Source: Arthrobacter citreus
GTDB lineage: Bacteria; Bacillota; Bacilli; Bacillales; Bacillaceae_G
NCBI GenBank assembly: GCA_013200995.1
Contig: CP053688.1
Location: forward strand, 4,588,001 to 4,652,000
Direction: 5' to 3'
DNA length: 64,000 nt
Below are positions 1 to 64,000 of this stretch, piece after piece. Every line of letters begins with the position of its first letter. Position 1 is the stretch's first letter. A program made the position numbers and the translations under genes. The notes below the pieces were generated by a model. That model searched no databases. It worked only from the letters and a program-made list of their open reading frames with translations, and was not told where the DNA came from.

Positions 1-439
1 TAGGATCCCTACTAAATGGAGGATTTAGAACTTCTTCCTCAATTGGACGATCGTATCTTATAGAAGAACTTGAAATATGTTGATCATGGGTATGCTCAAT
101 TGTTGCTTTCGCTGTAGGAAGTGCTTGTAAACGTTCAAATGGAATTTCTTCACCACTAATTTCACATATGCCATATGTTCCATTTTCAATTTTTTGCAGC
201 GCAGTATTTACATCGGTTAATTCATTTCTTAAATGCTCATGAAGAGAAATGTCTTTTTCGCGTTCAAACAATTCAGTACCTAAATCACCAGGGTGGTTGT
301 CTGCAAGTGAAAGTTCATCGACTGAATCCCTGAGTGAATATGGTGTAAAGGCTGGATCATTTAATCTTTCTTCTATATGTTGTTTTTGTTTTAGTAATTC
401 AGTTTTAAATGTTTGGATTTGTGATTGTGAAAGCATCAT
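1..439 (-). CDS. yteA: YteA-like TraR/DksA family protein (3' end cut off by window edge)
   Basis: Runs leftward off the window, so only about 146 N-terminal residues are visible. It begins ATG-ATG just after a strong GGGGGAG ribosome site. The visible protein has an acidic coiled N-terminal part, the HPGDLGTELFERE block near residue 50 and a C-terminal YGICEISGEEIP block near residue 90. The last block lies where DksA/TraR proteins carry a four-cysteine zinc finger, but here only one cysteine remains, as in Bacillus YteA. DksA-type proteins bind the RNA polymerase secondary channel; whether the cysteine-poor YteA form does so is not known to me. It lies beside menA on the same strand. The family call is firm, the function is inferred. 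Confidence 0.8.
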   Translation of the reverse strand, partial: MMLSQSQIQTFKTELLKQKQHIEERLNDPAFTPYSLRDSVDELSLADNHPGDLGTELFEREKDISLHEHLRNELTDVNTALQKIENGTYGICEISGEEIPFERLQALPTAKATIEHTHDQHISSSSIRYDRPIEEEVLNPPFSRDP

Positions 440-535
440 GCTCCCCCTTTTCAATAAATGAATATGGCTATCCATATTTTGTTCAAAAAGGGAGAAAACA
501 TGAGTTAAGTTTTTTGAGGAATTGAATTGTCTTAA

Positions 536-1459
536 TTAGGAAAAAATATTTCCAATTATTAAGCCTATAACAAGAAGGAATCCCATTATAGTATTTGTTT
601 TTGCTGTCGCTGCCATAGCTGGCATCATTTCCATTGGTTGAGTTTTACCAATAAAACCTTTTGTTGCTTTAATAGCTACAGGTATACTTGCTAAAGCAAT
701 CAGTGCAAAAGGTGTAATTAAATTCATTATGACAAATAAAATAACTAATGCATATGCAACGGCAAACATTGAACCAATAAAGATAATTGAATTCTTTTTA
801 CCTAATAAGATAACGAGTGTTTTGCGTCCATTTTCTTTATCATTATCTAAATCACGTATATTGTTTGCAGTTAAAATTGCTCCAATTGTAATAGAAGTAG
901 GAATTGAAAGTAAAATTACATTAGATGGTAAATTTCCAGCTTGGATATAATAAGTAATTCCAATAATGACGACACCCATAAAGAAGCCCGCAACTAATTC
1001 TCCAAATGGAGTGTATGCAATTGGAAGTGGTCCTCCAGTGTAAAAATAAGCTGCTGCCATACATATTAGACCAATAACTGCGATCCACCAGCTACTTTGA
1101 ATGCAAATATAAATACCTAAAAGTAGTGCAATACCAAAAAAAGAAAAAGCGAGTGTTAATACAGTTGAAGGTTTAATGCCATCTCTTACGATTGCTCCTC
1201 CGATTCCGACAGAACCTTCATGATCTAGGCCTCTTTTATAATCATAATACTCATTGATCATATTTGCTGCTGCTTGGATTAATAAACTTGCAATAAGCAT
1301 CGAAAGAAATAAAAGTAAATGAAATGAATGATCTATATGTGCTAACATTGCACCGATCGCAACAGGAATGAACGCTGCGGTTAATGTATGTGGTCTTAAC
1401 AAATTCCACCATGTTCTAAAACCTGTTGAGGAAGTTGGTGATTGAATTGTTGGTTGCAT
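536..1459 (-). CDS. menA: 1,4-dihydroxy-2-naphthoate polyprenyltransferase MenA
   Basis: Membrane prenyltransferase that attaches the isoprenoid tail to dihydroxynaphthoate, giving demethylmenaquinone. The protein has the two Asp-rich UbiA-family motifs, NEYYDYKRGLD near residue 70 and NNIRDLDNDKENG near residue 205, and about eight or nine hydrophobic segments. Two in-frame ATGs exist. The first (at 1468) abuts the AAGGAGG site with no spacer, so the second ATG at 1459 is chosen, giving 307 residues. It is transcribed away from menF, with about 155 bp between them, so menaquinone genes flank a shared control region. Its product uses what the menF-menC genes make. Confidence 0.93.
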   Translation of the reverse strand: MQPTIQSPTSSTGFRTWWNLLRPHTLTAAFIPVAIGAMLAHIDHSFHLLLFLSMLIASLLIQAAANMINEYYDYKRGLDHEGSVGIGGAIVRDGIKPSTVLTLAFSFFGIALLLGIYICIQSSWWIAVIGLICMAAAYFYTGGPLPIAYTPFGELVAGFFMGVVIIGITYYIQAGNLPSNVILLSIPTSITIGAILTANNIRDLDNDKENGRKTLVILLGKKNSIIFIGSMFAVAYALVILFVIMNLITPFALIALASIPVAIKATKGFIGKTQPMEMMPAMAATAKTNTIMGFLLVIGLIIGNIFS

Positions 1460-1538
1460 TTTTAACATCCTCCTTTTTATTATTATTTGAAAATGTAGGC
1501 CATTTTACTTTAAAAAAGTATGGACGAACTTCATAAAA

Positions 1539-1567
1539 TTGACAGTCTACATTCATCGTTGTATCTT
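1539..1567 (+). promoter_or_regulatory. Sigma-A promoter for the menF operon
   Basis: TTGACA at 1539-1544 and TATCTT at 1562-1567 are separated by 17 bases. This lies about 45 bases before menF and is the best promoter match in the menA-menF gap. Confidence 0.65.
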
Positions 1568-1614
1568 TAGTTATATCATGTATTTAACGTATATTTAAGC
1601 TAGGGGGAACTATA

Positions 1615-3021
1615 ATGCTTAGAACAGGTCAGCTAGAATCGATTGCATTCTTTGAGCACTCTCTTTTTAATGCAAAAACTTGTTCAAAACGCTTTATTTG
1701 TAAAGTGGAAAAAATAATGAATATTCATCCCCTAAGCGTTTACCATTTTTATCATGAATTGGGTTTTACTGAACGCTTTTATTGGTCAAACCAAGAAAAC
1801 TCGTTAATTCTCACAGGAATTGGTACTTTAGTTCCTTTTCATCATAGTACAGAAGAACAGTATTCTGCAATAGAAAAAGAATGGAAACGCTTTGGAGAGC
1901 AAGTGTATATCGAGCAAGAACATTGCTTTGGTACAGGACCTATAGCTCTTGGGGGTTTCTCTTTTTTTGATAATTATAAAGATGATCAAGATTGGAAGAA
2001 TTTTGGAACCTCTCATTTCTATATACCTAAATTAATGGTGACGGTTACAAAAGAAGGAACATTTATTACTTCTAATTATGAAATAAATGAACAAACTTCC
2101 GTAGAGGATTTATTGCTTCAATATAAAGAATATGATGACTTTTTAGAAAACTTTGGTATGAAGCAACCGAGTTTTAAGCAATCGGAATGCATAAATAAGG
2201 ATGAATATGAACCAAATGAATGGATTCAAAGTGTAAAAGAAGCTATACAACAAATGAAAAACGAAAAGTTAGAAAAGGTTGTATTAAATCGCACTTTGGA
2301 TGCTATATTTTCGGCAGAAGTAAATTCAACAAAAGTAATATATGAACTAGAAGCAACAAGAAATGTTAATTATATTATTTCTTATCAAATAAAAGATACT
2401 GTATTTATTAGCGCTACTCCTGAACGATTGATTTCTAAAAAAAATAATACAGTTTCTTCAATGTGCCTTGCAGGTTCAGCTGCTAAAGGAAAAACTAAGG
2501 AAGAAAATATAGAGGCTTCTAATTGGCTATTAAATAGTAAAAAAAATAATGGAGAACATGCTTTTGTTGTAAACTATATCCGAGAAATTCTTAAAAAATA
2601 TTGTAACGAATTATTAATTCCGTCGACACCAAGAATTATGGCGACTAAAAGCTTATTGCATTTATTTACGCCAGTTGAAGGGAAATTGTATAACCACGTT
2701 ACTTTATTCGAATTAATTCAAGCATTACATCCTACACCAGCACTTGGTGGTTTTCCTAAGGAAGAAGCGTGCAAATTAATTCGTGAACTTGAACCTGTCG
2801 ATCGTGGTTGGTATGGTGCTCCAATTGGATGGATTGATTTAAATGGAAATGGTGATTTTGCTGTAGGCATACGTAGTGCCTTAATTAAGGGAGAAAAAGC
2901 AAAATTATATGCCGGTTGTGGTGTTGTACAAGATTCAAAACCAGAGGAAGAATTTTTTGAAACTGGTGTAAAGTTTCTGCCAATGCTGAACGCATTAGGA
3001 GGGTTACGAAATGAAAGATAA
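1615..3021 (+). CDS. menF: Isochorismate synthase MenF
   Basis: Converts chorismate to isochorismate, the committed step of menaquinone synthesis. The C-terminal half is a chorismate-binding domain with the usual blocks: CLAGSAAKGKTKEEN, HPTPALGGFPKEEA, YGAPIGWIDLNGNGDFAVGI and YAGCGVVQDSKPEEEF. The final glutamates are expected Mg2+/chorismate ligands. The length of 468 is normal for the Bacillus enzyme. The start ATG follows AGGGGGAAC. It is the first gene of the menFDHB unit and overlaps menD by 11 bases, which suggests translational coupling. EntC/DhbC-type isochorismate synthases look similar, but the men context settles the assignment. Confidence 0.95.
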   Translation: MLRTGQLESIAFFEHSLFNAKTCSKRFICKVEKIMNIHPLSVYHFYHELGFTERFYWSNQENSLILTGIGTLVPFHHSTEEQYSAIEKEWKRFGEQVYIEQEHCFGTGPIALGGFSFFDNYKDDQDWKNFGTSHFYIPKLMVTVTKEGTFITSNYEINEQTSVEDLLLQYKEYDDFLENFGMKQPSFKQSECINKDEYEPNEWIQSVKEAIQQMKNEKLEKVVLNRTLDAIFSAEVNSTKVIYELEATRNVNYIISYQIKDTVFISATPERLISKKNNTVSSMCLAGSAAKGKTKEENIEASNWLLNSKKNNGEHAFVVNYIREILKKYCNELLIPSTPRIMATKSLLHLFTPVEGKLYNHVTLFELIQALHPTPALGGFPKEEACKLIRELEPVDRGWYGAPIGWIDLNGNGDFAVGIRSALIKGEKAKLYAGCGVVQDSKPEEEFFETGVKFLPMLNALGGLRNER

Positions 3022-4747
3022 TGAAGCATTAACAAAATATATAGGTGCACTTGTAGATGAATTAAGCGCACTAAATATTCAAAACGTTGTAATTAGCCCT
3101 GGGTCGCGTTCTACTCCAATCTCGATGCTTGTAAATGAGCATCCAAAACTTAAGTCTTATATTGCAGTGGATGAAAGAGGAGCAGGTTTTTTTGCTTTAG
3201 GAATTGCCAAAAGTACTAAACAGCCAACAGTTTTAATTTGTACATCTGGAACAGCGGCTTCTAATTACTTACCAGCAATATCTGAAGCGAGAGAATCTAG
3301 AATTCCTTTGTTCGTATTAACAGCTGATCGACCACATGAGCTGCGAGATATTGGTGCACCGCAGGCTATGAATCAAATTGGCTTATATGGTTCTTTTGTA
3401 AAAAAATTCATGGAACTGGCATTACCAGAGGCTTCTGAGGCAATGTACCAATATGCCCGCTCAAGTATTAATCGACTTTACCGTTCTTGTGTGACTGCTC
3501 CAATGGGGCCAGTACATATGAATGTGCCTCTACGAGAACCATTAGTTCCAAATTTTGCAATTGATGATTTATTTTCGGCAGGAAAACGTAAAAATTCTGC
3601 TCATACGATACTTACTAAAACTCTTGCGACAATTTCAAAGGAAACTAGAAATGAAATCACCGAGCTTTTTCAATCAAAAAGAAAAGGCTTATTAGTTTGT
3701 GGACCATATGTTGAAGGCGATGCTTTAAAAAGGATTATTGCTTTAGGCAGTTTATTAGACTACCCAGTTCTTTGTGATCCACTTTCAAATGGTAGAACAA
3801 ATAATAATGAGGATTCAAATGTAATCGATACATACGATACGTTCCTTCGTTTTGAAGATATTGCTAATTCGCTTGAGTCTGAAATAATTGTTCGATTTGG
3901 CTCGATGCCTGTTTCTAAGACATTTACTCAATATACACAAAGGCAACATGATTGTGAGTTGATCGTAATTGATGAAGGTGATCTATGGAGAGATCCAACA
4001 TTAAAAGCTACACAAATGATTTCATGTGATGATCTTGAATTTTGTAATGCAATTTTCGAATCATATGAGAAGACGACTGATTTTCAAACTGATTGGTTGA
4101 ATGAATGGAAATCAATTAATGAAAAAACGAAAAATGGACTTCAGCAAGCTGAACAGTTTGATGAACTTTTTGAGGGGAAAATTGTTCAAGTTTTAGCAAA
4201 GTCTTTAGAGGAAGAAAGTACTTTATTTGTATCAAACAGTATGCCAATTCGTGATGTAGATACATTTTTACTTTCGCAATCTAAAAAGTTTAAAATTGCT
4301 TGTAATCGAGGCGTAAATGGTATTGATGGAACAATTGCGACCGCATTAGGAATGGCAGCAGCTGGAGACAATGTGACATTATTGATTGGAGATTTATCTT
4401 TCTACCATGATTTAAATAGTCTAGTACTTTCTAAGTTACATCATTTGCCTTTACGAGTTATTCTCGTTAATAATGATGGAGGCGGCATCTTCTCATTTTT
4501 ACCTCAATCAAAAGAGGAAAAGCATTTCGAAGCATTGTTTGGCACTCCATTAGGATTAGATTTTGAACATGCTACAGCACTTTTCGGTGGAATTCATACA
4601 AAAATTAATAATTGGTTCGATTTTGAAGATGTGTTGTCTAGAAAGAATGATGGTTTACAAGTTATCGAAATCCGAACAAATCGTCAAGAAAACTATGATC
4701 TACATCAAAAAGTTTGGAGCATTGTAAAATCTAAATACGAAAAGTAA
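3011..4747 (+). CDS. menD: SEPHCHC synthase MenD
   Basis: Thiamine-diphosphate enzyme joining isochorismate and 2-oxoglutarate to give SEPHCHC. The N-terminal Pyr domain carries SPGSRSTPISML and the VDERGAGFFALGIAK block with the ThDP-activating glutamate. The C-terminal PP domain carries GDLSFYHDLNSL, which holds the Mg2+/diphosphate site. The length of 578 is close to the family norm. A GGAGGG ribosome site inside the end of menF precedes the ATG, and the 11-base overlap with menF implies coupled translation. It is followed within 20 bases by menH, whose product acts next. Confidence 0.96.
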   Translation: MKDNEALTKYIGALVDELSALNIQNVVISPGSRSTPISMLVNEHPKLKSYIAVDERGAGFFALGIAKSTKQPTVLICTSGTAASNYLPAISEARESRIPLFVLTADRPHELRDIGAPQAMNQIGLYGSFVKKFMELALPEASEAMYQYARSSINRLYRSCVTAPMGPVHMNVPLREPLVPNFAIDDLFSAGKRKNSAHTILTKTLATISKETRNEITELFQSKRKGLLVCGPYVEGDALKRIIALGSLLDYPVLCDPLSNGRTNNNEDSNVIDTYDTFLRFEDIANSLESEIIVRFGSMPVSKTFTQYTQRQHDCELIVIDEGDLWRDPTLKATQMISCDDLEFCNAIFESYEKTTDFQTDWLNEWKSINEKTKNGLQQAEQFDELFEGKIVQVLAKSLEEESTLFVSNSMPIRDVDTFLLSQSKKFKIACNRGVNGIDGTIATALGMAAAGDNVTLLIGDLSFYHDLNSLVLSKLHHLPLRVILVNNDGGGIFSFLPQSKEEKHFEALFGTPLGLDFEHATALFGGIHTKINNWFDFEDVLSRKNDGLQVIEIRTNRQENYDLHQKVWSIVKSKYEK

Positions 4748-4765
4748 AGTTAGGTGTTCCTGCTC

Positions 4766-5593
4766 ATGGAAATTAAGATTAATGAAGTTACCTATTCATA
4801 CACTGAATTTGGTCAAGGGCAAACAATTCTCTTATTGCACGGTTTCACTGGTTCAAAGGAAACATGGGGAAATTTAATAAAAGAGCTAGAACTAAATTTT
4901 CATGTAATAGCAATTGATTTATTAGGGCATGGTGAGACTGGTGCTCCAATTGATGACGAACGTTATAAAATGGAGTATGCTGCTAAAGATCTATCTGACT
5001 TTTTAATACAAAAGCAAATTGATTCTGTGCATTTATTAGGCTATTCAATGGGTGGCAGACTAGCCCTCTATTTTGCTTTGGCCTACCCAGCTAAAATTAG
5101 CTCACTTATTTTAGAAAGTTGTACAGCGGGTCTTAATACCGAGCGTGAAAGATTAGCTCGAATCGAACAAGATACTAAATTATCCGCGATGATCCTGAAT
5201 GATGGAATTGAAACATTTGTTAATTATTGGGAAAACATTCCGTTATTTTCTACACAAAAGAATCTACCTACTTCATCACAAGAAGAGATTAAAAAAGGTA
5301 GATTAAATCAGTCTCCTATTGGACTAAGTAATAGTCTAATAGGGATGGGGACGGGCATCCAGCCTTCTTTATGGGATGATTTAAATCAATTTCACAAAAC
5401 AACATTATTAGTTTGTGGTGAATATGATGAAAAGTTTTGCCTAATAATGGGGAAAATGAACGAGAAGCTAAAAAATAGCGAAATTATAAAAATTCCACAC
5501 GCTGGCCATGCAATTCATGTGGAACAATCGAAAAAATTTGCTACAATAGTAAGTGGGTTTTTATTGGAAAAAGAAAAGGAGGAAATTTCATGA
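4766..5593 (+). CDS. menH: SHCHC synthase MenH (alpha/beta hydrolase)
   Basis: Removes pyruvate from SEPHCHC to give SHCHC. It has the alpha/beta-hydrolase fold: an oxyanion-type [13 protein letters not shown] motif near the N-terminus, the nucleophile elbow [12 protein letters not shown], and a C-terminal GHAIHVEQ block with the catalytic histidine. The frame extends upstream to a GTG at 4754. The ATG at 4766 is preferred because AGGTG at 4752-4756 sits nine bases before it, giving 275 residues. The stop overlaps the menB start (ATGA). The position between menD and menB supports MenH rather than a generic hydrolase. Confidence 0.9.
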
Positions 5594-6408
5594 CTATTGA
5601 ATGGGTACAAGAAAGAAAGTATGAAGAAATTTTATATTCTACATATAATGGAATCGCTAAAATTTCAATCAATCGTCCACACGTACATAACGCATTTACA
5701 CCATTAACAGTATCAGAATTGATTGATGCTTTTGCTTATGCAAGAGATGACCAAAAAATTGGTGTTATTATTTTAACAGGTGAAGGTGGAAAAGCATTCT
5801 GTTCTGGAGGAGACCAAAGTGTTCGCGGACACGGTGGTTATGTTGGACATGACCACATTCCTCGTCTTAATGTATTAGATTTACAACGTTTAATTCGTGT
5901 TATTCCAAAGCCTGTAATTGCGATGGTAGCTGGATACGCAATTGGTGGAGGACATGTTCTTCATGTAGTTTGTGACTTAACAATCGCTGCAGATAACGCT
6001 AAATTTGGACAAACTGGTCCAAAAGTAGGTAGCTTTGACGCTGGTTACGGCTCAGGCTATTTAGCTCGTATTGTAGGTCATAAAAAAGCTCGTGAAATTT
6101 GGTACTTATGCCGTCAATATGATGCTCAAGAAGCATCAGATATGGGCTTAGTAAACAAAGTAGTACCTTTAGAAGAATTAGAAACTGAAACAGTTAAATG
6201 GGCTGAAGAAATGCTTGAAAAGAGTCCAACTGCACTTCGTTTCTTAAAAGCAGCAATGAATGCAGATACAGATGGTTTAGCTGGAATTCAACAGCTAGCT
6301 GGAGATGCAACACTTCTTTACTACACAACTGATGAAGCAAAAGAAGGCCGCGATGCATTTAAAGAAAAACGTACACCTGATTTCGATAAATTCCCACGTT
6401 TTCCTTGA
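5590..6408 (+). CDS. menB: 1,4-dihydroxy-2-naphthoyl-CoA synthase MenB
   Basis: Crotonase-family enzyme that closes the second ring, turning o-succinylbenzoyl-CoA into DHNA-CoA. Diagnostic features are the [15 protein letters not shown] segment, the [19 protein letters not shown] oxyanion-hole block and the [13 protein letters not shown] block. The 272-residue length matches Bacillus MenB. It overlaps menH by four bases and has its own GGAGG site. Its third positions look more codon-optimised than those of its neighbours, for example repeated GGT, CGT and GCT codons, which fits high expression. A terminator follows directly. Confidence 0.97.
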
Positions 6409-6423
6409 TTTGAAAGAAGAGAT

Positions 6424-6455
6424 AAAAGCTTGATGAGAAATCATCAAGCTTTTTT
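6424..6455 (+). terminator. Terminator-like hairpin between menB and menE
   Basis: A perfect 13-bp stem (AAAAGCTTGATGA pairing with TCATCAAGCTTTT) has a GAAA loop and runs into five Ts. It lies inside the men cluster and would give the upstream menFDHB genes more transcript than menEC, unless menE has its own promoter or reads through. Confidence 0.8.
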
Positions 6456-6490
6456 GAATTAATTTTCATTACAGTAAGGAAGTGTATTTA

Positions 6491-7933
6491 ATGAGTCAAA
6501 TTCCGAATTTTTTGCTTGAAAGAGTCAGATTAACTCCTGATCGAGTAGCCGTTGCAACCGATGTAGAGGAAATTACGTTTAAGGAATTACATAACCGGGT
6601 TTTAAATCTAGCATATAAATTTCACCAATTAGGTATAAAAGACGAGTCCCATGTGTCTGTTTTAATGAATAATTCCGTTGAGTTTATACAAGTTGTATAT
6701 GCCCTTCATTATATTGGAGCTACATCAATTTTACTGAATATAAGATTAAGTGATGATGAAATAAGATACCAATTAGAAAATAGTGATTCTGAATTTTTAA
6801 TCGTAACAAATTCAAATGCAATCAAGGTACCTGAAAATATTAAATTGTTAAATATAGATGAGTTGGAACATGTCGAAATGAAGGATTTTATGATCCAGTA
6901 TAATTTTGATGAGGATAAAATCGCTACAATGATGTACACATCCGGAACAACAGGCTTCCCAAAAGCAGTTTTACAAACTTATCGTAACCACTTTAACAGT
7001 GCCGTTGCTTCAGTCTTAAATTTAGGATTAGAGCAGCAGGATGTATGGCTAGTTTGTTTACCAATGTTCCATGTAGGTGGCTTATCAACTGTATACAAAA
7101 GTGCGATTTATGGAATGAAAATTGTCATAACAAATAAAGCTGATGCACAAACAATTAAAGACTGTGTCATAAAGCATAATGTAACCATTCTATCTGTCGT
7201 TACAAAAGTTTTAAATGACCTCTTAACACTTGTTGAAGGAACAAATGATTTAAAAAGTGTAAGGGCAGCTTTACTTGGAGGAGGTCCGGCACCACTTCCA
7301 CTGTTACAAAAGGCAAGTTCTTTAAATGTACCAGTTTATCAAACATATGGAATGACTGAAACATGTTCACAGATAGCAACTCTTTCTCCTGAATACATGC
7401 TTTCTAAACTTGGTTCTGCTGGTAAAGCTTTATTCGGTTGTACACTTGAAATAAAAGAAGATGGTCGAACTTGCTTACCTGGAGAAATAGGAGAAATTGT
7501 CGTCAAGGGACCGAATGTAAGTAAAGGATATTATAAGCTTGATTGGGATTTGAATGCATCAGATTATCTTTACACTGGTGATTTAGGTTATGTAGATGAA
7601 GATGGATTTTTATTCGTAGTTGATCGTCGAAGTGACTTAATTATTTCTGGGGGAGAGAATATATATCCTGCAGAAATCGAATCAGTATTATTATCGCACC
7701 CAGACATTATTGAAGCTGGTGTAACGGGCAAAGAAGACCCAGCTTGGGGAAAGGTACCTGTTGGATTTGTGATCAGTAAATCCTCTAATCCTCCATCCCA
7801 AGAAGAACTAATCGAGTATTGTCGAGATAAAATGGCGGGATATAAAATTCCAAAAGAAATAATTTTTGTAGAAAACTTACCAAGAAATGCAACAAACAAG
7901 CTAGTAAGAAGAGAGCTACTAAAGCTTTTATAA
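6491..7933 (+). CDS. menE: o-succinylbenzoate-CoA ligase MenE
   Basis: AMP-forming ligase that activates o-succinylbenzoate with CoA and ATP. ANL-superfamily motifs are present: the P-loop-like YTSGTTGFPKAV, YGMTETCSQ, YTGDLGYVDEDGF, the hinge VDRRSDLI and the C-terminal catalytic lysine region NATNKLVRREL. An in-frame GTG at 6482 lies only one base after the AAGGA site. The ATG at 6491 has a ten-base spacer and gives 480 residues. It sits after the menB terminator and ten bases before menC. Confidence 0.95.
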   Translation: MSQIPNFLLERVRLTPDRVAVATDVEEITFKELHNRVLNLAYKFHQLGIKDESHVSVLMNNSVEFIQVVYALHYIGATSILLNIRLSDDEIRYQLENSDSEFLIVTNSNAIKVPENIKLLNIDELEHVEMKDFMIQYNFDEDKIATMMYTSGTTGFPKAVLQTYRNHFNSAVASVLNLGLEQQDVWLVCLPMFHVGGLSTVYKSAIYGMKIVITNKADAQTIKDCVIKHNVTILSVVTKVLNDLLTLVEGTNDLKSVRAALLGGGPAPLPLLQKASSLNVPVYQTYGMTETCSQIATLSPEYMLSKLGSAGKALFGCTLEIKEDGRTCLPGEIGEIVVKGPNVSKGYYKLDWDLNASDYLYTGDLGYVDEDGFLFVVDRRSDLIISGGENIYPAEIESVLLSHPDIIEAGVTGKEDPAWGKVPVGFVISKSSNPPSQEELIEYCRDKMAGYKIPKEIIFVENLPRNATNKLVRRELLKLL

Positions 7934-7942
7934 GGGGAATTA

Positions 7943-9049
7943 ATGATGTTAATTCAACAAATTGAATTATTTTTAATGGAACAGCCTTTAAAGATACCAT
8001 TTAAAACAAGCTATGGTACATATGAAAAACGTGAAAGTATTATTGTTAAAATTATCGATGAAAATGGATTAAGTGGTTATGGAGAAGTTGTTGCTTTTTC
8101 TGAACCGTGGTATACGGAAGAAACGATTTATTCCGCACTTCATGTTTTACAAGATTTCTTAATTCCAAAATTAGTAAATAAGCAATTTAATCATCCTAAT
8201 GAAGTAGCATCGCAGTTAAATCAATTTAAAGGGAATCAAATGGCTAAAGCAGGGCTTGAAGGTGCGTATTGGGATTTGTATAGTAAACAAAATTCAATTT
8301 CGTTAGCGCAAGCTTTAGGGGGCAATAAATCTGAGATACCAGTTGGGGTCGTTATTAGTATAGACGAGCCAGGAAAAATGACAAAACAAATTGGTGACTA
8401 TTTAGCAGAAGGATATAAACGATTTAAAATAAAGGTTTCGAGGGAAAATGATTACGAAATTGTATCTACTATCCGAAATAGTTATCCGTCAATTCCTCTA
8501 ATGATTGATGCTAATTCGGATTATTCGATAGACGACATCCCTCAGCTAAGAAAATTAGATCAATTTAATCTAATGATGATTGAGCAGCCTTTCGGTGAGC
8601 GCCAATTTATTGAACATGCTATTCTTCAAAAGGAAATTTCGACCCCTGTTTGTTTAGATGAAAGTATTTGTTCCATTGAGGATGTTCAAATTGCCCACGA
8701 ACTAAAAGCATGTAAGATCATTACTGTAAAGCCTGGCAGAGTCGGAGGATTAACCAACTCAATCGAAATTCATCGTTATTGCGTTGAAAAGAATATTCCA
8801 ATTTGGGTTGGAGGTATGATTGAAACAGGAATCTCTAGAATTCAAAACGTTGCATTAGCCTCTCTTCCAGGCTTTACGATCCCTGGAGATATATCGGCCT
8901 CATCTAGACATTGGGAGCACGATATTATTTATCCAGAGGTAGCATTAATAAAAGGGAAAGTTAGAGTTCCAGATGGGCCTGGTATAGGAGTAGAAGTGGA
9001 TGAAGCAAGAGTCAGAAGTCTTTCTAAAAAGATTTATAGACATGCTTAA
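7943..9049 (+). CDS. menC: o-succinylbenzoate synthase MenC
   Basis: Enolase-superfamily dehydratase converting SHCHC to o-succinylbenzoate. The barrel shows the KxK catalytic pair (FKIKVS), metal ligands in MIDANSDY, MIEQPFGE and CLDESIC, and the second acid/base lysine in TVKPGRVGG. At 368 residues it matches the NSAR/OSBS subgroup of Bacilli, some members of which also racemise N-acylamino acids, so a second activity is possible. AAGGGGAAT precedes the start. It closes the men cluster and its transcript ends in a hairpin shared with yidD. Confidence 0.94.
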   Translation: MMLIQQIELFLMEQPLKIPFKTSYGTYEKRESIIVKIIDENGLSGYGEVVAFSEPWYTEETIYSALHVLQDFLIPKLVNKQFNHPNEVASQLNQFKGNQMAKAGLEGAYWDLYSKQNSISLAQALGGNKSEIPVGVVISIDEPGKMTKQIGDYLAEGYKRFKIKVSRENDYEIVSTIRNSYPSIPLMIDANSDYSIDDIPQLRKLDQFNLMMIEQPFGERQFIEHAILQKEISTPVCLDESICSIEDVQIAHELKACKIITVKPGRVGGLTNSIEIHRYCVEKNIPIWVGGMIETGISRIQNVALASLPGFTIPGDISASSRHWEHDIIYPEVALIKGKVRVPDGPGIGVEVDEARVRSLSKKIYRHA

Positions 9050-9057
9050 AAAAATAG

Positions 9058-9122
9058 ACAAAAAAAATACGATCAAATTAAACTTGTCATTCATTTCAAG
9101 TTTCTTTGACCGTATCTTTTTT
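9058..9122. terminator. Bidirectional terminator between menC and yidD
   Basis: A broken stem pairs ATACG with CGTAT, TCAAA with TTTGA and AAACTTG with CAAGTTT. It is flanked by a run of As on the left and Ts on the right. It can end menC transcripts on the plus strand and, overlapping the end of yidD, yidD transcripts on the minus strand. Confidence 0.7.
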
Positions 9123-9350
9123 TATTTCATTATTTTTCTTCTCAGGTACTGGATCAAATCCACCTGGATGAAACGGATGGCACTTAAGTATTCTTTTAGT
9201 CGTTAAATAAGAGCCTTTTAGCGCACCATGAGTTTGTAGTGCCTCTAATCCGTAATGAGAGCATGTAGGATAAAATCTACATGAAGGTGGAGTGGCAGGT
9301 GATATCCATTTTTGATAAAATCGAATGATTCCAATTAATATTTTATTCAT
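9096..9350 (-). CDS. yidD: Membrane protein insertion efficiency factor YidD
   Basis: Small basic protein (84 residues) helping YidC/OxaA insert membrane proteins. It shows the family core: an N-terminal amphipathic RFYQKWISP segment, the cysteine-rich [16 protein letters not shown] block, and the [18 protein letters not shown] block. A TTG two codons upstream is nearer the AAGG site than is workable, so the ATG at 9350 is used. Bacillus relatives are named ytjA. The charged lysine-rich tail is variable in the family. The last bases lie inside the menC/yidD terminator. Confidence 0.92.
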
Positions 9351-9374
9351 ATACAAACCTTACGTCTGCTAGAA

Positions 9375-9521
9375 TTATTTTTCATCATGGTTATTATTCA
9401 TTTTTACGTCTTCTAGCTTATCGACTTTATGCTGTACTCCATAGCCTTTATTTACAGTAAGTACGAATGCACCAAACACAACAACGATAATAATTCCACT
9501 AACAACAAATACTCCAGTCAT
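9375..9521 (-). CDS. ytzI: YtzI-like small membrane protein
   Basis: A 48-residue protein starting MTGVFVVSGII. It has one hydrophobic segment (about residues 4-23) and a charged, asparagine-rich cytoplasmic-looking tail. An AGGAGG site lies at ideal distance from the ATG, which is strong support for translation of so short a gene. Its place between yidD and ytkD matches ytzI of B. subtilis. Function is unknown; a single-span membrane peptide is all that can be said. Confidence 0.75.
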   Translation of the reverse strand: MTGVFVVSGIIIVVVFGAFVLTVNKGYGVQHKVDKLEDVKMNNNHDEK

Positions 9522-9688
9522 ACGCTAATCCTCCTAAATAGTTATACTACTATGATATAGTATACTGTCCAATATGCAAGGCATTCAAATATTTTCATAA
9601 AGATTAAGGAATATTATTTCAATAATGATGAAACATTTTAATAGACATAGTACAATGGATAAACAAGTATGAATGTAGGAAGGTTAAA

Positions 9689-10168
9689 ATGTACATATTT
9701 AAAGATTTTTACCATAATACAGTTGAATTATCATTTGAGAAGCATCCATTTTCACTCAATCCAAAGCATGTTTGGGTTATTTGTAAGTACAATGACCAAT
9801 GGTTACTAACAGACCACCAAAGAAGAGGATACGAATTTCCAGGTGGAAAAGTAGAAGAAGGCGAAACGCCAGAAGAAGCTGCTAAACGCGAAGTTTTAGA
9901 AGAAACCGGTGGAAATGTATCTAAAATTAATTACCTAGGGCAGTATCGTGTTACAGGTAAGGACAAAATCATTATAAAAAATATTTACTTTGCCGAAATA
10001 AGTGAACTTTTAACACAAAAGCATTATTTTGAAACAAACGGGCCTGTCCTATTAGATGAATTTCCACCAAACATAAAAAGAGATCGACGATTTAGTTTTA
10101 TCATGCGTGACGAAGTATTTTCACAAAGTTTAAGTTATTTAAATAATAAAAAAGGCTCACTTTTATAA
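9689..10168 (+). CDS. ytkD: Nudix pyrophosphohydrolase YtkD
   Basis: Nudix hydrolase of the MutT type. The complete Nudix box spans residues 52-75 (GGKVEEGETPEE, then REVLEETGG), giving the Mg2+-binding helix with the REVxEE signature. B. subtilis YtkD cleaves oxidised nucleoside triphosphates and can remove the 5' pyrophosphate of RNA; the close length (159) and gene neighbourhood support the same role here. AGGAAGG precedes the ATG at 9689. The gene ends in its own terminator. Confidence 0.9.
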   Translation: MYIFKDFYHNTVELSFEKHPFSLNPKHVWVICKYNDQWLLTDHQRRGYEFPGGKVEEGETPEEAAKREVLEETGGNVSKINYLGQYRVTGKDKIIIKNIYFAEISELLTQKHYFETNGPVLLDEFPPNIKRDRRFSFIMRDEVFSQSLSYLNNKKGSLL

Positions 10169-10183
10169 GTGAGCCTTTTTACA
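10148..10183 (+). terminator. Terminator of ytkD
   Basis: Stem AAAGGCTCACTT pairs with AAGTGAGCCTTT around a four-base loop and ends in Ts. The left arm overlaps the last codons of ytkD. Confidence 0.85.
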
Positions 10184-10235
10184 TTTTTTTAGTTTGAAAA
10201 TAAATCATGGGCAGGGAAAAAAAAGAAAGTTGAGA

Positions 10236-10350
10236 CTGGAAACAAATCAGTGGAAGTGCAAATAAAAAAGGAGAAACTGCAATTAAATCAGGGGAAGTGC
10301 AAATAAAAAAGATGAAACTGCAATTAAATTAGCAAAACTCCAAATAAAGG
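10236..10350. repeat. GCAAATAAA-type phased repeat cluster
   Basis: In the 443-base gap between ytkD and ytlD no gene is visible. About six copies of a degenerate unit built on TGCAAATAAA / TGCAATTAAAT and ending in a purine-rich GGGGAA- or GATGAAA-like stretch occur here. Comparable bases fall at 10238, 10258, 10279, 10299, 10320 and 10340, so the spacing alternates 20 and 21 bases. The same type recurs at 46401-46475. The rest of the gap, apart from the next repeat cluster, is AT-rich with no recognisable element. Confidence 0.75.
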
Positions 10351-10483
10351 CAATAAATTAGAACAAAGTGTAGCCTGTGAATCAAAAAAAAGAAAAAATA
10401 TCATTAAAATAGTTCGAGAAAGAACAAAATCATGTAAAAAAACATAATAAACACGGAAATGCTCCCCTCAATTAATGCTCAAA

Positions 10484-10549
10484 CCATGTATATCAACAAA
10501 GTTTACTGTTATATCAACAAAAATCACTACTATATCAACAAAGTTCACT
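10484..10549 (-). repeat. GTTGATATA-type 21-bp repeats, three units
   Basis: Read on the minus strand there are three units beginning GTTGATATA, spaced exactly 21 bases (ATCAAC on the plus strand at 10492, 10513 and 10534). The remainder of each unit differs. The start and the period equal those of the large array at 27696-28157, so this is a diverged short member of that family, placed just beyond the end of ytlD. Confidence 0.75.
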
Positions 10550-10611
10550 TATTGTTCGTACTTTCCAAACAAAGATGCTAAAAAAGCTCACAGCTTTAGT
10601 GAGCTTTTCAC

Positions 10612-11418
10612 TTATTTTTTTAATGTTTTTCTCTCTATATATTCAACAATAATATACATTACACCAGCGCAAACGCTGATGATTAATACACTCATTAAGA
10701 CGAGCGTGAAGTTAAATACTTGGAAGCCATATACGATTAAATAGCCGAGTCCGCTTTTAGAAACTAAGAACTCTCCGACAATCACTCCTACCCAAGCTAA
10801 GCCGACATTTACTTTTAATGTTGAAATGACGGTAGGTATACTAGCAGGAAAGATGACATTTTTAAAGATTTGAGTTTTTGTTGCTCCAAAACTTTTAATT
10901 ACTTTTACGTAATTTTCGTCTACTTGTAAAAAGGCTTGATAAATAACTAGTGCTGTAATGACAAAACTTATAATAATTCCCATGGCAATTATTGAAGAAT
11001 ATGAAGGGCCAAAAATTACGATAATGATTGGGCCAAGCGCAACTTTTGGCATTGCATTAAAGACTACTAAAAACGGGTCTAGTACTTTTGAAGTAAATGG
11101 ATACCACCAAAGTATGATGGCTAGAACTAAGCCAAGAATTGTGCCTAATATAAAGCCAACTAGCGTTTCAGTAATCGTAGTCATAGCATCATGATAAATC
11201 GAGCCATCCGCAATTTTAGAGATGAATAAATCGTAAATTTTAGTTGGTGCACTAAATAATAATGGATCAATTATTCTTCGGTGGCTTAAGAGCTCCCAAG
11301 CTATGAAAAATATAATAATAATTAATATTTGGATAAAAAATACTAAAAGTTTTTTGCGGCGATTTTTTTTTGCTATTTTGTCATGATATGATTTTAGCTC
11401 ATCATATACTTTATCCAC
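10612..11418 (-). CDS. ytlD: ABC transporter permease YtlD (ThiX/SsuC-type)
   Basis: Inner-membrane permease with about six hydrophobic spans and the BPD_transp_1 cytoplasmic loop (SFGATKTQIFKNVIFPASIP). The frame is open further upstream, but the GTG at 11418 is chosen. It lies ten bases after AAGGAG, overlaps the ytlC stop (GTGGATAA) and gives 268 residues, which I recall as the length of B. subtilis YtlD. It is the third gene of a lipoprotein-ATPase-permease operon. The family imports taurine, sulfonates, nitrate or thiamine precursors; the substrate cannot be told from sequence. Confidence 0.88.
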   Translation of the reverse strand: MDKVYDELKSYHDKIAKKNRRKKLLVFFIQILIIIIFFIAWELLSHRRIIDPLLFSAPTKIYDLFISKIADGSIYHDAMTTITETLVGFILGTILGLVLAIILWWYPFTSKVLDPFLVVFNAMPKVALGPIIIVIFGPSYSSIIAMGIIISFVITALVIYQAFLQVDENYVKVIKSFGATKTQIFKNVIFPASIPTVISTLKVNVGLAWVGVIVGEFLVSKSGLGYLIVYGFQVFNFTLVLMSVLIISVCAGVMYIIVEYIERKTLKK

Positions 11419-12175
11419 GTTTCTCCAACTCCTTCCAAATAGAAGAAACGTAAGAAGAAAAAAGTGATTGGTGTCTTGCTTCAAAAGGGGAGTGCGTACG
11501 TAATTCCTCTGGTAAATGAAAAACTTTTGATATTTTTGTAGGAGCGTTAGTTAGCGTAATGACCCGATCACACATTGCTACAGCTTCTTCGATATCGTGA
11601 GTTACTAATATAGCGGTTGTATTTAACTTTTTAAATAAGTTGAAAACTAATTCTTCTAGTTTAACTTTATTTTGATAATCTAAAGCTGAAAATGGTTCAT
11701 CCAATAATACAATTGATGGGCTTGTAGAGAGAGTTCTTACTAATGCAACTCGTTGTCTCATTCCACCAGAAAGTTCTCTTGGGTATGCATTTTCGTAATC
11801 TTTTAATCCAACTTCATTTAACAATTCTAAAGTTCGATTCTTATTTTCTTCTGTGTCCTTATCTAGAATTTGAAGACCTAGAAATATATTTTCCTTAATT
11901 GTTTTCCAAGGGAACAAATAATCGTGCTGAAGCATGTAACCAATTTCCCCTGATTTTATATTATATGGTTTGCCTTTGAACTTTACTGAACCCTCATATG
12001 GTACAAGCAAAGAAGAAATAATAGACAAAAGTGTGCTTTTTCCACACCCACTTGGACCTAGTACTGAAACAAATTCACCCTTTTCAACATTAAACGTTAA
12101 TCCATCCAATATTTTAATTGCTTTTTGCTTTGATAAAAATACATGAGAAATATCATCAATTGTAAGATAGCTCAT
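11411..12175 (-). CDS. ytlC: ABC transporter ATP-binding protein YtlC
   Basis: ATPase of the importer. Walker A is GPSGCGKSTLL, the signature LSGGMRQRVALVRTL, Walker B IVLLDEPFSALD, with the switch histidine in LVTHDIEEA. The 254-residue length and the Q-loop MLQHDYLFPW are typical of the nitrate/sulfonate/taurine ATPase group. The stop overlaps the permease start, and the start follows the lipoprotein gene by 12 bases, so the three genes form one operon. Confidence 0.92.
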   Translation of the reverse strand: MSYLTIDDISHVFLSKQKAIKILDGLTFNVEKGEFVSVLGPSGCGKSTLLSIISSLLVPYEGSVKFKGKPYNIKSGEIGYMLQHDYLFPWKTIKENIFLGLQILDKDTEENKNRTLELLNEVGLKDYENAYPRELSGGMRQRVALVRTLSTSPSIVLLDEPFSALDYQNKVKLEELVFNLFKKLNTTAILVTHDIEEAVAMCDRVITLTNAPTKISKVFHLPEELRTHSPFEARHQSLFSSYVSSIWKELEKRG

Positions 12176-12187
12176 TTTAATGACCTT

Positions 12188-13186
12188 CTACTTCTCCGTA
12201 GATTTTTCAGCGAATTTTGTATCAACTAATACTGAGTGTGGAACCTCTTTTGGCAATACGCCAGAGTGTTTCATGATATTTTGAAGATTATTCCACTCAT
12301 CTTCTTCTAATATTGGATTTGTTGAATAAGAGTTTTGAGACTTATAACGATCAATAACTTTTATTGAAATATCTAAAGGTGTATCTTTAAAGAATGGTGC
12401 AACACTTTTTGCGATTTCTTCAGCGGAATGAGAATCAACCCATTGCTCGGCTTCATAAATTGCATCAGTAAATTGTTGAGCTGTTTTAGCATTCTTTTTC
12501 AAATAACTATCTTTTGCTATAAAAGCTGTATATGGTACTTTTCCTGATTCTAAACCGAATGAAGCGACGATTTTACCTCTTCCTTCTTTTTCCATAATAC
12601 TTGCTGTAGGCTCAAATAATTGTACATACTGTCCAGTCCCTGATGCATATGCATTCGCGATATTAGCGAAGTCGATGTTTTGGATAAGATTCAAATCTTT
12701 ATGTGGATCAATCCCATGTTTACTTAGGACATATTCGCCAACCATTTGTGGCATGCCACCTTTTCTTTGCCCTAAAAACGTTTTGCCTTTTAGTTGATCC
12801 CAATTGAATGTACCAGTTTGATTTCGCGCTACTAAAAAAGTTCCATCCGTTTGAGTAAGTTGGGCAAAGCTTTTAACTGGATCATTTGCTCCTTGAGCGT
12901 ATACATAGATTGTTGTTTCAGGACCAACCAATCCAATATCTGCACCGTTTGATAGCACAGCAGTCATTGTTTTATCTCCACCAGCAGTAGTCGTTAATTC
13001 AACATCCAATCCATGCTTTTTAAAAATCCCTTCACTTATGGCCACATATTCAGGTGCGTAGAATAATGAACGAGTCACCTCTGCAACTCTTACTTTTGTA
13101 TTGCCATCTTTTGGTTTATCTTTTGAGCAAGCACCTAAAATAGAAGCAACTAATAAAAATAAAATAACGAACCATTTGATTTTCAT
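12188..13186 (-). CDS. ytlA: Substrate-binding lipoprotein YtlA (NMT1/THI5-like)
   Basis: Extracytoplasmic solute-binding protein. It has a lipoprotein signal with lipobox SILGAC (Cys20) and then an SsuA/THI5-like domain: an EVTRSLFYAPEYVAISEGIF opening, a GADIGLVGPE ligand loop and a LKGKTFLGQRKGGMPQM hinge. Such proteins bind sulfonates, nitrate or pyrimidine thiamine precursors. No TPP riboswitch precedes the operon, so a thiamine link is not supported. The start follows GGAGGG, which can pair with an upstream copy of its complement. Confidence 0.88.
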   Translation of the reverse strand: MKIKWFVILFLLVASILGACSKDKPKDGNTKVRVAEVTRSLFYAPEYVAISEGIFKKHGLDVELTTTAGGDKTMTAVLSNGADIGLVGPETTIYVYAQGANDPVKSFAQLTQTDGTFLVARNQTGTFNWDQLKGKTFLGQRKGGMPQMVGEYVLSKHGIDPHKDLNLIQNIDFANIANAYASGTGQYVQLFEPTASIMEKEGRGKIVASFGLESGKVPYTAFIAKDSYLKKNAKTAQQFTDAIYEAEQWVDSHSAEEIAKSVAPFFKDTPLDISIKVIDRYKSQNSYSTNPILEEDEWNNLQNIMKHSGVLPKEVPHSVLVDTKFAEKSTEK

Positions 13187-13193
13187 TTAATCC

Positions 13194-13233
13194 CTCCTAA
13201 TCGAAAATATACAATTAGCCTATGCATTAGGAG
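13194..13233 (-). promoter_or_regulatory. Inverted repeat that can mask the ytlA ribosome site
   Basis: On the minus-strand transcript CTCCTAAT (13233-13226) is perfectly complementary to ATTAGGAG (13201-13194), which contains the ytlA Shine-Dalgarno. The loop is 24 bases. This could control translation of the importer. The arms are only eight bases, so chance is possible. Confidence 0.4.
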
Positions 13234-13311
13234 AAAATGGGTGAATGCGGAGTTCTGAATGCGTGCAGTTCGATTGAAGAACGGCAGAAAATAATCAATT
13301 TTTGTGCAAAG

Positions 13312-13356
13312 AAAAAACCTCTCAAAATTCCTTTTTTAGGAAATTAGAAGGTTTTT
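13312..13356. terminator. Terminator downstream of the Rrf2 gene
   Basis: An imperfect stem (AACCT..AAATTCC with GGAAATT..AAGGTT) is followed on the minus strand by six Ts. It overlaps the end of the Rrf2-family gene. Confidence 0.65.
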
Positions 13357-13846
13357 ATTTATTGCTCTTCGAAAAATATTTTCGAGTGTCTTCACGTATT
13401 TCGTTAGGTAAAACAGTTGCTAATTCTTTGTTTAACCACGAAAGTGTTTTACTACGTAAATATTCATGCATTTTTTTTTCTGCAGAGAGCATGACTAAAT
13501 TGATCGTGCAGGTAGCACTTGGAGTACAACCTTTTTCTCTATAAAGATAACCATTATCTTTAATGTTTTTACATTGAAATATGGGTTTAGAACCTTCAAC
13601 TGCTTCAATTACATCCCAAAAGGAAATTTCTTCTGGAGATTTAGCTAGTTTAAAACCACCTTTAACTCCTGGAACTGAACTTACTATACCAGCTTTAGAT
13701 AATTTACTAAAAATCTTTGAGAGATATGTATCTGAAACACCTTGAAAGAAGGAAAGTTCCTTTATTCCAATTGGAGAATCTTCAGGAGTATCAATTAAAT
13801 AAACTAGGCAGTGAAGTGCATACTCAACTCCAACGCTATACTGCAT
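13355..13846 (-). CDS. Rrf2-family transcriptional regulator
   Basis: A 163-residue Rrf2 protein: winged helix with IGIKELSFFQGVSDTYLSKIF as recognition region and the wing GVKGGFKLAKSPEEI. Cysteines 92, 107 and 113 lie where IscR and NsrR bind an Fe-S cluster, so redox or NO sensing is plausible, though the spacing (14 and 5 residues) differs from the classic one. The ATG at 13846 is preferred over the TTG one codon before because of the spacing from AAGG. It is divergent from an AhpD-like gene, with opposed promoters and a palindrome between them. It is not obviously CymR. Confidence 0.85.
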   Translation of the reverse strand: MQYSVGVEYALHCLVYLIDTPEDSPIGIKELSFFQGVSDTYLSKIFSKLSKAGIVSSVPGVKGGFKLAKSPEEISFWDVIEAVEGSKPIFQCKNIKDNGYLYREKGCTPSATCTINLVMLSAEKKMHEYLRSKTLSWLNKELATVLPNEIREDTRKYFSKSNK

Positions 13847-13883
13847 CAAAACACCTTCTTCATAAAAGAGATTATGTTAATTA

Positions 13884-13912
13884 ATCTTAGAAATGTTTTA
13901 TTTCTTTGTCAA
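13884..13912 (-). promoter_or_regulatory. Promoter of the Rrf2 gene
   Basis: Read on the minus strand, TTGACA (13912-13907) and TAAGAT (13889-13884) are separated by 17 bases. Confidence 0.65.
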
Positions 13913-13941
13913 ACATTTACTTTTAGAGCAAATAAATGAGT

Positions 13942-13970
13942 TTGACAGAATAAAAAAAACGATATATTAT
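13942..13970 (+). promoter_or_regulatory. Promoter of the AhpD-like gene
   Basis: TTGACA at 13942-13947 and TATTAT at 13965-13970 with a 17-base spacer, about 100 bases before the gene. Confidence 0.7.
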
Positions 13971-13980
13971 GGACTATATT

Positions 13981-14007
13981 AATCGGCGATTAAGTTAGTC
14001 GTCGATT
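13981..14007. promoter_or_regulatory. Candidate Rrf2 operator
   Basis: AATCGGCGAT and GTCGTCGATT form an inverted repeat matching at 8 of 10 positions with a seven-base centre. It sits just past the expected start of transcription of the AhpD-like gene, where a bound repressor would block it. Assignment to the neighbouring Rrf2 protein is inference. Confidence 0.5.
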
Positions 14008-14070
14008 GTTCGATTCAATTATACATCTAAACATTTATTTTTAGAATTAACTTTTTTAGGGGGAAATAAA

Positions 14071-14514
14071 ATGGAACAACAAATTAATTATTATAAGTTA
14101 GCACCTGAAGCAATTAAAATAATGATGGAAATGGAAAAGTATACTAAATCAACGGGTATAGACCATAAACTTCGTGAACTTATTAAAATTCGTGCTTCAC
14201 AAATTAATGGTTGTGCATTTTGCATTGACATGCATACCTCTGAAGCAAGAGAAATAGGAGAAACGGAACAACGTATATATTGTCTTACTACATGGAAAGA
14301 GTGTGCTTTTTATACAGAAGCAGAAAAAGCAGCGTTAGAGTTAACAGAGCATATCACATTGATCCCGAATAAAGGTGTGCCAGGAGAACTCTATAATCGT
14401 GTTAGTAAACACTTCAGCGAAAAGGAATATGTAAATCTTGTCTTTATAATCAATCAAATTAACAGCTGGAATAGAATCTCTATATCAATGGGGAATACAC
14501 CAGCTGAAAGATAA
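14071..14514 (+). CDS. AhpD-like carboxymuconolactone decarboxylase family protein
   Basis: A 147-residue all-helical AhpD-fold protein. The redox pair Cys48-x-x-Cys51 (GCAFCIDMH) with His55 is the alkylhydroperoxidase active-site arrangement seen in AhpD, followed by the TEQRIYCLTTW and FYTEAEKAALELTEHI blocks typical of small CMD proteins. It probably reduces peroxides or acts as a thiol-disulfide relay; the true substrate is not evident. AGGGGGAAATAAA precedes the ATG. The gene has its own promoter, a palindrome in the leader, and a divergent Rrf2 regulator. Confidence 0.87.
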   Translation: MEQQINYYKLAPEAIKIMMEMEKYTKSTGIDHKLRELIKIRASQINGCAFCIDMHTSEAREIGETEQRIYCLTTWKECAFYTEAEKAALELTEHITLIPNKGVPGELYNRVSKHFSEKEYVNLVFIINQINSWNRISISMGNTPAER

Positions 14515-14530
14515 TTATGTCTTTTATAAA

Positions 14531-14564
14531 AAAAGCATCCAGATAAACAGTTTGGATGCTTTTG
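14531..14564 (+). terminator. Terminator of the AhpD-like gene
   Basis: Stem AAAAGCATCCA/TGGATGCTTTT with a ten-base loop. Confidence 0.75.
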
Positions 14565-14623
14565 CACTTTAGGATTTATAATATGGCATTAGATTAATAG
14601 CGAAATTTAATTTTTTATCACTG

Positions 14624-14677
14624 ATTAAAAAAGGGCTATCCAAAAGTCATTAAATCTGACTTTAGGACAGCCCTTAC
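14624..14677. terminator. Terminator of pckA
   Basis: Stem AAGGGCTGTCC/GGATAGCCCTT read on the minus strand, with an inner AAAGTCA/TGACTTT extension, followed on that strand by six Ts. The right side is less T-rich, so it acts mainly for pckA. Confidence 0.75.
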
Positions 14678-14693
14678 ATTTTTATTTATTAAA

Positions 14694-16280
14694 TTATTTT
14701 AAAGGTCCACCAAGCTCAGCTAATTGAGCGTCAAAGCCTTCAAACTTTTTGAAGTTTTCTTGGAATTTTTTTACTAATTCAAGAGCTTTTTGATCATATG
14801 CTGATTTATCTTCCCAAGTTGTTGATGGAACTAATACGCTATCAGGTACACCAGGTACATGAGTTGGAATTGCTAATCCGAAAAACTCATCTTGTGTAGT
14901 TTCAATGTTGTTTAAATCTCCTTCAAGTGCAGCGTGAACCATTGCTCTTGTGTAAGAAAGATTCATACGTTTACCAACGCCATATTCTCCACCAGTCCAA
15001 CCAGTGTTTACTAAGAATACATTTACATTATGTTTTTCAATTTTTTCACCAAGCATTTTTGCATATTCTACAGCTGGAAGCGGTAAGAATGGTGATCCGA
15101 AACATGTTGAGAATGTTACTTGTGGAGATGTAACACCACGCTCAGTACCTGCTAATTTACTAGTAAATCCACTTAAGAAGTGGTACATTGCTTGCTCTTT
15201 TGTTAATTTGCTGATTGGAGGTAATACTCCAAATGCATCAGCAGTTAAAAAGATAATTGCATGTGGATGTCCAGCAACGCTTGGCTCAATGATATTTTGA
15301 ATTGCTTGCATTGGGTATGCAGCACGAGTATTTTCTGTTAAAGTTGTATCATCATAGTCAGCTAAACGGCTATCAGATTTAACAACTACATTTTCTAAAA
15401 CAGTTCCAAATTTAATTGCAGAGAAAATTTGTGGCTCTTTTTCAAAAGTTAAGTTGATACATTTAGCGTAGCAACCGCCTTCAATATTGAATACACCATT
15501 ATCTGACCAGCCATGCTCGTCATCACCGATTAATTTACGGTCTGCATCAGCAGATAATGTAGTTTTACCAGTTCCAGAAAGACCAAAGAATAATGCTACA
15601 TCGCCTTCGCTACCAACGTTGGCAGAACAGTGCATTGGTAAAACATTATTTTGTGGTAATAGGAAATTCATGATAGAGAAAATAGATTTTTTCATTTCTC
15701 CAGCGTATTCAGTACCACCAATTAAGATTATTTTCTTTTCAAATGATACAATAACAAATGCCTCTGAATTTGTTCCATCTACTACTGGGTCTGCTTTAAA
15801 TGTCGGAGCAGAAACAATTGTAAACTCAGCTTCATGAGTTAGAAGTTCTTGCTCAGTTGGGCGAATAAATAATTGATGAGCAAATAGGTTGTGCCATGCA
15901 AATTCGTTAATTACTTGGATAGGTAAACGGTACTCAGTATCTGCGCCAGCAAATCCTTTGAATAAGAATAGTTCGTTACGATCTTTTAAGTAGTTAAGTA
16001 CTTTGCTATATAATTTTTCGAATACGTCAGCAGAGATTGGTTGGTTTACTGAACCCCAATCGATTAAATTTTCAACAGATGCCTCTTTAACAATAAATTT
16101 ATCCTTAGGTGAACGTCCAGTATATTTGCCTGTTGAAACGCTAACTGCTCCTGTTGACGTTAAAATTCCTTCTTGTCTTGTTAGGACTTTTTCAACTAAC
16201 TCAGAAACGCTAAGTTGGTTATACATTTGATTACTAGTAAGTAATTCGTTTAATTCAAAGTTTACATCAACTGTCTTCAT
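14694..16280 (-). CDS. pckA: Phosphoenolpyruvate carboxykinase (ATP) PckA
   Basis: Gluconeogenic enzyme making PEP, CO2 and ADP from oxaloacetate and ATP. At 528 residues it has the full family size. The P-loop [13 protein letters not shown], the Mg/Mn site segment [20 protein letters not shown], and the [16 protein letters not shown] and [15 protein letters not shown] blocks are all intact. AAAGGATGG precedes the ATG. Codons are strongly biased toward T- and A-ending optimal ones, fitting high expression. Upstream sequence contains CcpN-like sites, which agrees with repression on glucose as in B. subtilis. Confidence 0.97.
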
Positions 16281-16335
16281 ATACTAATACCATCCTTTAA
16301 ATATATTTGTCTGCCATGTAGGTATCTCGATAAAT

Positions 16336-16392
16336 AGTATAACACATTTATTTTAATAGTGTATACTATTAGTTAATAAAATGTGTTATGAA
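16336..16392 (-). promoter_or_regulatory. CcpN-like operators in the pckA promoter region
   Basis: The minus strand of 16336-16346 reads TGTGTTATACT, a full match to the CcpN consensus as I know it (TRTGHYATAYW); it also overlaps a plausible -10. A second near match, TGTGTTATGAA on the plus strand at 16382-16392, has one mismatch. CcpN represses pckA and gapB on glucose in B. subtilis. No ccpN gene is in the window. Confidence 0.45.
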
Positions 16393-16533
16393 TTTCATTA
16401 AAAAATAAATTTGAGTAAAATGATTTAATTAATAGGTGTAATTTCGTCAAAAGAATATGATAAATAGTAATTTCCATTTAAATAGAAATTAAAAGTTATT
16501 GTAGAATTATGTTAAAAGTAATGATGAAAGTTG

Positions 16534-16562
16534 TTGACAAGAAAGTGAAATTTTAATATGAT
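16534..16562 (+). promoter_or_regulatory. Promoter of the metK leader
   Basis: TTGACA at 16534-16539, a 17-base spacer and TATGAT at 16557-16562: near-consensus sigma-A promoter placed just before the S-box RNA. Confidence 0.8.
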
Positions 16563-16576
16563 ACTTTTCATACGGA

Positions 16577-16760
16577 TACTCTCTTATCCCGAGTAGGTGG
16601 AGGGATACAGGCCCTACGAAGCCCAGCAACCTCACTTTTAGTGAAAGGTGCTGAACCTGATGCAAGACTTTTTTTATGTCTTGAACGATAAGAGCGAAAG
16701 GCAAATAACCAAGAACCCTTTCCTCAGGTAATATTTGATAAGAGGAAGGCTTTTTTTTTG
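16577..16760 (+). ncRNA. SAM-I (S-box) riboswitch with terminator, controlling metK
   Basis: The conserved S-box core is present: closing stem CTCTTATC (16581-16588) with GATAAGAG (16687-16694), the GAGTAGGTGGAGGGA segment, GGCCCTACGAAGCCC, GCAACCTC and AAGGTGCTGAACCTGATGCA. The terminator stem CCTTTCCTC (16717-16725) / GAGGAAGG (16742-16749) is followed by nine Ts. GAAAGG at 16696-16701 can pair with CCTTTC of the terminator as an anti-terminator. SAM binding should therefore stop transcription before metK. Confidence 0.95.
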
Positions 16761-16903
16761 CTCAAAACTTAAATACAGTGGCAATTTCGTAATTTACACT
16801 GAGTTATCTTTATCTTAAATGGGAAACATAGGAATAGGAACAAACTTTTTATTCTTATGTTGAGAAAAAAGAGATCCGTCAATTCAATTTAGGAGGGGAC
16901 TCA

Positions 16904-18100
16904 ATGTCACAACGTCGTTTATTTACTTCAGAATCAGTTACAGAAGGACATCCAGATAAAATCTGTGACCAAATCTCAGATTCAATTCTTGATGCAATTT
17001 TAGCAAATGATCCGAATGCTCGTGTAGCAGCGGAAACATCAGTTACAACAGGTCTAGTACTTGTTGCAGGTGAAATCACAACTTCTACTTATGTAGATAT
17101 TCCAAAAATCGTTCGTGAAACAATCCGTGAAATCGGTTATGATCGTGCAAAATACGGATTTGATGCAGATACATGTGCAGTTTTAACTTCTATTGATGAG
17201 CAATCAGCAGATATCGCTTTAGGTGTAGACCAAGCGTTAGAAGCACGTGAAGGTAGCATGTCAGATGAAGAAATCGAAGCAATCGGAGCAGGTGACCAAG
17301 GTTTAATGTTCGGTTTTGCTGTAAATGAAACACCTGAATTAATGCCACTTCCAATTTCATTATCACACAAAATTGCTCGCCGTTTAACGGAAGTTAGAAA
17401 AAATGAAACAGTTTCTTACTTACGTCCAGACGGTAAAACTCAAGTAACTGTTGAGTATGATGAAAACAATAAACCAGTTCGTATTGATGCAATCGTTGTA
17501 TCAACACAACATGGTCCAGAAGCTACTCAAGCTCAAATCGAAAATGATATTAAAGAACTTGTAATTAAACCAGTTGTACCAGCTGAGTTAATTGATGAAA
17601 ATACAAAATTCTTTATCAACCCAACAGGTCGTTTCGTAATTGGTGGACCTCAAGGTGATGCAGGTTTAACAGGTCGTAAAATTATCGTTGATACTTACGG
17701 TGGATATGCTCGTCACGGTGGTGGCGCATTCTCTGGTAAAGATGCAACTAAAGTTGACCGTTCTGCTGCTTACGCTGCACGTTACGTTGCGAAAAACATC
17801 GTAGCTGCTGGCTTAGCTGATAAAGCTGAAGTTCAATTAGCATATGCAATTGGTGTAGCTAAACCAGTTTCAATCGCTATTGATACTTTTGGTACAGGTA
17901 AAGTTTCAGAAGAAAAATTAGTTGAAGTAATTCGCAACAACTTCGACCTACGTCCAGCTGGAATTATCAAAATGCTTGACTTACGTCGTCCGATTTACAA
18001 ACAAACTGCTGCTTATGGTCACTTCGGCCGTACAGATATCGATCTTCCTTGGGAGCGTACTGACAAAGCAGAAGCTTTAAAAACTGAAGCAGGTCTATAA
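16904..18100 (+). CDS. metK: S-adenosylmethionine synthase MetK
   Basis: Makes SAM from methionine and ATP. Family motifs are complete: [19 protein letters not shown] at the N-terminus, [12 protein letters not shown], and the [20 protein letters not shown] loop. The 398-residue length is normal. AGGAGGGG precedes the ATG. The S-box leader provides feedback by its own product. The codon use is strongly optimised. SAM made here feeds the SpeD, methyltransferase and radical-SAM enzymes elsewhere in the window. Confidence 0.98.
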
Positions 18101-18110
18101 TAATAAGATT

Positions 18111-18149
18111 AAGGCTGAATACGGCATTTGCTGTATTCAGTCTTTTTTT
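18111..18149 (+). terminator. Terminator of metK
   Basis: Stem GGCTGAATAC/GTATTCAGTC with an inner GGCATTTGCT loop and a run of seven Ts. Confidence 0.85.
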
Positions 18150-18257
18150 GTTTATACAGAGTTACATGCTAGTAGAAGACAAATATAGATAGGCATACTT
18201 AAAAATGATTTTTCATAGGTTTAAATGACTAAATCAAAGTTTTAAATGGAGGAACCT

Positions 18258-19247
18258 ATGAAGGCAATAATTTGTACAAAATACGGTCCACCAGAAGTTC
18301 TTCAGCTAAAAGAAGTTGAAAAACCTACTATAAACGATGATGAAGTATTGATAAAAATACATGCTACAACCGTAACAGCAGGAGATGTAAAACTACGAGC
18401 CTCAGATTTCCCTTTTATGTATTGGCTACCTTCTCGACTTATGTTTGGCCTAACAAAGCCGAGAAATAAAATACCAGGTTGTGAGCTAGCAGGAGAAATA
18501 GTCAAAGTAGGGGAAAAAGTGAAAAGTTTTAAAATAGGTGACCATGTTTTCGGGTATAGCGGATTTTCTTTTGGTGCTAATGCTGAATATATTTCTTTAC
18601 CTGAGCAAGGAGTGCTTACCAAAAAGCCAATTAATATGTCATTCGAGCAGGCTGCAGCTGTGCCTGTGGGAGCTATTACTGCACTTCATTTTTTAAGAAG
18701 GAGTATTATCCAAAACGGGCAAAGTGTGCTTATTTATGGCGGTTCGGGAAGTGTAGGAACTTATGCGATACAACTCGCAAAATATTTCGGCACAGAAGTT
18801 ACTGCTGTGTGTAGTACATCAAACTTAGAGTTGGTTAGATCTCTTGGAGCAATAGAAGTGGTCGATTATACAAAAGAAGATGTTACGAAAAGTAGGAAAA
18901 CTTATGACATTATTTTTGATACGGTAGGCAAGACTTCTTTTTCAGACTGTAAAAAGTTACTGAATAAAGATGGGACCTATTTATTAAGTGCAGTATGGAA
19001 GCCCTCAGTGTACTTTAAAGCATTTTGGAATAATTTGACCAGTAATGAAAAAGCCATCCTTGGAGTAGCAAATATGAACAAGGAAGATTTGAATTATATT
19101 AAAGCACTTATTGAAGCTGACAGATTAACAGCTGTGATAGATCGGCATTATCCACTTAATCAAATTGCTGAAGCACATCATTATGTAGAACAAGGGCATA
19201 AGAAGGGGAATATAGTAATTAATATTCGAGGTAATAATCAACTGTAA
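18258..19247 (+). CDS. MDR-family NAD(P)-dependent oxidoreductase (quinone-reductase-like)
   Basis: A 329-residue medium-chain dehydrogenase/reductase. It has the N-terminal GroES-like fold (KIHATTVTAGDVKLRASDFP, GCELAGEIVKVGEKVKSFKIGD) and a Rossmann domain with VLIYGGSGSVGTYAIQLAK. The structural zinc cysteines of alcohol dehydrogenases are absent, so it is of the zinc-independent quinone oxidoreductase type. An upstream in-frame ATG at 18246 overlaps the GGAGG site, so the ATG at 18258 is used. It is a monocistron with its own terminator. The substrate is unknown. Confidence 0.85.
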   Translation: MKAIICTKYGPPEVLQLKEVEKPTINDDEVLIKIHATTVTAGDVKLRASDFPFMYWLPSRLMFGLTKPRNKIPGCELAGEIVKVGEKVKSFKIGDHVFGYSGFSFGANAEYISLPEQGVLTKKPINMSFEQAAAVPVGAITALHFLRRSIIQNGQSVLIYGGSGSVGTYAIQLAKYFGTEVTAVCSTSNLELVRSLGAIEVVDYTKEDVTKSRKTYDIIFDTVGKTSFSDCKKLLNKDGTYLLSAVWKPSVYFKAFWNNLTSNEKAILGVANMNKEDLNYIKALIEADRLTAVIDRHYPLNQIAEAHHYVEQGHKKGNIVINIRGNNQL

Positions 19248-19258
19248 AATCATAATAT

Positions 19259-19294
19259 AAGAATCCCTCAAAAATTGATTTTGAGGGATTCCTT
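19259..19294. terminator. Terminator after the MDR gene
   Basis: Nearly perfect stem AAGAATCCCTCAAAA/TTTTGAGGGATTCCTT with a short loop. It can serve the plus-strand gene and the small minus-strand gene that follows. Confidence 0.75.
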
Positions 19295-19309
19295 AATTTA
19301 CAAGTTTTT

Positions 19310-19474
19310 TTATAGATTTTCATTTTGCTGTCTTATTTCTTCACCAGCTAAAATCATATTTGCTGTTTCAATTTTGCGAAGTTCATCCACTGAATGACCA
19401 GGGTCAAGATTATTAAGGTTCGCTTGTATTTTCATATGTTCTTCATTTATAAGGGGTTTATATTGTTTAGTCAA
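19310..19474 (-). CDS. Small protein of unknown function (54 residues, TTG start)
   Basis: A 54-codon frame starting TTG seven bases after a GGAGG site (GGAGGTAATAA). It reads as a soluble, mainly helical protein: TKQYKPLINEEHMKIQANL, then NNLDPGHSVDELRKIETAN, ending EEIRQQNENL. The strong ribosome site and a terminator-like hairpin downstream argue that it is real. I do not recognise the family. Its upstream region holds the palindrome TGAAGAAATTCTTCA at 19505-19519. Confidence 0.6.
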   Translation of the reverse strand: MTKQYKPLINEEHMKIQANLNNLDPGHSVDELRKIETANMILAGEEIRQQNENL

Positions 19475-19573
19475 ATTATTACCTCCATATATATAGTAGA
19501 AACGTGAAGAAATTCTTCATAGTAGTTAGTCTTAACGATTTGACTAACTTCATTCAAAAGATGAAATATCGAT

Positions 19574-20548
19574 TTACTTGCTTAATTCATTAACTAATTT
19601 TTGATAGGTGTAAAAAGCAGGCTTAGGTGAATAATCATCCTTCATAATGCCAAATTGATGAAATAGATCGTCTTTTGAGCTATCAGCATCCCTTAAACCG
19701 AAAAATTCATAATGAGTAATATTTAGTTCCTGGTGAAGTGCGTAGACCGTTCGAACAACTTTTTCAAGGACGTCTGATTGCTTTGCATATGATCTTTCTA
19801 TTTGAATAAACGGATTTTTCCCGGTTGGCCATCCATTTTCCGTAATATGAATTGGAATTGTTGTAGGGATTCTATTGCGATTTAACGTATCTCGAAATTT
19901 ACGGAGTATATTTTCTACTGAGATTGCAATTTCCTCAATTTCCAGTGGTTCCTCAAATACATCCACATAAAAATTATGACCGACATAATCAATTGAATGA
20001 ATTAATTCATCTCCACCAATATTCATTAGGCTCTCCCAAAAATGTGGAATTGTTTTTTCTCCCTCAGGAACCGAACCAAACCCGATTTTAACTTTTAAAT
20101 TATTTTTTGTAATTTCTTCTTTTGCAATAATTATTCCTCGTACAAGTGCTTCAAATACATATGGTTTCGATCCATCCATAAACGATAAATTAGGTTCATT
20201 CGTAATTTGAATTGATTCAAGTAAAGGACCATATTCCTTAATTACTTTACGAACGAAATTAAACCAATATTCTAGTGACATACTTTGGTCCATAAGGCAT
20301 CCGATTGTTAAATCACCTAATAACCCAGAGTTCTTATAGCGATTTAAAGCATTAAATACTTTTTCTTCCGTTTCTGGTCCCATATAGACAGCGTACATTC
20401 TAGGTAAAAGCCGATTAGCATTATCTTTAAGCTCTTTTAGTGCGGATGATATTTTTTCATAATTATCTTCTGGTCCAGTAGCTAATCCTATAGGTGTACC
20501 GGCTACGCTAAGAGGATAGATTCCGAAAGTTAATCCGTTTGATTTCAT
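19574..20548 (-). CDS. Clan GH-A-like glycoside hydrolase domain protein
   Basis: A 324-residue TIM-barrel-like protein. Two motifs fit a retaining clan GH-A glycosidase: TNEPN with a candidate acid/base Glu118 at the end of strand 4, and ITENGWPTGK with a candidate nucleophile Glu237 at strand 7. The barrel also carries GHNFYVDVFEE and a C-terminal YEFFGLRDADSS segment. There is no signal peptide, so it would act inside the cell or leave by another route. I cannot assign a GH family or substrate. It is divergent from a MarR regulator, and perfect palindromes in the shared gap suggest control by that protein. Confidence 0.65.
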   Translation of the reverse strand: MKSNGLTFGIYPLSVAGTPIGLATGPEDNYEKISSALKELKDNANRLLPRMYAVYMGPETEEKVFNALNRYKNSGLLGDLTIGCLMDQSMSLEYWFNFVRKVIKEYGPLLESIQITNEPNLSFMDGSKPYVFEALVRGIIIAKEEITKNNLKVKIGFGSVPEGEKTIPHFWESLMNIGGDELIHSIDYVGHNFYVDVFEEPLEIEEIAISVENILRKFRDTLNRNRIPTTIPIHITENGWPTGKNPFIQIERSYAKQSDVLEKVVRTVYALHQELNITHYEFFGLRDADSSKDDLFHQFGIMKDDYSPKPAFYTYQKLVNELSK

Positions 20549-20564
20549 AATACCTCTCCTTTTT

Positions 20565-20586
20565 ATAGTAAATTATTGTTTACTAT
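20565..20586. promoter_or_regulatory. Palindromic operator between the glycosidase and marR genes
   Basis: ATAGTAAA-TTATTG-TTTACTAT is a perfect inverted repeat lying just upstream of the glycosidase-like gene. A related site, AATAAACCTTTATT followed by TTTACTA, lies at 20643-20661 before the MarR gene. Both are of the size MarR dimers bind. Confidence 0.6.
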
Positions 20587-20705
20587 TTTAAATGTAGTTT
20601 ATTTGTAAAATGTGTTATAATCTAAACTAAGGTCGAATAAATAATAAACCTTTATTTACTATATGTCAATTTGGAAATTTTTGTACAGGAAGGTATGAAA
20701 GTCGC

Positions 20706-21164
20706 ATGACGAATTCAAAAACACACCAAATAGCAGAGAAATTTATCCAATTACTCCCGCTAGTTTTTAATAAGTTTAACAAGCCAGGTTCAAAAAATTC
20801 ACTAAAGAATAAACAGGCTGAGTTAACCCATCTGCAAAGTCATATACTTGAGGAATTATTTCAAACACCTGAAGGGATTTCACTAACAGAGCTAGCTCAA
20901 AATATTAGTATTTCTAAACAGCAAATGACCCCATTAATTATGAAATTAGAAGAAAAAGAGTATGTATCCAAAATTCAAGATGCTAATGATAAACGAAGCG
21001 TAAAAATTGTCCTTACGGAAAAAGGGAAGAAAGTTGTCTCTAAACGATGGGAAGATTTTTATCATATTTTTATCGAAAGGGTAGGGCAGCTTGATGAAGA
21101 AGACTTGTTAGATTTAGATTACTCAATGCACAAGATTATACGAATACTTGGGAAAATAGAATAG
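20706..21164 (+). CDS. MarR-family transcriptional regulator
   Basis: A 152-residue winged-helix regulator. The DNA-binding part is ISLTELAQNISISKQQMTPLIMKLEEKEYV followed by the wing KIQDANDKRSVKIVLTEKG, the classic MarR layout. AGGAAGG lies about 12 bases before the ATG, a rather long spacer, and the nearer ATG opens only a four-codon frame. It is divergent from the glycosidase-like gene and probably controls it and itself through the palindromes between them. The ligand is unknown. Confidence 0.85.
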   Translation: MTNSKTHQIAEKFIQLLPLVFNKFNKPGSKNSLKNKQAELTHLQSHILEELFQTPEGISLTELAQNISISKQQMTPLIMKLEEKEYVSKIQDANDKRSVKIVLTEKGKKVVSKRWEDFYHIFIERVGQLDEEDLLDLDYSMHKIIRILGKIE

Positions 21165-21378
21165 AGATTATATTGAAGGAGTGGAGTCAATTTCGGCTCC
21201 ATATTTTTTTGGCCATTTTTAAGAAATGATTAAGAGAAAATCCTTATTTATTAAAAAATTATAACAGTTAAATATAACTATTTTGGTAAAAAATGGTAGA
21301 TTTGTTGTAGTTTAGTAAATATAATTGTAATCGGTATTCATTATTAAGAACTAGTAGGTCGTTAATGTTGGAGGAATT

Positions 21379-22578
21379 ATGAAAAAAAGGATTTTAATTA
21401 TAAGCTTTATAGTGGCGCTCTGTTTAGGCGGAGGTTATTGGTTTTATGTATATGCTTGGGATTCTAGTGCGAAAGTGATTGCAAAAGAAGATGAATTAAC
21501 AAGGACTAGTTTCTTAAAAGATAAACGTGCAGTTATTTACTTTTCAACCACTGCTGATCAAGATATAAATGGAGATGGCTTGAGTTATGCAGTGTTTGTT
21601 GATGAAAATGGACAAGCAAAAAGTGTAAAAATGAAAGGTTTAGAACTTGGATCTGTCACAAAAAGTCCGAATCAAGTATTTCTAGAAGATAAAAATCATA
21701 TTCAAATTCTTGGTGACGAATACAAGGATTTTCAAATGAAGAAAAGCCAATATACTGGGGAACGATCTGGTTACATAAAAGGAAAAGACCTTTTCTTTAG
21801 TATTTATAACAGTGGATTCAGTAAAAAAGGTGGATATAATTCGGATGTTCGTTTTGGCAATAAAAATGGTTTCCAGACCGGCACGATACCCAGCTATATT
21901 GTAGCTTCTGGCCAAGTAGGGGAGAATATTTATATATTAACTAATGATCCAAAAAATCCAAAAGAATTCAACTTACAAGAAGTAGTTCTAAATAATAAAG
22001 TAGGTATCAAGCAGTTAAGTAAATTTGAAACGAAAGATGAAGTAAACCCGGATTCACAAGTATTAGCGGATCAACATTTTTATTACATAATCGCTTCAAA
22101 TGCATCAATTGATGAACATAACAAGGACGAAATTCTGTTAAGGATTGATAAGAAAACATTGAGAGTAGACACATTGCCACTTGTACACTATTCTAATATT
22201 GAAGATGTTAGAAGCACGATCGTCTATAATATTAAACAGTCTGCATATCTTTTAAACGGTGAGCTTTTTTACATAGATGGACTAGGTGATGTTTATACAT
22301 TTAATACAAAAACTGAACAAGTGCAGAAGAAGTTTTCATTGATCGATGCAGATAAAACTGTATTATATTATAATGAACAAGTTTATTTTCGAGGTAATTA
22401 CGTTTATTATTTTAGAGATAATCCTAAAAATAATAAATTTTCAATTGAGGTTTACAATCTCAAAACAGGAAAATTAGAAACACATCAAGAGATAAAAGGA
22501 ATAAACGAGATCATGACTCAAGTGACTAAAAAAGGTAAATCAATTTATGCATATAGTTTTATGATGCTAAAGGGATAG
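21379..22578 (+). CDS. Membrane-anchored protein of unknown function (399 residues)
   Basis: Starts with a single hydrophobic segment (about residues 4-26, KKRILIISF onward) after which the chain is hydrophilic and would lie outside the cell. The rest is rich in beta-strand-like alternation with repeated blocks of the type YFSTTAD, YIVASGQVGENIYILTNDP, YYIIASN and YLLNGELFYIDGLGDVYTF. These suggest a beta-propeller made of loosely repeated blades. No enzyme motif or lipobox was found. GGAGG precedes the ATG. It is flanked by unrelated genes and no function can be assigned. Confidence 0.7.
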   Translation: MKKRILIISFIVALCLGGGYWFYVYAWDSSAKVIAKEDELTRTSFLKDKRAVIYFSTTADQDINGDGLSYAVFVDENGQAKSVKMKGLELGSVTKSPNQVFLEDKNHIQILGDEYKDFQMKKSQYTGERSGYIKGKDLFFSIYNSGFSKKGGYNSDVRFGNKNGFQTGTIPSYIVASGQVGENIYILTNDPKNPKEFNLQEVVLNNKVGIKQLSKFETKDEVNPDSQVLADQHFYYIIASNASIDEHNKDEILLRIDKKTLRVDTLPLVHYSNIEDVRSTIVYNIKQSAYLLNGELFYIDGLGDVYTFNTKTEQVQKKFSLIDADKTVLYYNEQVYFRGNYVYYFRDNPKNNKFSIEVYNLKTGKLETHQEIKGINEIMTQVTKKGKSIYAYSFMMLKG

Positions 22579-22683
22579 CTTAAAGGACAAATTGACTTTA
22601 TTAGCTCTCATTTAAAATACCAATTTATAGAAATTCTTGAACTTTACGAACTTATCGTTTAATATGATTTAATATAAAAACAT

Positions 22684-22800
22684 AAACCAATTGTATAACC
22701 TCATTGATATGGTATGAGGGTCTCTACCAGGAACCGTAAAATCCTGATTACGAAAAAGAATGTAATGTATTTACATCCTTCTTCGTAATCAGGATTTTTT
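22684..22800 (+). ncRNA. Purine riboswitch, adenine type, with overlapping terminator
   Basis: The aptamer shows P1 (TTGTA with TACGA), P2 CCTCAT/ATGAGG with L2 TGATATGGT, J2/3 GTCTCTACC, P3 CAGGA/TCCTG with L3 ACCGTAAAA, then J3/1 ATTA. The position that reads C in guanine sensors (C74 of xpt) is T here, which specifies adenine. The terminator arm starting TCCTGATTACGAA (22742 on) reuses the P3 and P1 3' strands and pairs with TTCGTAATCAGGA before a T run. Ligand binding should therefore prevent termination, an ON switch as in pbuE. Confidence 0.9.
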
Positions 22801-22831
22801 TTATTTTCTAATAATTAAGGGGGAAAAAATA

Positions 22832-24139
22832 ATGAAAACAGTTTATATAAATGCAACGATTTTTACAATGGATAAGGAAAATCAAATTTTTGATAACGGT
22901 ATGATGATTGTACAAGATCAATTAATTACTTATGTTGGAAACCATTCCGAAGAGTTAATGAAGGATGCGGATCAAGTAGTTAATCTTCAGGGGAAATGGG
23001 TGATGCCAGGTCTTGTAAATACGCATTCTCATATTCTAATGACGTTATTACGCGGAATTGGAGATGATATGCTGTTAAAGCCTTGGTTAGAAACTAAAAT
23101 ATGGCCGATTGAAAGACAATATACGACTGAGATTGCTTCAGTAAGTGCGCAGTTAGGTATTTTGGAAATGGTAAAGTCAGGAACTACAACGTTCTCTGAT
23201 ATGTTTAACCCTAATGGAATCGATCCAAATAATGTAATGGAGACAATTGGTGAAACTGGAATTCGCGGGGCATTTTCATATTCAATATTTAGCTTCGGAA
23301 CAGAAGAAGAGCAAAGAATGAATCTAAAAGGTGCTGAGCAGTTTTCAATTGACTATAAAAACTTTGCTAATGGCCGTTTGACAACGATGGTTGCACCTCA
23401 TAGTCCATATGCTTGTACTCCTAAAGCTTTAATTGAGAGTGCACGTATTGCAAAAGAAAATGACTTAATGATGCACATCCATGTATCTGAAACAGATTAT
23501 GAAATTCAAGATATCCAAACTCGTTATTCGAACCGTCCTGTCGAACATCTTCGAAAATTAGGTGTATTTAATCAGCCGACAGTCATGGCTCACGGCGTAG
23601 TACTAAATGATGAAGAAAGAGCAATCTTAAAGGAATACGATGTACGTGTTGCTCATAATCCAATTAGTAATTTGAAATTAGGTTCTGGAGTAGCGGATGT
23701 TATTAGTTTACTAGAAGCAGGAGTAAAAGTCGGTATCGCAACAGATAGCACAGCATCAAATAACAATCTTGATATGTTTGAAGAAGTAAGAATTGCAGCA
23801 TTGCTACAAAAAGGGATGTATAAAGATGCTACGAAATTCTCGGCACAAACGGCATTAACCTTGGCTACTCGCGGTGGCGCAGAAGTGATTGGAATGGGGC
23901 ATACTGGCTCCCTTGAAGCAAATAAGAAAGCAGACTTTATTACGATTTATCCATTTGATAAAGAACATTTACAACCATTAAGTAACGCGTATTCACACTT
24001 ACTATACGCTGCTCGTGGTAGCGATGTATGTGATGTATTCATAGATGGAAATGCAATCGTAAAAGATCGTATTTGTTTAACAATTGATGAAGAAAAAGTA
24101 ATTTCCGAAGCTAATCGTCTACAAAGTCGTTTTTCATAA
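22832..24139 (+). CDS. Amidohydrolase of the MtaD (MTA/SAH deaminase) family
   Basis: A 435-residue metal-dependent deaminase. Metal ligands are His65 and His67 (NTHSHI), the histidine of MMHIHVSETDYE, and the aspartate of ATDSTASNN, with HGVVL as the fourth site. Closest in pattern to 5-methylthioadenosine/S-adenosylhomocysteine deaminases, which convert 6-amino purines to 6-oxo products; related family members act on triazines, guanine or cytosine. GGGGG precedes the ATG. It is the only gene behind an adenine-type riboswitch, so its substrate is likely an adenine compound and its expression should rise with adenine. Confidence 0.85.
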   Translation: MKTVYINATIFTMDKENQIFDNGMMIVQDQLITYVGNHSEELMKDADQVVNLQGKWVMPGLVNTHSHILMTLLRGIGDDMLLKPWLETKIWPIERQYTTEIASVSAQLGILEMVKSGTTTFSDMFNPNGIDPNNVMETIGETGIRGAFSYSIFSFGTEEEQRMNLKGAEQFSIDYKNFANGRLTTMVAPHSPYACTPKALIESARIAKENDLMMHIHVSETDYEIQDIQTRYSNRPVEHLRKLGVFNQPTVMAHGVVLNDEERAILKEYDVRVAHNPISNLKLGSGVADVISLLEAGVKVGIATDSTASNNNLDMFEEVRIAALLQKGMYKDATKFSAQTALTLATRGGAEVIGMGHTGSLEANKKADFITIYPFDKEHLQPLSNAYSHLLYAARGSDVCDVFIDGNAIVKDRICLTIDEEKVISEANRLQSRFS

Positions 24140-24151
24140 AATTAAGAGGGA

Positions 24152-24180
24152 AAGAGCAGGACAAGTTTCCTGCTCTTCTT
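24152..24180. terminator. Bidirectional terminator
   Basis: Perfect ten-base stem AAGAGCAGGA/TCCTGCTCTT with a six-base loop between the convergent amidohydrolase and DinB-like genes. Confidence 0.85.
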
Positions 24181-24185
24181 TTCAT

Positions 24186-24695
24186 TTAAAGATAACGTTC
24201 GTTGATGATTTTTAAGTGATGTAATTCATGACCTGCAATAATATAAGCAATAGCTCTTGGTGTCGTTGGGTGATTTAATACTGTACCTTCAAGTTCTAAT
24301 GTTTCATCAGATAAATTTGCTAACAAAGATAAAGTAGCTAGACGTACAGTTTCATATTCATTAATAATTCGTTCTATATCGAGACGGTTAAATTTTGCAT
24401 TTTCATTATAAGCATTTTCATCAAAAGATGGTAAAGGAGATTTGTCTCCTCTTGCAATTGCCAATAGACGATAGCACATGATTCGCTCGCAATCTACTAA
24501 ATGTCCAAGTACTTCTTTAATGCTCCATTTACCTTCTGCGTAACGATACTCAGATTTTTCTTTAGAGATTGCCTTAAAAAAGCTAATGGATTCCTCTAAT
24601 TGCTTTCGTAAAATAGTTTGTAAATCACCTTCAGGAACTAGCCCTATATACCCTTTAAAATGAGGGTTATACTCATTTGGTTCTGGTCTGGACAT
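24186..24695 (-). CDS. DinB-superfamily protein
   Basis: A 169-residue four-helix-bundle protein. The metal-site histidines sit in VLGHLVDCERIM and in AGHELHHLKII, the arrangement of DinB/YfiT-like thiol-dependent enzymes; the KWSIKEVLGHL opening is typical. Members include bacillithiol transferases and mycothiol enzymes, so a thiol S-transferase role is possible in a bacillithiol-making host. The GTG upstream lies inside the GAGGTGG site, so the ATG at 24695 is used. Confidence 0.82.
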   Translation of the reverse strand: MSRPEPNEYNPHFKGYIGLVPEGDLQTILRKQLEESISFFKAISKEKSEYRYAEGKWSIKEVLGHLVDCERIMCYRLLAIARGDKSPLPSFDENAYNENAKFNRLDIERIINEYETVRLATLSLLANLSDETLELEGTVLNHPTTPRAIAYIIAGHELHHLKIINERYL

Positions 24696-24865
24696 CAAAT
24701 TTACCACCTCAAAGTTTTTATTTTAAAATCTACAATGCGTAGTACAATAAGCGAATTATACCTTAATATGTATATAGAAGTTTGAAAAATTAAAATGTTG
24801 AGGATGAATAAAATAAATAAACCGTTTTCTAGATTGAATTCGTTCCGATCAGTATTCAGCATGTC

Positions 24866-25399
24866 TTAAAAGCAGCTTCCTCTATAAATATGATTTGTAT
24901 CTTCCTCTAAAAGTCTACCAATGTAATGTAGTTTGGATTTACTTAAAACGCGATTCCCTGCTTCAGTAATTCCAATAGCGCCAACCTCATTCACTAAACA
25001 ACCGCTGTTTCGAATACGTTGAATTTCTTTGCTAATTTCTTTAATCATAACCTTTGCAAATTCCTTACTCAATTCATACTTAGTATCAACGATGATGTTT
25101 GCTAAATAAAGATAGACTGAATTATTCTTTTCATATGGAAGAATATAATGACATAAACTTAATTCATCAATTTTCCCCTCAAAAAGTTGTTCAAATATCT
25201 CTTTTTCTACTGGGAAAAATGCTATAAATCCTTGGATTTCATGATTATACTCCAGTACTCTATAGATATAAGGATTCTTACTCCAAGCTTCTTCTGCAAA
25301 TGATTTCGTCACTTGCCATTCTACTTTGTAAACGAGAGAGTCTAATTCCAATAATCTATCAAAATCAGCAGGCGTTGCAAATCGTACTGTTATCGTCAT
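24866..25399 (-). CDS. GNAT-family N-acetyltransferase-like protein
   Basis: A 177-residue protein that opens ITVRFATPADFDRLLELD, the first strand and helix of a GNAT fold, and continues with YLANIIVDTKYE where the acetyl-CoA strand is expected. The pyrophosphate loop (normally RxxGxG/A) is weak, reading KYELSKEFAKVMI, so activity is uncertain. GAGAAG lies before the ATG. It is monocistronic. The substrate is unknown. Confidence 0.6.
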   Translation of the reverse strand: MTITVRFATPADFDRLLELDSLVYKVEWQVTKSFAEEAWSKNPYIYRVLEYNHEIQGFIAFFPVEKEIFEQLFEGKIDELSLCHYILPYEKNNSVYLYLANIIVDTKYELSKEFAKVMIKEISKEIQRIRNSGCLVNEVGAIGITEAGNRVLSKSKLHYIGRLLEEDTNHIYRGSCF

Positions 25400-25700
25400 A
25401 TTCCACTTCTCCCTTTTCGGAAATAGTTAATAAAGATAATTAACTTAATCTTAATTTTAAGTCTTAATGCTATGAATCGTCGATAGACCTTTATTGTAGA
25501 ATTTTGTATGATATTATTTGTTAAATTCCACTATTAAAATCAAATTCAATACAAAAAGGGCTTTTTAATAAAGTTAAGTGTAAATACAATAACTGTTGAA
25601 GATATTAGTAAAAGTACGAGAAAGTAATATGAGAAACAGAAGGTCATGGAGGTGGATTGAGTGGGAAATCAAATAAATAGCGATGAAAAGAGGGAGTGAA
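25400..25700. other. Gene-free gap before fosB
   Basis: About 300 AT-rich bases hold the divergent upstream regions of the GNAT-like gene and fosB. A GGAGG at 25649-25653 precedes only a seven-codon frame. I see no RNA motif or repeat. Confidence 0.5.
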
Positions 25701-26123
25701 ATGGAGATTAAAGGAATCAATCATTTGTTATTTTCTGTATCTAATCTAGAAAAAGCGATCGATTTCTATAAGAATGTATTTAATGCAACTTTATTAGTGA
25801 AGGGTAGAACAACTGCATATTTTGATTTAAATGGTATTTGGCTTGCTTTAAATGAAGAAAAGAATATACCTAGAAATGAAATTCATCAATCTTACACCCA
25901 TATGGCTTTTACAATTGATGAAGATGACTTTGAAAAAATGTACGATAAATTACTAGAACTTAATGTAAATATATTGAATGGTCGCAAAAGAGATCAACGA
26001 GATAAACAATCAATTTATTTTACAGATCCAGATGGACATAAGTTTGAATTTCATACAGGAACTTTACAAGATCGAATTAATTATTATAAGCAAACAAAAC
26101 CCCATATGGATTTTTATATTTGA
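25701..26123 (+). CDS. fosB: Metallothiol transferase FosB
   Basis: Glyoxalase-fold enzyme that adds a thiol, bacillithiol in Bacilli, to fosfomycin and so inactivates it. Metal ligands are His8 (INHLLF), His67 (YTHMAF) and Glu116 (HKFEFH), matching the His/His/Glu triad of FosB one residue earlier. The blocks [32 protein letters not shown] and KPHM are diagnostic. A Met six codons upstream lies before the GAGGGAG site, so 25701 is the start, giving 140 residues. This gene is common on Bacillus chromosomes and is not by itself a sign of a plasmid. Confidence 0.93.
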
Positions 26124-26350
26124 AAGAGAAAGTTTTGATAAACTTTCTTTGAAAAAATATCTTGAATTAAAGATAAAATTTGATACAATATAAGTAAGAG
26201 TTAGACTAACTTAATAAATTATATATATTAAAGACGAAGTTAATTGTAAACAGTAATCAAATAAGTACGTAGATTCTTTTTGGTTTAATATCTCGAATTA
26301 AAGATAATATTGAGTATGAATTTATTTTTAAAATTAAAGGAGCGATAAAT

Positions 26351-27046
26351 ATGTTCGAAAAAATCAATAGTAAACAATTAGGTCTCGCAGATCACGGTTG
26401 GTTAAATACAATTCATCATTTTTCATTTGCAAATTATTATGATCCTAACAATATGAATTTCGGTGTACTAAGAGTATTAAATGATGATTTAATTAAAGCT
26501 CATAGAGGCTTTGGTACTCATCCACATAATGATATGGAAATTATAACTTATGTCATAAACGGAAAATTAACTCACGCTGACAGTATGGGAAATAAACATG
26601 AAATTGGACGTGGTGATGTTCAATACATGAGTGCAGGAACAGGTGTGTATCACAGTGAACACAATTTAGGTAAGGACCCATTACGATTAATTCAATTATG
26701 GATTATTCCTGATAAAGCAGGTCATACTCCAAATTACGGTGACTTAGTTTCAGATTGGGAAGAAAGAGTTGGAAAATGGTATCATATGGTATCTCCAGTT
26801 GATGGAAATGCTCCAATTAAAATTCACCAAGATGCAAATATTTACTCGCTTGCATTAAATGGAAATGAAGAAATTTCTTTTGAGATAAATAATGGTCGTC
26901 AAGCGTATTTAGTCTTATTAGAAGGAAATGCAGTTGTAAATGGAGAACTACTAGAAGCTAGTGATGCTGCGAAAATCATTGAAGAAAATATAAAAATTAA
27001 ATCAAAAGATTTTTCACATTATTTAGTAGTAGAAATGAAAAAATAA
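26351..27046 (+). CDS. Pirin-family cupin protein
   Basis: A 231-residue bicupin. The N-terminal cupin has the four expected metal ligands His57, His59 (GTHPHND), His101 and Glu103 (YHSEHN). E. coli YhhW, of similar length, has quercetin 2,3-dioxygenase activity in vitro, but the cellular role of pirins is unsettled. AAAGGAG precedes the ATG. It is followed after 41 bases by an OsmC protein, so the two are probably co-transcribed and linked to oxidant or electrophile stress. Confidence 0.88.
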   Translation: MFEKINSKQLGLADHGWLNTIHHFSFANYYDPNNMNFGVLRVLNDDLIKAHRGFGTHPHNDMEIITYVINGKLTHADSMGNKHEIGRGDVQYMSAGTGVYHSEHNLGKDPLRLIQLWIIPDKAGHTPNYGDLVSDWEERVGKWYHMVSPVDGNAPIKIHQDANIYSLALNGNEEISFEINNGRQAYLVLLEGNAVVNGELLEASDAAKIIEENIKIKSKDFSHYLVVEMKK

Positions 27047-27087
27047 AATAGATTTATTGATTTAAGCTTTGAAAGGGGAAGTATCTG

Positions 27088-27513
27088 ATGAAAACAAGTA
27101 TTAAATGGGACGGAAAATTAGCCTTTTCAGGAACTGCACCGTCTGGCCATGAAATCAAAATGGATACTGCTGAGTCTTTAGGTGGGGAGAATAGCGCACC
27201 TACTCCAGTTGAATTATTAATTAATGCTGTCGCAGGATGTACAGCGATTGATATCGTATTAATCCTTGAAAAAATGAGATTAAAATTGACTTCATTCGAA
27301 GTTGAAGTAAATGGTGATCGAGCAGAAGAGCATCCTAAACGATTTACAGACATCCATTTGCACTATATATTAGGCGGAGAATTGGATACAGAAAAAGTTC
27401 GAAAAGCAATCAAATTATCAAAAGATAAATATTGTTCTGTTGCTCATTCATTGAACGCTAATATAACAGCTAGCTTTACAATGAATGGAACGAAGGATGA
27501 AGAAATTCTGTAA
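27088..27513 (+). CDS. OsmC-family peroxiredoxin-like protein
   Basis: A 141-residue OsmC/Ohr-fold protein with the two redox cysteines, Cys51 in NAVAGCTAIDIV and Cys116 in KYCSVAHSL. It belongs to the YhfA-like branch rather than true Ohr. Members reduce organic hydroperoxides with thiols. GAAAGGGGAAG precedes the ATG, and the gene follows the pirin gene closely. A strong terminator follows. Confidence 0.88.
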   Translation: MKTSIKWDGKLAFSGTAPSGHEIKMDTAESLGGENSAPTPVELLINAVAGCTAIDIVLILEKMRLKLTSFEVEVNGDRAEEHPKRFTDIHLHYILGGELDTEKVRKAIKLSKDKYCSVAHSLNANITASFTMNGTKDEEIL

Positions 27514-27523
27514 TATTGATCGT

Positions 27524-27552
27524 AGCTGTCTCCTTTGAGGCAGCTTTTTTTT
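27524..27552 (+). terminator. Terminator of the pirin-osmC unit
   Basis: Stem AGCTGTCTC/GAGGCAGCT with a four-base loop and a T-rich tail. Confidence 0.85.
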
Positions 27553-27582
27553 GTTAGGTAATGCGAACATTTTGTGTACTTT

Positions 27583-27622
27583 GTTCATAAAGTAGAGGTT
27601 TTTGTGAATATGCTGTTTTCTC
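27583..27622. repeat. Two degenerate 21-bp units upstream of the main array
   Basis: A 21-base stretch starting GTTCATAAAG is followed by a 19-base one starting GTGAATATG and ending TTCTC. Both resemble array units and look like older, decayed copies separated from the array by about 70 bases. Confidence 0.5.
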
Positions 27623-27695
27623 TCATTTATTGAGGGCTCAGCATGTAAAATACAACGGAAGTTAAAGCTGAAAATACGAACACTATATGAACTTT

Positions 27696-28157
27696 GTTGA
27701 TAAAGTTGTGAACTTCGTTGATATATTGGATATTCTCGTTGATATATTGGATATTCTCGTTGATATATTGGATATTCTCGTTGATATATTGGATATTCTC
27801 GTTGATATATTGGATATTCTCGTTGATATATTGGATATTCTCGTTGATAAATTGCTTATTCTCGTTGATAAATGCTTTATTCTCGTTGATAAATGCTTTA
27901 TTCCCATTGATAAATTGCTTATTCTCGTTGATAAATTGCTTATTCTCGTTGATAAATGCTTTATTCTCGTAGATAAATGCTGTATTCCGGTTGATAAATG
28001 CTGTATTCCGGTTGATAAATGCTGTATTCCAGTTGATAAATGCTGTATTCCGGTTGATAAATGCTGTATTCCGGTTGATAAATGCTGTATTCCAGTTGAT
28101 AAATGCTGTATTCCAGTTGATAAATGCCCTATTCTTGTTGATATACTGCAAAACTCC
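27696..28157. repeat. Tandem array of 22 units of exactly 21 bp
   Basis: Each unit begins GTTGAT (two variants ATTGAT and GTAGAT). Units 2-7 are identical, with core ATATTGGATAT and end TCTC. Units 8-13 mix cores AAATTGCTTAT and AAATGCTTTAT. Units 14-20 share AAATGCTGTAT with ends CCG or CCA. Units 1, 21 and 22 are diverged edge copies. Total 462 bp, no spacer and no change of phase. Since 21 is a multiple of three and no unit contains a stop, frames of 150 residues or more are open on both strands. They lack a ribosome site and are best regarded as by-products. The array lies between the osmC and polyamine operons, both of which end before it. Confidence 0.95.
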
Positions 28158-28249
28158 ACTTATCAATTTTTATAGGTGGCTTAATTTTCGCCACGACTCG
28201 CCTTTTAGATAGAAAAGTTATTAAAACGGGCAAACTTTTATAAAACAAC

Positions 28250-28279
28250 AAAAAAACCAGCAAAAATATCTTTGCTGGT
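28250..28279 (-). terminator. Terminator of the polyamine operon
   Basis: Stem ACCAGCAAA/TTTGCTGGT with a six-base loop, followed on the minus strand by a run of Ts. Confidence 0.85.
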
Positions 28280-28288
28280 CTTCTTCAA

Positions 28289-30619
28289 TTACTCTTCATG
28301 ATCCAATTGTTTCTTTACATAAGTAGGGAGCATAAAGCAGCCGACATGTAAGTCAGTATTATAATATTTTGTTTCGATACCTAGCTTATTCCATTCATCA
28401 GCTTTGACGTCTTTAATAGGGTCATATTTTTTTGATGCAAACCCGAATAGCCAGTGTCCAGATGGGTAGGTTGGCATATGGAATTGGTATACTTTTGAAA
28501 TAGGGAATGTTTCCTTTATTTTTGAATGAGCTCGTTTCATTTCGTGCGCATAACTAGCGTAGTATGGACTTTCATGTTGATTAATTAGGATACCTTCTTC
28601 ACTTAATACGCGTTTGCAGTTGTTATAGAAGGCTACTGTAAATAGGCCCTCTCCTGGCCCAATTGGATCAGTTGAGTCTACTAAAATTAGATCGTAATAT
28701 CCTTCTTCAGCTTCTTGGACAAATTTTAGGCCGTCTTCGAAATATAAGGTTAAGCGGTCATCTTGATCTAATTTTGAAGCTGTTAAAGGTAGGTATTGCT
28801 GGCACAGTCTTACAACTCGTTCATCTATTTCGACCATATCTACAACTTCTACATTTTTGTAACGTAATACTTCTCGAGCGGTACCGCCGTCGCCGCCTCC
28901 GATAATTAATACTTTTTTAATTTGTGGGTTAACAGCCATTGATACATGCGTAATCATGTCATGGTAGATAAATTCATCTTTTTCAGTAACCATCATATAG
29001 CCATCGAGCGTAAAGAATGTTCCAAATGTTTCACTTCTAAAGAAATCGATTTGTTGAAATTCACTTTTTTCAGAATGGATATGTTCCTGAACTTTGATGG
29101 AGAATTTCGTATCTTCTTGATGGTTCTCTGTGTACCATAAATCCATTAAATTTTCCTCCAAACTTCGATCGACGACTTTGATTACATAAGGATCATCATC
29201 ATCATTAATTGTGATTGTTCCTTCTTCTTTTAAATACAGATAATGCTGAATCAATTCGGTTGAAATTAGTTCGCCCGGTATGCACAGAGGGATACCAGGT
29301 GGGTAAATCATAATGGATTCACCACTAATTAAGCCGCTAGCATCGTGAATTGAGATAATTCGTTTTGGATGATAGTATGCTTCCCTTGGTGTCATAACCA
29401 TTTTAGGATTTTTTAGTGCAACACTTATATCAGTCTCAAGCTTTGGCAGTTTTCCATAATGGCGGTCACTAATATCTCTTAACGCATTAATTAATGTCCG
29501 AATTGTATCTTCATTATCACCTAATGAAATGATTGCTAAGATAACATTAGGTTCTGCAAGTTCGATTTGAATTTTATATTCTTCAGCAAGCATGTCGTAT
29601 ACCTTAAAACCAGACAGTCCAAGATCAGACACTTTAACAACAAGTTTTAGCTCATCGTAATCGAAAACACCAACGCCATTCCGATATGAATCTCGAGTTA
29701 TACATTTTAATCCCTTAATGGTGTTAATTTCTTCTTTAGCTTTCTTCGTTAAATTTAGTAATTTTTCAAAGCGCTCCTGACCTTCTAAAACTAATTTCTT
29801 TCTTGCAACATCAATTGAACACATGAGTAGATAGGACGCAGATGTTGTTTGAAATAAATTAATTGTAGAGCGAACTCTATTTTTCGTAATTAACCCGTCA
29901 TTATGCAATAAAACTGAAGCTTGTGTTAAAGCACCGCCAGTCTTATGCAAACTAAGAGTAACTAAGTCAGCACCAAGTAGGGCAGCATTACTTGGTAAAT
30001 CAGGGTGAAACGAAAAGTGAGCACCGTGGGCTTGGTCTACTAAAACAGGTATCCCTCGAGAATGACCTATGTCGATAATTTGTTTTAAATCCGACGTTGC
30101 TCCAAAATAAGTTGGATTAATGATCAGGATGGCTTTAACATCCGAATTTAAATCTAAAGCATGGAGAACAGATTTTACTGAAACACCATTTACAATTCCA
30201 TATTCATAATCAATTTCTGGCTCAATAAATACTGGTTTAGCTCCTGCCAAAATTAAAGCATTTATAGCAGATTTATGTACATTCCTCGGTAAGAGAATTT
30301 TATCTCCATGTTCAAGGGCACTCATAATCATATATTGAACACCAGAAGTCGAACCATTTACCAACATATAAGCATGATCGGAATGAAAAGCATCTGCTAG
30401 TAAAGTTTCTGCTTCTTGAATTACACCTGTTGGATGCGATAAGTTATCAACACGCTTTGAAGAGTTAACATCCATTTTAAGAGCCATTTCACTCCAAAGT
30501 TCTCTTAATTCCTCCAGTGAATTTCCTCTTTTATGCCCGGGAACATCGAAGCTTGTAATGTCCTCCTTTGCATAACGGACTAATTCCGTTAAAAGCGGTG
30601 TTTTACTGTGATCCATCAT
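28289..30619 (-). CDS. Fused arginine decarboxylase-spermidine synthase (SpeA-SpeE)
   Basis: One 776-residue frame. Residues 1 to about 485 are a fold-type I PLP decarboxylase of the Bacillus SpeA group: [25 protein letters not shown], Asp195 in [10 protein letters not shown], Lys226 in SLHKTGG, and [12 protein letters not shown]. Residues 492-776 are a complete spermidine synthase: [18 protein letters not shown], the SAM-type GGGDGG at 574-579, the catalytic VDSTDP around Asp648, and PTYPSGHW. B. subtilis makes these as separate SpeA and SpeE. The linker is short (RSLEEN), and its DNA is a GGAGG eight bases before Met492, so free SpeE can also be made. It overlaps speD by four bases. A sequencing error hiding a stop is the main alternative. 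Confidence 0.85.
29144..29159 (-). promoter_or_regulatory. Internal ribosome site and start codon for free SpeE
   Basis: On the minus strand GGAGG (29159-29155) is followed after eight bases by ATG at 29146, codon 492 of the fusion, from where a 285-residue spermidine synthase would be read. Seven codons upstream, CGA at 29167-29165 differs from TGA by one transition and sits where SpeA would be expected to end. Confidence 0.7.
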
Positions 30620-31452
30620 CCATCTATATCCTCCACATCAGGACCATTCCAAAGGTTTTTTCCGTAAAAAATCTCATCCATTTCATATTTCACTTTTTCT
30701 TCAATTTCTTTAATCTCATTTTCGTCTAATTTATCTTTTGTGTAGCCAAAAAGATAATTATCTAAATTAAATTGTTTCAACTTACATTTCGTATGAAATA
30801 TATTTTCTTGAAACACGTTCACATCGATCATTTGATACATATCCTTAATTTTTTGAGGAAAGTAATTTTGAATTGAGTTAATATCATGATCAATAAATAA
30901 TTTATAACCGCTCACATCGCGAGTAAAGCCTCGAACTCGATAATCAATTGTCATAATATCAGCATCAAATTGGTGGATTAAGTAGTTTAAAGCTTTTAAA
31001 GGAGAGATTTCTCCACAAGTAGATACATCGATATCAGCTCTAAACGTACTAATTCCATCATCTGGATGATATTCAGGATAAGTATGAACGGTAATATGAC
31101 TTTTATCTAAAGCAGCAACTACTAATTCCGGTAATGGACCAGGTGATTCGGAAAACGTTTCAGAGGATGGGTTATCAACTGGACCTTCTGAAACAAGAAT
31201 CGTAACACTTGCTCCTTGAGGATCATAATCTTGTTTTGCAATATTTAAGATGTGAGCGCCAATAATATGCGTAACTTCAGTTAATATTTTTGTTAAACGA
31301 TCAGCGTTATATTGATCATCGATATACTGAATATATGCTTCTCGTTCTTCTTTAGTTTTTGTAAAGCAAATATCATACATATTAAAACTTAATGATTTCG
31401 TTAAGTTATTAAAACCGTATAGTTGAAAATTATTTGACGATGAAATATTCAT
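30616..31452 (-). CDS. speD: S-adenosylmethionine decarboxylase SpeD (E. coli-type)
   Basis: Pyruvoyl enzyme that makes decarboxylated SAM, the aminopropyl donor for spermidine. At 278 residues it is the long E. coli class, not the 126-residue form found in B. subtilis. The self-cleavage site is LDKSHI, between Lys117 and Ser118, with the conserved [29 protein letters not shown] and [10 protein letters not shown] segments. AGGAGGACAATAG precedes the ATG. Its stop overlaps the start of the SpeA-SpeE frame (ATGA), so the donor and acceptor enzymes are translationally coupled. Confidence 0.95.
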
Positions 31453-31641
31453 CTATTGTCCTCCTAGTTTTACAAAATAAAAATATACGTACGAAAAGTA
31501 AAAACGACCTTGCAGGTAATCGCTTTTGTAACTAGTCAATATGTATTGTTTGTTTTTGAATTATTCATTATTCACTCAAAGTTGATGATTAAAGATATAC
31601 TTGAAGATAAAACTACATTTCGTTTAATTTTAAATATTCAG

Positions 31642-31677
31642 AAAAAAGAAAGCCTGAAAATTTATTAGGCTTTCTTT
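31642..31677 (-). terminator. Terminator of the glycosyltransferase-PAP2 operon
   Basis: Stem AAAGCCT/AGGCTTTC with a ten-base loop read on the minus strand, then a T-rich tail. The left arm includes the stop codon of the glycosyltransferase. Confidence 0.75.
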
Positions 31678-32816
31678 GATAATAGAATCGGGGGCTGTGG
31701 TGAAATAATCATTTCAAACTCCATTACTAATTTATTGAAAATACTATTCCAGTCTTGTGTTAGCGCATAATCCCTTGCCTTTTTTGACATATGCTTTAAC
31801 AGTTCATTGCCTTGTAAGCAACCCTCAATTGCATTGCAAAAAGACGAAAAATTTTGAGGTTCACAAAGAATACCAGTCGAATAATCTCGAATAATATTTT
31901 TTACTCCACCTGCATTAGCTCCAATGACTGGGGTACCGCAAGCCATTGCTTCGAGCACTACATTTCCAAAGGTTTCTGTATCAGATGGAAAGACCATTAA
32001 ATCACACATGCCGTATATTTCAACTAATTCACTTTTTTGAAGATAGCCTGTGTAAATGATGTGCTCGGTACCAGTTTTTTTAATCATTTCTTCTTTTTTT
32101 GGGCCATCTCCTACGATTAACCAAGTTAAATTATGTCCAAATCGTTGTTTCGTATAACTAATGATTTTAGATAAAGTTTCTAAATCTTTTTCAGGTGCAA
32201 TTCTTCCAACAAAACAAATCGTATATTTTGAAGTTATATTATATTTTTGTTTAATTTCATTCTGATTAGTAATCGGGCGAAATATAGAACAATCCACACC
32301 ATGAGTCCAAAGAGAGAGATTATTAAACCCTTTTGTAACTAGATGGGTTAAAGTATCTTTTGAAGGAACAAATATTTTTTGTGATGGTTTATGAAACCAA
32401 TCTAAATACTTCCATAGAATATTCTCCAAAAACGATAAATTATAATATTGGAGATAATGATCAAAATTTGTATGATAGGAAGCAACTAAAGGAAGTTTCA
32501 TTTTTTTCGCAATATATAGACCACTTAATCCTATTGTAAATGGTGTAGCTATATGAATAATATCAGGTTTAAATTCCCTTAGCGTTTTTTTAATTTTAGA
32601 AAGATTAGGAAATGAAATCTTGCATTCAGGATAAATTTTAAGCGGAACTGATTTTAGTCTTGTCACATCCTCAGTAGACGGTAAATCGAAAACTTGAGGG
32701 GAAAATACATGGTAAGAATGCTCATTTTCTTTTAAATAATTAGTAAAACGATTTAAGGTTTTTGCAACACCATTAACTTGAGGGATATAGGTGTCTGAAA
32801 ATATAGCTACTCTCAT
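31665..32816 (-). CDS. GT4-family glycosyltransferase
   Basis: A 383-residue GT-B enzyme. The N-terminal domain opens MRVAIFSDTYIPQVNGVAK and has the SYHTNFDHYLQYY acceptor region. The C-terminal domain has FVGRIAPEKDLETL, the nucleotide-sugar motif FPSDTETFGNVVLEAM and CGTPVIGANAGGV. Proteins of this pattern include diacylglycerol glycosyltransferases and phosphatidylinositol mannosyltransferases. The frame is open 43 codons upstream, but GAGGAGG six bases before the ATG at 32816 fixes the start. It follows a PAP2 phosphatase gene by 11 bases, consistent with a glycolipid pathway. Confidence 0.88.
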   Translation of the reverse strand: MRVAIFSDTYIPQVNGVAKTLNRFTNYLKENEHSYHVFSPQVFDLPSTEDVTRLKSVPLKIYPECKISFPNLSKIKKTLREFKPDIIHIATPFTIGLSGLYIAKKMKLPLVASYHTNFDHYLQYYNLSFLENILWKYLDWFHKPSQKIFVPSKDTLTHLVTKGFNNLSLWTHGVDCSIFRPITNQNEIKQKYNITSKYTICFVGRIAPEKDLETLSKIISYTKQRFGHNLTWLIVGDGPKKEEMIKKTGTEHIIYTGYLQKSELVEIYGMCDLMVFPSDTETFGNVVLEAMACGTPVIGANAGGVKNIIRDYSTGILCEPQNFSSFCNAIEGCLQGNELLKHMSKKARDYALTQDWNSIFNKLVMEFEMIISPQPPILLSKKA

Positions 32817-32827
32817 AATGTTCCTCC

Positions 32828-33361
32828 TCATATATGATAGATAAAAAATTGTGTAATAAATGTAGTAATTGTTCCGAGTAATATACCGAAAAACACATCT
32901 GAAGGATAATGTAAACCAAGATAAATTCGAGAGAAAGCAACACACAATACTAAAGGGATTAAAATAATTGCTGTAATCGGTAAATAAATCATAATCGGTA
33001 ACGCAATAGAAATGATTGCCGTTGTATGACCAGAAGGAAAGGAATGATCCTTTAAAGGATTTTTTGGAACAAAAGTACCTTCTAGTTTTAAATATGGTCT
33101 TTTACGAGGGTAAAAGCGTTTAAGAAAATGCACAGGAATGTGGCTAATAGTAAGGGTACAACAACATAGAATGGCAGCTTCGTGTAATGCGCCTTTTGAA
33201 TAAAGGATTAAAATAAATGCTGTTGCAATTGTAAAAATAGCTCCACCTAGATGTGTAACATTACTAAAGAAAAAGTTCAAGTAACGCTTATGGAATAATG
33301 AATTAACGCGATAAAACAAAAGACATTCGTATGTGTGAATCATTTGAAGAAATGCGTTCAT
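32828..33361 (-). CDS. PAP2-family membrane phosphatase
   Basis: A 177-residue integral membrane phosphatase with all three PAP2 motifs: KRFYPRKRP (81-89), PSGH (109-112) and SRIYLGLHYPSD (144-155), the histidines being catalytic. About five hydrophobic segments. The family removes phosphate from phosphatidate, phosphatidylglycerol phosphate or undecaprenyl pyrophosphate. Coupling to a lipid-type glycosyltransferase favours a lipid substrate. GGAGG lies before the ATG. Confidence 0.9.
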   Translation of the reverse strand: MNAFLQMIHTYECLLFYRVNSLFHKRYLNFFFSNVTHLGGAIFTIATAFILILYSKGALHEAAILCCCTLTISHIPVHFLKRFYPRKRPYLKLEGTFVPKNPLKDHSFPSGHTTAIISIALPIMIYLPITAIILIPLVLCVAFSRIYLGLHYPSDVFFGILLGTITTFITQFFIYHI

Positions 33362-33534
33362 TTTTCATCCTCCATTTAGTGATCGTTGTAACTTCATTAT
33401 AAAAAGTGTTTATGGATTTAATTAGAAGCTTTTGTAAATGAATAATTTAGATATGTAAATTTTTAATAAATGGATTGGAGTAAGGGGTGCATGGACCTAA
33501 GTCTGGTGAATTGGTGAAAATATCCAAAAAATAG

Positions 33535-33563
33535 AAAAAAGAGAAGAAATAAGATTCTTCTCC
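33535..33563 (-). terminator. Terminator of ytoA
   Basis: Stem GAGAAGAA/TTCTTCTC with a six-base loop, followed on the minus strand by six Ts. Confidence 0.75.
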
Positions 33564-33572
33564 TTTTCGTAA

Positions 33573-34100
33573 TTATTTTGAAAGATTTTCTTCTTCTACT
33601 TTTTTATAGTATTGACCTTTTTCAATGTATTCTCTGCGAATACGATCCATATCGACAATGTCTTCTTCTGTTAATTCGCGAACTACTTTTGCAGGTCTAC
33701 CAAAAGCTAAAGTGTTAGGAGGTATTACTTTTCCACCTGGAACTAAGCTACCTGCACCAATCATTGCGCCTTCGCCAATTTCAGCACCGTCTAAAACGAT
33801 TGAGCCCATTCCAATCAATGCATTTTTTTTAACTGTACAGCTATGTAATATAACACTATGTCCAATAGTTACGCCATCTTCAAGTATTAGAGGGCATTTT
33901 GGACTTTGGTGAAGAACAGATAGGTCTTGAACGTTTACATCATTCCCGATAATTGTATCATTTACGTCGCCACGAATTACTGCTCCAAAAAATACACTAC
34001 TATTTGCTCCAATTGTGACAGAACCGGTAACAGTTGCAGTTGAAGCGATAAAAGCTGATGGTTCGATTTTGGGTTGAATCCCTTTGTATGGTAATATCAT
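33573..34100 (-). CDS. ytoA: YtoA, gamma-carbonic-anhydrase-like hexapeptide protein
   Basis: A 175-residue left-handed beta-helix built from hexapeptide repeats (IGANSSVFFGAVIRGD, IGNDVNVQDLS, IGEGAMIGAGSLV). The histidines of VLHQSPK, GVTIGHSVI and LHSC sit where gamma-carbonic anhydrases bind metal, and GRPAKVVRELTEEDI is the usual C-terminal block. Carbonic anhydrase activity is unproven for YtoA. The ATG has no convincing ribosome site and overlaps the stop of a short frame, so coupled translation is possible. It is divergent from ytpB. Confidence 0.88.
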   Translation of the reverse strand: MILPYKGIQPKIEPSAFIASTATVTGSVTIGANSSVFFGAVIRGDVNDTIIGNDVNVQDLSVLHQSPKCPLILEDGVTIGHSVILHSCTVKKNALIGMGSIVLDGAEIGEGAMIGAGSLVPGGKVIPPNTLAFGRPAKVVRELTEEDIVDMDRIRREYIEKGQYYKKVEEENLSK

Positions 34101-34180
34101 ACTATACCGTTGCCAAGCATATAAAAATCTAATTGATTTTGTTTATATAAAACTTCCTCAGCAACGAAGTTCACCTCCAT
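34097..34180 (-). CDS. Possible 27-codon leader frame coupled to ytoA
   Basis: An ATG frame (MEVNFVAEEVLYKQ, then NQLDFYMLGNGIV) ends in TGA overlapping the ytoA ATG. A GGAGG at 34178-34174 lies inside its second codons, which is too late for its own ATG, and only weak GAAG precedes it. The GGAGG could instead serve a TTG-initiated 11-codon frame. Translation is therefore uncertain. Confidence 0.25.
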   Translation of the reverse strand: MEVNFVAEEVLYKQNQLDFYMLGNGIV

Positions 34181-34252
34181 AATATATACTTCAATATGAG
34201 TATAACTTATTTTAACGATATGTAATTAAAGAAAATAGGGAGGAGTGAAAAA

Positions 34253-35347
34253 ATGTCACTACCTAAAAATCCGATCCAATTAATGCCAAAAGTTTATAAA
34301 TCAGTCTTTCCTCTTGTGCACCAAGAATTAGACTACTGGAGAGATTTTGCAACGAATATCCCAGATCCAGAACTAAGAAAACAAGCGTTAATGAGTATCG
34401 ATACAAAAACATTTCATTGTGAAGGTGGTGCAATTTTAGCATTACTTTCTGAAAAAAATCTAAAACCAGTCATTGAGTTTATCGTTGCGTATCAAACAAT
34501 TAGTGATTACTTAGACAATCTATGTGACCGTAGTACTTCACTGGATCCAGTTGATTTTGAAGCATTGCATGAGTCTATGATTGATGCGGTGAAATGTCAA
34601 AAATCTGATCAATTATATTATCGCTATAGAGAAGAGCAAGATGATGGTGGCTATCTTAAAGCACTAGTTGCAAAATGTCATAGTAGTTTAAAGGAATCTA
34701 AGCATTACGATGGAATTAAAGATTATTTAGTTCAACTTGCTGATTACTATTGTAAATTACAAATACATAAGCACGTCAAACTAGAAGAGCGAGTTCCTAG
34801 ATTAACGAATTGGTTTGAAAAATACCAGCCAGAGCTTTCTGATTTAGAATGGTATGAATTCTCTGCTTGTGCAGGTTCAACTTTAGGCATCTTTTGTTTA
34901 GTGTCCTATTCGTTTAATGAATCAATCTCCAAGAATTTATTTGAACAAGTATATAAGAGCTATTTTCCATATGTTCAGGGCCTTCATATATTACTAGATT
35001 ATGTAATTGATCAAAAGGAAGACGAAGAAGGCGGAGACTTAAATTTTTGCAGTTATTATCCATCTAAAGAGGTTATGTTAAAGCGAATTGAGTATTTTTC
35101 AACTAAAAGTAATCAAGCATTAAAGGATTTAAAAGACTATCGTTTTCATAGAATGATTTGTCAAGGATTACTCGGAATTTACTTAGCTGATAAAAAAATG
35201 GCAGGTCCAGATGAAATGAAAAGGATTAGACGAGGGATTGTTAAGAACGGTGGATTAACGTCATTCTTTTTCTACGGAAATGCTAAGTTATATTTTAAAT
35301 TAAAAGAATTAAAAGCGAGTAGCAAAAGAGTAAAGGCATCGGTTTAA
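34253..35347 (+). CDS. ytpB: Tetraprenyl-beta-curcumene synthase YtpB
   Basis: A 364-residue terpene synthase of the large (sesquarterpene) class, DUF2600. The Asp-rich DYLDNLCD (85-92) is the expected Mg2+/diphosphate site, preceded by the family block TFHCEGGAILALLSEKN. In B. subtilis YtpB cyclises heptaprenyl diphosphate to tetraprenyl-beta-curcumene, giving membrane C35 terpenes found in spores. GGGAGGAG precedes the ATG. It is the first gene after the divergent ytoA gap and ends in its own terminator. Confidence 0.93.
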   Translation: MSLPKNPIQLMPKVYKSVFPLVHQELDYWRDFATNIPDPELRKQALMSIDTKTFHCEGGAILALLSEKNLKPVIEFIVAYQTISDYLDNLCDRSTSLDPVDFEALHESMIDAVKCQKSDQLYYRYREEQDDGGYLKALVAKCHSSLKESKHYDGIKDYLVQLADYYCKLQIHKHVKLEERVPRLTNWFEKYQPELSDLEWYEFSACAGSTLGIFCLVSYSFNESISKNLFEQVYKSYFPYVQGLHILLDYVIDQKEDEEGGDLNFCSYYPSKEVMLKRIEYFSTKSNQALKDLKDYRFHRMICQGLLGIYLADKKMAGPDEMKRIRRGIVKNGGLTSFFFYGNAKLYFKLKELKASSKRVKASV

Positions 35348-35390
35348 ATGAATGTTTCATTAGTTAACAAAAAGTAATGCTAAATATACA

Positions 35391-35432
35391 AAAAAAGCCT
35401 TAGCTTCATTTTCGAGAGCAAAGGCTTTTTTT
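35391..35432. terminator. Bidirectional terminator after ytpB
   Basis: Stem AAAAAAGCCTTAGCT/AGCAAAGGCTTTTTT with one mismatch, flanked by As and Ts, between convergent genes. Confidence 0.85.
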
Positions 35433-35450
35433 GAGGTTATTACCTAGTAT

Positions 35451-37016
35451 TTATATCTGTTCTTTAACAATTTTTTCTTCTAACATATCTTCTTCATCTG
35501 ATTTTGTAGATAAAACTTCTTTTTTCAAAAACCAAGTTAAGACAAAGGCAATGATCGCAATGATAAATGAGTACATGTAAATATGCTGGAATGATTCAAT
35601 GAATAATGTTTTAATTTGTGTTAATAGTTCAGTTGGTAAGCCGTGAGGAACACCAGCACCAGCTAAACCTTTCATATTTGAAGCCATGCTTTCAGGAAGT
35701 TTATCACCTAAACTTTGTAATTTGGATATAAGTGTCGATGATAGTAAATTACCAAAGAGACTTACCCCGACTGTAGCACCAATTGTTTGGAATAATGGAA
35801 CAGTCGAAAGAGCAATCCCTTTATTTTCTTTTTCAACAGACTCCTGAACAATGAGATTATCTCCCCCAAATAATACTCCTAACCCAAGACCTGTAATGAA
35901 AAAGAAGATAATTATTTGAATAATAGTTGTATGAATACTCATATGAGAAAACAGGTAGAATCCGATGATCGGCATAATAAATGCAATACCAAATAGTTCT
36001 CGGTAGCGCACTTTTGTTAGTAGAAATCCACTGATCATAGCTGACCCAACAGCTCCTACCATCATTGGTAATGTCAAGTAGCCTGCATGCGTTGGAGTAA
36101 GTCCTAGCACGTTTTGTGCAAAATATGGGAAGGAAGAAAAAGATCCCATTAAGCCGATTCCAACTGTAAAGACAATTAAAGATAATACAAGTATGTTACG
36201 GTTTTTAAACAAGTGCAGTGGAACAATTGGTTCTTTTACTTTCGACTCGACCAAAATAAAAACGCCAATTAAAACGGCTCCTAAACAAAGAAGACCAATA
36301 ATTAATGGGGACCCCCAAGTGTAACCATTATTTTCAACAAGAACTGGTGTGATTAACAATGAGACAATTGTAGCAACTAATAAAAATGCCCCGCCCCAAT
36401 CAATAACGACTTGTTTCTTCATCGTTGTTTCACGTAATCCACTTGCAAGAAGAAGTGCAGCTATAATACCAACAGGGATATTAACAAAGAAAATCCAATG
36501 CCAATTTACTTGATCTACGAAATATCCTCCCATTAATGGTCCTAATAGCATAGGAATAAACATGATTGGTCCCATGAATCCTTGGACTTTTGCACGCTGC
36601 TCAACTGGAAATAAATCACTTGAAATAGTCATAGCAAGCGGCATTAAGCCTCCCGCACCTAAACCTTGAATTCCGCGTCCAATAAGGAGAAGTGTCATTG
36701 AATGTGAAAACCCACAGACAATTGAGCCACCTATGAAAAAGGCCATACTCATTAAATATATTTTTTTGCGCCCCATTAAATCTGCTAATTTCCCCAATAT
36801 TGGCATGAATGCAGACATGGTTAACATATACACACCTCCGACCCAACCATACATGGCTAATCCGCCTAAATCACGGATAATTGTCGGCATTGCTGTATTA
36901 ACAACCGTTTCATCCAGCTCGGAAAAAATCAGTCCAATTATTAAACCCATCATCACCAGTATTTTACTGCTCTTATTAGCTAAAACTGGTTCTTTATATT
37001 TTGAAATGCTTTCCAT
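35451..37016 (-). CDS. MFS drug exporter, DHA2 (14-TM) family
   Basis: A 521-residue transporter with 14 predicted membrane spans. Motif D1 LDETVVNTAMPTI in the first span, motif A GKLADLMGRKK after the second, and motif C GPLMGGYFVD in the fifth are hallmarks of the EmrB/QacA group that expels drugs by proton antiport. GAAAGGA lies 11 bases before the ATG. It stands alone with no regulator beside it, so inducer and substrates are unknown. Residual uncertainty concerns function, not family. Confidence 0.9.
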   Translation of the reverse strand: MESISKYKEPVLANKSSKILVMMGLIIGLIFSELDETVVNTAMPTIIRDLGGLAMYGWVGGVYMLTMSAFMPILGKLADLMGRKKIYLMSMAFFIGGSIVCGFSHSMTLLLIGRGIQGLGAGGLMPLAMTISSDLFPVEQRAKVQGFMGPIMFIPMLLGPLMGGYFVDQVNWHWIFFVNIPVGIIAALLLASGLRETTMKKQVVIDWGGAFLLVATIVSLLITPVLVENNGYTWGSPLIIGLLCLGAVLIGVFILVESKVKEPIVPLHLFKNRNILVLSLIVFTVGIGLMGSFSSFPYFAQNVLGLTPTHAGYLTLPMMVGAVGSAMISGFLLTKVRYRELFGIAFIMPIIGFYLFSHMSIHTTIIQIIIFFFITGLGLGVLFGGDNLIVQESVEKENKGIALSTVPLFQTIGATVGVSLFGNLLSSTLISKLQSLGDKLPESMASNMKGLAGAGVPHGLPTELLTQIKTLFIESFQHIYMYSFIIAIIAFVLTWFLKKEVLSTKSDEEDMLEEKIVKEQI

Positions 37017-37131
37017 CTCTATCTAAATCCTTTCAACATTTGATAAGCGAATTATATAAACTGATTATGAACAAAATATGAATTTTGAAATGGAAATTTT
37101 TAAAAGTCTTCTTTCTAATGAATCACGCCAA

Positions 37132-37172
37132 AAAAATAAAGCAATTGTATCGGAACTATACAAACTGCTTTC
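37132..37172 (-). terminator. Terminator of the antiporter gene
   Basis: Stem AAAGCAGTTTGTAT/ATACAATTGCTTT (one mismatch) read on the minus strand, with a T-rich tail. Confidence 0.75.
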
Positions 37173-37207
37173 ATTTATTTTTTCTTTTTTCTTTACGATC
37201 TTGTGGC

Positions 37208-38353
37208 TCAGGACGTTGAAACTTTATTATTTTCTGTAAAAAATAACTTCATAAGTGGTGGGGTTACAATGGTTGTGATGAGCACAACTATAACAAGAAT
37301 CGCAAACATTTCTTTAGTTAACAGATTATTTGCTAATCCTGTTGATGCCATAATAAGTGCGACTTCCCCTCGCGATACCATAGCTGAACCGATTCCTAAT
37401 GAATTTTTAGTTGGAAATCCAGCAAGTTTTGCGCCCAATGCTCCACCAATTAGTTTAGTTAAAAGGGCAATCATACTTAATATGATGATAGTTGGAATTG
37501 AATGACTTAATCCTGTAAATTGAACTGATACACCAATTAATGTGAAAAAGACAGGTACAAATATAGAGTATGCAATTGTTTCGACCTTTTCAAAAACTTC
37601 TTGCTTAAACTTTGTAACGGAAATCGAAATGCCCGCGATATAAGCACCAATTATTGCAGCAATACCAGTTTTGTCTGCGAAGGCTGAGAATAGGAAACAA
37701 ATGATTAAAGCAGCAGAGATTAATGTTTCTGAAACATTTAGTTTAATAAATTTTTTTAGGAACCATGGTACAATTTTCCAACCAATCAAGATGGCAAATG
37801 TAAAAAATATAAACTTATTAAATAGAAGAATTGGTAGGCTAACTGCACTCCCGCTGAAACTCATGACAAACGCTAATGCAATAATGACAACAATATCGTC
37901 GATTACGGCGGCACCTAAAATTGTTGCTCCTTCTTTAGTCTTTAGTTTTCCTATTTCTTTTAGTGTGGCAACTGAAATACTTACACTAGTTGCAGAAAGA
38001 ATCAGTCCTAAAAAAATAGCTTCAAATTGGCTTAAATTAATAGCAATTCCATAAAGATAACCTGAAAATAAAGGGAATATTATACCTAGAAATCCTACAA
38101 AAGAAGAGGCTTTACCAGTTCTTTTAAATTCATTAATATCAGTTTCTAAACCAGCAATGAACATGAGTAGAATAACGCCAATTTCACTCATTTCATGCAA
38201 TGTTTCCGTTTCTGTAATAATACCAAGAACTGCTGGACCAAGGATGATCCCTATTAACAGCTTACCTAGTACTGCAGGTTGACCAAGTTTAGTACTTAAA
38301 TCCCCAAAAATTTTAGAGGCAATCAAAATAATCGCCAGTTGCACATAAAGCAT
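37208..38353 (-). CDS. CPA2-family Na+(K+)/H+ antiporter (NapA/GerN-like)
   Basis: A 381-residue membrane protein with about 12 spans. The LGQPAVLGKLLIGIILGP block and the paired-aspartate ion site AAVIDDIVVI are typical of NapA, GerN and KefB core domains. No C-terminal TrkA-N domain is present, so it is of the short NapA/GerN type. GerN of B. cereus is a Na+/H+-K+ antiporter needed for inosine germination, so a role in germination or sodium tolerance is possible. The frame is open 36 codons further, but GGGAG seven bases before the ATG at 38353 fixes the start. A strong hairpin with a U run lies just upstream. Confidence 0.87.
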   Translation of the reverse strand: MLYVQLAIILIASKIFGDLSTKLGQPAVLGKLLIGIILGPAVLGIITETETLHEMSEIGVILLMFIAGLETDINEFKRTGKASSFVGFLGIIFPLFSGYLYGIAINLSQFEAIFLGLILSATSVSISVATLKEIGKLKTKEGATILGAAVIDDIVVIIALAFVMSFSGSAVSLPILLFNKFIFFTFAILIGWKIVPWFLKKFIKLNVSETLISAALIICFLFSAFADKTGIAAIIGAYIAGISISVTKFKQEVFEKVETIAYSIFVPVFFTLIGVSVQFTGLSHSIPTIIILSMIALLTKLIGGALGAKLAGFPTKNSLGIGSAMVSRGEVALIMASTGLANNLLTKEMFAILVIVVLITTIVTPPLMKLFFTENNKVSTS

Positions 38354-38378
38354 ATTTCCATCTCCCATCTTATCGCAT

Positions 38379-38446
38379 AAAAAAAAGAACCTGCCACAAT
38401 AGGGTATGTAAATAAAGTACATACTAATCCCTATAGTGACAGGCTC
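38379..38446 (-). terminator. Attenuator-like hairpin in the antiporter leader
   Basis: On the minus strand GAGCCTGTCACTATAGGG pairs with CCCTATTGTGGCAGGTTC at 17 of 18 positions, and TATGTA/TACATA extend the stem inside. Eight Ts follow. It ends 12 bases before the antiporter ribosome site, leaving no room for a promoter after it, so the antiporter mRNA must pass through it. It could instead simply terminate the upstream 120-residue gene with a basal read-through. Confidence 0.75.
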
Positions 38447-38540
38447 CTCCAAACGATGCATTTAATTACTATAAGTATAAACCGAAATTAAATACAAAAA
38501 CAAGCTAAAGTAAGTAAATGGTACCAATTTAAGTAGAAAC

Positions 38541-38903
38541 TTAGTTTAATAGAATCAATAAAATAAGCGAGATAAAATAAGTAAAGTGTAGGAGTATAAA
38601 TGAAATTGCGCTTTTAATTTTTCGAAAGCTTAACATATATTTCAAAACGAAATTATGTAGAAAAATTAAAATCATACTCCCAAAGAAACCGTAAAAATAG
38701 CCATAAATTACCCACAGTGTCATCTGATTTACTTGCGAAGATTCCGTATGAAATCCTCTAAATAATGAAATTAGATAAAAAACTGACCAGTAATTGATTA
38801 TAGCGATTAATCCTATTAATAATAATACCCAATTCGAATTCCGTACAATGAATTGAAATGTATTGCGAGATATTTTATTTAAATTGTTTAGATTTGTAGT
38901 CAA
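38541..38903 (-). CDS. Small membrane protein of unknown function (120 residues)
   Basis: About three hydrophobic segments (NWVLLLIGLIAIINYWSVFYLI, WVIYGYFYGFFGSMILIFL, FILLHFTYFISLILLILL) separated by short charged loops. The only plausible start is a TTG that abuts its GAGGAG site with no spacer, so the true start may be elsewhere. I do not recognise the family. It lies upstream of the antiporter on the same strand, separated by a promoter-like stretch and the hairpin at 38379-38446. Confidence 0.5.
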   Translation of the reverse strand: MTTNLNNLNKISRNTFQFIVRNSNWVLLLIGLIAIINYWSVFYLISLFRGFHTESSQVNQMTLWVIYGYFYGFFGSMILIFLHNFVLKYMLSFRKIKSAISFILLHFTYFISLILLILLN

Positions 38904-39143
38904 CTCCTCACGCCCCTGAGTTGGATGATATCTTTCTACTACTTTGTGGTTTGTCTAAACACATTTTTTCTTTACATAATATTCAGTTGTTGTCTTTAAT
39001 AAGCCGTAAATAGATAATTATTAATAATTTTTTGTTAATAGAGCTTAGATCCTTCATAAATTTTATGTTTAGCATAAAAAACTTGATGAAACTTTTAATA
39101 AAGAGATGGTTTCGAGGAGGGAATAGTGCATAAAAGTGCAGTT

Positions 39144-39184
39144 AAAAAAGGTGCCATATAAGTATATAGACTTAAATGGCACCC
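39144..39184 (-). terminator. Terminator of the His-rich protein gene
   Basis: Stem GGTGCCAT/ATGGCACC with inner AAGT/ACTT pairing, followed on the minus strand by six Ts. Confidence 0.85.
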
Positions 39185-39199
39185 TAATATAAATTTTAA

Positions 39200-39679
39200 T
39201 TAGTTAGCTGGTTTAATTTGAGTAAATAAATCTTGATGAACTCTCTTCATTTCTTCAAAGAATTGCTCACGTTTAATATTATTATTATCTAATATATCCT
39301 TAAACGAATTTGTTTTACCTTTTTGAGCGATGATATTTTCTAATGGTTTATTTGAAAGTTTTGATACAACTGCTATAAAAATTAATTTTTTCATCTCTAG
39401 TTTATTTTGCTCAACTGCTTTATTAATATTAGCTTCAGGTTGTTTTAAATAATTAGAAACATATTTAACAACCTCTTTTTTGTGTTTTTCTAACATTTTA
39501 TTTGCTTTTTTATCGTGGTGATGGTGGTGTCTATGGTGTTCACCATCATTTGTTGTAGCATCATGGTCATGTTGTGGATGAACATAATAATTTGCTGCCT
39601 CAATTTTTTGGGCATTTACAGAAAGTGTACTAAGTGCGAAAACACTAACTACTGCACCTGCAAAAATAGCTTTTTTCAT
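39200..39679 (-). CDS. Secreted histidine-rich protein of unknown function
   Basis: A 159-residue protein with a Sec signal (MKKAIFAGAVVSVFALS, then a cleavage site after VNA at about residue 23). Next comes a segment with ten histidines between residues 34 and 55 (VHPQHDHD, then EHHRHHHHHDKK), then a helical domain of about 100 residues. The His cluster should bind Zn2+, Ni2+ or Cu2+. The helical part (EVVKYVSNYLKQPEANINKAV, then KLEMKKLIFIAVVSKLSNK) is unfamiliar. AAAGGAG seven bases before the ATG at 39679 decides the start over a Met 14 codons upstream. No metal transporter is adjacent. Confidence 0.7.
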   Translation of the reverse strand: MKKAIFAGAVVSVFALSTLSVNAQKIEAANYYVHPQHDHDATTNDGEHHRHHHHHDKKANKMLEKHKKEVVKYVSNYLKQPEANINKAVEQNKLEMKKLIFIAVVSKLSNKPLENIIAQKGKTNSFKDILDNNNIKREQFFEEMKRVHQDLFTQIKPAN

Positions 39680-39832
39680 TTTCAAAACTCCTTTTCTTTT
39701 TGATTTTTTTATGATTACCAATTATTTAAGAAAAATTTACCATTAATGAAAATTTATTGAAATCTTAATCGAATTTTAATGTTTTTAGCATGGAGTATGA
39801 ACTGTTTTTGCTGTGGTTAGTAATTTTGCAAT

Positions 39833-39864
39833 AAAAAAAACTGTCCAAAGTTAGACAGTTTTTT
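39833..39864. terminator. Terminator at the end of ytqB
   Basis: Stem ACTGTC/GACAGT with an eight-base loop, flanked by As and Ts; serves ytqB on the minus strand. Confidence 0.7.
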
Positions 39865-40438
39865 AACCCCTTTTTTCGATTGCTAATATGAAAGGGGGAT
39901 TATTTGCTTGATTTAAAAAACGATAAGTTAAAACATGAGCGAGGTCTTGTGGGATGTTTTGAGCAAAGTTCATCAATGCATCTTTTTCAATATCTCCACC
40001 TTCATGACCGTGATAAATGACAACTACAACAATTCCTTCAGGTGCCATTATTTCAATCAATTGTTCAATTGCTGAAATTGTTGACGCGGGTACTGTTACG
40101 ATCTTTTTATCACTGCCAGGTAAGTAGCCAAGATTAAAAATTGCACCTTTTAACTTGCCGTGTAATGAAACTGGAATTACATCTTTTACATCCGCGTGAC
40201 TTCTTTGTACAAGTGTAACTTGCTTGCTTACATTTTCATTGGCTATTCTTTCAGTTGTCTTTTGGATCGCTACATCTTGAATATCGAATCCATATACGTG
40301 TCCATTTTCGCCAACTATTTTTGCTAAAAAAACGGTATCATGACCATTACCAACGGTAGCATCAACGGTAATATCGCCTTCTTTTAAGGCTGACTGTAGG
40401 AGTTTTCTAGCATACGGTAAAATACGCTCTAGAATCAT
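39863..40438 (-). CDS. ytqB: tRNA U34 aminomethyl methyltransferase YtqB (MnmM)
   Basis: A 191-residue class I SAM methyltransferase. The SAM-binding motif I is VDATVGNGHDTVFLA and the acidic end of strand 2 is YGFDIQ. The family-specific FNLGYLPGSDK and YHGHEGGDIEKDAL blocks identify YtqB. Work on B. subtilis assigns it the last methylation in making mnm5s2U at the tRNA wobble position. It overlaps the radical-SAM gene ytqA by four bases, and both are needed for the same modification pathway. Confidence 0.9.
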   Translation of the reverse strand: MILERILPYARKLLQSALKEGDITVDATVGNGHDTVFLAKIVGENGHVYGFDIQDVAIQKTTERIANENVSKQVTLVQRSHADVKDVIPVSLHGKLKGAIFNLGYLPGSDKKIVTVPASTISAIEQLIEIMAPEGIVVVVIYHGHEGGDIEKDALMNFAQNIPQDLAHVLTYRFLNQANNPPFILAIEKRG

Positions 40439-41397
40439 GTTAATTGTACTCGATTTTTTGCAAATTTACCTTGCCAGCTATTTCTACGTTCGAACTCTCG
40501 ATCAATTGCATTCAATACTTCCCATTTTTTTAGGCTCCACATAGGTCCAATTAGTAAGTCCGGTGGACCGTCACCTGTTATACGATGAACAATTACATCG
40601 CTAGGAATGATTTCAAGCTGATCAACTACTAAGTTAATATAAGCATCAAAATCCATGAATTCAACAAGTCCTTTTTCATACTGCTTCATCATAGCAGTAC
40701 CTTTTAGAAGGTGGAGTAAATGAATTTTAATTCCTTGAATATCAAGTTTAGCAACTTCCATTGCAGTTTCCATCATCATTTCCGGTGTTTCAAGAGGCAA
40801 CCCGTTAATTATATGTGAACAAATACGAATATTGTGCTTTCTTAGTTTTTCAACGCCTTCTACATAAGTTTTATAATCATGTGCACGATTAATAATATTT
40901 GCAGTTTTCTCATGAACAGTCTGTAACCCTAATTCAACCCATAAGTAAGTTCGCTTATTTAAATCCGCAAGATATTCTACTACATCATCCGGTAAGCAAT
41001 CTGGTCTTGTTGCAATTGATAAACCAACAACACCTTCTTGCTCTAAAATAGGCTCGAATTTTTGCTTTAATACTTCTACTGGTGCATGTGTATTTGTATA
41101 GGCTTGAAAATAACCTAAGTACTTTCCGTTTTGCCATTTCTCATGCATTTTATCTTTTATTTTGTGAAACTGAGTTACAACATCCTCAGCACGGTCGCCA
41201 GCAAAATCACCTGAACCAGAAGCGCTACAAAAAGTACATCCTCCAAACGCAACTGTACCATCTCGATTAGGACAATCAAATCCAGCATCAATTGAAACTT
41301 TAAAAACTTTCCCGCCGAATTCTTGTCTTAAGTGGTAATTCCACGAATGATATCTTTTATGATCTATTGTATATGGAAAAGGATTGTTTTTCGTCAT
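40435..41397 (-). CDS. ytqA: Radical SAM protein YtqA
   Basis: A 320-residue TIGR01212-type radical SAM enzyme related to Elp3. The Fe-S cysteines are Cys42, Cys54 and Cys57 (CPNRDGTVAFGGCTFC), with the following SASGSGDFAGDR and the SAM-contact block GLSIATRPDCLPDD. It is reported to take part in tRNA wobble-uridine modification in Gram-positives with YtqB, which fits the four-base overlap. The exact reaction is less certain than the family. A GAGGGATGAGG ribosome site precedes the ATG. Confidence 0.9.
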   Translation of the reverse strand: MTKNNPFPYTIDHKRYHSWNYHLRQEFGGKVFKVSIDAGFDCPNRDGTVAFGGCTFCSASGSGDFAGDRAEDVVTQFHKIKDKMHEKWQNGKYLGYFQAYTNTHAPVEVLKQKFEPILEQEGVVGLSIATRPDCLPDDVVEYLADLNKRTYLWVELGLQTVHEKTANIINRAHDYKTYVEGVEKLRKHNIRICSHIINGLPLETPEMMMETAMEVAKLDIQGIKIHLLHLLKGTAMMKQYEKGLVEFMDFDAYINLVVDQLEIIPSDVIVHRITGDGPPDLLIGPMWSLKKWEVLNAIDREFERRNSWQGKFAKNRVQLT

Positions 41398-41583
41398 TCC
41401 TCATCCCTCCCTTAATTTAAGTCACTATTCTCGATTTTATCATGCAATATAAAGAAAACCAAATGGAAAAACCTTTCTTATTTGTAAAGAAATAAAAGTA
41501 CTTTCAGGTGGAGGTTCGGAAATACTATCCTTGAGGTAGCCTACATATCGGATACTTCATTAAAGTCTGAAGGAGGTATTTTC

Positions 41584-41853
41584 TTGGGAATAACAGATCG
41601 CGCATTCGGACAAGACCAAGTACAAAAAGCAAAAGAGGCGTATGATTACGCAGTCGCACAATTAGAAATTGGTATGAGACAAGAGCATTATAATGATATT
41701 GAATATTCACAAGCGCAAGCTGGGATTGAAGAAGCACTTTTGGAACTAGAAAAAGTTGCAAATCTTGCAAATGCTGAAAATAAAGATGAGTTCTATCGCT
41801 TACGCCGACAATTAACACAATTACAACATCAAATGATTATTACTCCGCACTAA
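41584..41853 (+). CDS. ytzC: YtzC-like DUF2524 protein
   Basis: An 89-residue helical protein starting at TTG seven bases after a GAAGGAGG site. The sequence is almost entirely coiled helix (DQVQKAKEAYDYAVAQLEIG, then EEALLELEKVANLANAENK). The gene order (ytqA, ytzC, yttB, leuS) is that of B. subtilis. Function is unknown. The next gene, a spore protein, suggests possible late-sporulation expression, which is inference. Confidence 0.82.
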   Translation: MGITDRAFGQDQVQKAKEAYDYAVAQLEIGMRQEHYNDIEYSQAQAGIEEALLELEKVANLANAENKDEFYRLRRQLTQLQHQMIITPH

Positions 41854-41915
41854 AGGCGATCGAAAATATGCAAGAATACGTTCAAGAATATGCAATCCTT
41901 GGGAGGAAACCAATA

Positions 41916-42065
41916 GTGGTAAAAAAGAAATCAAAAAGTAATAATCCTGAACAAACAACAAAGAACAAAACAAATACAGAATTCTCGAATGACCTTTCAG
42001 CAGTAGATCAAGTAAAAATAAACAACGCTAAAAAAGGTCAACCACAGAGATCCCAGCAGGGCTAA
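41916..42065 (+). CDS. Short gamma-type small acid-soluble spore protein
   Basis: A 49-residue protein starting GTG nine bases after GGGAGG. The segment NTEFSNDLSAVDQVKINNAKK matches the repeat of SspE-like gamma SASPs (TEF, then V-x-x-V/N-A pattern), and the composition is typical: Asn, Gln, Lys and Ser rich, no Cys or Trp. B. subtilis SspE has two such repeats in about 84 residues, so this is a one-repeat form. Gamma SASPs are degraded in germination as an amino-acid store. An upstream in-frame ATG at 41868 has no ribosome site. Confidence 0.7.
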   Translation: MVKKKSKSNNPEQTTKNKTNTEFSNDLSAVDQVKINNAKKGQPQRSQQG

Positions 42066-42111
42066 GAGAGTATTAGAAGGTAAAGGGAATAGGACGAGTA
42101 AGAAAAGAGAG

Positions 42112-42143
42112 GGTGTGCCAAAATTGGTGCATCTTTCTTTTTT
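42112..42143 (+). terminator. Terminator after the SASP gene
   Basis: Imperfect stem GGTGTGCCA/TGGTGCATC with a four-base loop and a T-rich tail. Confidence 0.6.
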
Positions 42144-42307
42144 AAATAGGTTTTTTTAGTGCATTTCCTATAATTTCTTTGCTATTTTCTTTTACCAATT
42201 TCTACACTTGAAGCATGCCTCTTGAAACTAGGTAGATTCTCCTCTACAATTAATGAGTTAACGAGATAAAAATAGATAAAAAGGGACAGCTTTGAGGGGA
42301 GTAAGGG

Positions 42308-43507
42308 ATGCCAAAAAAACTATGGTTTTTGTTAATCGGTATGATTTTAAATGTAACAGGTAATTCTTTCTTATGGCCATTCAATACAGTATATATCCAT
42401 ACGTATTTAGGAAAGTCCTTGTCTGTTGCAGGGCTTATTTTAATGTTTAATTCATTGGCTGGTGTATTTGGAAATATGCTCGGTGGCTGGCTATTTGATA
42501 AATTTGGGGGATATAGGTCAATCCTAACTGGTATTAGTATTACATTTTTGTCAATCTTAGGTTTGGTTATTAATCATTCTTGGACATTTTATAGTTGTTT
42601 CTTTGTAGTATTAGGGTTTGGAATCGGAATTGTATTTCCTTCAATGTACGCGATGGTTGGAGCAGCATGGCCAGAAGGTGGTCGTAAAGCTTTTAATGCA
42701 ATCTATGTAGCTCAAAATCTTGGTGTTGCGATTGGGACGGCTTTAGGTGGAATTGTTGCAGACTTTAATATTAATTATATTTTCTCCGCTAATTTGCTAT
42801 TATATATTGTTTTCTTTCTAGTCGCTCTATTTGGATTTAGAGATATTGGAGTTCCTAAAGTCGTAAATGAAATCCAAGTTGATCAGTCCAAAAAACAAAG
42901 ATTTTCATTTACTCCTTCAATGAAGGCTTTAATGATTGTTTGTTGTGCGTACGTATTATGTTGGTTAGTTTATGTTCAATGGCAAACTACTATTGCTTCT
43001 GAAATGCAAAACCTCCACATAGGATTAAAAAAATATAGTCTATTATGGACTATAAATGGTGCGCTTATTGTATTAGCTCAACCAATTATTTCAAGTACTA
43101 TTCGTAAATATAAGTTAAGTATGAGAAAGCAAATGCTATTTGGGATTGGATTCTTTATTGCATCAACGATTTTTGTGAGCACAGCTCAGCAGTTCTCAAT
43201 GTTTATGACTGGTATGATTATTTTAACAATTGGGGAAATGTTTGTTTGGCCAGCGGTTCCAACAATCGCTAACATGCTTGCACCAAAAGATCGTGTTGGA
43301 ATGTACCAAGGGATTGTGAATAGCGCAGCGACTGTAGGGAGAATGTTAGGACCTGTAATAGGTGGAGCAGTTGTTGATACATTTAATATGAGAGTATTAT
43401 TTATTGTATTAGTTGTCTTTTTAGGTATTAGTATGATTTTCTCTGTTCTTTATGAAAGACAAGCAAAAAAGGTAGTAAAAGTTGAAAATCAAACTTTGGC
43501 TTCTTAA
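42308..43507 (+). CDS. yttB: MFS transporter YttB
   Basis: A 399-residue, 12-span major facilitator. Motif A is GGWLFDKFGGYRS between spans 2 and 3, and the second half has MGIVN-like NMLAPKDRVGMYQGIVNSAATVGRMLGP. It resembles sugar or multidrug MFS exporters, and its position before leuS equals yttB of B. subtilis. GAGGGGAGTAAGGG precedes the ATG. The substrate is unknown. Confidence 0.85.
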   Translation: MPKKLWFLLIGMILNVTGNSFLWPFNTVYIHTYLGKSLSVAGLILMFNSLAGVFGNMLGGWLFDKFGGYRSILTGISITFLSILGLVINHSWTFYSCFFVVLGFGIGIVFPSMYAMVGAAWPEGGRKAFNAIYVAQNLGVAIGTALGGIVADFNINYIFSANLLLYIVFFLVALFGFRDIGVPKVVNEIQVDQSKKQRFSFTPSMKALMIVCCAYVLCWLVYVQWQTTIASEMQNLHIGLKKYSLLWTINGALIVLAQPIISSTIRKYKLSMRKQMLFGIGFFIASTIFVSTAQQFSMFMTGMIILTIGEMFVWPAVPTIANMLAPKDRVGMYQGIVNSAATVGRMLGPVIGGAVVDTFNMRVLFIVLVVFLGISMIFSVLYERQAKKVVKVENQTLAS

Positions 43508-43572
43508 AAATAGGCGATGTATAATTGACCTTTTTCTTTGGTTATAATAAAATGGTATAAATTAAATCTAAA

Positions 43573-43813
43573 TGATCGGCAATGATTGGGAATAGTAGTG
43601 AATGTGAAGAGGTTTAGAGAGTTGACGGCTGGTGAAAGTCAATCCATTCTATTCATGAACTCGCCCATAAGCCACATTTGTGAACGGTTATTACCAAGTA
43701 ATAAATGTCGTGTTCCACGTTACGGAAACAAGTGAATGTATTTTTACATTAATTTGGGTGGTACCGCGGGAAATCCTCTCGTCCCTTTTGGGATGGGGGG
43801 ATTTTTTTATTTT
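43573..43813 (+). ncRNA. T-box leader of leuS with terminator
   Basis: Stem I carries the usual AGAG bulge region and a specifier loop with CTC (43660-43662), a leucine codon. The T-box core GGGTGGTACCGCG is at 43756-43768, whose GGTACC-flanking UGG pairs with the uncharged tRNA acceptor. The terminator AAATCCTCTCGTCCC/GGGATGGGGGGATTT follows, with a T run. Uncharged tRNA-Leu(GAG) should turn leuS on. Confidence 0.95.
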
Positions 43814-43865
43814 TTAAAGCGCGAGCCACAGCCGAGCCATTTATATGAAATAAGGAGGCTATAAT

Positions 43866-46283
43866 ATGAGTTTTAATCATCGTTCTATTGAACAAAAATG
43901 GCAATCGTATTGGTTAGAAAATAAAACGTTTAAAACAACTGACGATACAAGCAGGCCGAAATTTTATGCACTTGATATGTTCCCTTATCCATCTGGAGCG
44001 GGATTACATGTTGGTCACCCTGAAGGTTATACAGCTACAGATATCCTTTCAAGAATGAAAAGAATGCAAGGCTATAATGTACTTCATCCAATGGGTTGGG
44101 ATGCGTTTGGTCTACCTGCAGAACAATATGCTTTAGATACAGGTAATGATCCAGCTGAGTTTACTGAAAAGAATATTAATACGTTCCGTAACCAAATTCA
44201 GGCACTAGGATTCTCATATGATTGGGATCGTGAAATTAATACTACTGATCCTGACTATTACAAATGGACTCAATGGATTTTCCTAAGAATGGTTGAAAAA
44301 GGATTAGCTTATGTTGATGAAATTCCGGTTAACTGGTGCCCAGCACTTGGTACAGTTTTAGCTAACGAAGAAGTAATCAATGGAAAAAGTGAGCGTGGGG
44401 GACATCCGGTTGAGCGTCGTCCAATGAAACAATGGATCTTAAAAATCACAGCATATGCTGACCGTTTATTAGAAGATCTAGAAGAATTAGATTGGCCTGA
44501 AAGCTTAAAAGAAATGCAACGTAACTGGATTGGACGTTCTGAAGGTGCTGAAGTTTACTTTAATGTTGATGGATTCGATGAAAAGGTAACTGTATTTACA
44601 ACTCGTCCTGATACATTATTTGGTGCAACTTATGTTGTATTAGCTCCAGAACATGATTTAGTAAGTAAAATTACTACTGCTGATCAAAAAGAATCTGTTG
44701 AAGCATATATCGATTCAGTTAAATCGAAAAGTGATTTAGAGCGTACTGATTTAGCGAAAGATAAATCAGGTGTTTTCACAGGAGCTTATGCAGTTAATCC
44801 TGTAAATAACGAAAAACTTCCAATTTGGATTGCTGATTACGTACTTGCAAGTTATGGAACTGGTGCAGTTATGGCAGTACCCGGACATGACGAGCGCGAT
44901 CACGAATTCGCAGTTAAATTTAAATTACCAATCGTTGAAGTTGTTGAAGGTGGAGACGTTCAAAAAGAAGCTTACGCTGGCGATGGCAAACATGTTAACT
45001 CTGATTTCTTAAATGGATTAAATAAAGAAGAAGCACTTACAAAAGTGATCGAGTGGTTAGATTCTTCAAAAGCAGGGGAGAAAAAAGTTACTTATCGTCT
45101 ACGCGATTGGTTATTCTCTCGTCAAAGATATTGGGGAGAACCGATTCCAGTAATTTTCTGGGAAGATGGTACGATGACAGTTGTTCCTGATGAAGAGCTA
45201 CCATTAATTCTTCCGAAAACTGAAGACATCCGTCCAAGTGGTACTGGTGAGTCACCATTAGCAAATATTGCTGATTGGGTTAATGTAGTAGATCCAGTAA
45301 CAGGTAAAAAAGGAAGACGTGAAACAAATACAATGCCACAATGGGGCGGAAGCTGCTGGTATTACTTACGTTATATTGATCCAACTAATAACGAAGCAAT
45401 CGCAGATACAGAATTACTAAAGCATTGGCTACCAGTTGATGTATATATTGGTGGAGCAGAGCATGCAGTTCTTCACTTACTTTACGCTCGTTTCTGGCAT
45501 AAATTCCTTTACGATTTAGGAGTAGTTCCTACTAAAGAGCCATTCCAAAAACTTTTCAACCAAGGAATGATCTTAGGGGAAAATAATGAAAAAATGTCTA
45601 AGTCAAAAGGGAATGTTGTAAATCCTGATGATATCGTAGCGAGCCATGGTGCCGATACTTTACGCTTATACGAAATGTTCATGGGCCCATTAGATGCATC
45701 AATCGCTTGGTCAGAAAATGGATTAGACGGTTCTCGTCGTTTCTTAGACCGAGTATGGCGTTTGTTTATCACGGATAACGAAGAGCTATCAGATAAAATT
45801 GTTGAAGGTGTTACTTCAAGCAGTCTTGATAAAACATACCACCAAACAGTGAAGAAAGTAACAGAGGACTTTGAAGGTCTACGCTTTAATACTGCTATTT
45901 CACAAATGATGGTGTTTATCAATGAAGCATATAAAGCTGATCAATTACCAAAAGAAATGGTTGAAGGTTTCGCTAAACTATTAGCACCAGTAGCTCCGCA
46001 TATTGGTGAAGAACTTTGGAGTAAATTAGGTCATAGCGATTCAATTTCATATGCTACATGGCCAGCATACGATGAAGCTAAGCTTGTAGAAGATGAGATT
46101 GAAATCGTAGTACAAATTAACGGTAAAGTAAAAGCAAAATTACTTGTAGCCAAAGATGCTTCTCGTGAGCAAATGGAGCAAATTGCATTATCAGACGATG
46201 CAGTTAAGGAACAAGTTGAAGGAAAAACTGTTCGTAAAATTATTGCTGTACCAGGTAAATTAGTTAATATTGTTGCTAACTAA
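43866..46283 (+). CDS. leuS: Leucyl-tRNA synthetase LeuS
   Basis: Class Ia synthetase charging tRNA-Leu. At 805 residues it is the normal bacterial size. HIGH-type motif GLHVGH (46-51), the CP1 editing domain with [20 protein letters not shown], and the KMSKS loop [10 protein letters not shown] near 577 are intact; the C-terminal domain reads [25 protein letters not shown] precedes the ATG. A T-box leader controls it. Codon use is optimal-codon rich, as expected for an essential translation gene. Confidence 0.98.
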
Positions 46284-46296
46284 ATAAACAAAATGT

Positions 46297-46340
46297 GAGG
46301 GTCCCGAAAGTATAACTTTCTATAGGGACCCTCTTTTTTT
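46297..46340 (+). terminator. Terminator of leuS
   Basis: Stem GAGGGTCCC/GGGACCCTC with an inner GAAAGT/ACTTTC hairpin and seven Ts. Confidence 0.9.
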
Positions 46341-46400
46341 GTAGGTAAAAATTGAAAAGCTACTTTGTAATAAAAGTAGAGCATCGTAAACCAAGGGGAG

Positions 46401-46475
46401 AAACGCAAATAAAAAAAGAGGAATCGCAAATAAAATTAGGAAATCGCAATTGAATCCAGCATAATCGCAAATAAC
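46401..46475. repeat. GCAAATAAA-type phased repeats, four units
   Basis: Within the 458-base gap between leuS and ytwF, CGCAA occurs at 46404, 46425, 46445 and 46466, i.e. every 21, 20 and 21 bases, each followed by an AT-rich ATAAAA-like stretch and purines. This is the same unit and period as at 10236-10350. The remainder of the gap holds no recognisable element. Confidence 0.75.
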
Positions 46476-46741
46476 GATAATACTGTCTCAAATGATGCGA
46501 AATAAGATTAAAATTAGCTATTTATTTATAAAATAGATTGATAAGTTAGGCTTCAAGTGAAAAACTCTGTTAAGATACGCCTTACAATTGGGTATTCCAG
46601 AAGCATTTGCGATCTGTAAGAAGGGTTTGAAAAAAGTCTTGCAAATTACGCCTTTTCTACAGGATTTTCCAATTAGACGTACTTTTTGCATAGATCTTAA
46701 TTAGTTGTTAAGATGTTGCTATATAGAGAGGATGTGCAATT

Positions 46742-47038
46742 ATGAATTCAATTACAGTAAATGAAGTTAAAGAGCGTTTAGACGTAGGTGAAACGCTATT
46801 TTTAGTTGATGTACGTGAGGATTATGAGGTTGAGTACGGTAAAATTCCGGAAGCAGTACATATTCCAATGGGGCAAATTCCTAATAAATTAGATGTCTTT
46901 AATAAAGAGTTTGAATACATTTTCATTTGTAAGGCAGGAGTTCGTAGTGAGAATGTTTGTGAGTATTTAAATGAGCTAGGTTATAAGGCGATTAATATGG
47001 AAGGCGGTATGATGGCCTGGGAAGGCGAAGTAGAATAA
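46742..47038 (+). CDS. ytwF: Rhodanese-domain protein YtwF
   Basis: A 98-residue single rhodanese domain. The active-site loop is CKAGVRS with Cys63, preceded by VDVREDYEVEYGKIPEAVHIPMGQI. It can carry a persulfide and is thought to serve as a sulfur donor; its cellular partner is not visible here. AGAGAGGATG lies before the ATG. A clean terminator follows. Confidence 0.9.
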   Translation: MNSITVNEVKERLDVGETLFLVDVREDYEVEYGKIPEAVHIPMGQIPNKLDVFNKEFEYIFICKAGVRSENVCEYLNELGYKAINMEGGMMAWEGEVE

Positions 47039-47066
47039 ATAATTTTTTTACTTTGTCTACTGCACT

Positions 47067-47094
47067 AAAAACCAACGATTTCGTTGGTTTTTTT
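47067..47094 (+). terminator. Terminator of ytwF
   Basis: Stem AAAACCAACGA/TCGTTGGTTTT with a tight loop and T tail. Confidence 0.85.
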
Positions 47095-47226
47095 ATTTGT
47101 CATGATTAAATGGGCTAATGTTTTTTTGAGTTAGGTATATTAACCATGTAGTTGTGACATATATTAAAGTAGAACCTCATATATTTTTTCATTGAGGCCT
47201 TGCTTGTTAGAAAGGAGGGGGTTGAT

Positions 47227-47442
47227 TTGCCTAAAACATTGAAAATTGATATTACTGATAAAGTAATAGGTAAATTTAAAGATGGGCATATGGAATTGTA
47301 TTCATCAAAGTATTTAATAGGTAAGTTTTTCTTTAAAGATTTAAACCAATCTTTTCAATTGGCAGATGGTTATGTTGAAGAGGATGGACGATTTTATTTA
47401 TTAGTGAATTTGCAACACGAACAATCGAGTGCTCGCCTTTGA
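47227..47442 (+). CDS. Small protein of unknown function (71 residues, TTG start)
   Basis: Starts at TTG eight bases after AAAGGAGG; the open frame upstream has no other ribosome site. The protein is beta-rich: KTLKIDITDKVIGKFKDG, then MELYSSKYLIGKFFF, then LADGYVEEDGRFYLLV. The pattern resembles Bacillus DUF2553 (YusG-like) proteins, but I hold that only weakly. It lies between ytwF and another small frame on the same strand. Confidence 0.6.
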   Translation: MPKTLKIDITDKVIGKFKDGHMELYSSKYLIGKFFFKDLNQSFQLADGYVEEDGRFYLLVNLQHEQSSARL

Positions 47443-47466
47443 CCTTAAATTAGGGACGGTGGATTT

Positions 47467-47640
47467 GTGCCAAAGAAAAATATATTAGACGAAAAGCATA
47501 AGAAAAATTTAGAAAAACAGTTGGATCGCTTTTTGAATAGAGGCATGATCATTCGTTTTAGAAATAACAGTTTTGTATTTAATAAGTTTATTAATAAACA
47601 AATCTTATGCTTTTCTATATGGAATGAAAATAGGACCTAG
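47467..47640 (+). CDS. Small basic protein of unknown function (57 residues, GTG start)
   Basis: A 57-codon frame starting GTG with GGTGG four bases before it and beginning 24 bases after the previous gene, so probably co-transcribed. The product is strongly basic in its first 35 residues (MPKKNILDEKHKKNLEKQL, then RFLNRGMIIRFRNN) with a more hydrophobic end. I do not recognise it. The shortness and modest ribosome site leave real doubt. Confidence 0.4.
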   Translation: MPKKNILDEKHKKNLEKQLDRFLNRGMIIRFRNNSFVFNKFINKQILCFSIWNENRT

Positions 47641-47674
47641 CGAAAAAAAGTATTCGTTCGGTCCTTTGTTTATA

Positions 47675-48946
47675 TTAGAAATTTGTTTTTGAATACTCGG
47701 CAGCTGAAGCTCCTGCTAGTCTACCCGTTACAAACGCAGCAGTAATGTTGTATCCACCAGTATATCCATGTACATCTAGAATTTCGCCACAAAAATATAG
47801 GCCGTTCATGATTTTAGATGACATTTCTTTTGGATGTATTTCCTTTGTAGCGACTCCTCCGCCTGTGACGAATGCTTTCTCAATTGAAAGAGTTCCGTTT
47901 ACTGCAAATGTAAAGCTCTTAAAGGATTGGACAAGCTCTCTTAATTTTATAGCGGCAATTTCAATACAAGGAGTGGCTTCATCAATACCGCATTTTGATA
48001 GTAAAAATAATAAATATCTTTCTGGAACAAATCCTTTTAGTACATTTTTAATGGATTTTTTAGGTTCCTCTTTTAGGATATAGTTCATTTCTTGAAATAG
48101 TGTTTCTTCATTTTGGTCAGGGAAACAATCAATAGCCATCATGACATTTTTTGTTTTAAATTTTTGTTGGACTTTATATACAAATTGGCTACATCTTAAA
48201 GCAGCAGGGCCAGAAATTCCAAAATGAGTAAATAGCATGTCCATTTTATGTGCTATAACTTTTTTCCCTTTTGGGTTCAGTACACTTAATTCTATATCTC
48301 TTAAAGCAAGACCTTGTAATGATTTATTTTGAATAAAGTCTTCGCTTGAAGTGATCGGTACTTCTGTTGGAAATAGCTCTGTAATTGTATGCCCAGCTTT
48401 TCTTGCCCATGCATAACCGTCGCCTGTTGAACCTGTATGAGGTACAGACTTTCCGCCAACTGCAAGAACAACACTTTTGGTGTGTATAACAGTTTGGTCA
48501 TCAAGTAAGATGCCTACTACTTTTCCTTCTTCATAGAGTACTTCTTTAACTTTTCGATTAATTTGTATATCGACATGATGTTTTTTTAGTTTTTGAATTA
48601 ATGCATTTAATACTGATTTTGAATCATTCGAAACAGGAAACATTCTTCCGTGATCTTCTTCTTTTAAAGCGACCCCCATCTTTTCGAAAAACTGTATGAT
48701 ATCCTCATTATTATAAATAGAGAATGCGCTATATAAAAAACGGCCATTTCCAGGTATATGTTTAATAACTTCTTCTACTGGTAATCGATTCGTTACATTA
48801 CAGCGTCCACCACCTGAAATAAGTAGTTTTTGCCCTAATTTATTTCCTTTTTCAAGTAAAAGTACTTTAGCTTTGTTTTCAGCAGCGCTAATTGCAGCCA
48901 TCAGACCAGAAGTTCCGCCACCTATTACTATTACATCATAATTCAT
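47675..48946 (-). CDS. ytfP: HI0933/BaiN-family flavoprotein YtfP
   Basis: A 423-residue FAD-dependent oxidoreductase. The N-terminal dinucleotide site is [19 protein letters not shown], the family signature [13 protein letters not shown] follows, and the C-terminal FAD block is ALVTGGG-like [12 protein letters not shown] plus [17 protein letters not shown]. BaiN from gut clostridia reduces bile acids, but most members have no known substrate. The AGTGAAATA leader before the ATG is a weak ribosome site. Confidence 0.9.
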
Positions 48947-49183
48947 TATTTCACTACTTTCGTTAATTTTTGTATCTATTATTATATGAGCAAGTGAGAT
49001 CTAAAAGGTTATAATATCCATGTTTTGATTTTCTGTATATCCTTATTTTCCTGCTTTATCTGTTTTTAAATTTTAACATTATTTCATGTAAGCTCCAACT
49101 TGTTACTAATTTTTAATTTTTTCTTTTTATATGATATGGTAAGATAGATTAGTTGGTTTGATCGAAATAGTAGGAGGCAGTTT

Positions 49184-50803
49184 ATGTCAGATTCAAAATT
49201 GCTAAGAGGTACCTTCATATTAACTGCTGGTACATTTTTAATAAAATTTCTCGGAATGATTTATACATTCCCTTTTTATGCGTTAGTCGGTTCAAAGGGG
49301 TCTGCATTATATAATTATGGTTACGTTCCATATACATTATTTATCAGTATAGCTACTGCAGGTGTTCCGTTAGCTGTAGCAAAGTTCGTTTCAAAATACA
49401 ATGCAATTGAAGAATATGAAACAAGTAGGAGGCTGTTCCACGCAAGTCAGTTACTCCTAATTTGTACAGGTATTCTGTCATTTTTAACACTGTATATTAT
49501 TGCACCTTATATAGCACCGCTTATGATTCCAAAGGATTCGAAAGGTAATAGTGTAAAAGATGTAGTATCAGTTATGCGAATAGTTAGTACTGCATTAATT
49601 TTAGTACCTTCTCAAAGTTTATATAGGGGTTTTTTCCAGGGACATCAATCAACAGGTCCAACTACTGTTTCTCAGTTAATTGAACAAATTGTTCGTATTG
49701 TATTTACTTTAGTTGGAAGTTATTTAATCCTAAAAGTATTTGGTGGAACAATTACACAAGCAGTTGGTTTATCAACATTTGCAGCTACGATCGGTGCTGT
49801 AGGTGGAATTTTAAACTTACTTTGGTATTGGAAAAAACGAAAAGTACATTTAGATGAACTTCTCCCGAAATCAAAAGGATTAATTTATCCGACTAAAATA
49901 GTAATGTTTAAAGAATTATTTTCATATTCAATTCCGTATGTATTTGTTGGACTTGCAATCCCGTTATATCAATTAGTTGATCAATTTACTTACAATAGGG
50001 CAATGGAAGCCATTGGATTAAAAGATATTGCAGAGAATACTTATGTAATGTTTTCATACACGAGTCACAAACTAGTTATGATTCCAGTTTCACTAGCAAC
50101 AGCATTCGGTTTAACACTTGTACCTGCAATCACTGAAGCATTCGTAAATAACAATCATAAAAAACTACAAAGTCAAATTACCCAGACCTACCAGGTTGTG
50201 TTTTTCTTAACTCTCCCTGCTGTAGTAGGTATTTCGGTATTGGCTGAACCAATTTATAGTGCTTTTTATCAAAAAAGTACACTTGGTGGAAGTATTTTAG
50301 GTTTTTATGCGCCAGTAGCTTTACTTTACTCACTTTTCACAGTAAATGTGGCAATATTACAAGGTTTAGATAAACAAAAATATGCGATTATTGGTTTAGT
50401 TGGCGGAGTAATAATAAAAATAGTGTTGAATGTACCACTAATTTATGCATTTGAGACATATGGTGCAGTATTAGCGACAGCATTAGGCTATTTATTTTCA
50501 ATCGTATATAATTTCTATTATATCCGTAAACACGCTAATTTCTCATTCAATAGAGTGTTTAGACGAATATTCTTTATGATTATTTTATCATTATTAATGG
50601 CTGCAGCAGTTTTTGGCGTTGAATATTTATTAGGCTTCTTTTGGACTTATAAAGATGGTCGAATTATTTCAATGTTCCTAATTATCATCGGTGCAGTGAT
50701 CGGAGCGGTAGTTTATCTAGGAGTTGCATATAAATTTAATTTATTTGAAATTATATTAGGTACTCGCTTGCAGAATCGTTTTAAGTTCGGAAAAAGAGGA
50801 TAA
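49184..50803 (+). CDS. ytgP: Lipid II flippase of the MurJ type (YtgP)
   Basis: A 539-residue MOP-superfamily protein with about 14 membrane spans. It opens LLRGTFILTAGTFLIKFLGM and has the conserved SLYRGFFQGHQSTGPTTVSQLIEQIVRI block, which identifies the YtgP/SpoVB branch. B. subtilis YtgP can replace E. coli MurJ, flipping lipid II for cell-wall synthesis. The homologous SpoVB is sporulation-specific; gene order beside ytfP and rsuA favours YtgP. AGGAGG precedes the ATG. Confidence 0.9.
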   Translation: MSDSKLLRGTFILTAGTFLIKFLGMIYTFPFYALVGSKGSALYNYGYVPYTLFISIATAGVPLAVAKFVSKYNAIEEYETSRRLFHASQLLLICTGILSFLTLYIIAPYIAPLMIPKDSKGNSVKDVVSVMRIVSTALILVPSQSLYRGFFQGHQSTGPTTVSQLIEQIVRIVFTLVGSYLILKVFGGTITQAVGLSTFAATIGAVGGILNLLWYWKKRKVHLDELLPKSKGLIYPTKIVMFKELFSYSIPYVFVGLAIPLYQLVDQFTYNRAMEAIGLKDIAENTYVMFSYTSHKLVMIPVSLATAFGLTLVPAITEAFVNNNHKKLQSQITQTYQVVFFLTLPAVVGISVLAEPIYSAFYQKSTLGGSILGFYAPVALLYSLFTVNVAILQGLDKQKYAIIGLVGGVIIKIVLNVPLIYAFETYGAVLATALGYLFSIVYNFYYIRKHANFSFNRVFRRIFFMIILSLLMAAAVFGVEYLLGFFWTYKDGRIISMFLIIIGAVIGAVVYLGVAYKFNLFEIILGTRLQNRFKFGKRG

Positions 50804-50810
50804 AACATAT

Positions 50811-50845
50811 GGTGAACCGTCTTTTAGGAGTGGTTCACCTTTTTT
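50811..50845 (+). terminator. Terminator of ytgP
   Basis: Stem GGTGAACC/GGTTCACC with a 13-base loop and six Ts. Confidence 0.85.
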
Positions 50846-50974
50846 ACACATTAAGAAAGAAAAAATACCGGCAGATGAATAGTAATAGGTGCATCAAAGC
50901 TTTCATCGTTACAAAAGTCTTGCCAATCGGTGGGTTTTCTTTAATTTTTAATTAGAAAGAAAAGGTGTTAGTTA

Positions 50975-51697
50975 ATGAGAATTGATAAAATTTTATCCAA
51001 TATGGGATATGGAAGTAGGAAAGAAGTTAAATCTTTACTAAAACAAGGTGTTGTAAAAGTAGGGGACAATATTGTCAAAAGCCCAAAAGAGCATGTAGAT
51101 ATTGAACAACAAGTAGTAACGGTAAACGGTGAAGTAGTAGAGTATAAAAAATTTGTGTATTTAATGATGAACAAGCCTCCAGGTGTTATATCTGCTACAG
51201 AAGATTCAGAACATGAAACAGTTATCGGATTATTAGAATATGAAGATATAATTTTCGAACCATTCCCAGTTGGTCGTTTAGATAAGGATACAGAAGGTTT
51301 GTTATTAATAACGAATGATGGTCATTTGGCGCATCAATTACTTTCTCCCAAAAAACATGTACCAAAGAAGTATTACGCAACGATTGATGGAATTGTAACG
51401 GAAGACGACATTAAAGCATTTGAAAAAGGTGTAACTTTAGAAGATGGTTATTTGACGAAACCAGGTTATTTAACAATTCTTAAATCTGGCGCGGAATCAG
51501 AAATAGAATTAGTTATTATGGAAGGTAAGTTCCATCAAGTAAAAAGAATGTTTGAAGCAGTCGGAAAGACAGTTACTTATTTAAAAAGACTTGAGATGGG
51601 TCCTTTAAAATTAGATGAGGATTTAGAGTTAGGTGAATATAGAGAATTAACTGATGAAGAGATCGACATGTTAAAGTCTGTTAACGAAGAAAAATAA
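50975..51697 (+). CDS. rsuA: 16S rRNA pseudouridine synthase RsuA-like
   Basis: A 240-residue enzyme with an N-terminal S4 RNA-binding domain (RIDKILSNMGYGSRKEVKSLL) and a catalytic domain with the signature PVGRLDKDTEGLLLIT, where Asp103 is the expected nucleophile, and FHQVKRMFEAVGK at the C-terminus. It forms pseudouridine in small-subunit rRNA; the exact site is inferred from E. coli RsuA (U516). The Bacillus name is ytzG. A GAAAAGGTG ribosome site precedes the ATG. Confidence 0.9.
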   Translation: MRIDKILSNMGYGSRKEVKSLLKQGVVKVGDNIVKSPKEHVDIEQQVVTVNGEVVEYKKFVYLMMNKPPGVISATEDSEHETVIGLLEYEDIIFEPFPVGRLDKDTEGLLLITNDGHLAHQLLSPKKHVPKKYYATIDGIVTEDDIKAFEKGVTLEDGYLTKPGYLTILKSGAESEIELVIMEGKFHQVKRMFEAVGKTVTYLKRLEMGPLKLDEDLELGEYRELTDEEIDMLKSVNEEK

Positions 51698-51783
51698 TAG
51701 ATGTAGGGAATGTGAGCTTTGATTTTTACAATTCCTAAATTTGTGCATATGAATTAATGTAATGAAGACGAGAGCCAAAAGAA

Positions 51784-51838
51784 AAACAAAAACCCTTGAT
51801 AAGACGTCAGACAAGACATCATGGGTTTTTGTTTTTCT
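51784..51838. terminator. Bidirectional terminator between rsuA and ytzE
   Basis: Stem AAAACCCTTGAT/ATCATGGGTTTT with one mismatch and a 17-base loop, flanked by As and Ts. Confidence 0.75.
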
Positions 51839-51840
51839 TT

Positions 51841-52062
51841 TTAAGAAGAAGCTTTTACTTTTTTCCCTGTTACGGCCCATTTTCCCCTACTTGGACTATA
51901 AACTAGATTATTAAACTCTAAAATGTTTAAATCTCGTTGGATTGTTCTAGGTGTTATACCAAACTCCTCCACTAGGTCTTTTGTAGAAACGGTGCCATTT
52001 TCACTAATATACATGTAAATGGCTTTAATTCGAGTCAGCATTCGAGAAGTTCCAGAATTCAA
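51841..52062 (-). CDS. ytzE: DeoR-type helix-turn-helix protein YtzE
   Basis: A 73-residue protein consisting only of a DeoR-like winged helix: RIKAIYMYISENGTVSTKDL, then VEEFGITPRTIQRDLNILE, with no sugar-binding domain. It matches ytzE of B. subtilis in size and place. The start is TTG at 52062, seven bases after AGGAG. It probably binds DNA, but its targets are unknown. Confidence 0.85.
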   Translation of the reverse strand: MNSGTSRMLTRIKAIYMYISENGTVSTKDLVEEFGITPRTIQRDLNILEFNNLVYSPSRGKWAVTGKKVKASS

Positions 52063-52347
52063 AAAACCACTCCTTTACCTACCGCATTGTTTCATAACAG
52101 GTTAGTTAAGTATTTTACTAGAAAGCTTATATTTTCATTTTACTCTTTTTCGGTAGTTTCATAACGAAATTTATGAAAATAATACAAAAATTTAATGAAA
52201 ATTTGCGCAAACGTAATCATTTTGCAAGTTTAAGGTAATATATTCTACAAAGAGTGTCATATTCCTTCTTTTTTCGTTCCATTTATGAATAAATTATGTT
52301 TAAATTTTAAAAGATGTTAAACTATTTATATTAAAGGAGGTATTTCT

Positions 52348-53751
52348 ATGACACAAATTAATTGGATGGAAGAAGTATTAAAACGTAAAGAAGACTACCT
52401 TAAGCAAACGATTGAGCTTCTGAATATTGAAAGTGTATATGATGAGTCAACAATTTCAAAAGAAGCACCGATGGGCAAAGGGATTAATGAAGCACTTACA
52501 TACATGTTAAATTTAGGTGAAAAAGACGGTTTTATTCCAAAAAATGTTGATGGATTTGCTGGCCACTTAGAAATGGGAAGCGGTGAAGAATTAGTAGGTA
52601 TTCTTTGTCACTTAGATGTAGTACCTGCTGGTGATGGCTGGTCTCATGATCCATTTGATGCAATTATTAAAGATGGAAATATTTATGCACGAGGTGCAAT
52701 TGACGATAAAGGTCCTACAATGGCTGCATATTATGCGATGAAGATTGTAAAAGAAATAGGGCTGCCTATTAATAAACGTGTACGAATGATCCTTGGAACA
52801 GATGAAGAAAGTCAATGGCGTTGTGTAGATCATTACTTTGAAAATGAAGAAATGCCTACGATGGGCTTTGCTCCAGATGCAGATTTCCCGATTATTTACG
52901 CTGAAAAGGGAATATTAGATATTAACTTCAACCAAGTACAATTAACTGAAGATAATGAGAGTGAGTATAAATTAGTGTCATTCTCTTCAGGTAGAAGAGT
53001 AAACATGGTACCTGATCATGCAAAAGCAATCGTTTCAGGACCAAGCTTTGATCAAGAAGCTTTTACAAAACACATTAGTGAATTAGGTTGTAAAGCTCAA
53101 ATATCTGAAGAAAACGGCAAACAAGTTTTAGTTGTAGAAGGCGTATCAGTTCATGGTATGGAGCCAGATAAAGGTAAAAATGCTGGTATTGCATTAGCAA
53201 GCTTCTTAAACCAATTTGGTTTTAATGTAAATGCTGATCGTTTCTTAAACTTTATCGTTGAAAACTTCAAAGGTGATTCTCGTGGTAAAAACATGGGTGT
53301 TGCGTTTAATGATGATATTACTGGAGATTTAACAATTAATTTAGGGATCATGCAATACGAAGAAAATAAAGGTGGTACATTTGGGTTAACTTTACGTTAC
53401 CCAGTGACAACTGATATAGACTTTGTTATTTCAACACTTACTGAACGTGGAAATAAGTTTAGCTTTGAGTATAATGAAATTAAAAATTCAACCCCTCACC
53501 ATGTACCTAAGGATCATCCTTTAATTCAAACTTTACAAAAAGTATATGAAGAGCAAACAGGTGAAGAAGCGACATTATTAACAATCGGTGGAGGCACATA
53601 TGCACGCTCATTAAGTGCAGGCGTAGCTTTCGGACCGTTATTCTTAGGTAAACCAGAAGTAGCTCATCAAAAAGATGAATATGCTGAAATTGATGATTTA
53701 TTAAAAGCGATTGCAATTTATGCTCAGGCGATTGCTGAATTAGTTAAATAA
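52348..53751 (+). CDS. pepV: Dipeptidase PepV (M20 family)
   Basis: A 467-residue di-zinc peptidase cleaving dipeptides. Metal and catalytic residues are visible: His88 and Asp90 (CHLDVVPAGDGW), the bridging aspartate of GAIDDKGP near 119, and Glu153-Glu154 (GTDEESQWRC). The Xaa-His carnosinase-like class uses the same layout. Bacillus relatives are named ytjP. AAAGGAGG precedes the ATG. It ends in its own terminator, with the MFS gene following 70 bases later. Confidence 0.92.
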   Translation: MTQINWMEEVLKRKEDYLKQTIELLNIESVYDESTISKEAPMGKGINEALTYMLNLGEKDGFIPKNVDGFAGHLEMGSGEELVGILCHLDVVPAGDGWSHDPFDAIIKDGNIYARGAIDDKGPTMAAYYAMKIVKEIGLPINKRVRMILGTDEESQWRCVDHYFENEEMPTMGFAPDADFPIIYAEKGILDINFNQVQLTEDNESEYKLVSFSSGRRVNMVPDHAKAIVSGPSFDQEAFTKHISELGCKAQISEENGKQVLVVEGVSVHGMEPDKGKNAGIALASFLNQFGFNVNADRFLNFIVENFKGDSRGKNMGVAFNDDITGDLTINLGIMQYEENKGGTFGLTLRYPVTTDIDFVISTLTERGNKFSFEYNEIKNSTPHHVPKDHPLIQTLQKVYEEQTGEEATLLTIGGGTYARSLSAGVAFGPLFLGKPEVAHQKDEYAEIDDLLKAIAIYAQAIAELVK

Positions 53752-53758
53752 AATAGTA

Positions 53759-53791
53759 AAAAAAAGGGGAGAAAATTTCCTCCCCTTTTTT
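53759..53791 (+). terminator. Terminator of pepV
   Basis: Stem AAAAAGGGGAG/CTCCCCTTTTT with an eight-base loop. Confidence 0.85.
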
Positions 53792-53820
53792 ATGTAGGTT
53801 TTTAGGAGTTGAAGATTATT

Positions 53821-55008
53821 TTGAACACATTACAAGCACGTAAAAATAGTATCTTACTAATTTTTAAGGGCTATTATTTTTGTTTATTTTTTGCAATAGG
53901 ATCACTAGGACCGTTACTTTCATCTTACTTTAAAAATGTGTTGGATTTGTCAACTTCACAAATTGGTATCTTAATGTCGCTTACGCCGATCGTTGCAATT
54001 TTTTCACAGCCTCTATGGGGAATGCTTAGTGACATGACGCTAAATCCTAAAAAAATGTTGCTTATAGCGCAAGTCTCCACAATTGTAATTGCACTTTTCT
54101 ATTCTACAATCACTTCGTATGGCATGCTTTTATTTGTTGTCGTCTTGTTATCAATGACACAAAGTGCTTTAATTCCTCTTTCAGATAGTATTGCACTGAA
54201 TTATGTCCAAAAAATTGGTGGGAATTACGGAGCTATACGATTATATGGCTCAATTGGATTTGCTATTGCTGTATTAGTTTCGGGAAGATTAGCTGAGTTA
54301 TTTGGTTTAGCAATTATATTTTTCATATTTGCATTTTGTGTTTTAGTTGGTTTAGGCATTTCAATCTTTATTCCAAATGCTACGACCATTAGTAAAAGGG
54401 AGCCAATCTTAAAGGGTGTCCCAATTTTGCTATCTAATAAAAGATTTTTGCTATTTTTAATTTGTGCCTTTTTAGTTTTTGGACCAATTAGTGCAAATAA
54501 TACTTACTTCGGTTTATATATTCAATCCTTAGGTGGAACATTAACAGGTGTTGGTATTGCTTTTCTAATTTCTGCAGGAAGCGAAGCGCCGTTTTTACAA
54601 GTAGCTAAACGATTAATTAATCGTTTTGGGATATATAATATATTAATTGCAACCGCTTTAGTATCGGCTTTCAGATGGTATTTTTATTTTACAAATCCTC
54701 CGATGCCTATCTTATTTTTATCTTGTCTTACACAAGGATTATCAGTTGGATTATTTATTCCTGCGGCTCTCCAATTTGTAAGAGAACAAGCACCAGATTC
54801 TTTAAAGGCAACAGCCGTTACGATTTATTCTGGTTTAGGCTTAGGAATGGGAGAATGGTTCTGTACTTTTGTAAGTGGGTTTATATCAGAGGCATTTTCA
54901 ATTAAAGCAATTTATATTTTATTTGGAACGCTTAGTGTAGTTGCAGTTGGTATCATGCAATACTTAAAAAAGGATTCAAATATTAATCATAAAAAGGAGA
55001 TTGCATGA
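53821..55008 (+). CDS. MFS transporter, PPP-like (MFS_1_like) family
   Basis: A 395-residue, 12-span transporter that opens RKNSILLIFKGYYFCLFFAIG and has GMLSDMTLNPKKML in place of motif A, plus YGAIRLYGSIGFAIAVLVSG, a pattern of the phenylpropionate-permease-like MFS group. Two TTG starts are possible: 53809 abuts the AGGAG site, so 53821, 12 bases beyond it, is preferred though not certain. It overlaps the frame of thpR within the AAGGAG site, so the two are co-translated. The substrate is unknown. Confidence 0.8.
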   Translation: MNTLQARKNSILLIFKGYYFCLFFAIGSLGPLLSSYFKNVLDLSTSQIGILMSLTPIVAIFSQPLWGMLSDMTLNPKKMLLIAQVSTIVIALFYSTITSYGMLLFVVVLLSMTQSALIPLSDSIALNYVQKIGGNYGAIRLYGSIGFAIAVLVSGRLAELFGLAIIFFIFAFCVLVGLGISIFIPNATTISKREPILKGVPILLSNKRFLLFLICAFLVFGPISANNTYFGLYIQSLGGTLTGVGIAFLISAGSEAPFLQVAKRLINRFGIYNILIATALVSAFRWYFYFTNPPMPILFLSCLTQGLSVGLFIPAALQFVREQAPDSLKATAVTIYSGLGLGMGEWFCTFVSGFISEAFSIKAIYILFGTLSVVAVGIMQYLKKDSNINHKKEIA

Positions 55009-55009
55009 G

Positions 55010-55561
55010 TTGAGTGAACATTATTTTCTTGCTGTTCCTTTGCCATTACAAATTAAAGAAAAATTAGATGATTTTTCACAAAAGTGGGTCGGAAAATTAC
55101 CATTTAAAAAATGGACTTTTAAAGATGATTTTCATATTACTTTATCATTTTTAGGCCCAGTTACATATACCAAAAGTGTAGAACTAATGGATCAATTAAA
55201 AGAAGAGCTTGATGATTTCAAAAGCTTCAACTTGACCGTCCAACATTTAGGGATATTTGGGAATGATGCAAAGCCACGTGTATGGTGGTTTGGTCTTGAA
55301 AATAGCATTGAATTAATCAATCTACAACATAGAATAAGTAATATATGTGAAAAAATTGGATTTTCAGTTGAAAAACGTTCTTATAATCCGCATATTACAA
55401 TCGCAAAAAAATATAATGATATATTCGATAAAGAATTTAAGGTCCCATTTACCTGGGAGGAAGACCCACTAAAATTTGAAGCGGATGAAATCATTTTATA
55501 TAAGATTCAACCTTCTAAGAAACCAAGTTATCAAAGTGTAGCGTCAATTAAGTTGAAGTAA
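55010..55561 (+). CDS. thpR: RNA 2',3'-cyclic phosphodiesterase ThpR (LigT family)
   Basis: A 183-residue 2H phosphoesterase with both HxT motifs, His42-Ile-Thr44 (FHITLSFLG) and His128-Ile-Thr130 (PHITIAKK). The enzyme opens 2',3'-cyclic phosphates on RNA. The TTG at 55001 is one base from AAGGAG, so the TTG at 55010 with a ten-base spacer is used. The ribosome site lies in the end of the MFS gene. Bacillus relatives are named ytlP. Confidence 0.88.
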   Translation: MSEHYFLAVPLPLQIKEKLDDFSQKWVGKLPFKKWTFKDDFHITLSFLGPVTYTKSVELMDQLKEELDDFKSFNLTVQHLGIFGNDAKPRVWWFGLENSIELINLQHRISNICEKIGFSVEKRSYNPHITIAKKYNDIFDKEFKVPFTWEEDPLKFEADEIILYKIQPSKKPSYQSVASIKLK

Positions 55562-55747
55562 ACAAATTGGCAAAATCTTGAGGGAATTGGTGAAATAAGA
55601 CTAAGTTCTTGCTTCGTTAATTGATGGATTTGAATCCATTTTACCTATTTGTGAATATACTAATCATATCGATGGAAATAACGAAAATATTAATCAGTCG
55701 TTTTTTATAGTAAAGTTTTAAATTTACAGTCTGGATGGTGAATAGCG

Positions 55748-57907
55748 TTGTTTCATATTAAAAGGGCTTACGAAGCTTATATAGATGGATTTCAAGAAAT
55801 AACAATGATTATTCCCAAATCGAACAAACATACAGTGCATTCTTATTTTGAACTAATTTATGAGGATAATCGGAAAACTAAGCTTCCTATTGTTACACGA
55901 ATAGAGTTTGAAAGGTTTATAAAATATACTGTTTTCACACCTGAGGTTCTTTTATTAGAAAACAAGTATGAGATTGAAGATGAATTTGGGGTACGTACAG
56001 ATTTACAAGTTGGCGGTGTCATACGTTCAAATGATTTTGATGAAAAATATGCTTATGACGGAGAAGATTTAGGTGCGAGTTATTCAAGTCATTCCACGCA
56101 ATTTAAGCTATGGGCACCAACTGCATCGAAGGTTAAATTAAGAATTTATCAAAATCATGGTGATGAAGAAAAATTTACTGAAAAGTTAATGGAACGTGAC
56201 GGAAAAGGGACATGGAAAGTAGTAATCGATCAAGATTGTGATGGATTAGTTTATAACTATTTAGTATGTGTAAATCTGATTTGGAGAGAAGCTGTTGACC
56301 CTTACGCTAAAGCAGTGACTTTAAATGGTAAAAATAGTGTTGTAATTGACTTGTCAAAGGCTAGCCATGTTAGTAAGGTAAATAATCCTCCACAAAGTAA
56401 GTATACGGATTGTATTATTTATGAAGCTAGTATTAGAGATTTTACTTCACATCCATTAAGTGGAGTTCATAAAAAAGGATCCTTCGAAGGATTTCATGAA
56501 AAAGGAACTACTTACAATGAATTATCAACAGGGTTGGATTACTTATGTCAATTAGGTGTTACACATATTGAACTTCTGCCATTCTTTGATTTTGAGGGGA
56601 TAGAAGAAAATAACCCATTCCAAAGCTATAATTGGGGCTATAATCCGTTAAACTTTAATGCACCAGAAGGTAGTTATAGTTTAAAACCGGAAGAACCGAT
56701 GACAAGGATCACTGAACTAAAAAAACTTATTTCAGTTTATCATGAGCATGGATTACGGATTATTATGGATGTTGTTTATAATCATGTTTACGAATTACAA
56801 ACTAGTAATTTTGAAAAAATTGTACCTGGATATTATTTTAGACAAGATGAACGAGGTTTACCTTCGAATGGCACTGGGGTAGGGAATGATTTTGCATCTG
56901 AAAGACTGATGGCAAGACGTTTTATTCTTCAATCGCTCAAGTATTGGACTGAAGAATATGACATCGATGGGTTTAGATTTGATTTAATGGGAATTTTAGA
57001 TACGGATACAATGAATCAGATTGTAACTGAATTGACAATCTTAAAACCAGAAATAATTATTTTTGGAGAAGGCTGGGATTTGAACACATCATTAAGTCCT
57101 TCATCTCGAAAAGCAACAATCAACCAAAGTCATCAATTATCAAAGATTGGATTTTTTAACGATAAATTCAGGGATGGTATAAAAGGAAGTACATTTTCGG
57201 TTCAAGAAATAGGATTTATCCAAGGGAATCTTAATCATGATTATTTGTCCGATCTACTTTTGGGTAGCGTCGGAATTAATAACCAGGTATCTTTATTTCA
57301 AGAGCCTTATCAATCAATAAACTATGTTGAATCGCATGATAATCACACTATGTGGGACCGATTGAAGCTTTCAAATGGAAAAGATAGTGAAGAATTACTA
57401 AAGAAGAGACACATACTTGGCACCAGTATTGTCCTGTTTTCATTTGGAGTTCCGTTTATTCATAGCGGGCAGGAGTTCTTTCGAACAAAAGAAGGTATTG
57501 AAAACAGTTATAATTCAGGGGACACTGTTAATAGCATTGATTGGGCCAGAGCAGAACGTGAATCGAGTTATATAAATATAGTAAAAGAGTTTATTGCGAT
57601 TCGAAAGCGCTTTAATTGCCTCCGGTTTTCTTTAAAAGAAGAAATAGTAAGGCATATAAAGTCAGTCAAGGTCCATCAAAATATAATTGGCTATCGCATT
57701 ATTGGAATAGAAGAGATTGACGGTGTTAAAGAAATAATGGTGTTATTTCATAACGGCCTAAAGGATACTACTATTGATCTCGGAAATGAAGACAATTGGG
57801 AATATGTATGGGATGGTAATAAACATTATGTTGAAAAAGGTATAAAAGCTGAATGTAATAAATTACCAATACCATTACTTTCTACTGTTGTATTAGTAAA
57901 ATACTAG
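55748..57907 (+). CDS. pulA: Type I pullulanase
   Basis: A 719-residue GH13 debranching enzyme cleaving alpha-1,6 links in pullulan and glycogen-type glucans. An N-terminal domain and a CBM48-like domain (FKLWAPTASKVKLRIY) precede the barrel. The pullulanase signature YNWGYNP lies near 293-299, the nucleophile in DGFRFDLMG near 410, the acid in FGEGWD near 440 and the stabilising Asp in SHDNH near 530. No signal peptide, so it is intracellular like B. subtilis AmyX. TTG start with GGTG seven bases before it. Confidence 0.92.
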   Translation: MFHIKRAYEAYIDGFQEITMIIPKSNKHTVHSYFELIYEDNRKTKLPIVTRIEFERFIKYTVFTPEVLLLENKYEIEDEFGVRTDLQVGGVIRSNDFDEKYAYDGEDLGASYSSHSTQFKLWAPTASKVKLRIYQNHGDEEKFTEKLMERDGKGTWKVVIDQDCDGLVYNYLVCVNLIWREAVDPYAKAVTLNGKNSVVIDLSKASHVSKVNNPPQSKYTDCIIYEASIRDFTSHPLSGVHKKGSFEGFHEKGTTYNELSTGLDYLCQLGVTHIELLPFFDFEGIEENNPFQSYNWGYNPLNFNAPEGSYSLKPEEPMTRITELKKLISVYHEHGLRIIMDVVYNHVYELQTSNFEKIVPGYYFRQDERGLPSNGTGVGNDFASERLMARRFILQSLKYWTEEYDIDGFRFDLMGILDTDTMNQIVTELTILKPEIIIFGEGWDLNTSLSPSSRKATINQSHQLSKIGFFNDKFRDGIKGSTFSVQEIGFIQGNLNHDYLSDLLLGSVGINNQVSLFQEPYQSINYVESHDNHTMWDRLKLSNGKDSEELLKKRHILGTSIVLFSFGVPFIHSGQEFFRTKEGIENSYNSGDTVNSIDWARAERESSYINIVKEFIAIRKRFNCLRFSLKEEIVRHIKSVKVHQNIIGYRIIGIEEIDGVKEIMVLFHNGLKDTTIDLGNEDNWEYVWDGNKHYVEKGIKAECNKLPIPLLSTVVLVKY

Positions 57908-57947
57908 CAACTACTTGCAGATTCTAATTAAACGATGTAAACTTGTA

Positions 57948-57994
57948 AAAGGTGGCTTATTACAGCTAATTGTAATAGGCTATCTTTCTTTTTG
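57948..57994 (+). terminator. Terminator of pulA
   Basis: Imperfect stem AGGTGGCTTATTACA/TGTAATAGGCTATCT followed by a T-rich stretch. Confidence 0.7.
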
Positions 57995-58047
57995 TAATAA
58001 AATAATTTTAAAATACAAACATATATAACAACAAGGAACGGATATCA

Positions 58048-58842
58048 ATGGATAATCATATACAAGAAATACTCGGAAAAGAATGGACAATCTCGCCAGC
58101 CGGTGGTTTCACTGGTGAAGCGTATATAGCTGAAAACAATGATAAGAGATTATTTCTTAAACGAAATTCTTCTCCTTTTTTAGCAGTTTTATCAGCAGCT
58201 GGTTTTGTTCCAAAATTAGTTTGGACTAGAAGACTAGAAAATGGTGATGTACTTACTGCTCAAGAGTGGGTAATCGCACGTAGTCTTGAACCTTTCGAGC
58301 TGTCAGCGAAAGGGGTTGCACAATTCTTATATCGTATCCACTCCTCCAAAGAATTGTTATATATGTTAACGAAGCTCGGGATTAATCCATTAGAACCTCA
58401 AGATTTACTTCAAACAATTGTAGGAAATTTAACTGAGGAATTTACACAAAGCCAGATTATCGTAAAAGGCATTGAATATTTAGAAGAAAATATGCCATCT
58501 TTTGACCCAGAAGACTTAGTTGTTTGTCATAGTGATTTAAATCATCATAATTGGTTATTAACTGAGGCGAATAATTTATATTTAATCGATTGGGATGAAG
58601 CAATTATTGCTGATAAAGCATTTGATCTAGGTATGTTTTTATTTACTTATGTAGACCAAAACGATTGGGAAAAATGGCTACGTAATTATGGAATAAAATT
58701 AACAGATGAACTATTGAACCGAATGACTTGGTATGTTGTTGCTCAAACAATCATCTGGATCAAATGGTATACTTTGCGTGAAAATGAAAAGCAGACTCAA
58801 AAAATGAAGAGCCTGCTTGAGAAAATATTAGACTTTAAATAA
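58048..58842 (+). CDS. ytmP: Aminoglycoside-phosphotransferase-fold protein YtmP
   Basis: A 264-residue APH/choline-kinase-fold protein. The catalytic loop is VCHSDLNHHNWLL (Brenner motif HxDxxxxN) and the metal site is LIDWDEA. The N-lobe nucleotide contact is GGFTGEAYIAE with the lysine of LFLKRN. It probably phosphorylates a small alcohol, but no substrate is known. It heads the conserved ytmP-ytzH-trmB segment. AAGGAACGG precedes the ATG. Confidence 0.87.
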   Translation: MDNHIQEILGKEWTISPAGGFTGEAYIAENNDKRLFLKRNSSPFLAVLSAAGFVPKLVWTRRLENGDVLTAQEWVIARSLEPFELSAKGVAQFLYRIHSSKELLYMLTKLGINPLEPQDLLQTIVGNLTEEFTQSQIIVKGIEYLEENMPSFDPEDLVVCHSDLNHHNWLLTEANNLYLIDWDEAIIADKAFDLGMFLFTYVDQNDWEKWLRNYGIKLTDELLNRMTWYVVAQTIIWIKWYTLRENEKQTQKMKSLLEKILDFK

Positions 58843-58867
58843 AAATTTCCTCGGAAATTGTCATAGA

Positions 58868-59146
58868 TTAAGAATACGTATTGAAATCTGACACCCATTG
58901 AGAGAGTTGATTTTGATGGTTGTTAATGTGCTGGTCTAAATCAGAAGAGTACTTCCCAGACTGACTGTAATAGTAAATATCATTTAGCATAGCTTTTACA
59001 TCATCTGTTACTTGATCGTTTGTTAGTAAAGATTGTACAAGTCTTTCAAGTTGCTCACATTCTGATACAGTTCCACAGCAATCTGATTGGTGATTCATTA
59101 AAATATCGCGTAAAATTGTTAATTGATGCTCATGATTTAAAGGCAT
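58868..59146 (-). CDS. ytzH: YtzH-like protein
   Basis: A 92-residue, helical, acidic protein beginning MPLNHEHQLTILRDILMNHQ with a CCG motif (SDCCGTVSECEQLERL) and a Gln/Asn/His-rich tail. Lies on the minus strand between ytmP and trmB exactly as ytzH in B. subtilis. The AAGGATG site before the ATG at 59146 decides the start. No function is known. Confidence 0.82.
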   Translation of the reverse strand: MPLNHEHQLTILRDILMNHQSDCCGTVSECEQLERLVQSLLTNDQVTDDVKAMLNDIYYYSQSGKYSSDLDQHINNHQNQLSQWVSDFNTYS

Positions 59147-59301
59147 AAATTCACATCCTTTTTTTAATAAGTACACTTGAAATAGTTTGTGTTACACGAT
59201 ATGATTTTATACTTTACGTAAATAACCGAGTGCCATTTTAGTGCTTGGTTTTTTCAATGAGAAGATACAAATTGCAAAATCGAGAGGGAGTAAAAAAACT
59301 T

Positions 59302-59943
59302 ATGAGATTAAGACATAAGCCCGGCGCGGCAGATCAAATAAAGCAATATGCTCATTACGTAATTCCAAATCCGAGCGAGCAAAAAGGAAATTGGAAAGAC
59401 GTATTCCAAAATGACCAACCGATTCATATCGAAGTAGGTACTGGAAGAGGCCGTTTTATGGTAGGTATGGCAAAAGCCAATCCTCATATTAACTATATTG
59501 GAATTGAGAAGTATACAAGTGTAGTTTCAGATGCTTTAGATAAATTAATTGAAGCGGAAGTTCCAAATTTAAAGCTTTTAAATGTAGATGCACAAAAATT
59601 AACGGATTTCTTTGCAGACGGAGAAATAGATCGAGTTTATTTAAATTTCTCTGATCCATGGCCAAAGGTTCGTCATGAAAAGCGTCGATTAACATACAAA
59701 ACGTTTTTAAGTATGTATCAACAAATTTTAAAAAATGATGGGGAAATTCATTTTAAAACAGATAATCAAAGTTTATTTGAATTTTCAATTATGAGTATGG
59801 CTAACTATGGAATGACGATGCATTTCCTAAGTTTAGACCTTCATAACAGTGATTTCGAAGGCAATATCATGACAGAATATGAAGAAAAATTCTCGTCAAA
59901 AGGTAACCGCATATATCGAGTAGAAGCTGCGTATAGAAAGTAA
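59302..59943 (+). CDS. trmB: tRNA (guanine-N7)-methyltransferase TrmB
   Basis: SAM-dependent enzyme making m7G46 in tRNA. At 213 residues from the ATG at 59302, which follows GAGGGAG, it has the family size. SAM motif [14 protein letters not shown], the [15 protein letters not shown] catalytic/tRNA block and the FKTDN motif are all present. The frame is open 19 codons upstream but without a ribosome site. Bacillus name ytmQ. Confidence 0.95.
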
Positions 59944-59949
59944 GGATAA

Positions 59950-60016
59950 GAAAAAGCAGGATAAGGGTTAGAGAAAGGCTTTATAAGACTTTCTTGACCT
60001 GATATCCTGCTTTTTT
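59950..60016. terminator. Bidirectional terminator after trmB
   Basis: AAAAGCAGGATA pairs with TATCCTGCTTTT across a 40-base interior that itself contains AGAAAG/CTTTCT. As and Ts flank it on both sides. Confidence 0.75.
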
Positions 60017-60021
60017 ATCTT

Positions 60022-60804
60022 CTACTGTTTGATTGCGAGTGCGCTCCATTGATCTGTTTTAAAACTAATGATCGTCTCGTCTTCTATAATGATATTAAAA
60101 TAAGATTGAATATTTTCTGGAGCCTGTAGGAGCATAGATGTAACCGCCAATTTATGAGCTTCAGTTGGGGCCATTCTGTCTAGCCAAGAATTAAAAGGAT
60201 GTTTTTTCTTTCTTAGAATGTCTTGCTCTACTTTGAGCCCATTTTCCTCAAATAATGTTCTCCACTGAGCTTTAGTAAGACACTTGACGTGACTTGGGTC
60301 CCTAATTGCTTCTGCAAGATTGATAAAATCGGACAATGTCTTGTCATCGGGCACGATATTGTCAATTAATAGGAATCGTCCATTTGGTCGCAATACGCGT
60401 GAGACTTCCCGAATAAATACATCTGGGTTTGGAAAATGGTGGGGTGCGATACGACAAGTGACAATGTCAAATGAATTCTTTAAAAATGGAAGTTCCTCTG
60501 CATCAGCCAATACATAGGTTACATTCTGTATGCCCTTTTCGGTCAAGTGGATACGTGTAGTTTCAAGCATTTTCTCTGTTAAGTCTGTTGCAGTTACATT
60601 TTTCACAAGTGGTGCCAATGTCTTTGCTACATGTCCACCACCAGTAGCAATATCAAGTACAGCGTCTTCTGGCGTGGGTTGCAAGAAAGTGACTGCAGTG
60701 GCAAGATCCTCACCATTCGCATGACCTTCACTTAAAACGTATTTTTCTGCATTTTTACCAAATTGACCTTGAACACGCTGTTTGATGAAATCTTTGTCTG
60801 CCAT
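60022..60804 (-). CDS. Class I SAM-dependent methyltransferase (UbiE/YcgJ-like)
   Basis: A 261-residue methyltransferase. Motif I VLDIATGGGHVAKTLA, acidic strand-2 end ATDLTEKML, motif II ADAEELPFLKNSFDIVTCRIAPHHFPN and post-motif RPNGRFLLIDN are complete. The ATG at 60804 is eight bases from AGGAG, a better fit than the Met two codons upstream. Three 60-base lines counted by eye give 40, 42 and 55% G+C, against about 32% in a line of ytoP nearby. The gene sits inside an otherwise conserved trmB-ytnP order, so recent acquisition is likely. The substrate is unknown. Confidence 0.85.
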   Translation of the reverse strand: MADKDFIKQRVQGQFGKNAEKYVLSEGHANGEDLATAVTFLQPTPEDAVLDIATGGGHVAKTLAPLVKNVTATDLTEKMLETTRIHLTEKGIQNVTYVLADAEELPFLKNSFDIVTCRIAPHHFPNPDVFIREVSRVLRPNGRFLLIDNIVPDDKTLSDFINLAEAIRDPSHVKCLTKAQWRTLFEENGLKVEQDILRKKKHPFNSWLDRMAPTEAHKLAVTSMLLQAPENIQSYFNIIIEDETIISFKTDQWSALAIKQ

Positions 60805-60969
60805 TCTCATTTCTCCTCTCATTTTGTACGTTAATTATGGTTACTCAAATCCATCTTAATCCACCTTAAACAATAAGGAAATTACCATTTTTTTATGAAT
60901 GTTGATAAGTAATTCTTATGATTTACTATTTTTCATTTTACTGAAATTTCCATTTTTAAAATAAGGATT

Positions 60970-61209
60970 TTGAAATCGTTGAAAATGGTTTAATGGCGGC
61001 TAGAGCGCGTGTTGCAGCTAAAAAGCTCGTGTATTAACAATGGGGTAGGATTAGGAAAGACCCACCTAATGCACGCAATTGGACATTATGTGCTAGAGCA
61101 TAATCCGCATGCCAAGGTAGTATATTTATCATCAGAAAAATTTACAAATGAGTCTATTAACTCAATTTGCGACAATAAAGCGATCGAGTTCAGAAATATT
61201 TTTAGCTAA
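60970..61209 (+). pseudogene. Chimeric remnant: gyrB fragment joined to dnaA fragment
   Basis: In one frame 60970-61017 reads [19 protein letters not shown], matching the GyrB segment [22 protein letters not shown]. A single lost base after AAG shifts the frame, and the DNA still resembles gyrB through CTCGTGTATTAACAA. From about 61038 the next frame reads [20 protein letters not shown], then [32 protein letters not shown], i.e. the Walker A half of the DnaA AAA+ domain. It stops soon after. No promoter or ribosome site fits, and neither piece could work alone. The rest of the 533-base gap up to ytnP is featureless. Confidence 0.75.
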
Positions 61210-61337
61210 ATAAACAGAAAGCAAACTCTTTCTTTATTGAATTCACTTATCTTTTCCTTAACCCAGGCTTATAATATTCAGTAAATTTCAAAAAGTGGTA
61301 TAATATTTACGTCTAGTAAAAAAGAAGGGGGATAAGT

Positions 61338-62180
61338 ATGGAGCTATTAAAGATTGGAACTTGTACAATTCAGTGGCTTACTGGAGGAAACACCCAATTA
61401 GATGGTGGAGCTATGTTTGGAGTTGTTCCAAAAGCACTTTGGTCTAAAAAGTATGTTGTTAATGAAAAGAACCAAATTCCATTACGAACTGATCCAGTAT
61501 TTATTCAAACAAACGGTTTAAATATTATCATTGATAGCGGAATTGGTGTGAACAAATTAAATGAGAAGCAAAAAAGAAATTTTGGGGTAACAGAGGATTC
61601 TGCAATCGAACAATCATTAGCGAAGCATGGATTAAAGCTAGATGATATCGATTATGTCATAATGACTCATTTGCATTTTGATCATGCAAGTGGATTAACG
61701 AAATTTGAAAACGGTGAATTTAATCCTGTGTTTTCAAAGGCAAAAATTATTACTTCCAGGATCGAATGGGATGAGATGAGAAATCCTAATATCCGTTCAA
61801 ATAATACATATTGGAAAGAAAATTGGGAAGCGATTCAAGATCAAATTATTACATTTGAAAATGAATATGTTCTATCAGATGAAATAACGATTATCCATAC
61901 AGGTGGCCATAGCGATGGACATAGCATTATTAAAATAGAAACTGAGAATGAACTATTATTGCATATGGGGGATTTAATGCCTACACATGCGCATCAATCT
62001 CCGTTATGGGTGATGGCATATGATGATTATCCAATGACGTCAATTTATGCAAAAGAAAAATGGGTCAATTTTGGAATGCAAAAAAATTCTTGGTTTACGT
62101 TTTATCACGATGATGTGTATAGAGCAATAAAATGGAGCGCTGAAGGACAAGTATTACAGTCGATCGAACGCTCCAAATAA
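61338..62180 (+). CDS. ytnP: Metallo-beta-lactamase-fold lactonase YtnP
   Basis: A 280-residue MBL hydrolase. Zinc ligands HLHFDH (His111, His113, Asp115, His116), then the histidine of [10 protein letters not shown] and the Asp of HMGDLMP. B. subtilis YtnP is a quorum-quenching lactonase that blocks streptomycete signalling; the same role is likely but unproven here. AGAAGGGGG precedes the ATG. It normally follows trmB closely but is separated here by the methyltransferase and the gyrB/dnaA scar. Confidence 0.9.
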
Positions 62181-62194
62181 TTTGTATATCGTTT

Positions 62195-62506
62195 TTAAAC
62201 AATTTGAGCTGAAATTAGCTCACCATTTACAGCATTAATGATGAATGAATAGTTAGTAGTATCATTGTCTGACTCTACTACTGTAAAACCACCTTCATAA
62301 ACATCACCTTCATAATCTGGTAAGTCAGCCCACTTTGGTTCTGAGTGAATCCAAGTTCCAGTTACATTGCCATATGAAAGAAACACTGGTTTAATTGTTT
62401 TTAATGCTTTTTCTGCTGGAATATATTGTGAAGATAATTTTTTTTGTAAATATAGACCACCAGCAACACCTAAACCTAAGCCAATTAGGACGCGTTTAAG
62501 TTTCAT
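62195..62506 (-). CDS. ytzB: PepSY-domain protein YtzB
   Basis: A 103-residue protein with an N-terminal hydrophobic segment (KRVLIGLGLGVAGGLYL) that anchors or exports it, then one PepSY-like domain ending SFIINAVNGELISAQIV. The family is thought to inhibit proteases or bind peptidoglycan-associated partners. The ATG at 62506 follows AGAGGTGG; the GTG three codons earlier is inside that site. It is convergent with ytnP. Confidence 0.85.
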   Translation of the reverse strand: MKLKRVLIGLGLGVAGGLYLQKKLSSQYIPAEKALKTIKPVFLSYGNVTGTWIHSEPKWADLPDYEGDVYEGGFTVVESDNDTTNYSFIINAVNGELISAQIV

Positions 62507-62667
62507 TTGTACCACCTCTATTTAAGTATTATGCGCTTGAATAAATATTCTACTACTTATCTTAGTCAAATAGAGGCAACTTTTCAACGTTTAGCATTGG
62601 TATTATATGTTATTTTTAGATAAAATAAAAAATGGAAGATATGTTTTGTATAGAGAGGAACGAAAAT

Positions 62668-63738
62668 ATGAATCAAGATACTCTACAGCTTTTTAAGTTT
62701 TTAACAGAATTACAAGGTGCATCAGGATTTGAACATGAAGTTCGTCATTTTATGAGAAAAGAACTTGAGAAATATACGAATGAAATTGTACAAGATCGCC
62801 TAGGAAGTATTTTTGGAGTTAAACGTGGAACTGAAGATGGACCTACTGTAATGGTAGCGGGACATATGGATGAAGTTGGATTCATGGTTACTCAAATTAC
62901 GGAAAACGGTATGTTAAGATTTCAACCACTAGGAGGCTGGTGGAGTCAAGTATTGCTTGCTCAAAGAGTTCAAATTATGACAGACCAAGGTCCGGTTATC
63001 GGAGTAATTGGTTCGATTCCTCCGCATTTATTAAGCGATGAGCTAAGAGCTAGACCAATGGACATAAAAAATATGTTAATTGATATAGGTGCAGATAACA
63101 AAGAGGATGCCTTAAATATTGGTATTCGTCCAGGGCAACAAATTGTACCTGTATGTCCTTTTACGCCTATGGCAAATGAGAAAAAAATTATGGCTAAAGC
63201 TTGGGATAACCGTTACGGATGTGGACTTGCGATTGAATTATTAAAAGAAGTTCAAAATGAAACATTACCTAATATTTTATATTCAGGTGCTACTGTTCAA
63301 GAAGAAGTTGGACTTAGAGGAGCACAAACTGCAGCAAATATGATTAAACCAGATATTTTTTATGCACTTGATGCGAGCCCAGCAAATGATATGTCGGGTG
63401 CGAAATCTGAATTTGGTCAATTAGGTAAAGGTGTTTTACTACGAATTTTAGACCGTACGATGGTTACACATAAAGGAATACGTGAATTTATTTTAGATAC
63501 TGCAGAAACGAATAATATACCTTATCAATACTTTGTATCACAAGGTGGAACAGATGCTGGACGAGTACATGTTTCAAACGATGGTGTTCCTTCTGCTGTA
63601 ATTGGTATTTGTTCACGCTACATTCACACAGCGGCTTCAATTATTCATGTTGATGATTACTTAGCTGCGAAAGAATTACTTGTTAAACTAGTTAAAGCAA
63701 CTGATAAAACAACTGTTGAAACACTACGTAATTATTAA
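62668..63738 (+). CDS. ytoP: M42-family glutamyl/deblocking aminopeptidase YtoP
   Basis: A 356-residue zinc aminopeptidase of the tetrahedral M42 family. Metal and catalytic residues are in [37 protein letters not shown] (catalytic Glu and ligand), DASPAND and the final [11 protein letters not shown] histidine. The ATG at 62668 is nine bases after GAGAGG; an in-frame ATG 12 codons upstream lacks a site. It cleaves N-terminal residues of peptides; exact preference cannot be read. Confidence 0.92.
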
Positions 63739-63740
63739 AC

Positions 63741-63775
63741 TAAGGAGCCTCAGCATTGGGGCTTTTTTTCTTTTT
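63741..63775 (+). terminator. Terminator of ytoP
   Basis: Short stem AGCC..GGCT within AAGGAGCCTCAGCATTGGGG, followed by a long T-rich run. Confidence 0.7.
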
Positions 63776-63867
63776 TTGAGCAATAAAAGAGATTAGTCTA
63801 AATTGAATGAGGCGATACTCATTAAGAGAATGTGATATAAGAAATTCAAATGAGCGAGGTAATAGTA

Positions 63868-64000
63868 ATGAAAATAACGATCGGCTCACTTAATCCTACA
63901 AAAGTAGGAGCAGTACAAAATGTATTTAAAGATTTTTCAGTATCAGGGATCAAGGTTCCATCAAATGTTTCGAATCAGCCTTTGACAGATCTGGAAACGA
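63868..64000 (+). CDS. DUF84/YjjX-like NTP phosphatase (5' part only)
   Basis: Runs off the right edge after 44 codons. It starts MKITIGSLNPTKVGAVQNVF, the nucleotide-binding opening of the inosine/xanthosine triphosphatase YjjX family (GSxNPxK pattern), and continues VSNQPLTDLET. Such enzymes clear non-canonical purine nucleotides. GAGGTAATAGTA precedes the ATG. The rest of the gene must be seen to confirm it. Confidence 0.75.
   Translation, partial: MKITIGSLNPTKVGAVQNVFKDFSVSGIKVPSNVSNQPLTDLET

Follow-up and report, generated by a model that had tools for sequence, protein, structure and literature searches.

A fused speA::speE polyamine gene with a conserved internal SpeE start in Gottfriedia and Clostridia

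The fused gene and its operon

The window, that is, the whole 64,000-nucleotide stretch of DNA analysed here, carries on its reverse strand a speA::speE gene that translates into 776 residues with a single stop at the end and is the only open reading frame of at least 150 amino acids listed between its ends (Table 1). In a Pfam search of the fused protein, the N-terminal part matched OKR_DC_1 (PF01276, residues 7–306, 254.4 bits) and OKR_DC_1_C (PF03711, residues 374–465, 40.6 bits), both above the cut-off, and the C-terminal part matched the SpeE N-terminal tetramerisation domain, Spermine_synt_N (PF17284, residues 494–546, 47.5 bits), and the synthase domain, Spermine_synth (PF01564, residues 549–731, 190.7 bits), with the curated cut-offs exceeded; this search reported no further N-terminal domain. 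The SpeE domain was also recovered by the NCBIfam polyamine aminopropyltransferase equivalog NF002010 (residues 492–773, 379.9 bits against a cut-off of 260), by TIGR00417 (294.1 bits, above cut-off), and by comparison with the spermidine synthase structure 1iy9_A (244 bits). Together, these matches cover the decarboxylase and SpeE, bearing out the claim of the first-pass annotation that both domains are complete. With about 480–490 amino acids, OKR_DC_1 followed by OKR_DC_1_C, and no N-terminal REC domain, residues 1–485 have the make-up of the ancestral form and are assigned by these features to the AAT-fold Orn/Lys/Arg decarboxylases (SpeA/aADC/aODC). Lys226, which we take to be the PLP lysine of this domain, and the GGGDGG motif at residues 574–579 are unchanged across 33 aligned fused proteins. 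An AlphaFold2 prediction (33 fused proteins; mean pLDDT 81.9, pTM 0.64) contained two mostly well-modelled domains, with a weaker C-terminal stretch of SpeE and a low-confidence junction; the modelled parts matched ODC/LDC/ADC structures and spermidine synthase structures, respectively.

The frame had been described as one uninterrupted fusion, and all 776 codons are indeed open. A stop codon removed by an assembly or base-call error in this one genome was rejected as an explanation and has a negligible probability, since the same stop-free frame is present in 12 of 12 other genomes of the genus and relatives in Clostridia carry it as well.

Table 1 Features of the speD-speA::speE operon (window coordinates)
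Feature	Coordinates	Strand	Evidence or remark
speD, AdoMet decarboxylase, E. coli type	30616..31452	−	TIGR03331, 466.7 bits; 4-nt overlap with speA start
speA::speE fused gene, 776 aa	28289..30619	−	Single frame and domain matches
Decarboxylase domain, residues 1–485 (AAT fold, presumed PLP Lys226)	29165..30619	−	PF01276 and PF03711
Junction codons 486–491 (SLEENL)	29147..29164	−	pLDDT <50 at residues 488–507
Internal Shine-Dalgarno GGAGG, inside codons 487–489	29155..29159	−	In 26/26 full-length and 2 partial fused genes
Internal ATG (Met492), probable start of free SpeE	29144..29146	−	ATG/Met at 491 or 492 in all counted
Spermidine synthase domain / putative free SpeE, 285 aa, residues 492–776	28289..29146	−	NF002010 equivalog
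Terminator-like hairpin 3′ of operon	28250..28285	−	Consensus match only

The host is a soil Bacillus relative with a 5.47-Mb genome in 3 contigs, and speD adjoins the fused gene in all 13 same-genus loci, its own included. The genome also contains an unfused speA-like gene that is 40% identical to the A domain, an unfused speE (41% identity) with an arginase-family gene directly after it, a third decarboxylase (34% identity), and a second, short AdoMet decarboxylase gene. The fused operon is therefore an extra, second polyamine set and not the only route in this genome. In Gottfriedia, arginase-family genes lie elsewhere in the genome, one of them beside the separate speE, and speB adjoins the fusion in none of the 13 same-genus loci. 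Among the 14 clostridial fused loci with the 3′ side covered, speB lies directly 3′ of the fused gene in 9 and is not adjoining in 5. The arginase-family gene that follows the fusion at locus L158 contains DAHTD and DLDVLDP, presumably the mark of that family. The order speD-speA-speE-speB is common in unfused clostridia, and we read it as the ancestral arrangement.

Several other features were seen in the window. A 21-bp tandem repeat (27715–28143, 20.4 copies, 93% match) lies just beyond the terminator-like hairpin, and a SAM riboswitch (16581–16694), a purine riboswitch (22671–22770), and a T-box leader (43573–43789), each on the forward strand, score above the Rfam gathering score. A DUF2600 protein (463.6 bits) is encoded on the same strand at 34253–35347.

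Distribution and origins of the fusion

A search for the same SpeA-SpeE architecture in related genomes, which the first-pass annotation had proposed, found the fusion stop-free in 13 of 13 same-genus genomes (the present one and 12 others) and in Clostridia, so the relatives do not all have separate genes, a pattern that was also looked for. Among the matches listed, none of the other 87 relatives had a stop-free match to both domains. The protein database yielded 48 full-length fused proteins, 54–100% identical to that of the window; among named records, fusions with 86–98% identity come from isolates of Gottfriedia and "Bacillus sp.", and four records (P0011, P0012, P0043, and P0044) have source names that mention the SpeE half only. 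Gottfriedia belongs to the Bacillaceae, class Bacilli, and Epulopiscium to the Lachnospirales. In a contig search, the best 80 of 453 stretches encoding a relative comprised 21 fused and 59 separate loci. The fused ones, one of which is cut by a contig end, were 11 from Gottfriedia or Bacillus sp. and 10 from Clostridia including Epulopiscium, many being the same genomes as the same-genus set of 13. Both genes lay in one frame in all 59 unfused loci, an outcome that single-match scoring favours.

Within the order to which the Epulopiscium MAG G101 belongs, the fusion was full length in 12 of 392 genomes, with one further copy, in G299, cut by a contig end, and in the order of G863 it was present in 1 of 225. 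In a class-wide sample of 391 genomes (E ≤1e-200), the centre genome G101 was the sole fused one among 14 rows, suggesting that the fusion is seldom found outside its clades. With the E-value cuts applied, neither the 391 nor the 225 genomes yielded DNA of a P0046-type fusion. Long frames in G109 (808 aa) and G483 (829 aa) were considered as further fusions and rejected as separate ORFs, and G127 and G097 were set aside as unfused neighbours whose two domains are parted by a TAA or TAG. The G236 copy has an open junction and is divided between two contigs near residue 320. The break (L158 1–84 and L159 103–1227, reverse strand) has a hairpin-like edge and an ORF that by eye resembles TnpB, which points to an insertion element, so this fused gene is probably not intact.

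Trees of the decarboxylase domain placed the fused proteins in three groups (the clade of the window protein, P0001; P0044/45; and P0046–48) with unfused decarboxylases between them. A single fused clade was rejected by the AU test (p-AU 2.7e-38; still 4.6e-6 with P0046–48 left out), and the trees thus support three separate fusions, where counting alone does not separate three gains from a single gain followed by separations. Some lone speE genes, from speD-speE operons without speA, nest in the fused clade of the SpeE tree; L162 groups with P0041 (support 97/96), and the nesting is marginal overall by the AU test (p 0.049). This suggests that the decarboxylase half was lost again in these lineages. 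The speE genes of L162, L163, L165, L166, and L173, which encode SpeE near the fused clade, lie directly after speD without speA and have speB next in 4 of the 5 loci. Four other loci (L164, L167, L168, and L169) contain speA-speB pairs without speE, and among the unfused decarboxylases for which DNA was available, theirs are the nearest to the A domain of the window gene by identity (52–53%).

The presence of the fusion in every same-genus genome and in Clostridia argues that it is old, not recent, and an origin within this lineage alone did not hold up given that the fusion is common to Clostridia too. Gottfriedia was nested in the fused clade in a midpoint-rooted full-length tree, was sister to the remaining fused clade in a quick SpeE tree, and had a weak or unresolved placement in careful trees. 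Because this placement varies by tree, the direction from Clostridia to Gottfriedia rests on other evidence, namely the clostridial unfused relatives and the lack, among the matches listed, of a two-domain stop-free match in the 87 other relatives. By these comparisons, the gene probably moved between the two groups already fused.

The junction and the internal SpeE start

Codon 485, which is CGA in the window gene (29167–29165), had been proposed as the former SpeA stop, changed from TGA. In 25 non-redundant full-length fused genes, this codon is CGA (11), AGA (2), AAA (9), AAG (1), ACA (1), or ACT (1); the Arg codons are those of the 13 genes on the Gottfriedia side, and the 12 genes from Clostridia encode Lys or Thr. 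In 80 unfused relatives, SpeA ends at residue 485 in 34, at 486 in 15, at 484 in 5, and later in 26, so that a stop stands at codon 485 in just 5 of the 80. The comparison of related genomes therefore gave no support to codon 485 as the lost stop. Three unfused clostridia (L056, L064, and L188) have an in-frame TAG right before the GAG GAN of the ribosome site, which would put the lost stop at codon 487, and codon 487 is NNG in all 25 fused genes compared. A TAG at codon 487 is thus a candidate at least as good as codon 485, and these alignments make a stop at 486–487 more likely than one at 485. Stop loss between neighbours would be a natural route to the fusion, as unfused clostridia often have the two genes adjacent in the speD-speA-speE-speB order.

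The proposal that the SpeE ribosome site is retained inside the frame was confirmed, as all 26 full-length fused genes contain GGAGG and ATG. Codon counts were made on 25 of 27 non-redundant loci, omitting the partial genes L140 and L158, and L196 was added later to give 26. GGAGG followed 4–9 nt on by ATG was present at the junction in all 25 genes, in L196, and in both partial genes, with a spacing of 8 nt in the window gene; a second such motif was seen at the 3′ end of the L139 gene. All 25 genes have GAG at codon 488, the sole column with 100% GAG among the 15 invariant-Glu columns, GAG making up 4–52% in the other 14 and 273 of 1263 Glu codons overall. Of 151 columns in which two-fold A/G codons predominate, codons 487 and 488 are likewise the sole two that always end in G. 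When the codons were shuffled synonymously, with the protein fixed and the codon usage of each gene retained, the junction motif arose in 0.6–21% of shuffles per gene (mean 5.5%), versus its presence in 26 of 26 genes tested; the frequencies were not multiplied across genes because the genes are related. Shine-Dalgarno motifs inside bacterial genes are generally depleted (PMC5100845), which makes the kept GGAGG more telling.

Eighteen of the 25 fused genes have the internal ATG at codon 492, and the other 7 have it at codon 491. Clade proteins (n = 67, 64 of them different) have Met492 in 41 cases, Met491 in 26, and neither in none, and every one of the 48 fused proteins that include the linker has a Met at one of these positions (P0052, 734 aa, the remaining one of 49 long proteins, is without the linker region and was omitted from linker counts). 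On the tree, this corresponds to two register shifts and no loss, as may be expected of a start codon, which may hop, and not of a folding residue. Residues 488–489 are Glu-Glu/Asp in 34 of 43 clade proteins, Glu-Lys/Arg in 7, and have Asp488 in 2, so that GGAGG cannot occupy the same place in 9 of the 43; the seven Glu-Lys/Arg proteins possibly have AGGAG one codon earlier. In P0044–P0048, compared as proteins, the Met is kept in 5 of 5 and Gly-Gly is present in 4 of 5 linkers, which would fit a GGAGG read in a different phase.

A conserved Shine-Dalgarno sequence with an in-frame start codon and synonymous constraint was thus found in 26 of 26 full-length fused genes, and by this codon evidence the internal start is under constraint at the nucleotide level. 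This constraint backs the earlier suggestion of two products as plausible, and with the old SpeE start kept very long inside the fused gene, free SpeE is probably produced alongside the double enzyme. The joint itself might be a neutral read-through, with the internal start providing nearly all SpeE activity and the 776-aa chain serving no special purpose. Such a reading would suit the internal start being the most strictly kept synonymous feature found, the grouping of the lone speE of L162 with P0041, by which the decarboxylase part appears droppable, and the separate genes of most sampled Clostridia with both (59 of the best 80 of 453 loci). We nevertheless think it improbable, as the junction frame has stayed open in 48 fused proteins with identity down to 54% and fusion occurred, by the trees, three separate times.

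Predicted pathway and relation to known fusions

Given these observations, we lean, with some reservation, towards a speD-speA::speE(-speB) polyamine operon whose second gene gives two products, with an agmatine hand-over, a clostridial stop-loss origin, and probable transfer already fused. One product would be a 776-residue bifunctional decarboxylase-aminopropyltransferase and the other a free 285-residue SpeE from the retained internal GGAGG/ATG. The decarboxylase domain would act on arginine, and the SpeE domain would receive the agmatine and aminopropylate it, using dcAdoMet from SpeD, to N1-aminopropylagmatine, which the separate ureohydrolase SpeB, the next gene in many clostridial loci and encoded elsewhere in the present genome, would convert to spermidine without free putrescine. 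The amount of free SpeE would govern the balance between both activities, and the free subunits would complete SpeE oligomers that could not be closed by fused chains. On this view, two neighbouring in-frame genes lost the stop between them in Clostridia, and the resulting gene probably reached Gottfriedia already fused.

The decarboxylase is likely an arginine decarboxylase, given the speB linkage and the 40% identity to the separate speA-like gene, and the SpeE domain is predicted to transfer the aminopropyl group to putrescine or agmatine. Past work found that 17 of 18 bacterial SpdSyns, including that of B. subtilis, make N1-aminopropylagmatine (PMC11107197) and that two further Bacilli ancestral-form decarboxylases assayed were ADC only (PMC8503589). 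Clostridial ancestral-form decarboxylases, however, include ODCs and ODC/LDCs (PMC8503589), and with an A domain of clostridial kinship the substrate could be ornithine. The same two-product gene would then run from ornithine through putrescine to spermidine with agmatinase unneeded, consecutive steps that would account for the fusion, and speB is not adjoining in any of the 13 same-genus loci or in 5 of the 14 clostridial ones. We regard this as unlikely, though less so than a neutral joint, because an arginase-family gene directly follows the fused gene in the other 9 of the 14 and agmatine deiminase is present in two genomes without an arginase-family gene. These two, the fused-gene MAGs G100 and G106, may be incomplete; together with the lack of speB beside the Gottfriedia fusions, they fit a putrescine route better. 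Direct aminopropylation of agmatine would make the fused steps consecutive; on the putrescine route they would be so only with an ODC as the decarboxylase.

A bolder version of the preferred two-product reading, which we offer tentatively, is that of a recurrent (at least three origins), horizontally moved gene whose full chain is a putrescine-free agmatine to N1-aminopropylagmatine enzyme and whose internal start, conserved across two Bacillota classes, gives a complex-completing free SpeE. If true, SpeA-SpeE fusions would be a natural "Rosetta stone" for SpeE acting directly after SpeA. The N1-aminopropylagmatine route, which bypasses putrescine, has been suggested as a possible default in bacteria with arginine decarboxylase (PMC11107197), and since SpeA and SpeE are consecutive on that route and not on the putrescine route, natural fusions allow a direct test. 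The kept internal start would also indicate that an operon can fuse two genes yet retain separate control of the second product.

AdoMetDC-aminopropyltransferase (SpeD-SpeE) fusions were reportedly described by Green et al. in 2011. Such fusions occur in Pelagibacter (PMC11107197) and as bacterial AdoMetDC-SpmSyn proteins (PMC12803844), and they resemble SpeA-SpeE in the in-frame joining of polyamine enzymes, the C-terminal SpeE-type domain, and horizontal transfer. Their partner is an AdoMet decarboxylase, whereas that of SpeA-SpeE is an AAT-fold PLP decarboxylase, and the excerpts of these two papers make no mention of a retained internal ribosome site. The window protein lacks PF02675 and has speD as a separate upstream gene, which places it outside the SpeD-SpeE family. 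A 783-aa aODC-arginase/agmatinase fusion of Fusobacteriaceae also has an ancestral-form AAT-fold decarboxylase at its N-terminus, but its C-terminal partner is a ureohydrolase thought inactive rather than SpeE (PMC8503589). SpeD-SpeDC double-pyruvoyl fusions likewise combine two polyamine steps in one chain, with a different fold and no SpeE domain (PMC10407285). No report of a SpeA-SpeE fusion was found in the open-access literature covered, which included PMC11107197, PMC8503589, PMC10407285, PMC12803844, PMC8437039, and PMC5100845. As far as this literature shows, SpeA-SpeE is a new pairing within the known polyamine-enzyme fusions.

The retained internal start of the fusion is unusually clear. 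Internal in-frame starts are known for the long and short forms of CheA, IF2, ClpB, and the cas8-encoded Cas11, where, as predicted for speA::speE, one frame gives a full-length and a C-terminal product; the speA::speE start is set apart from these in being the former start of a separate gene.
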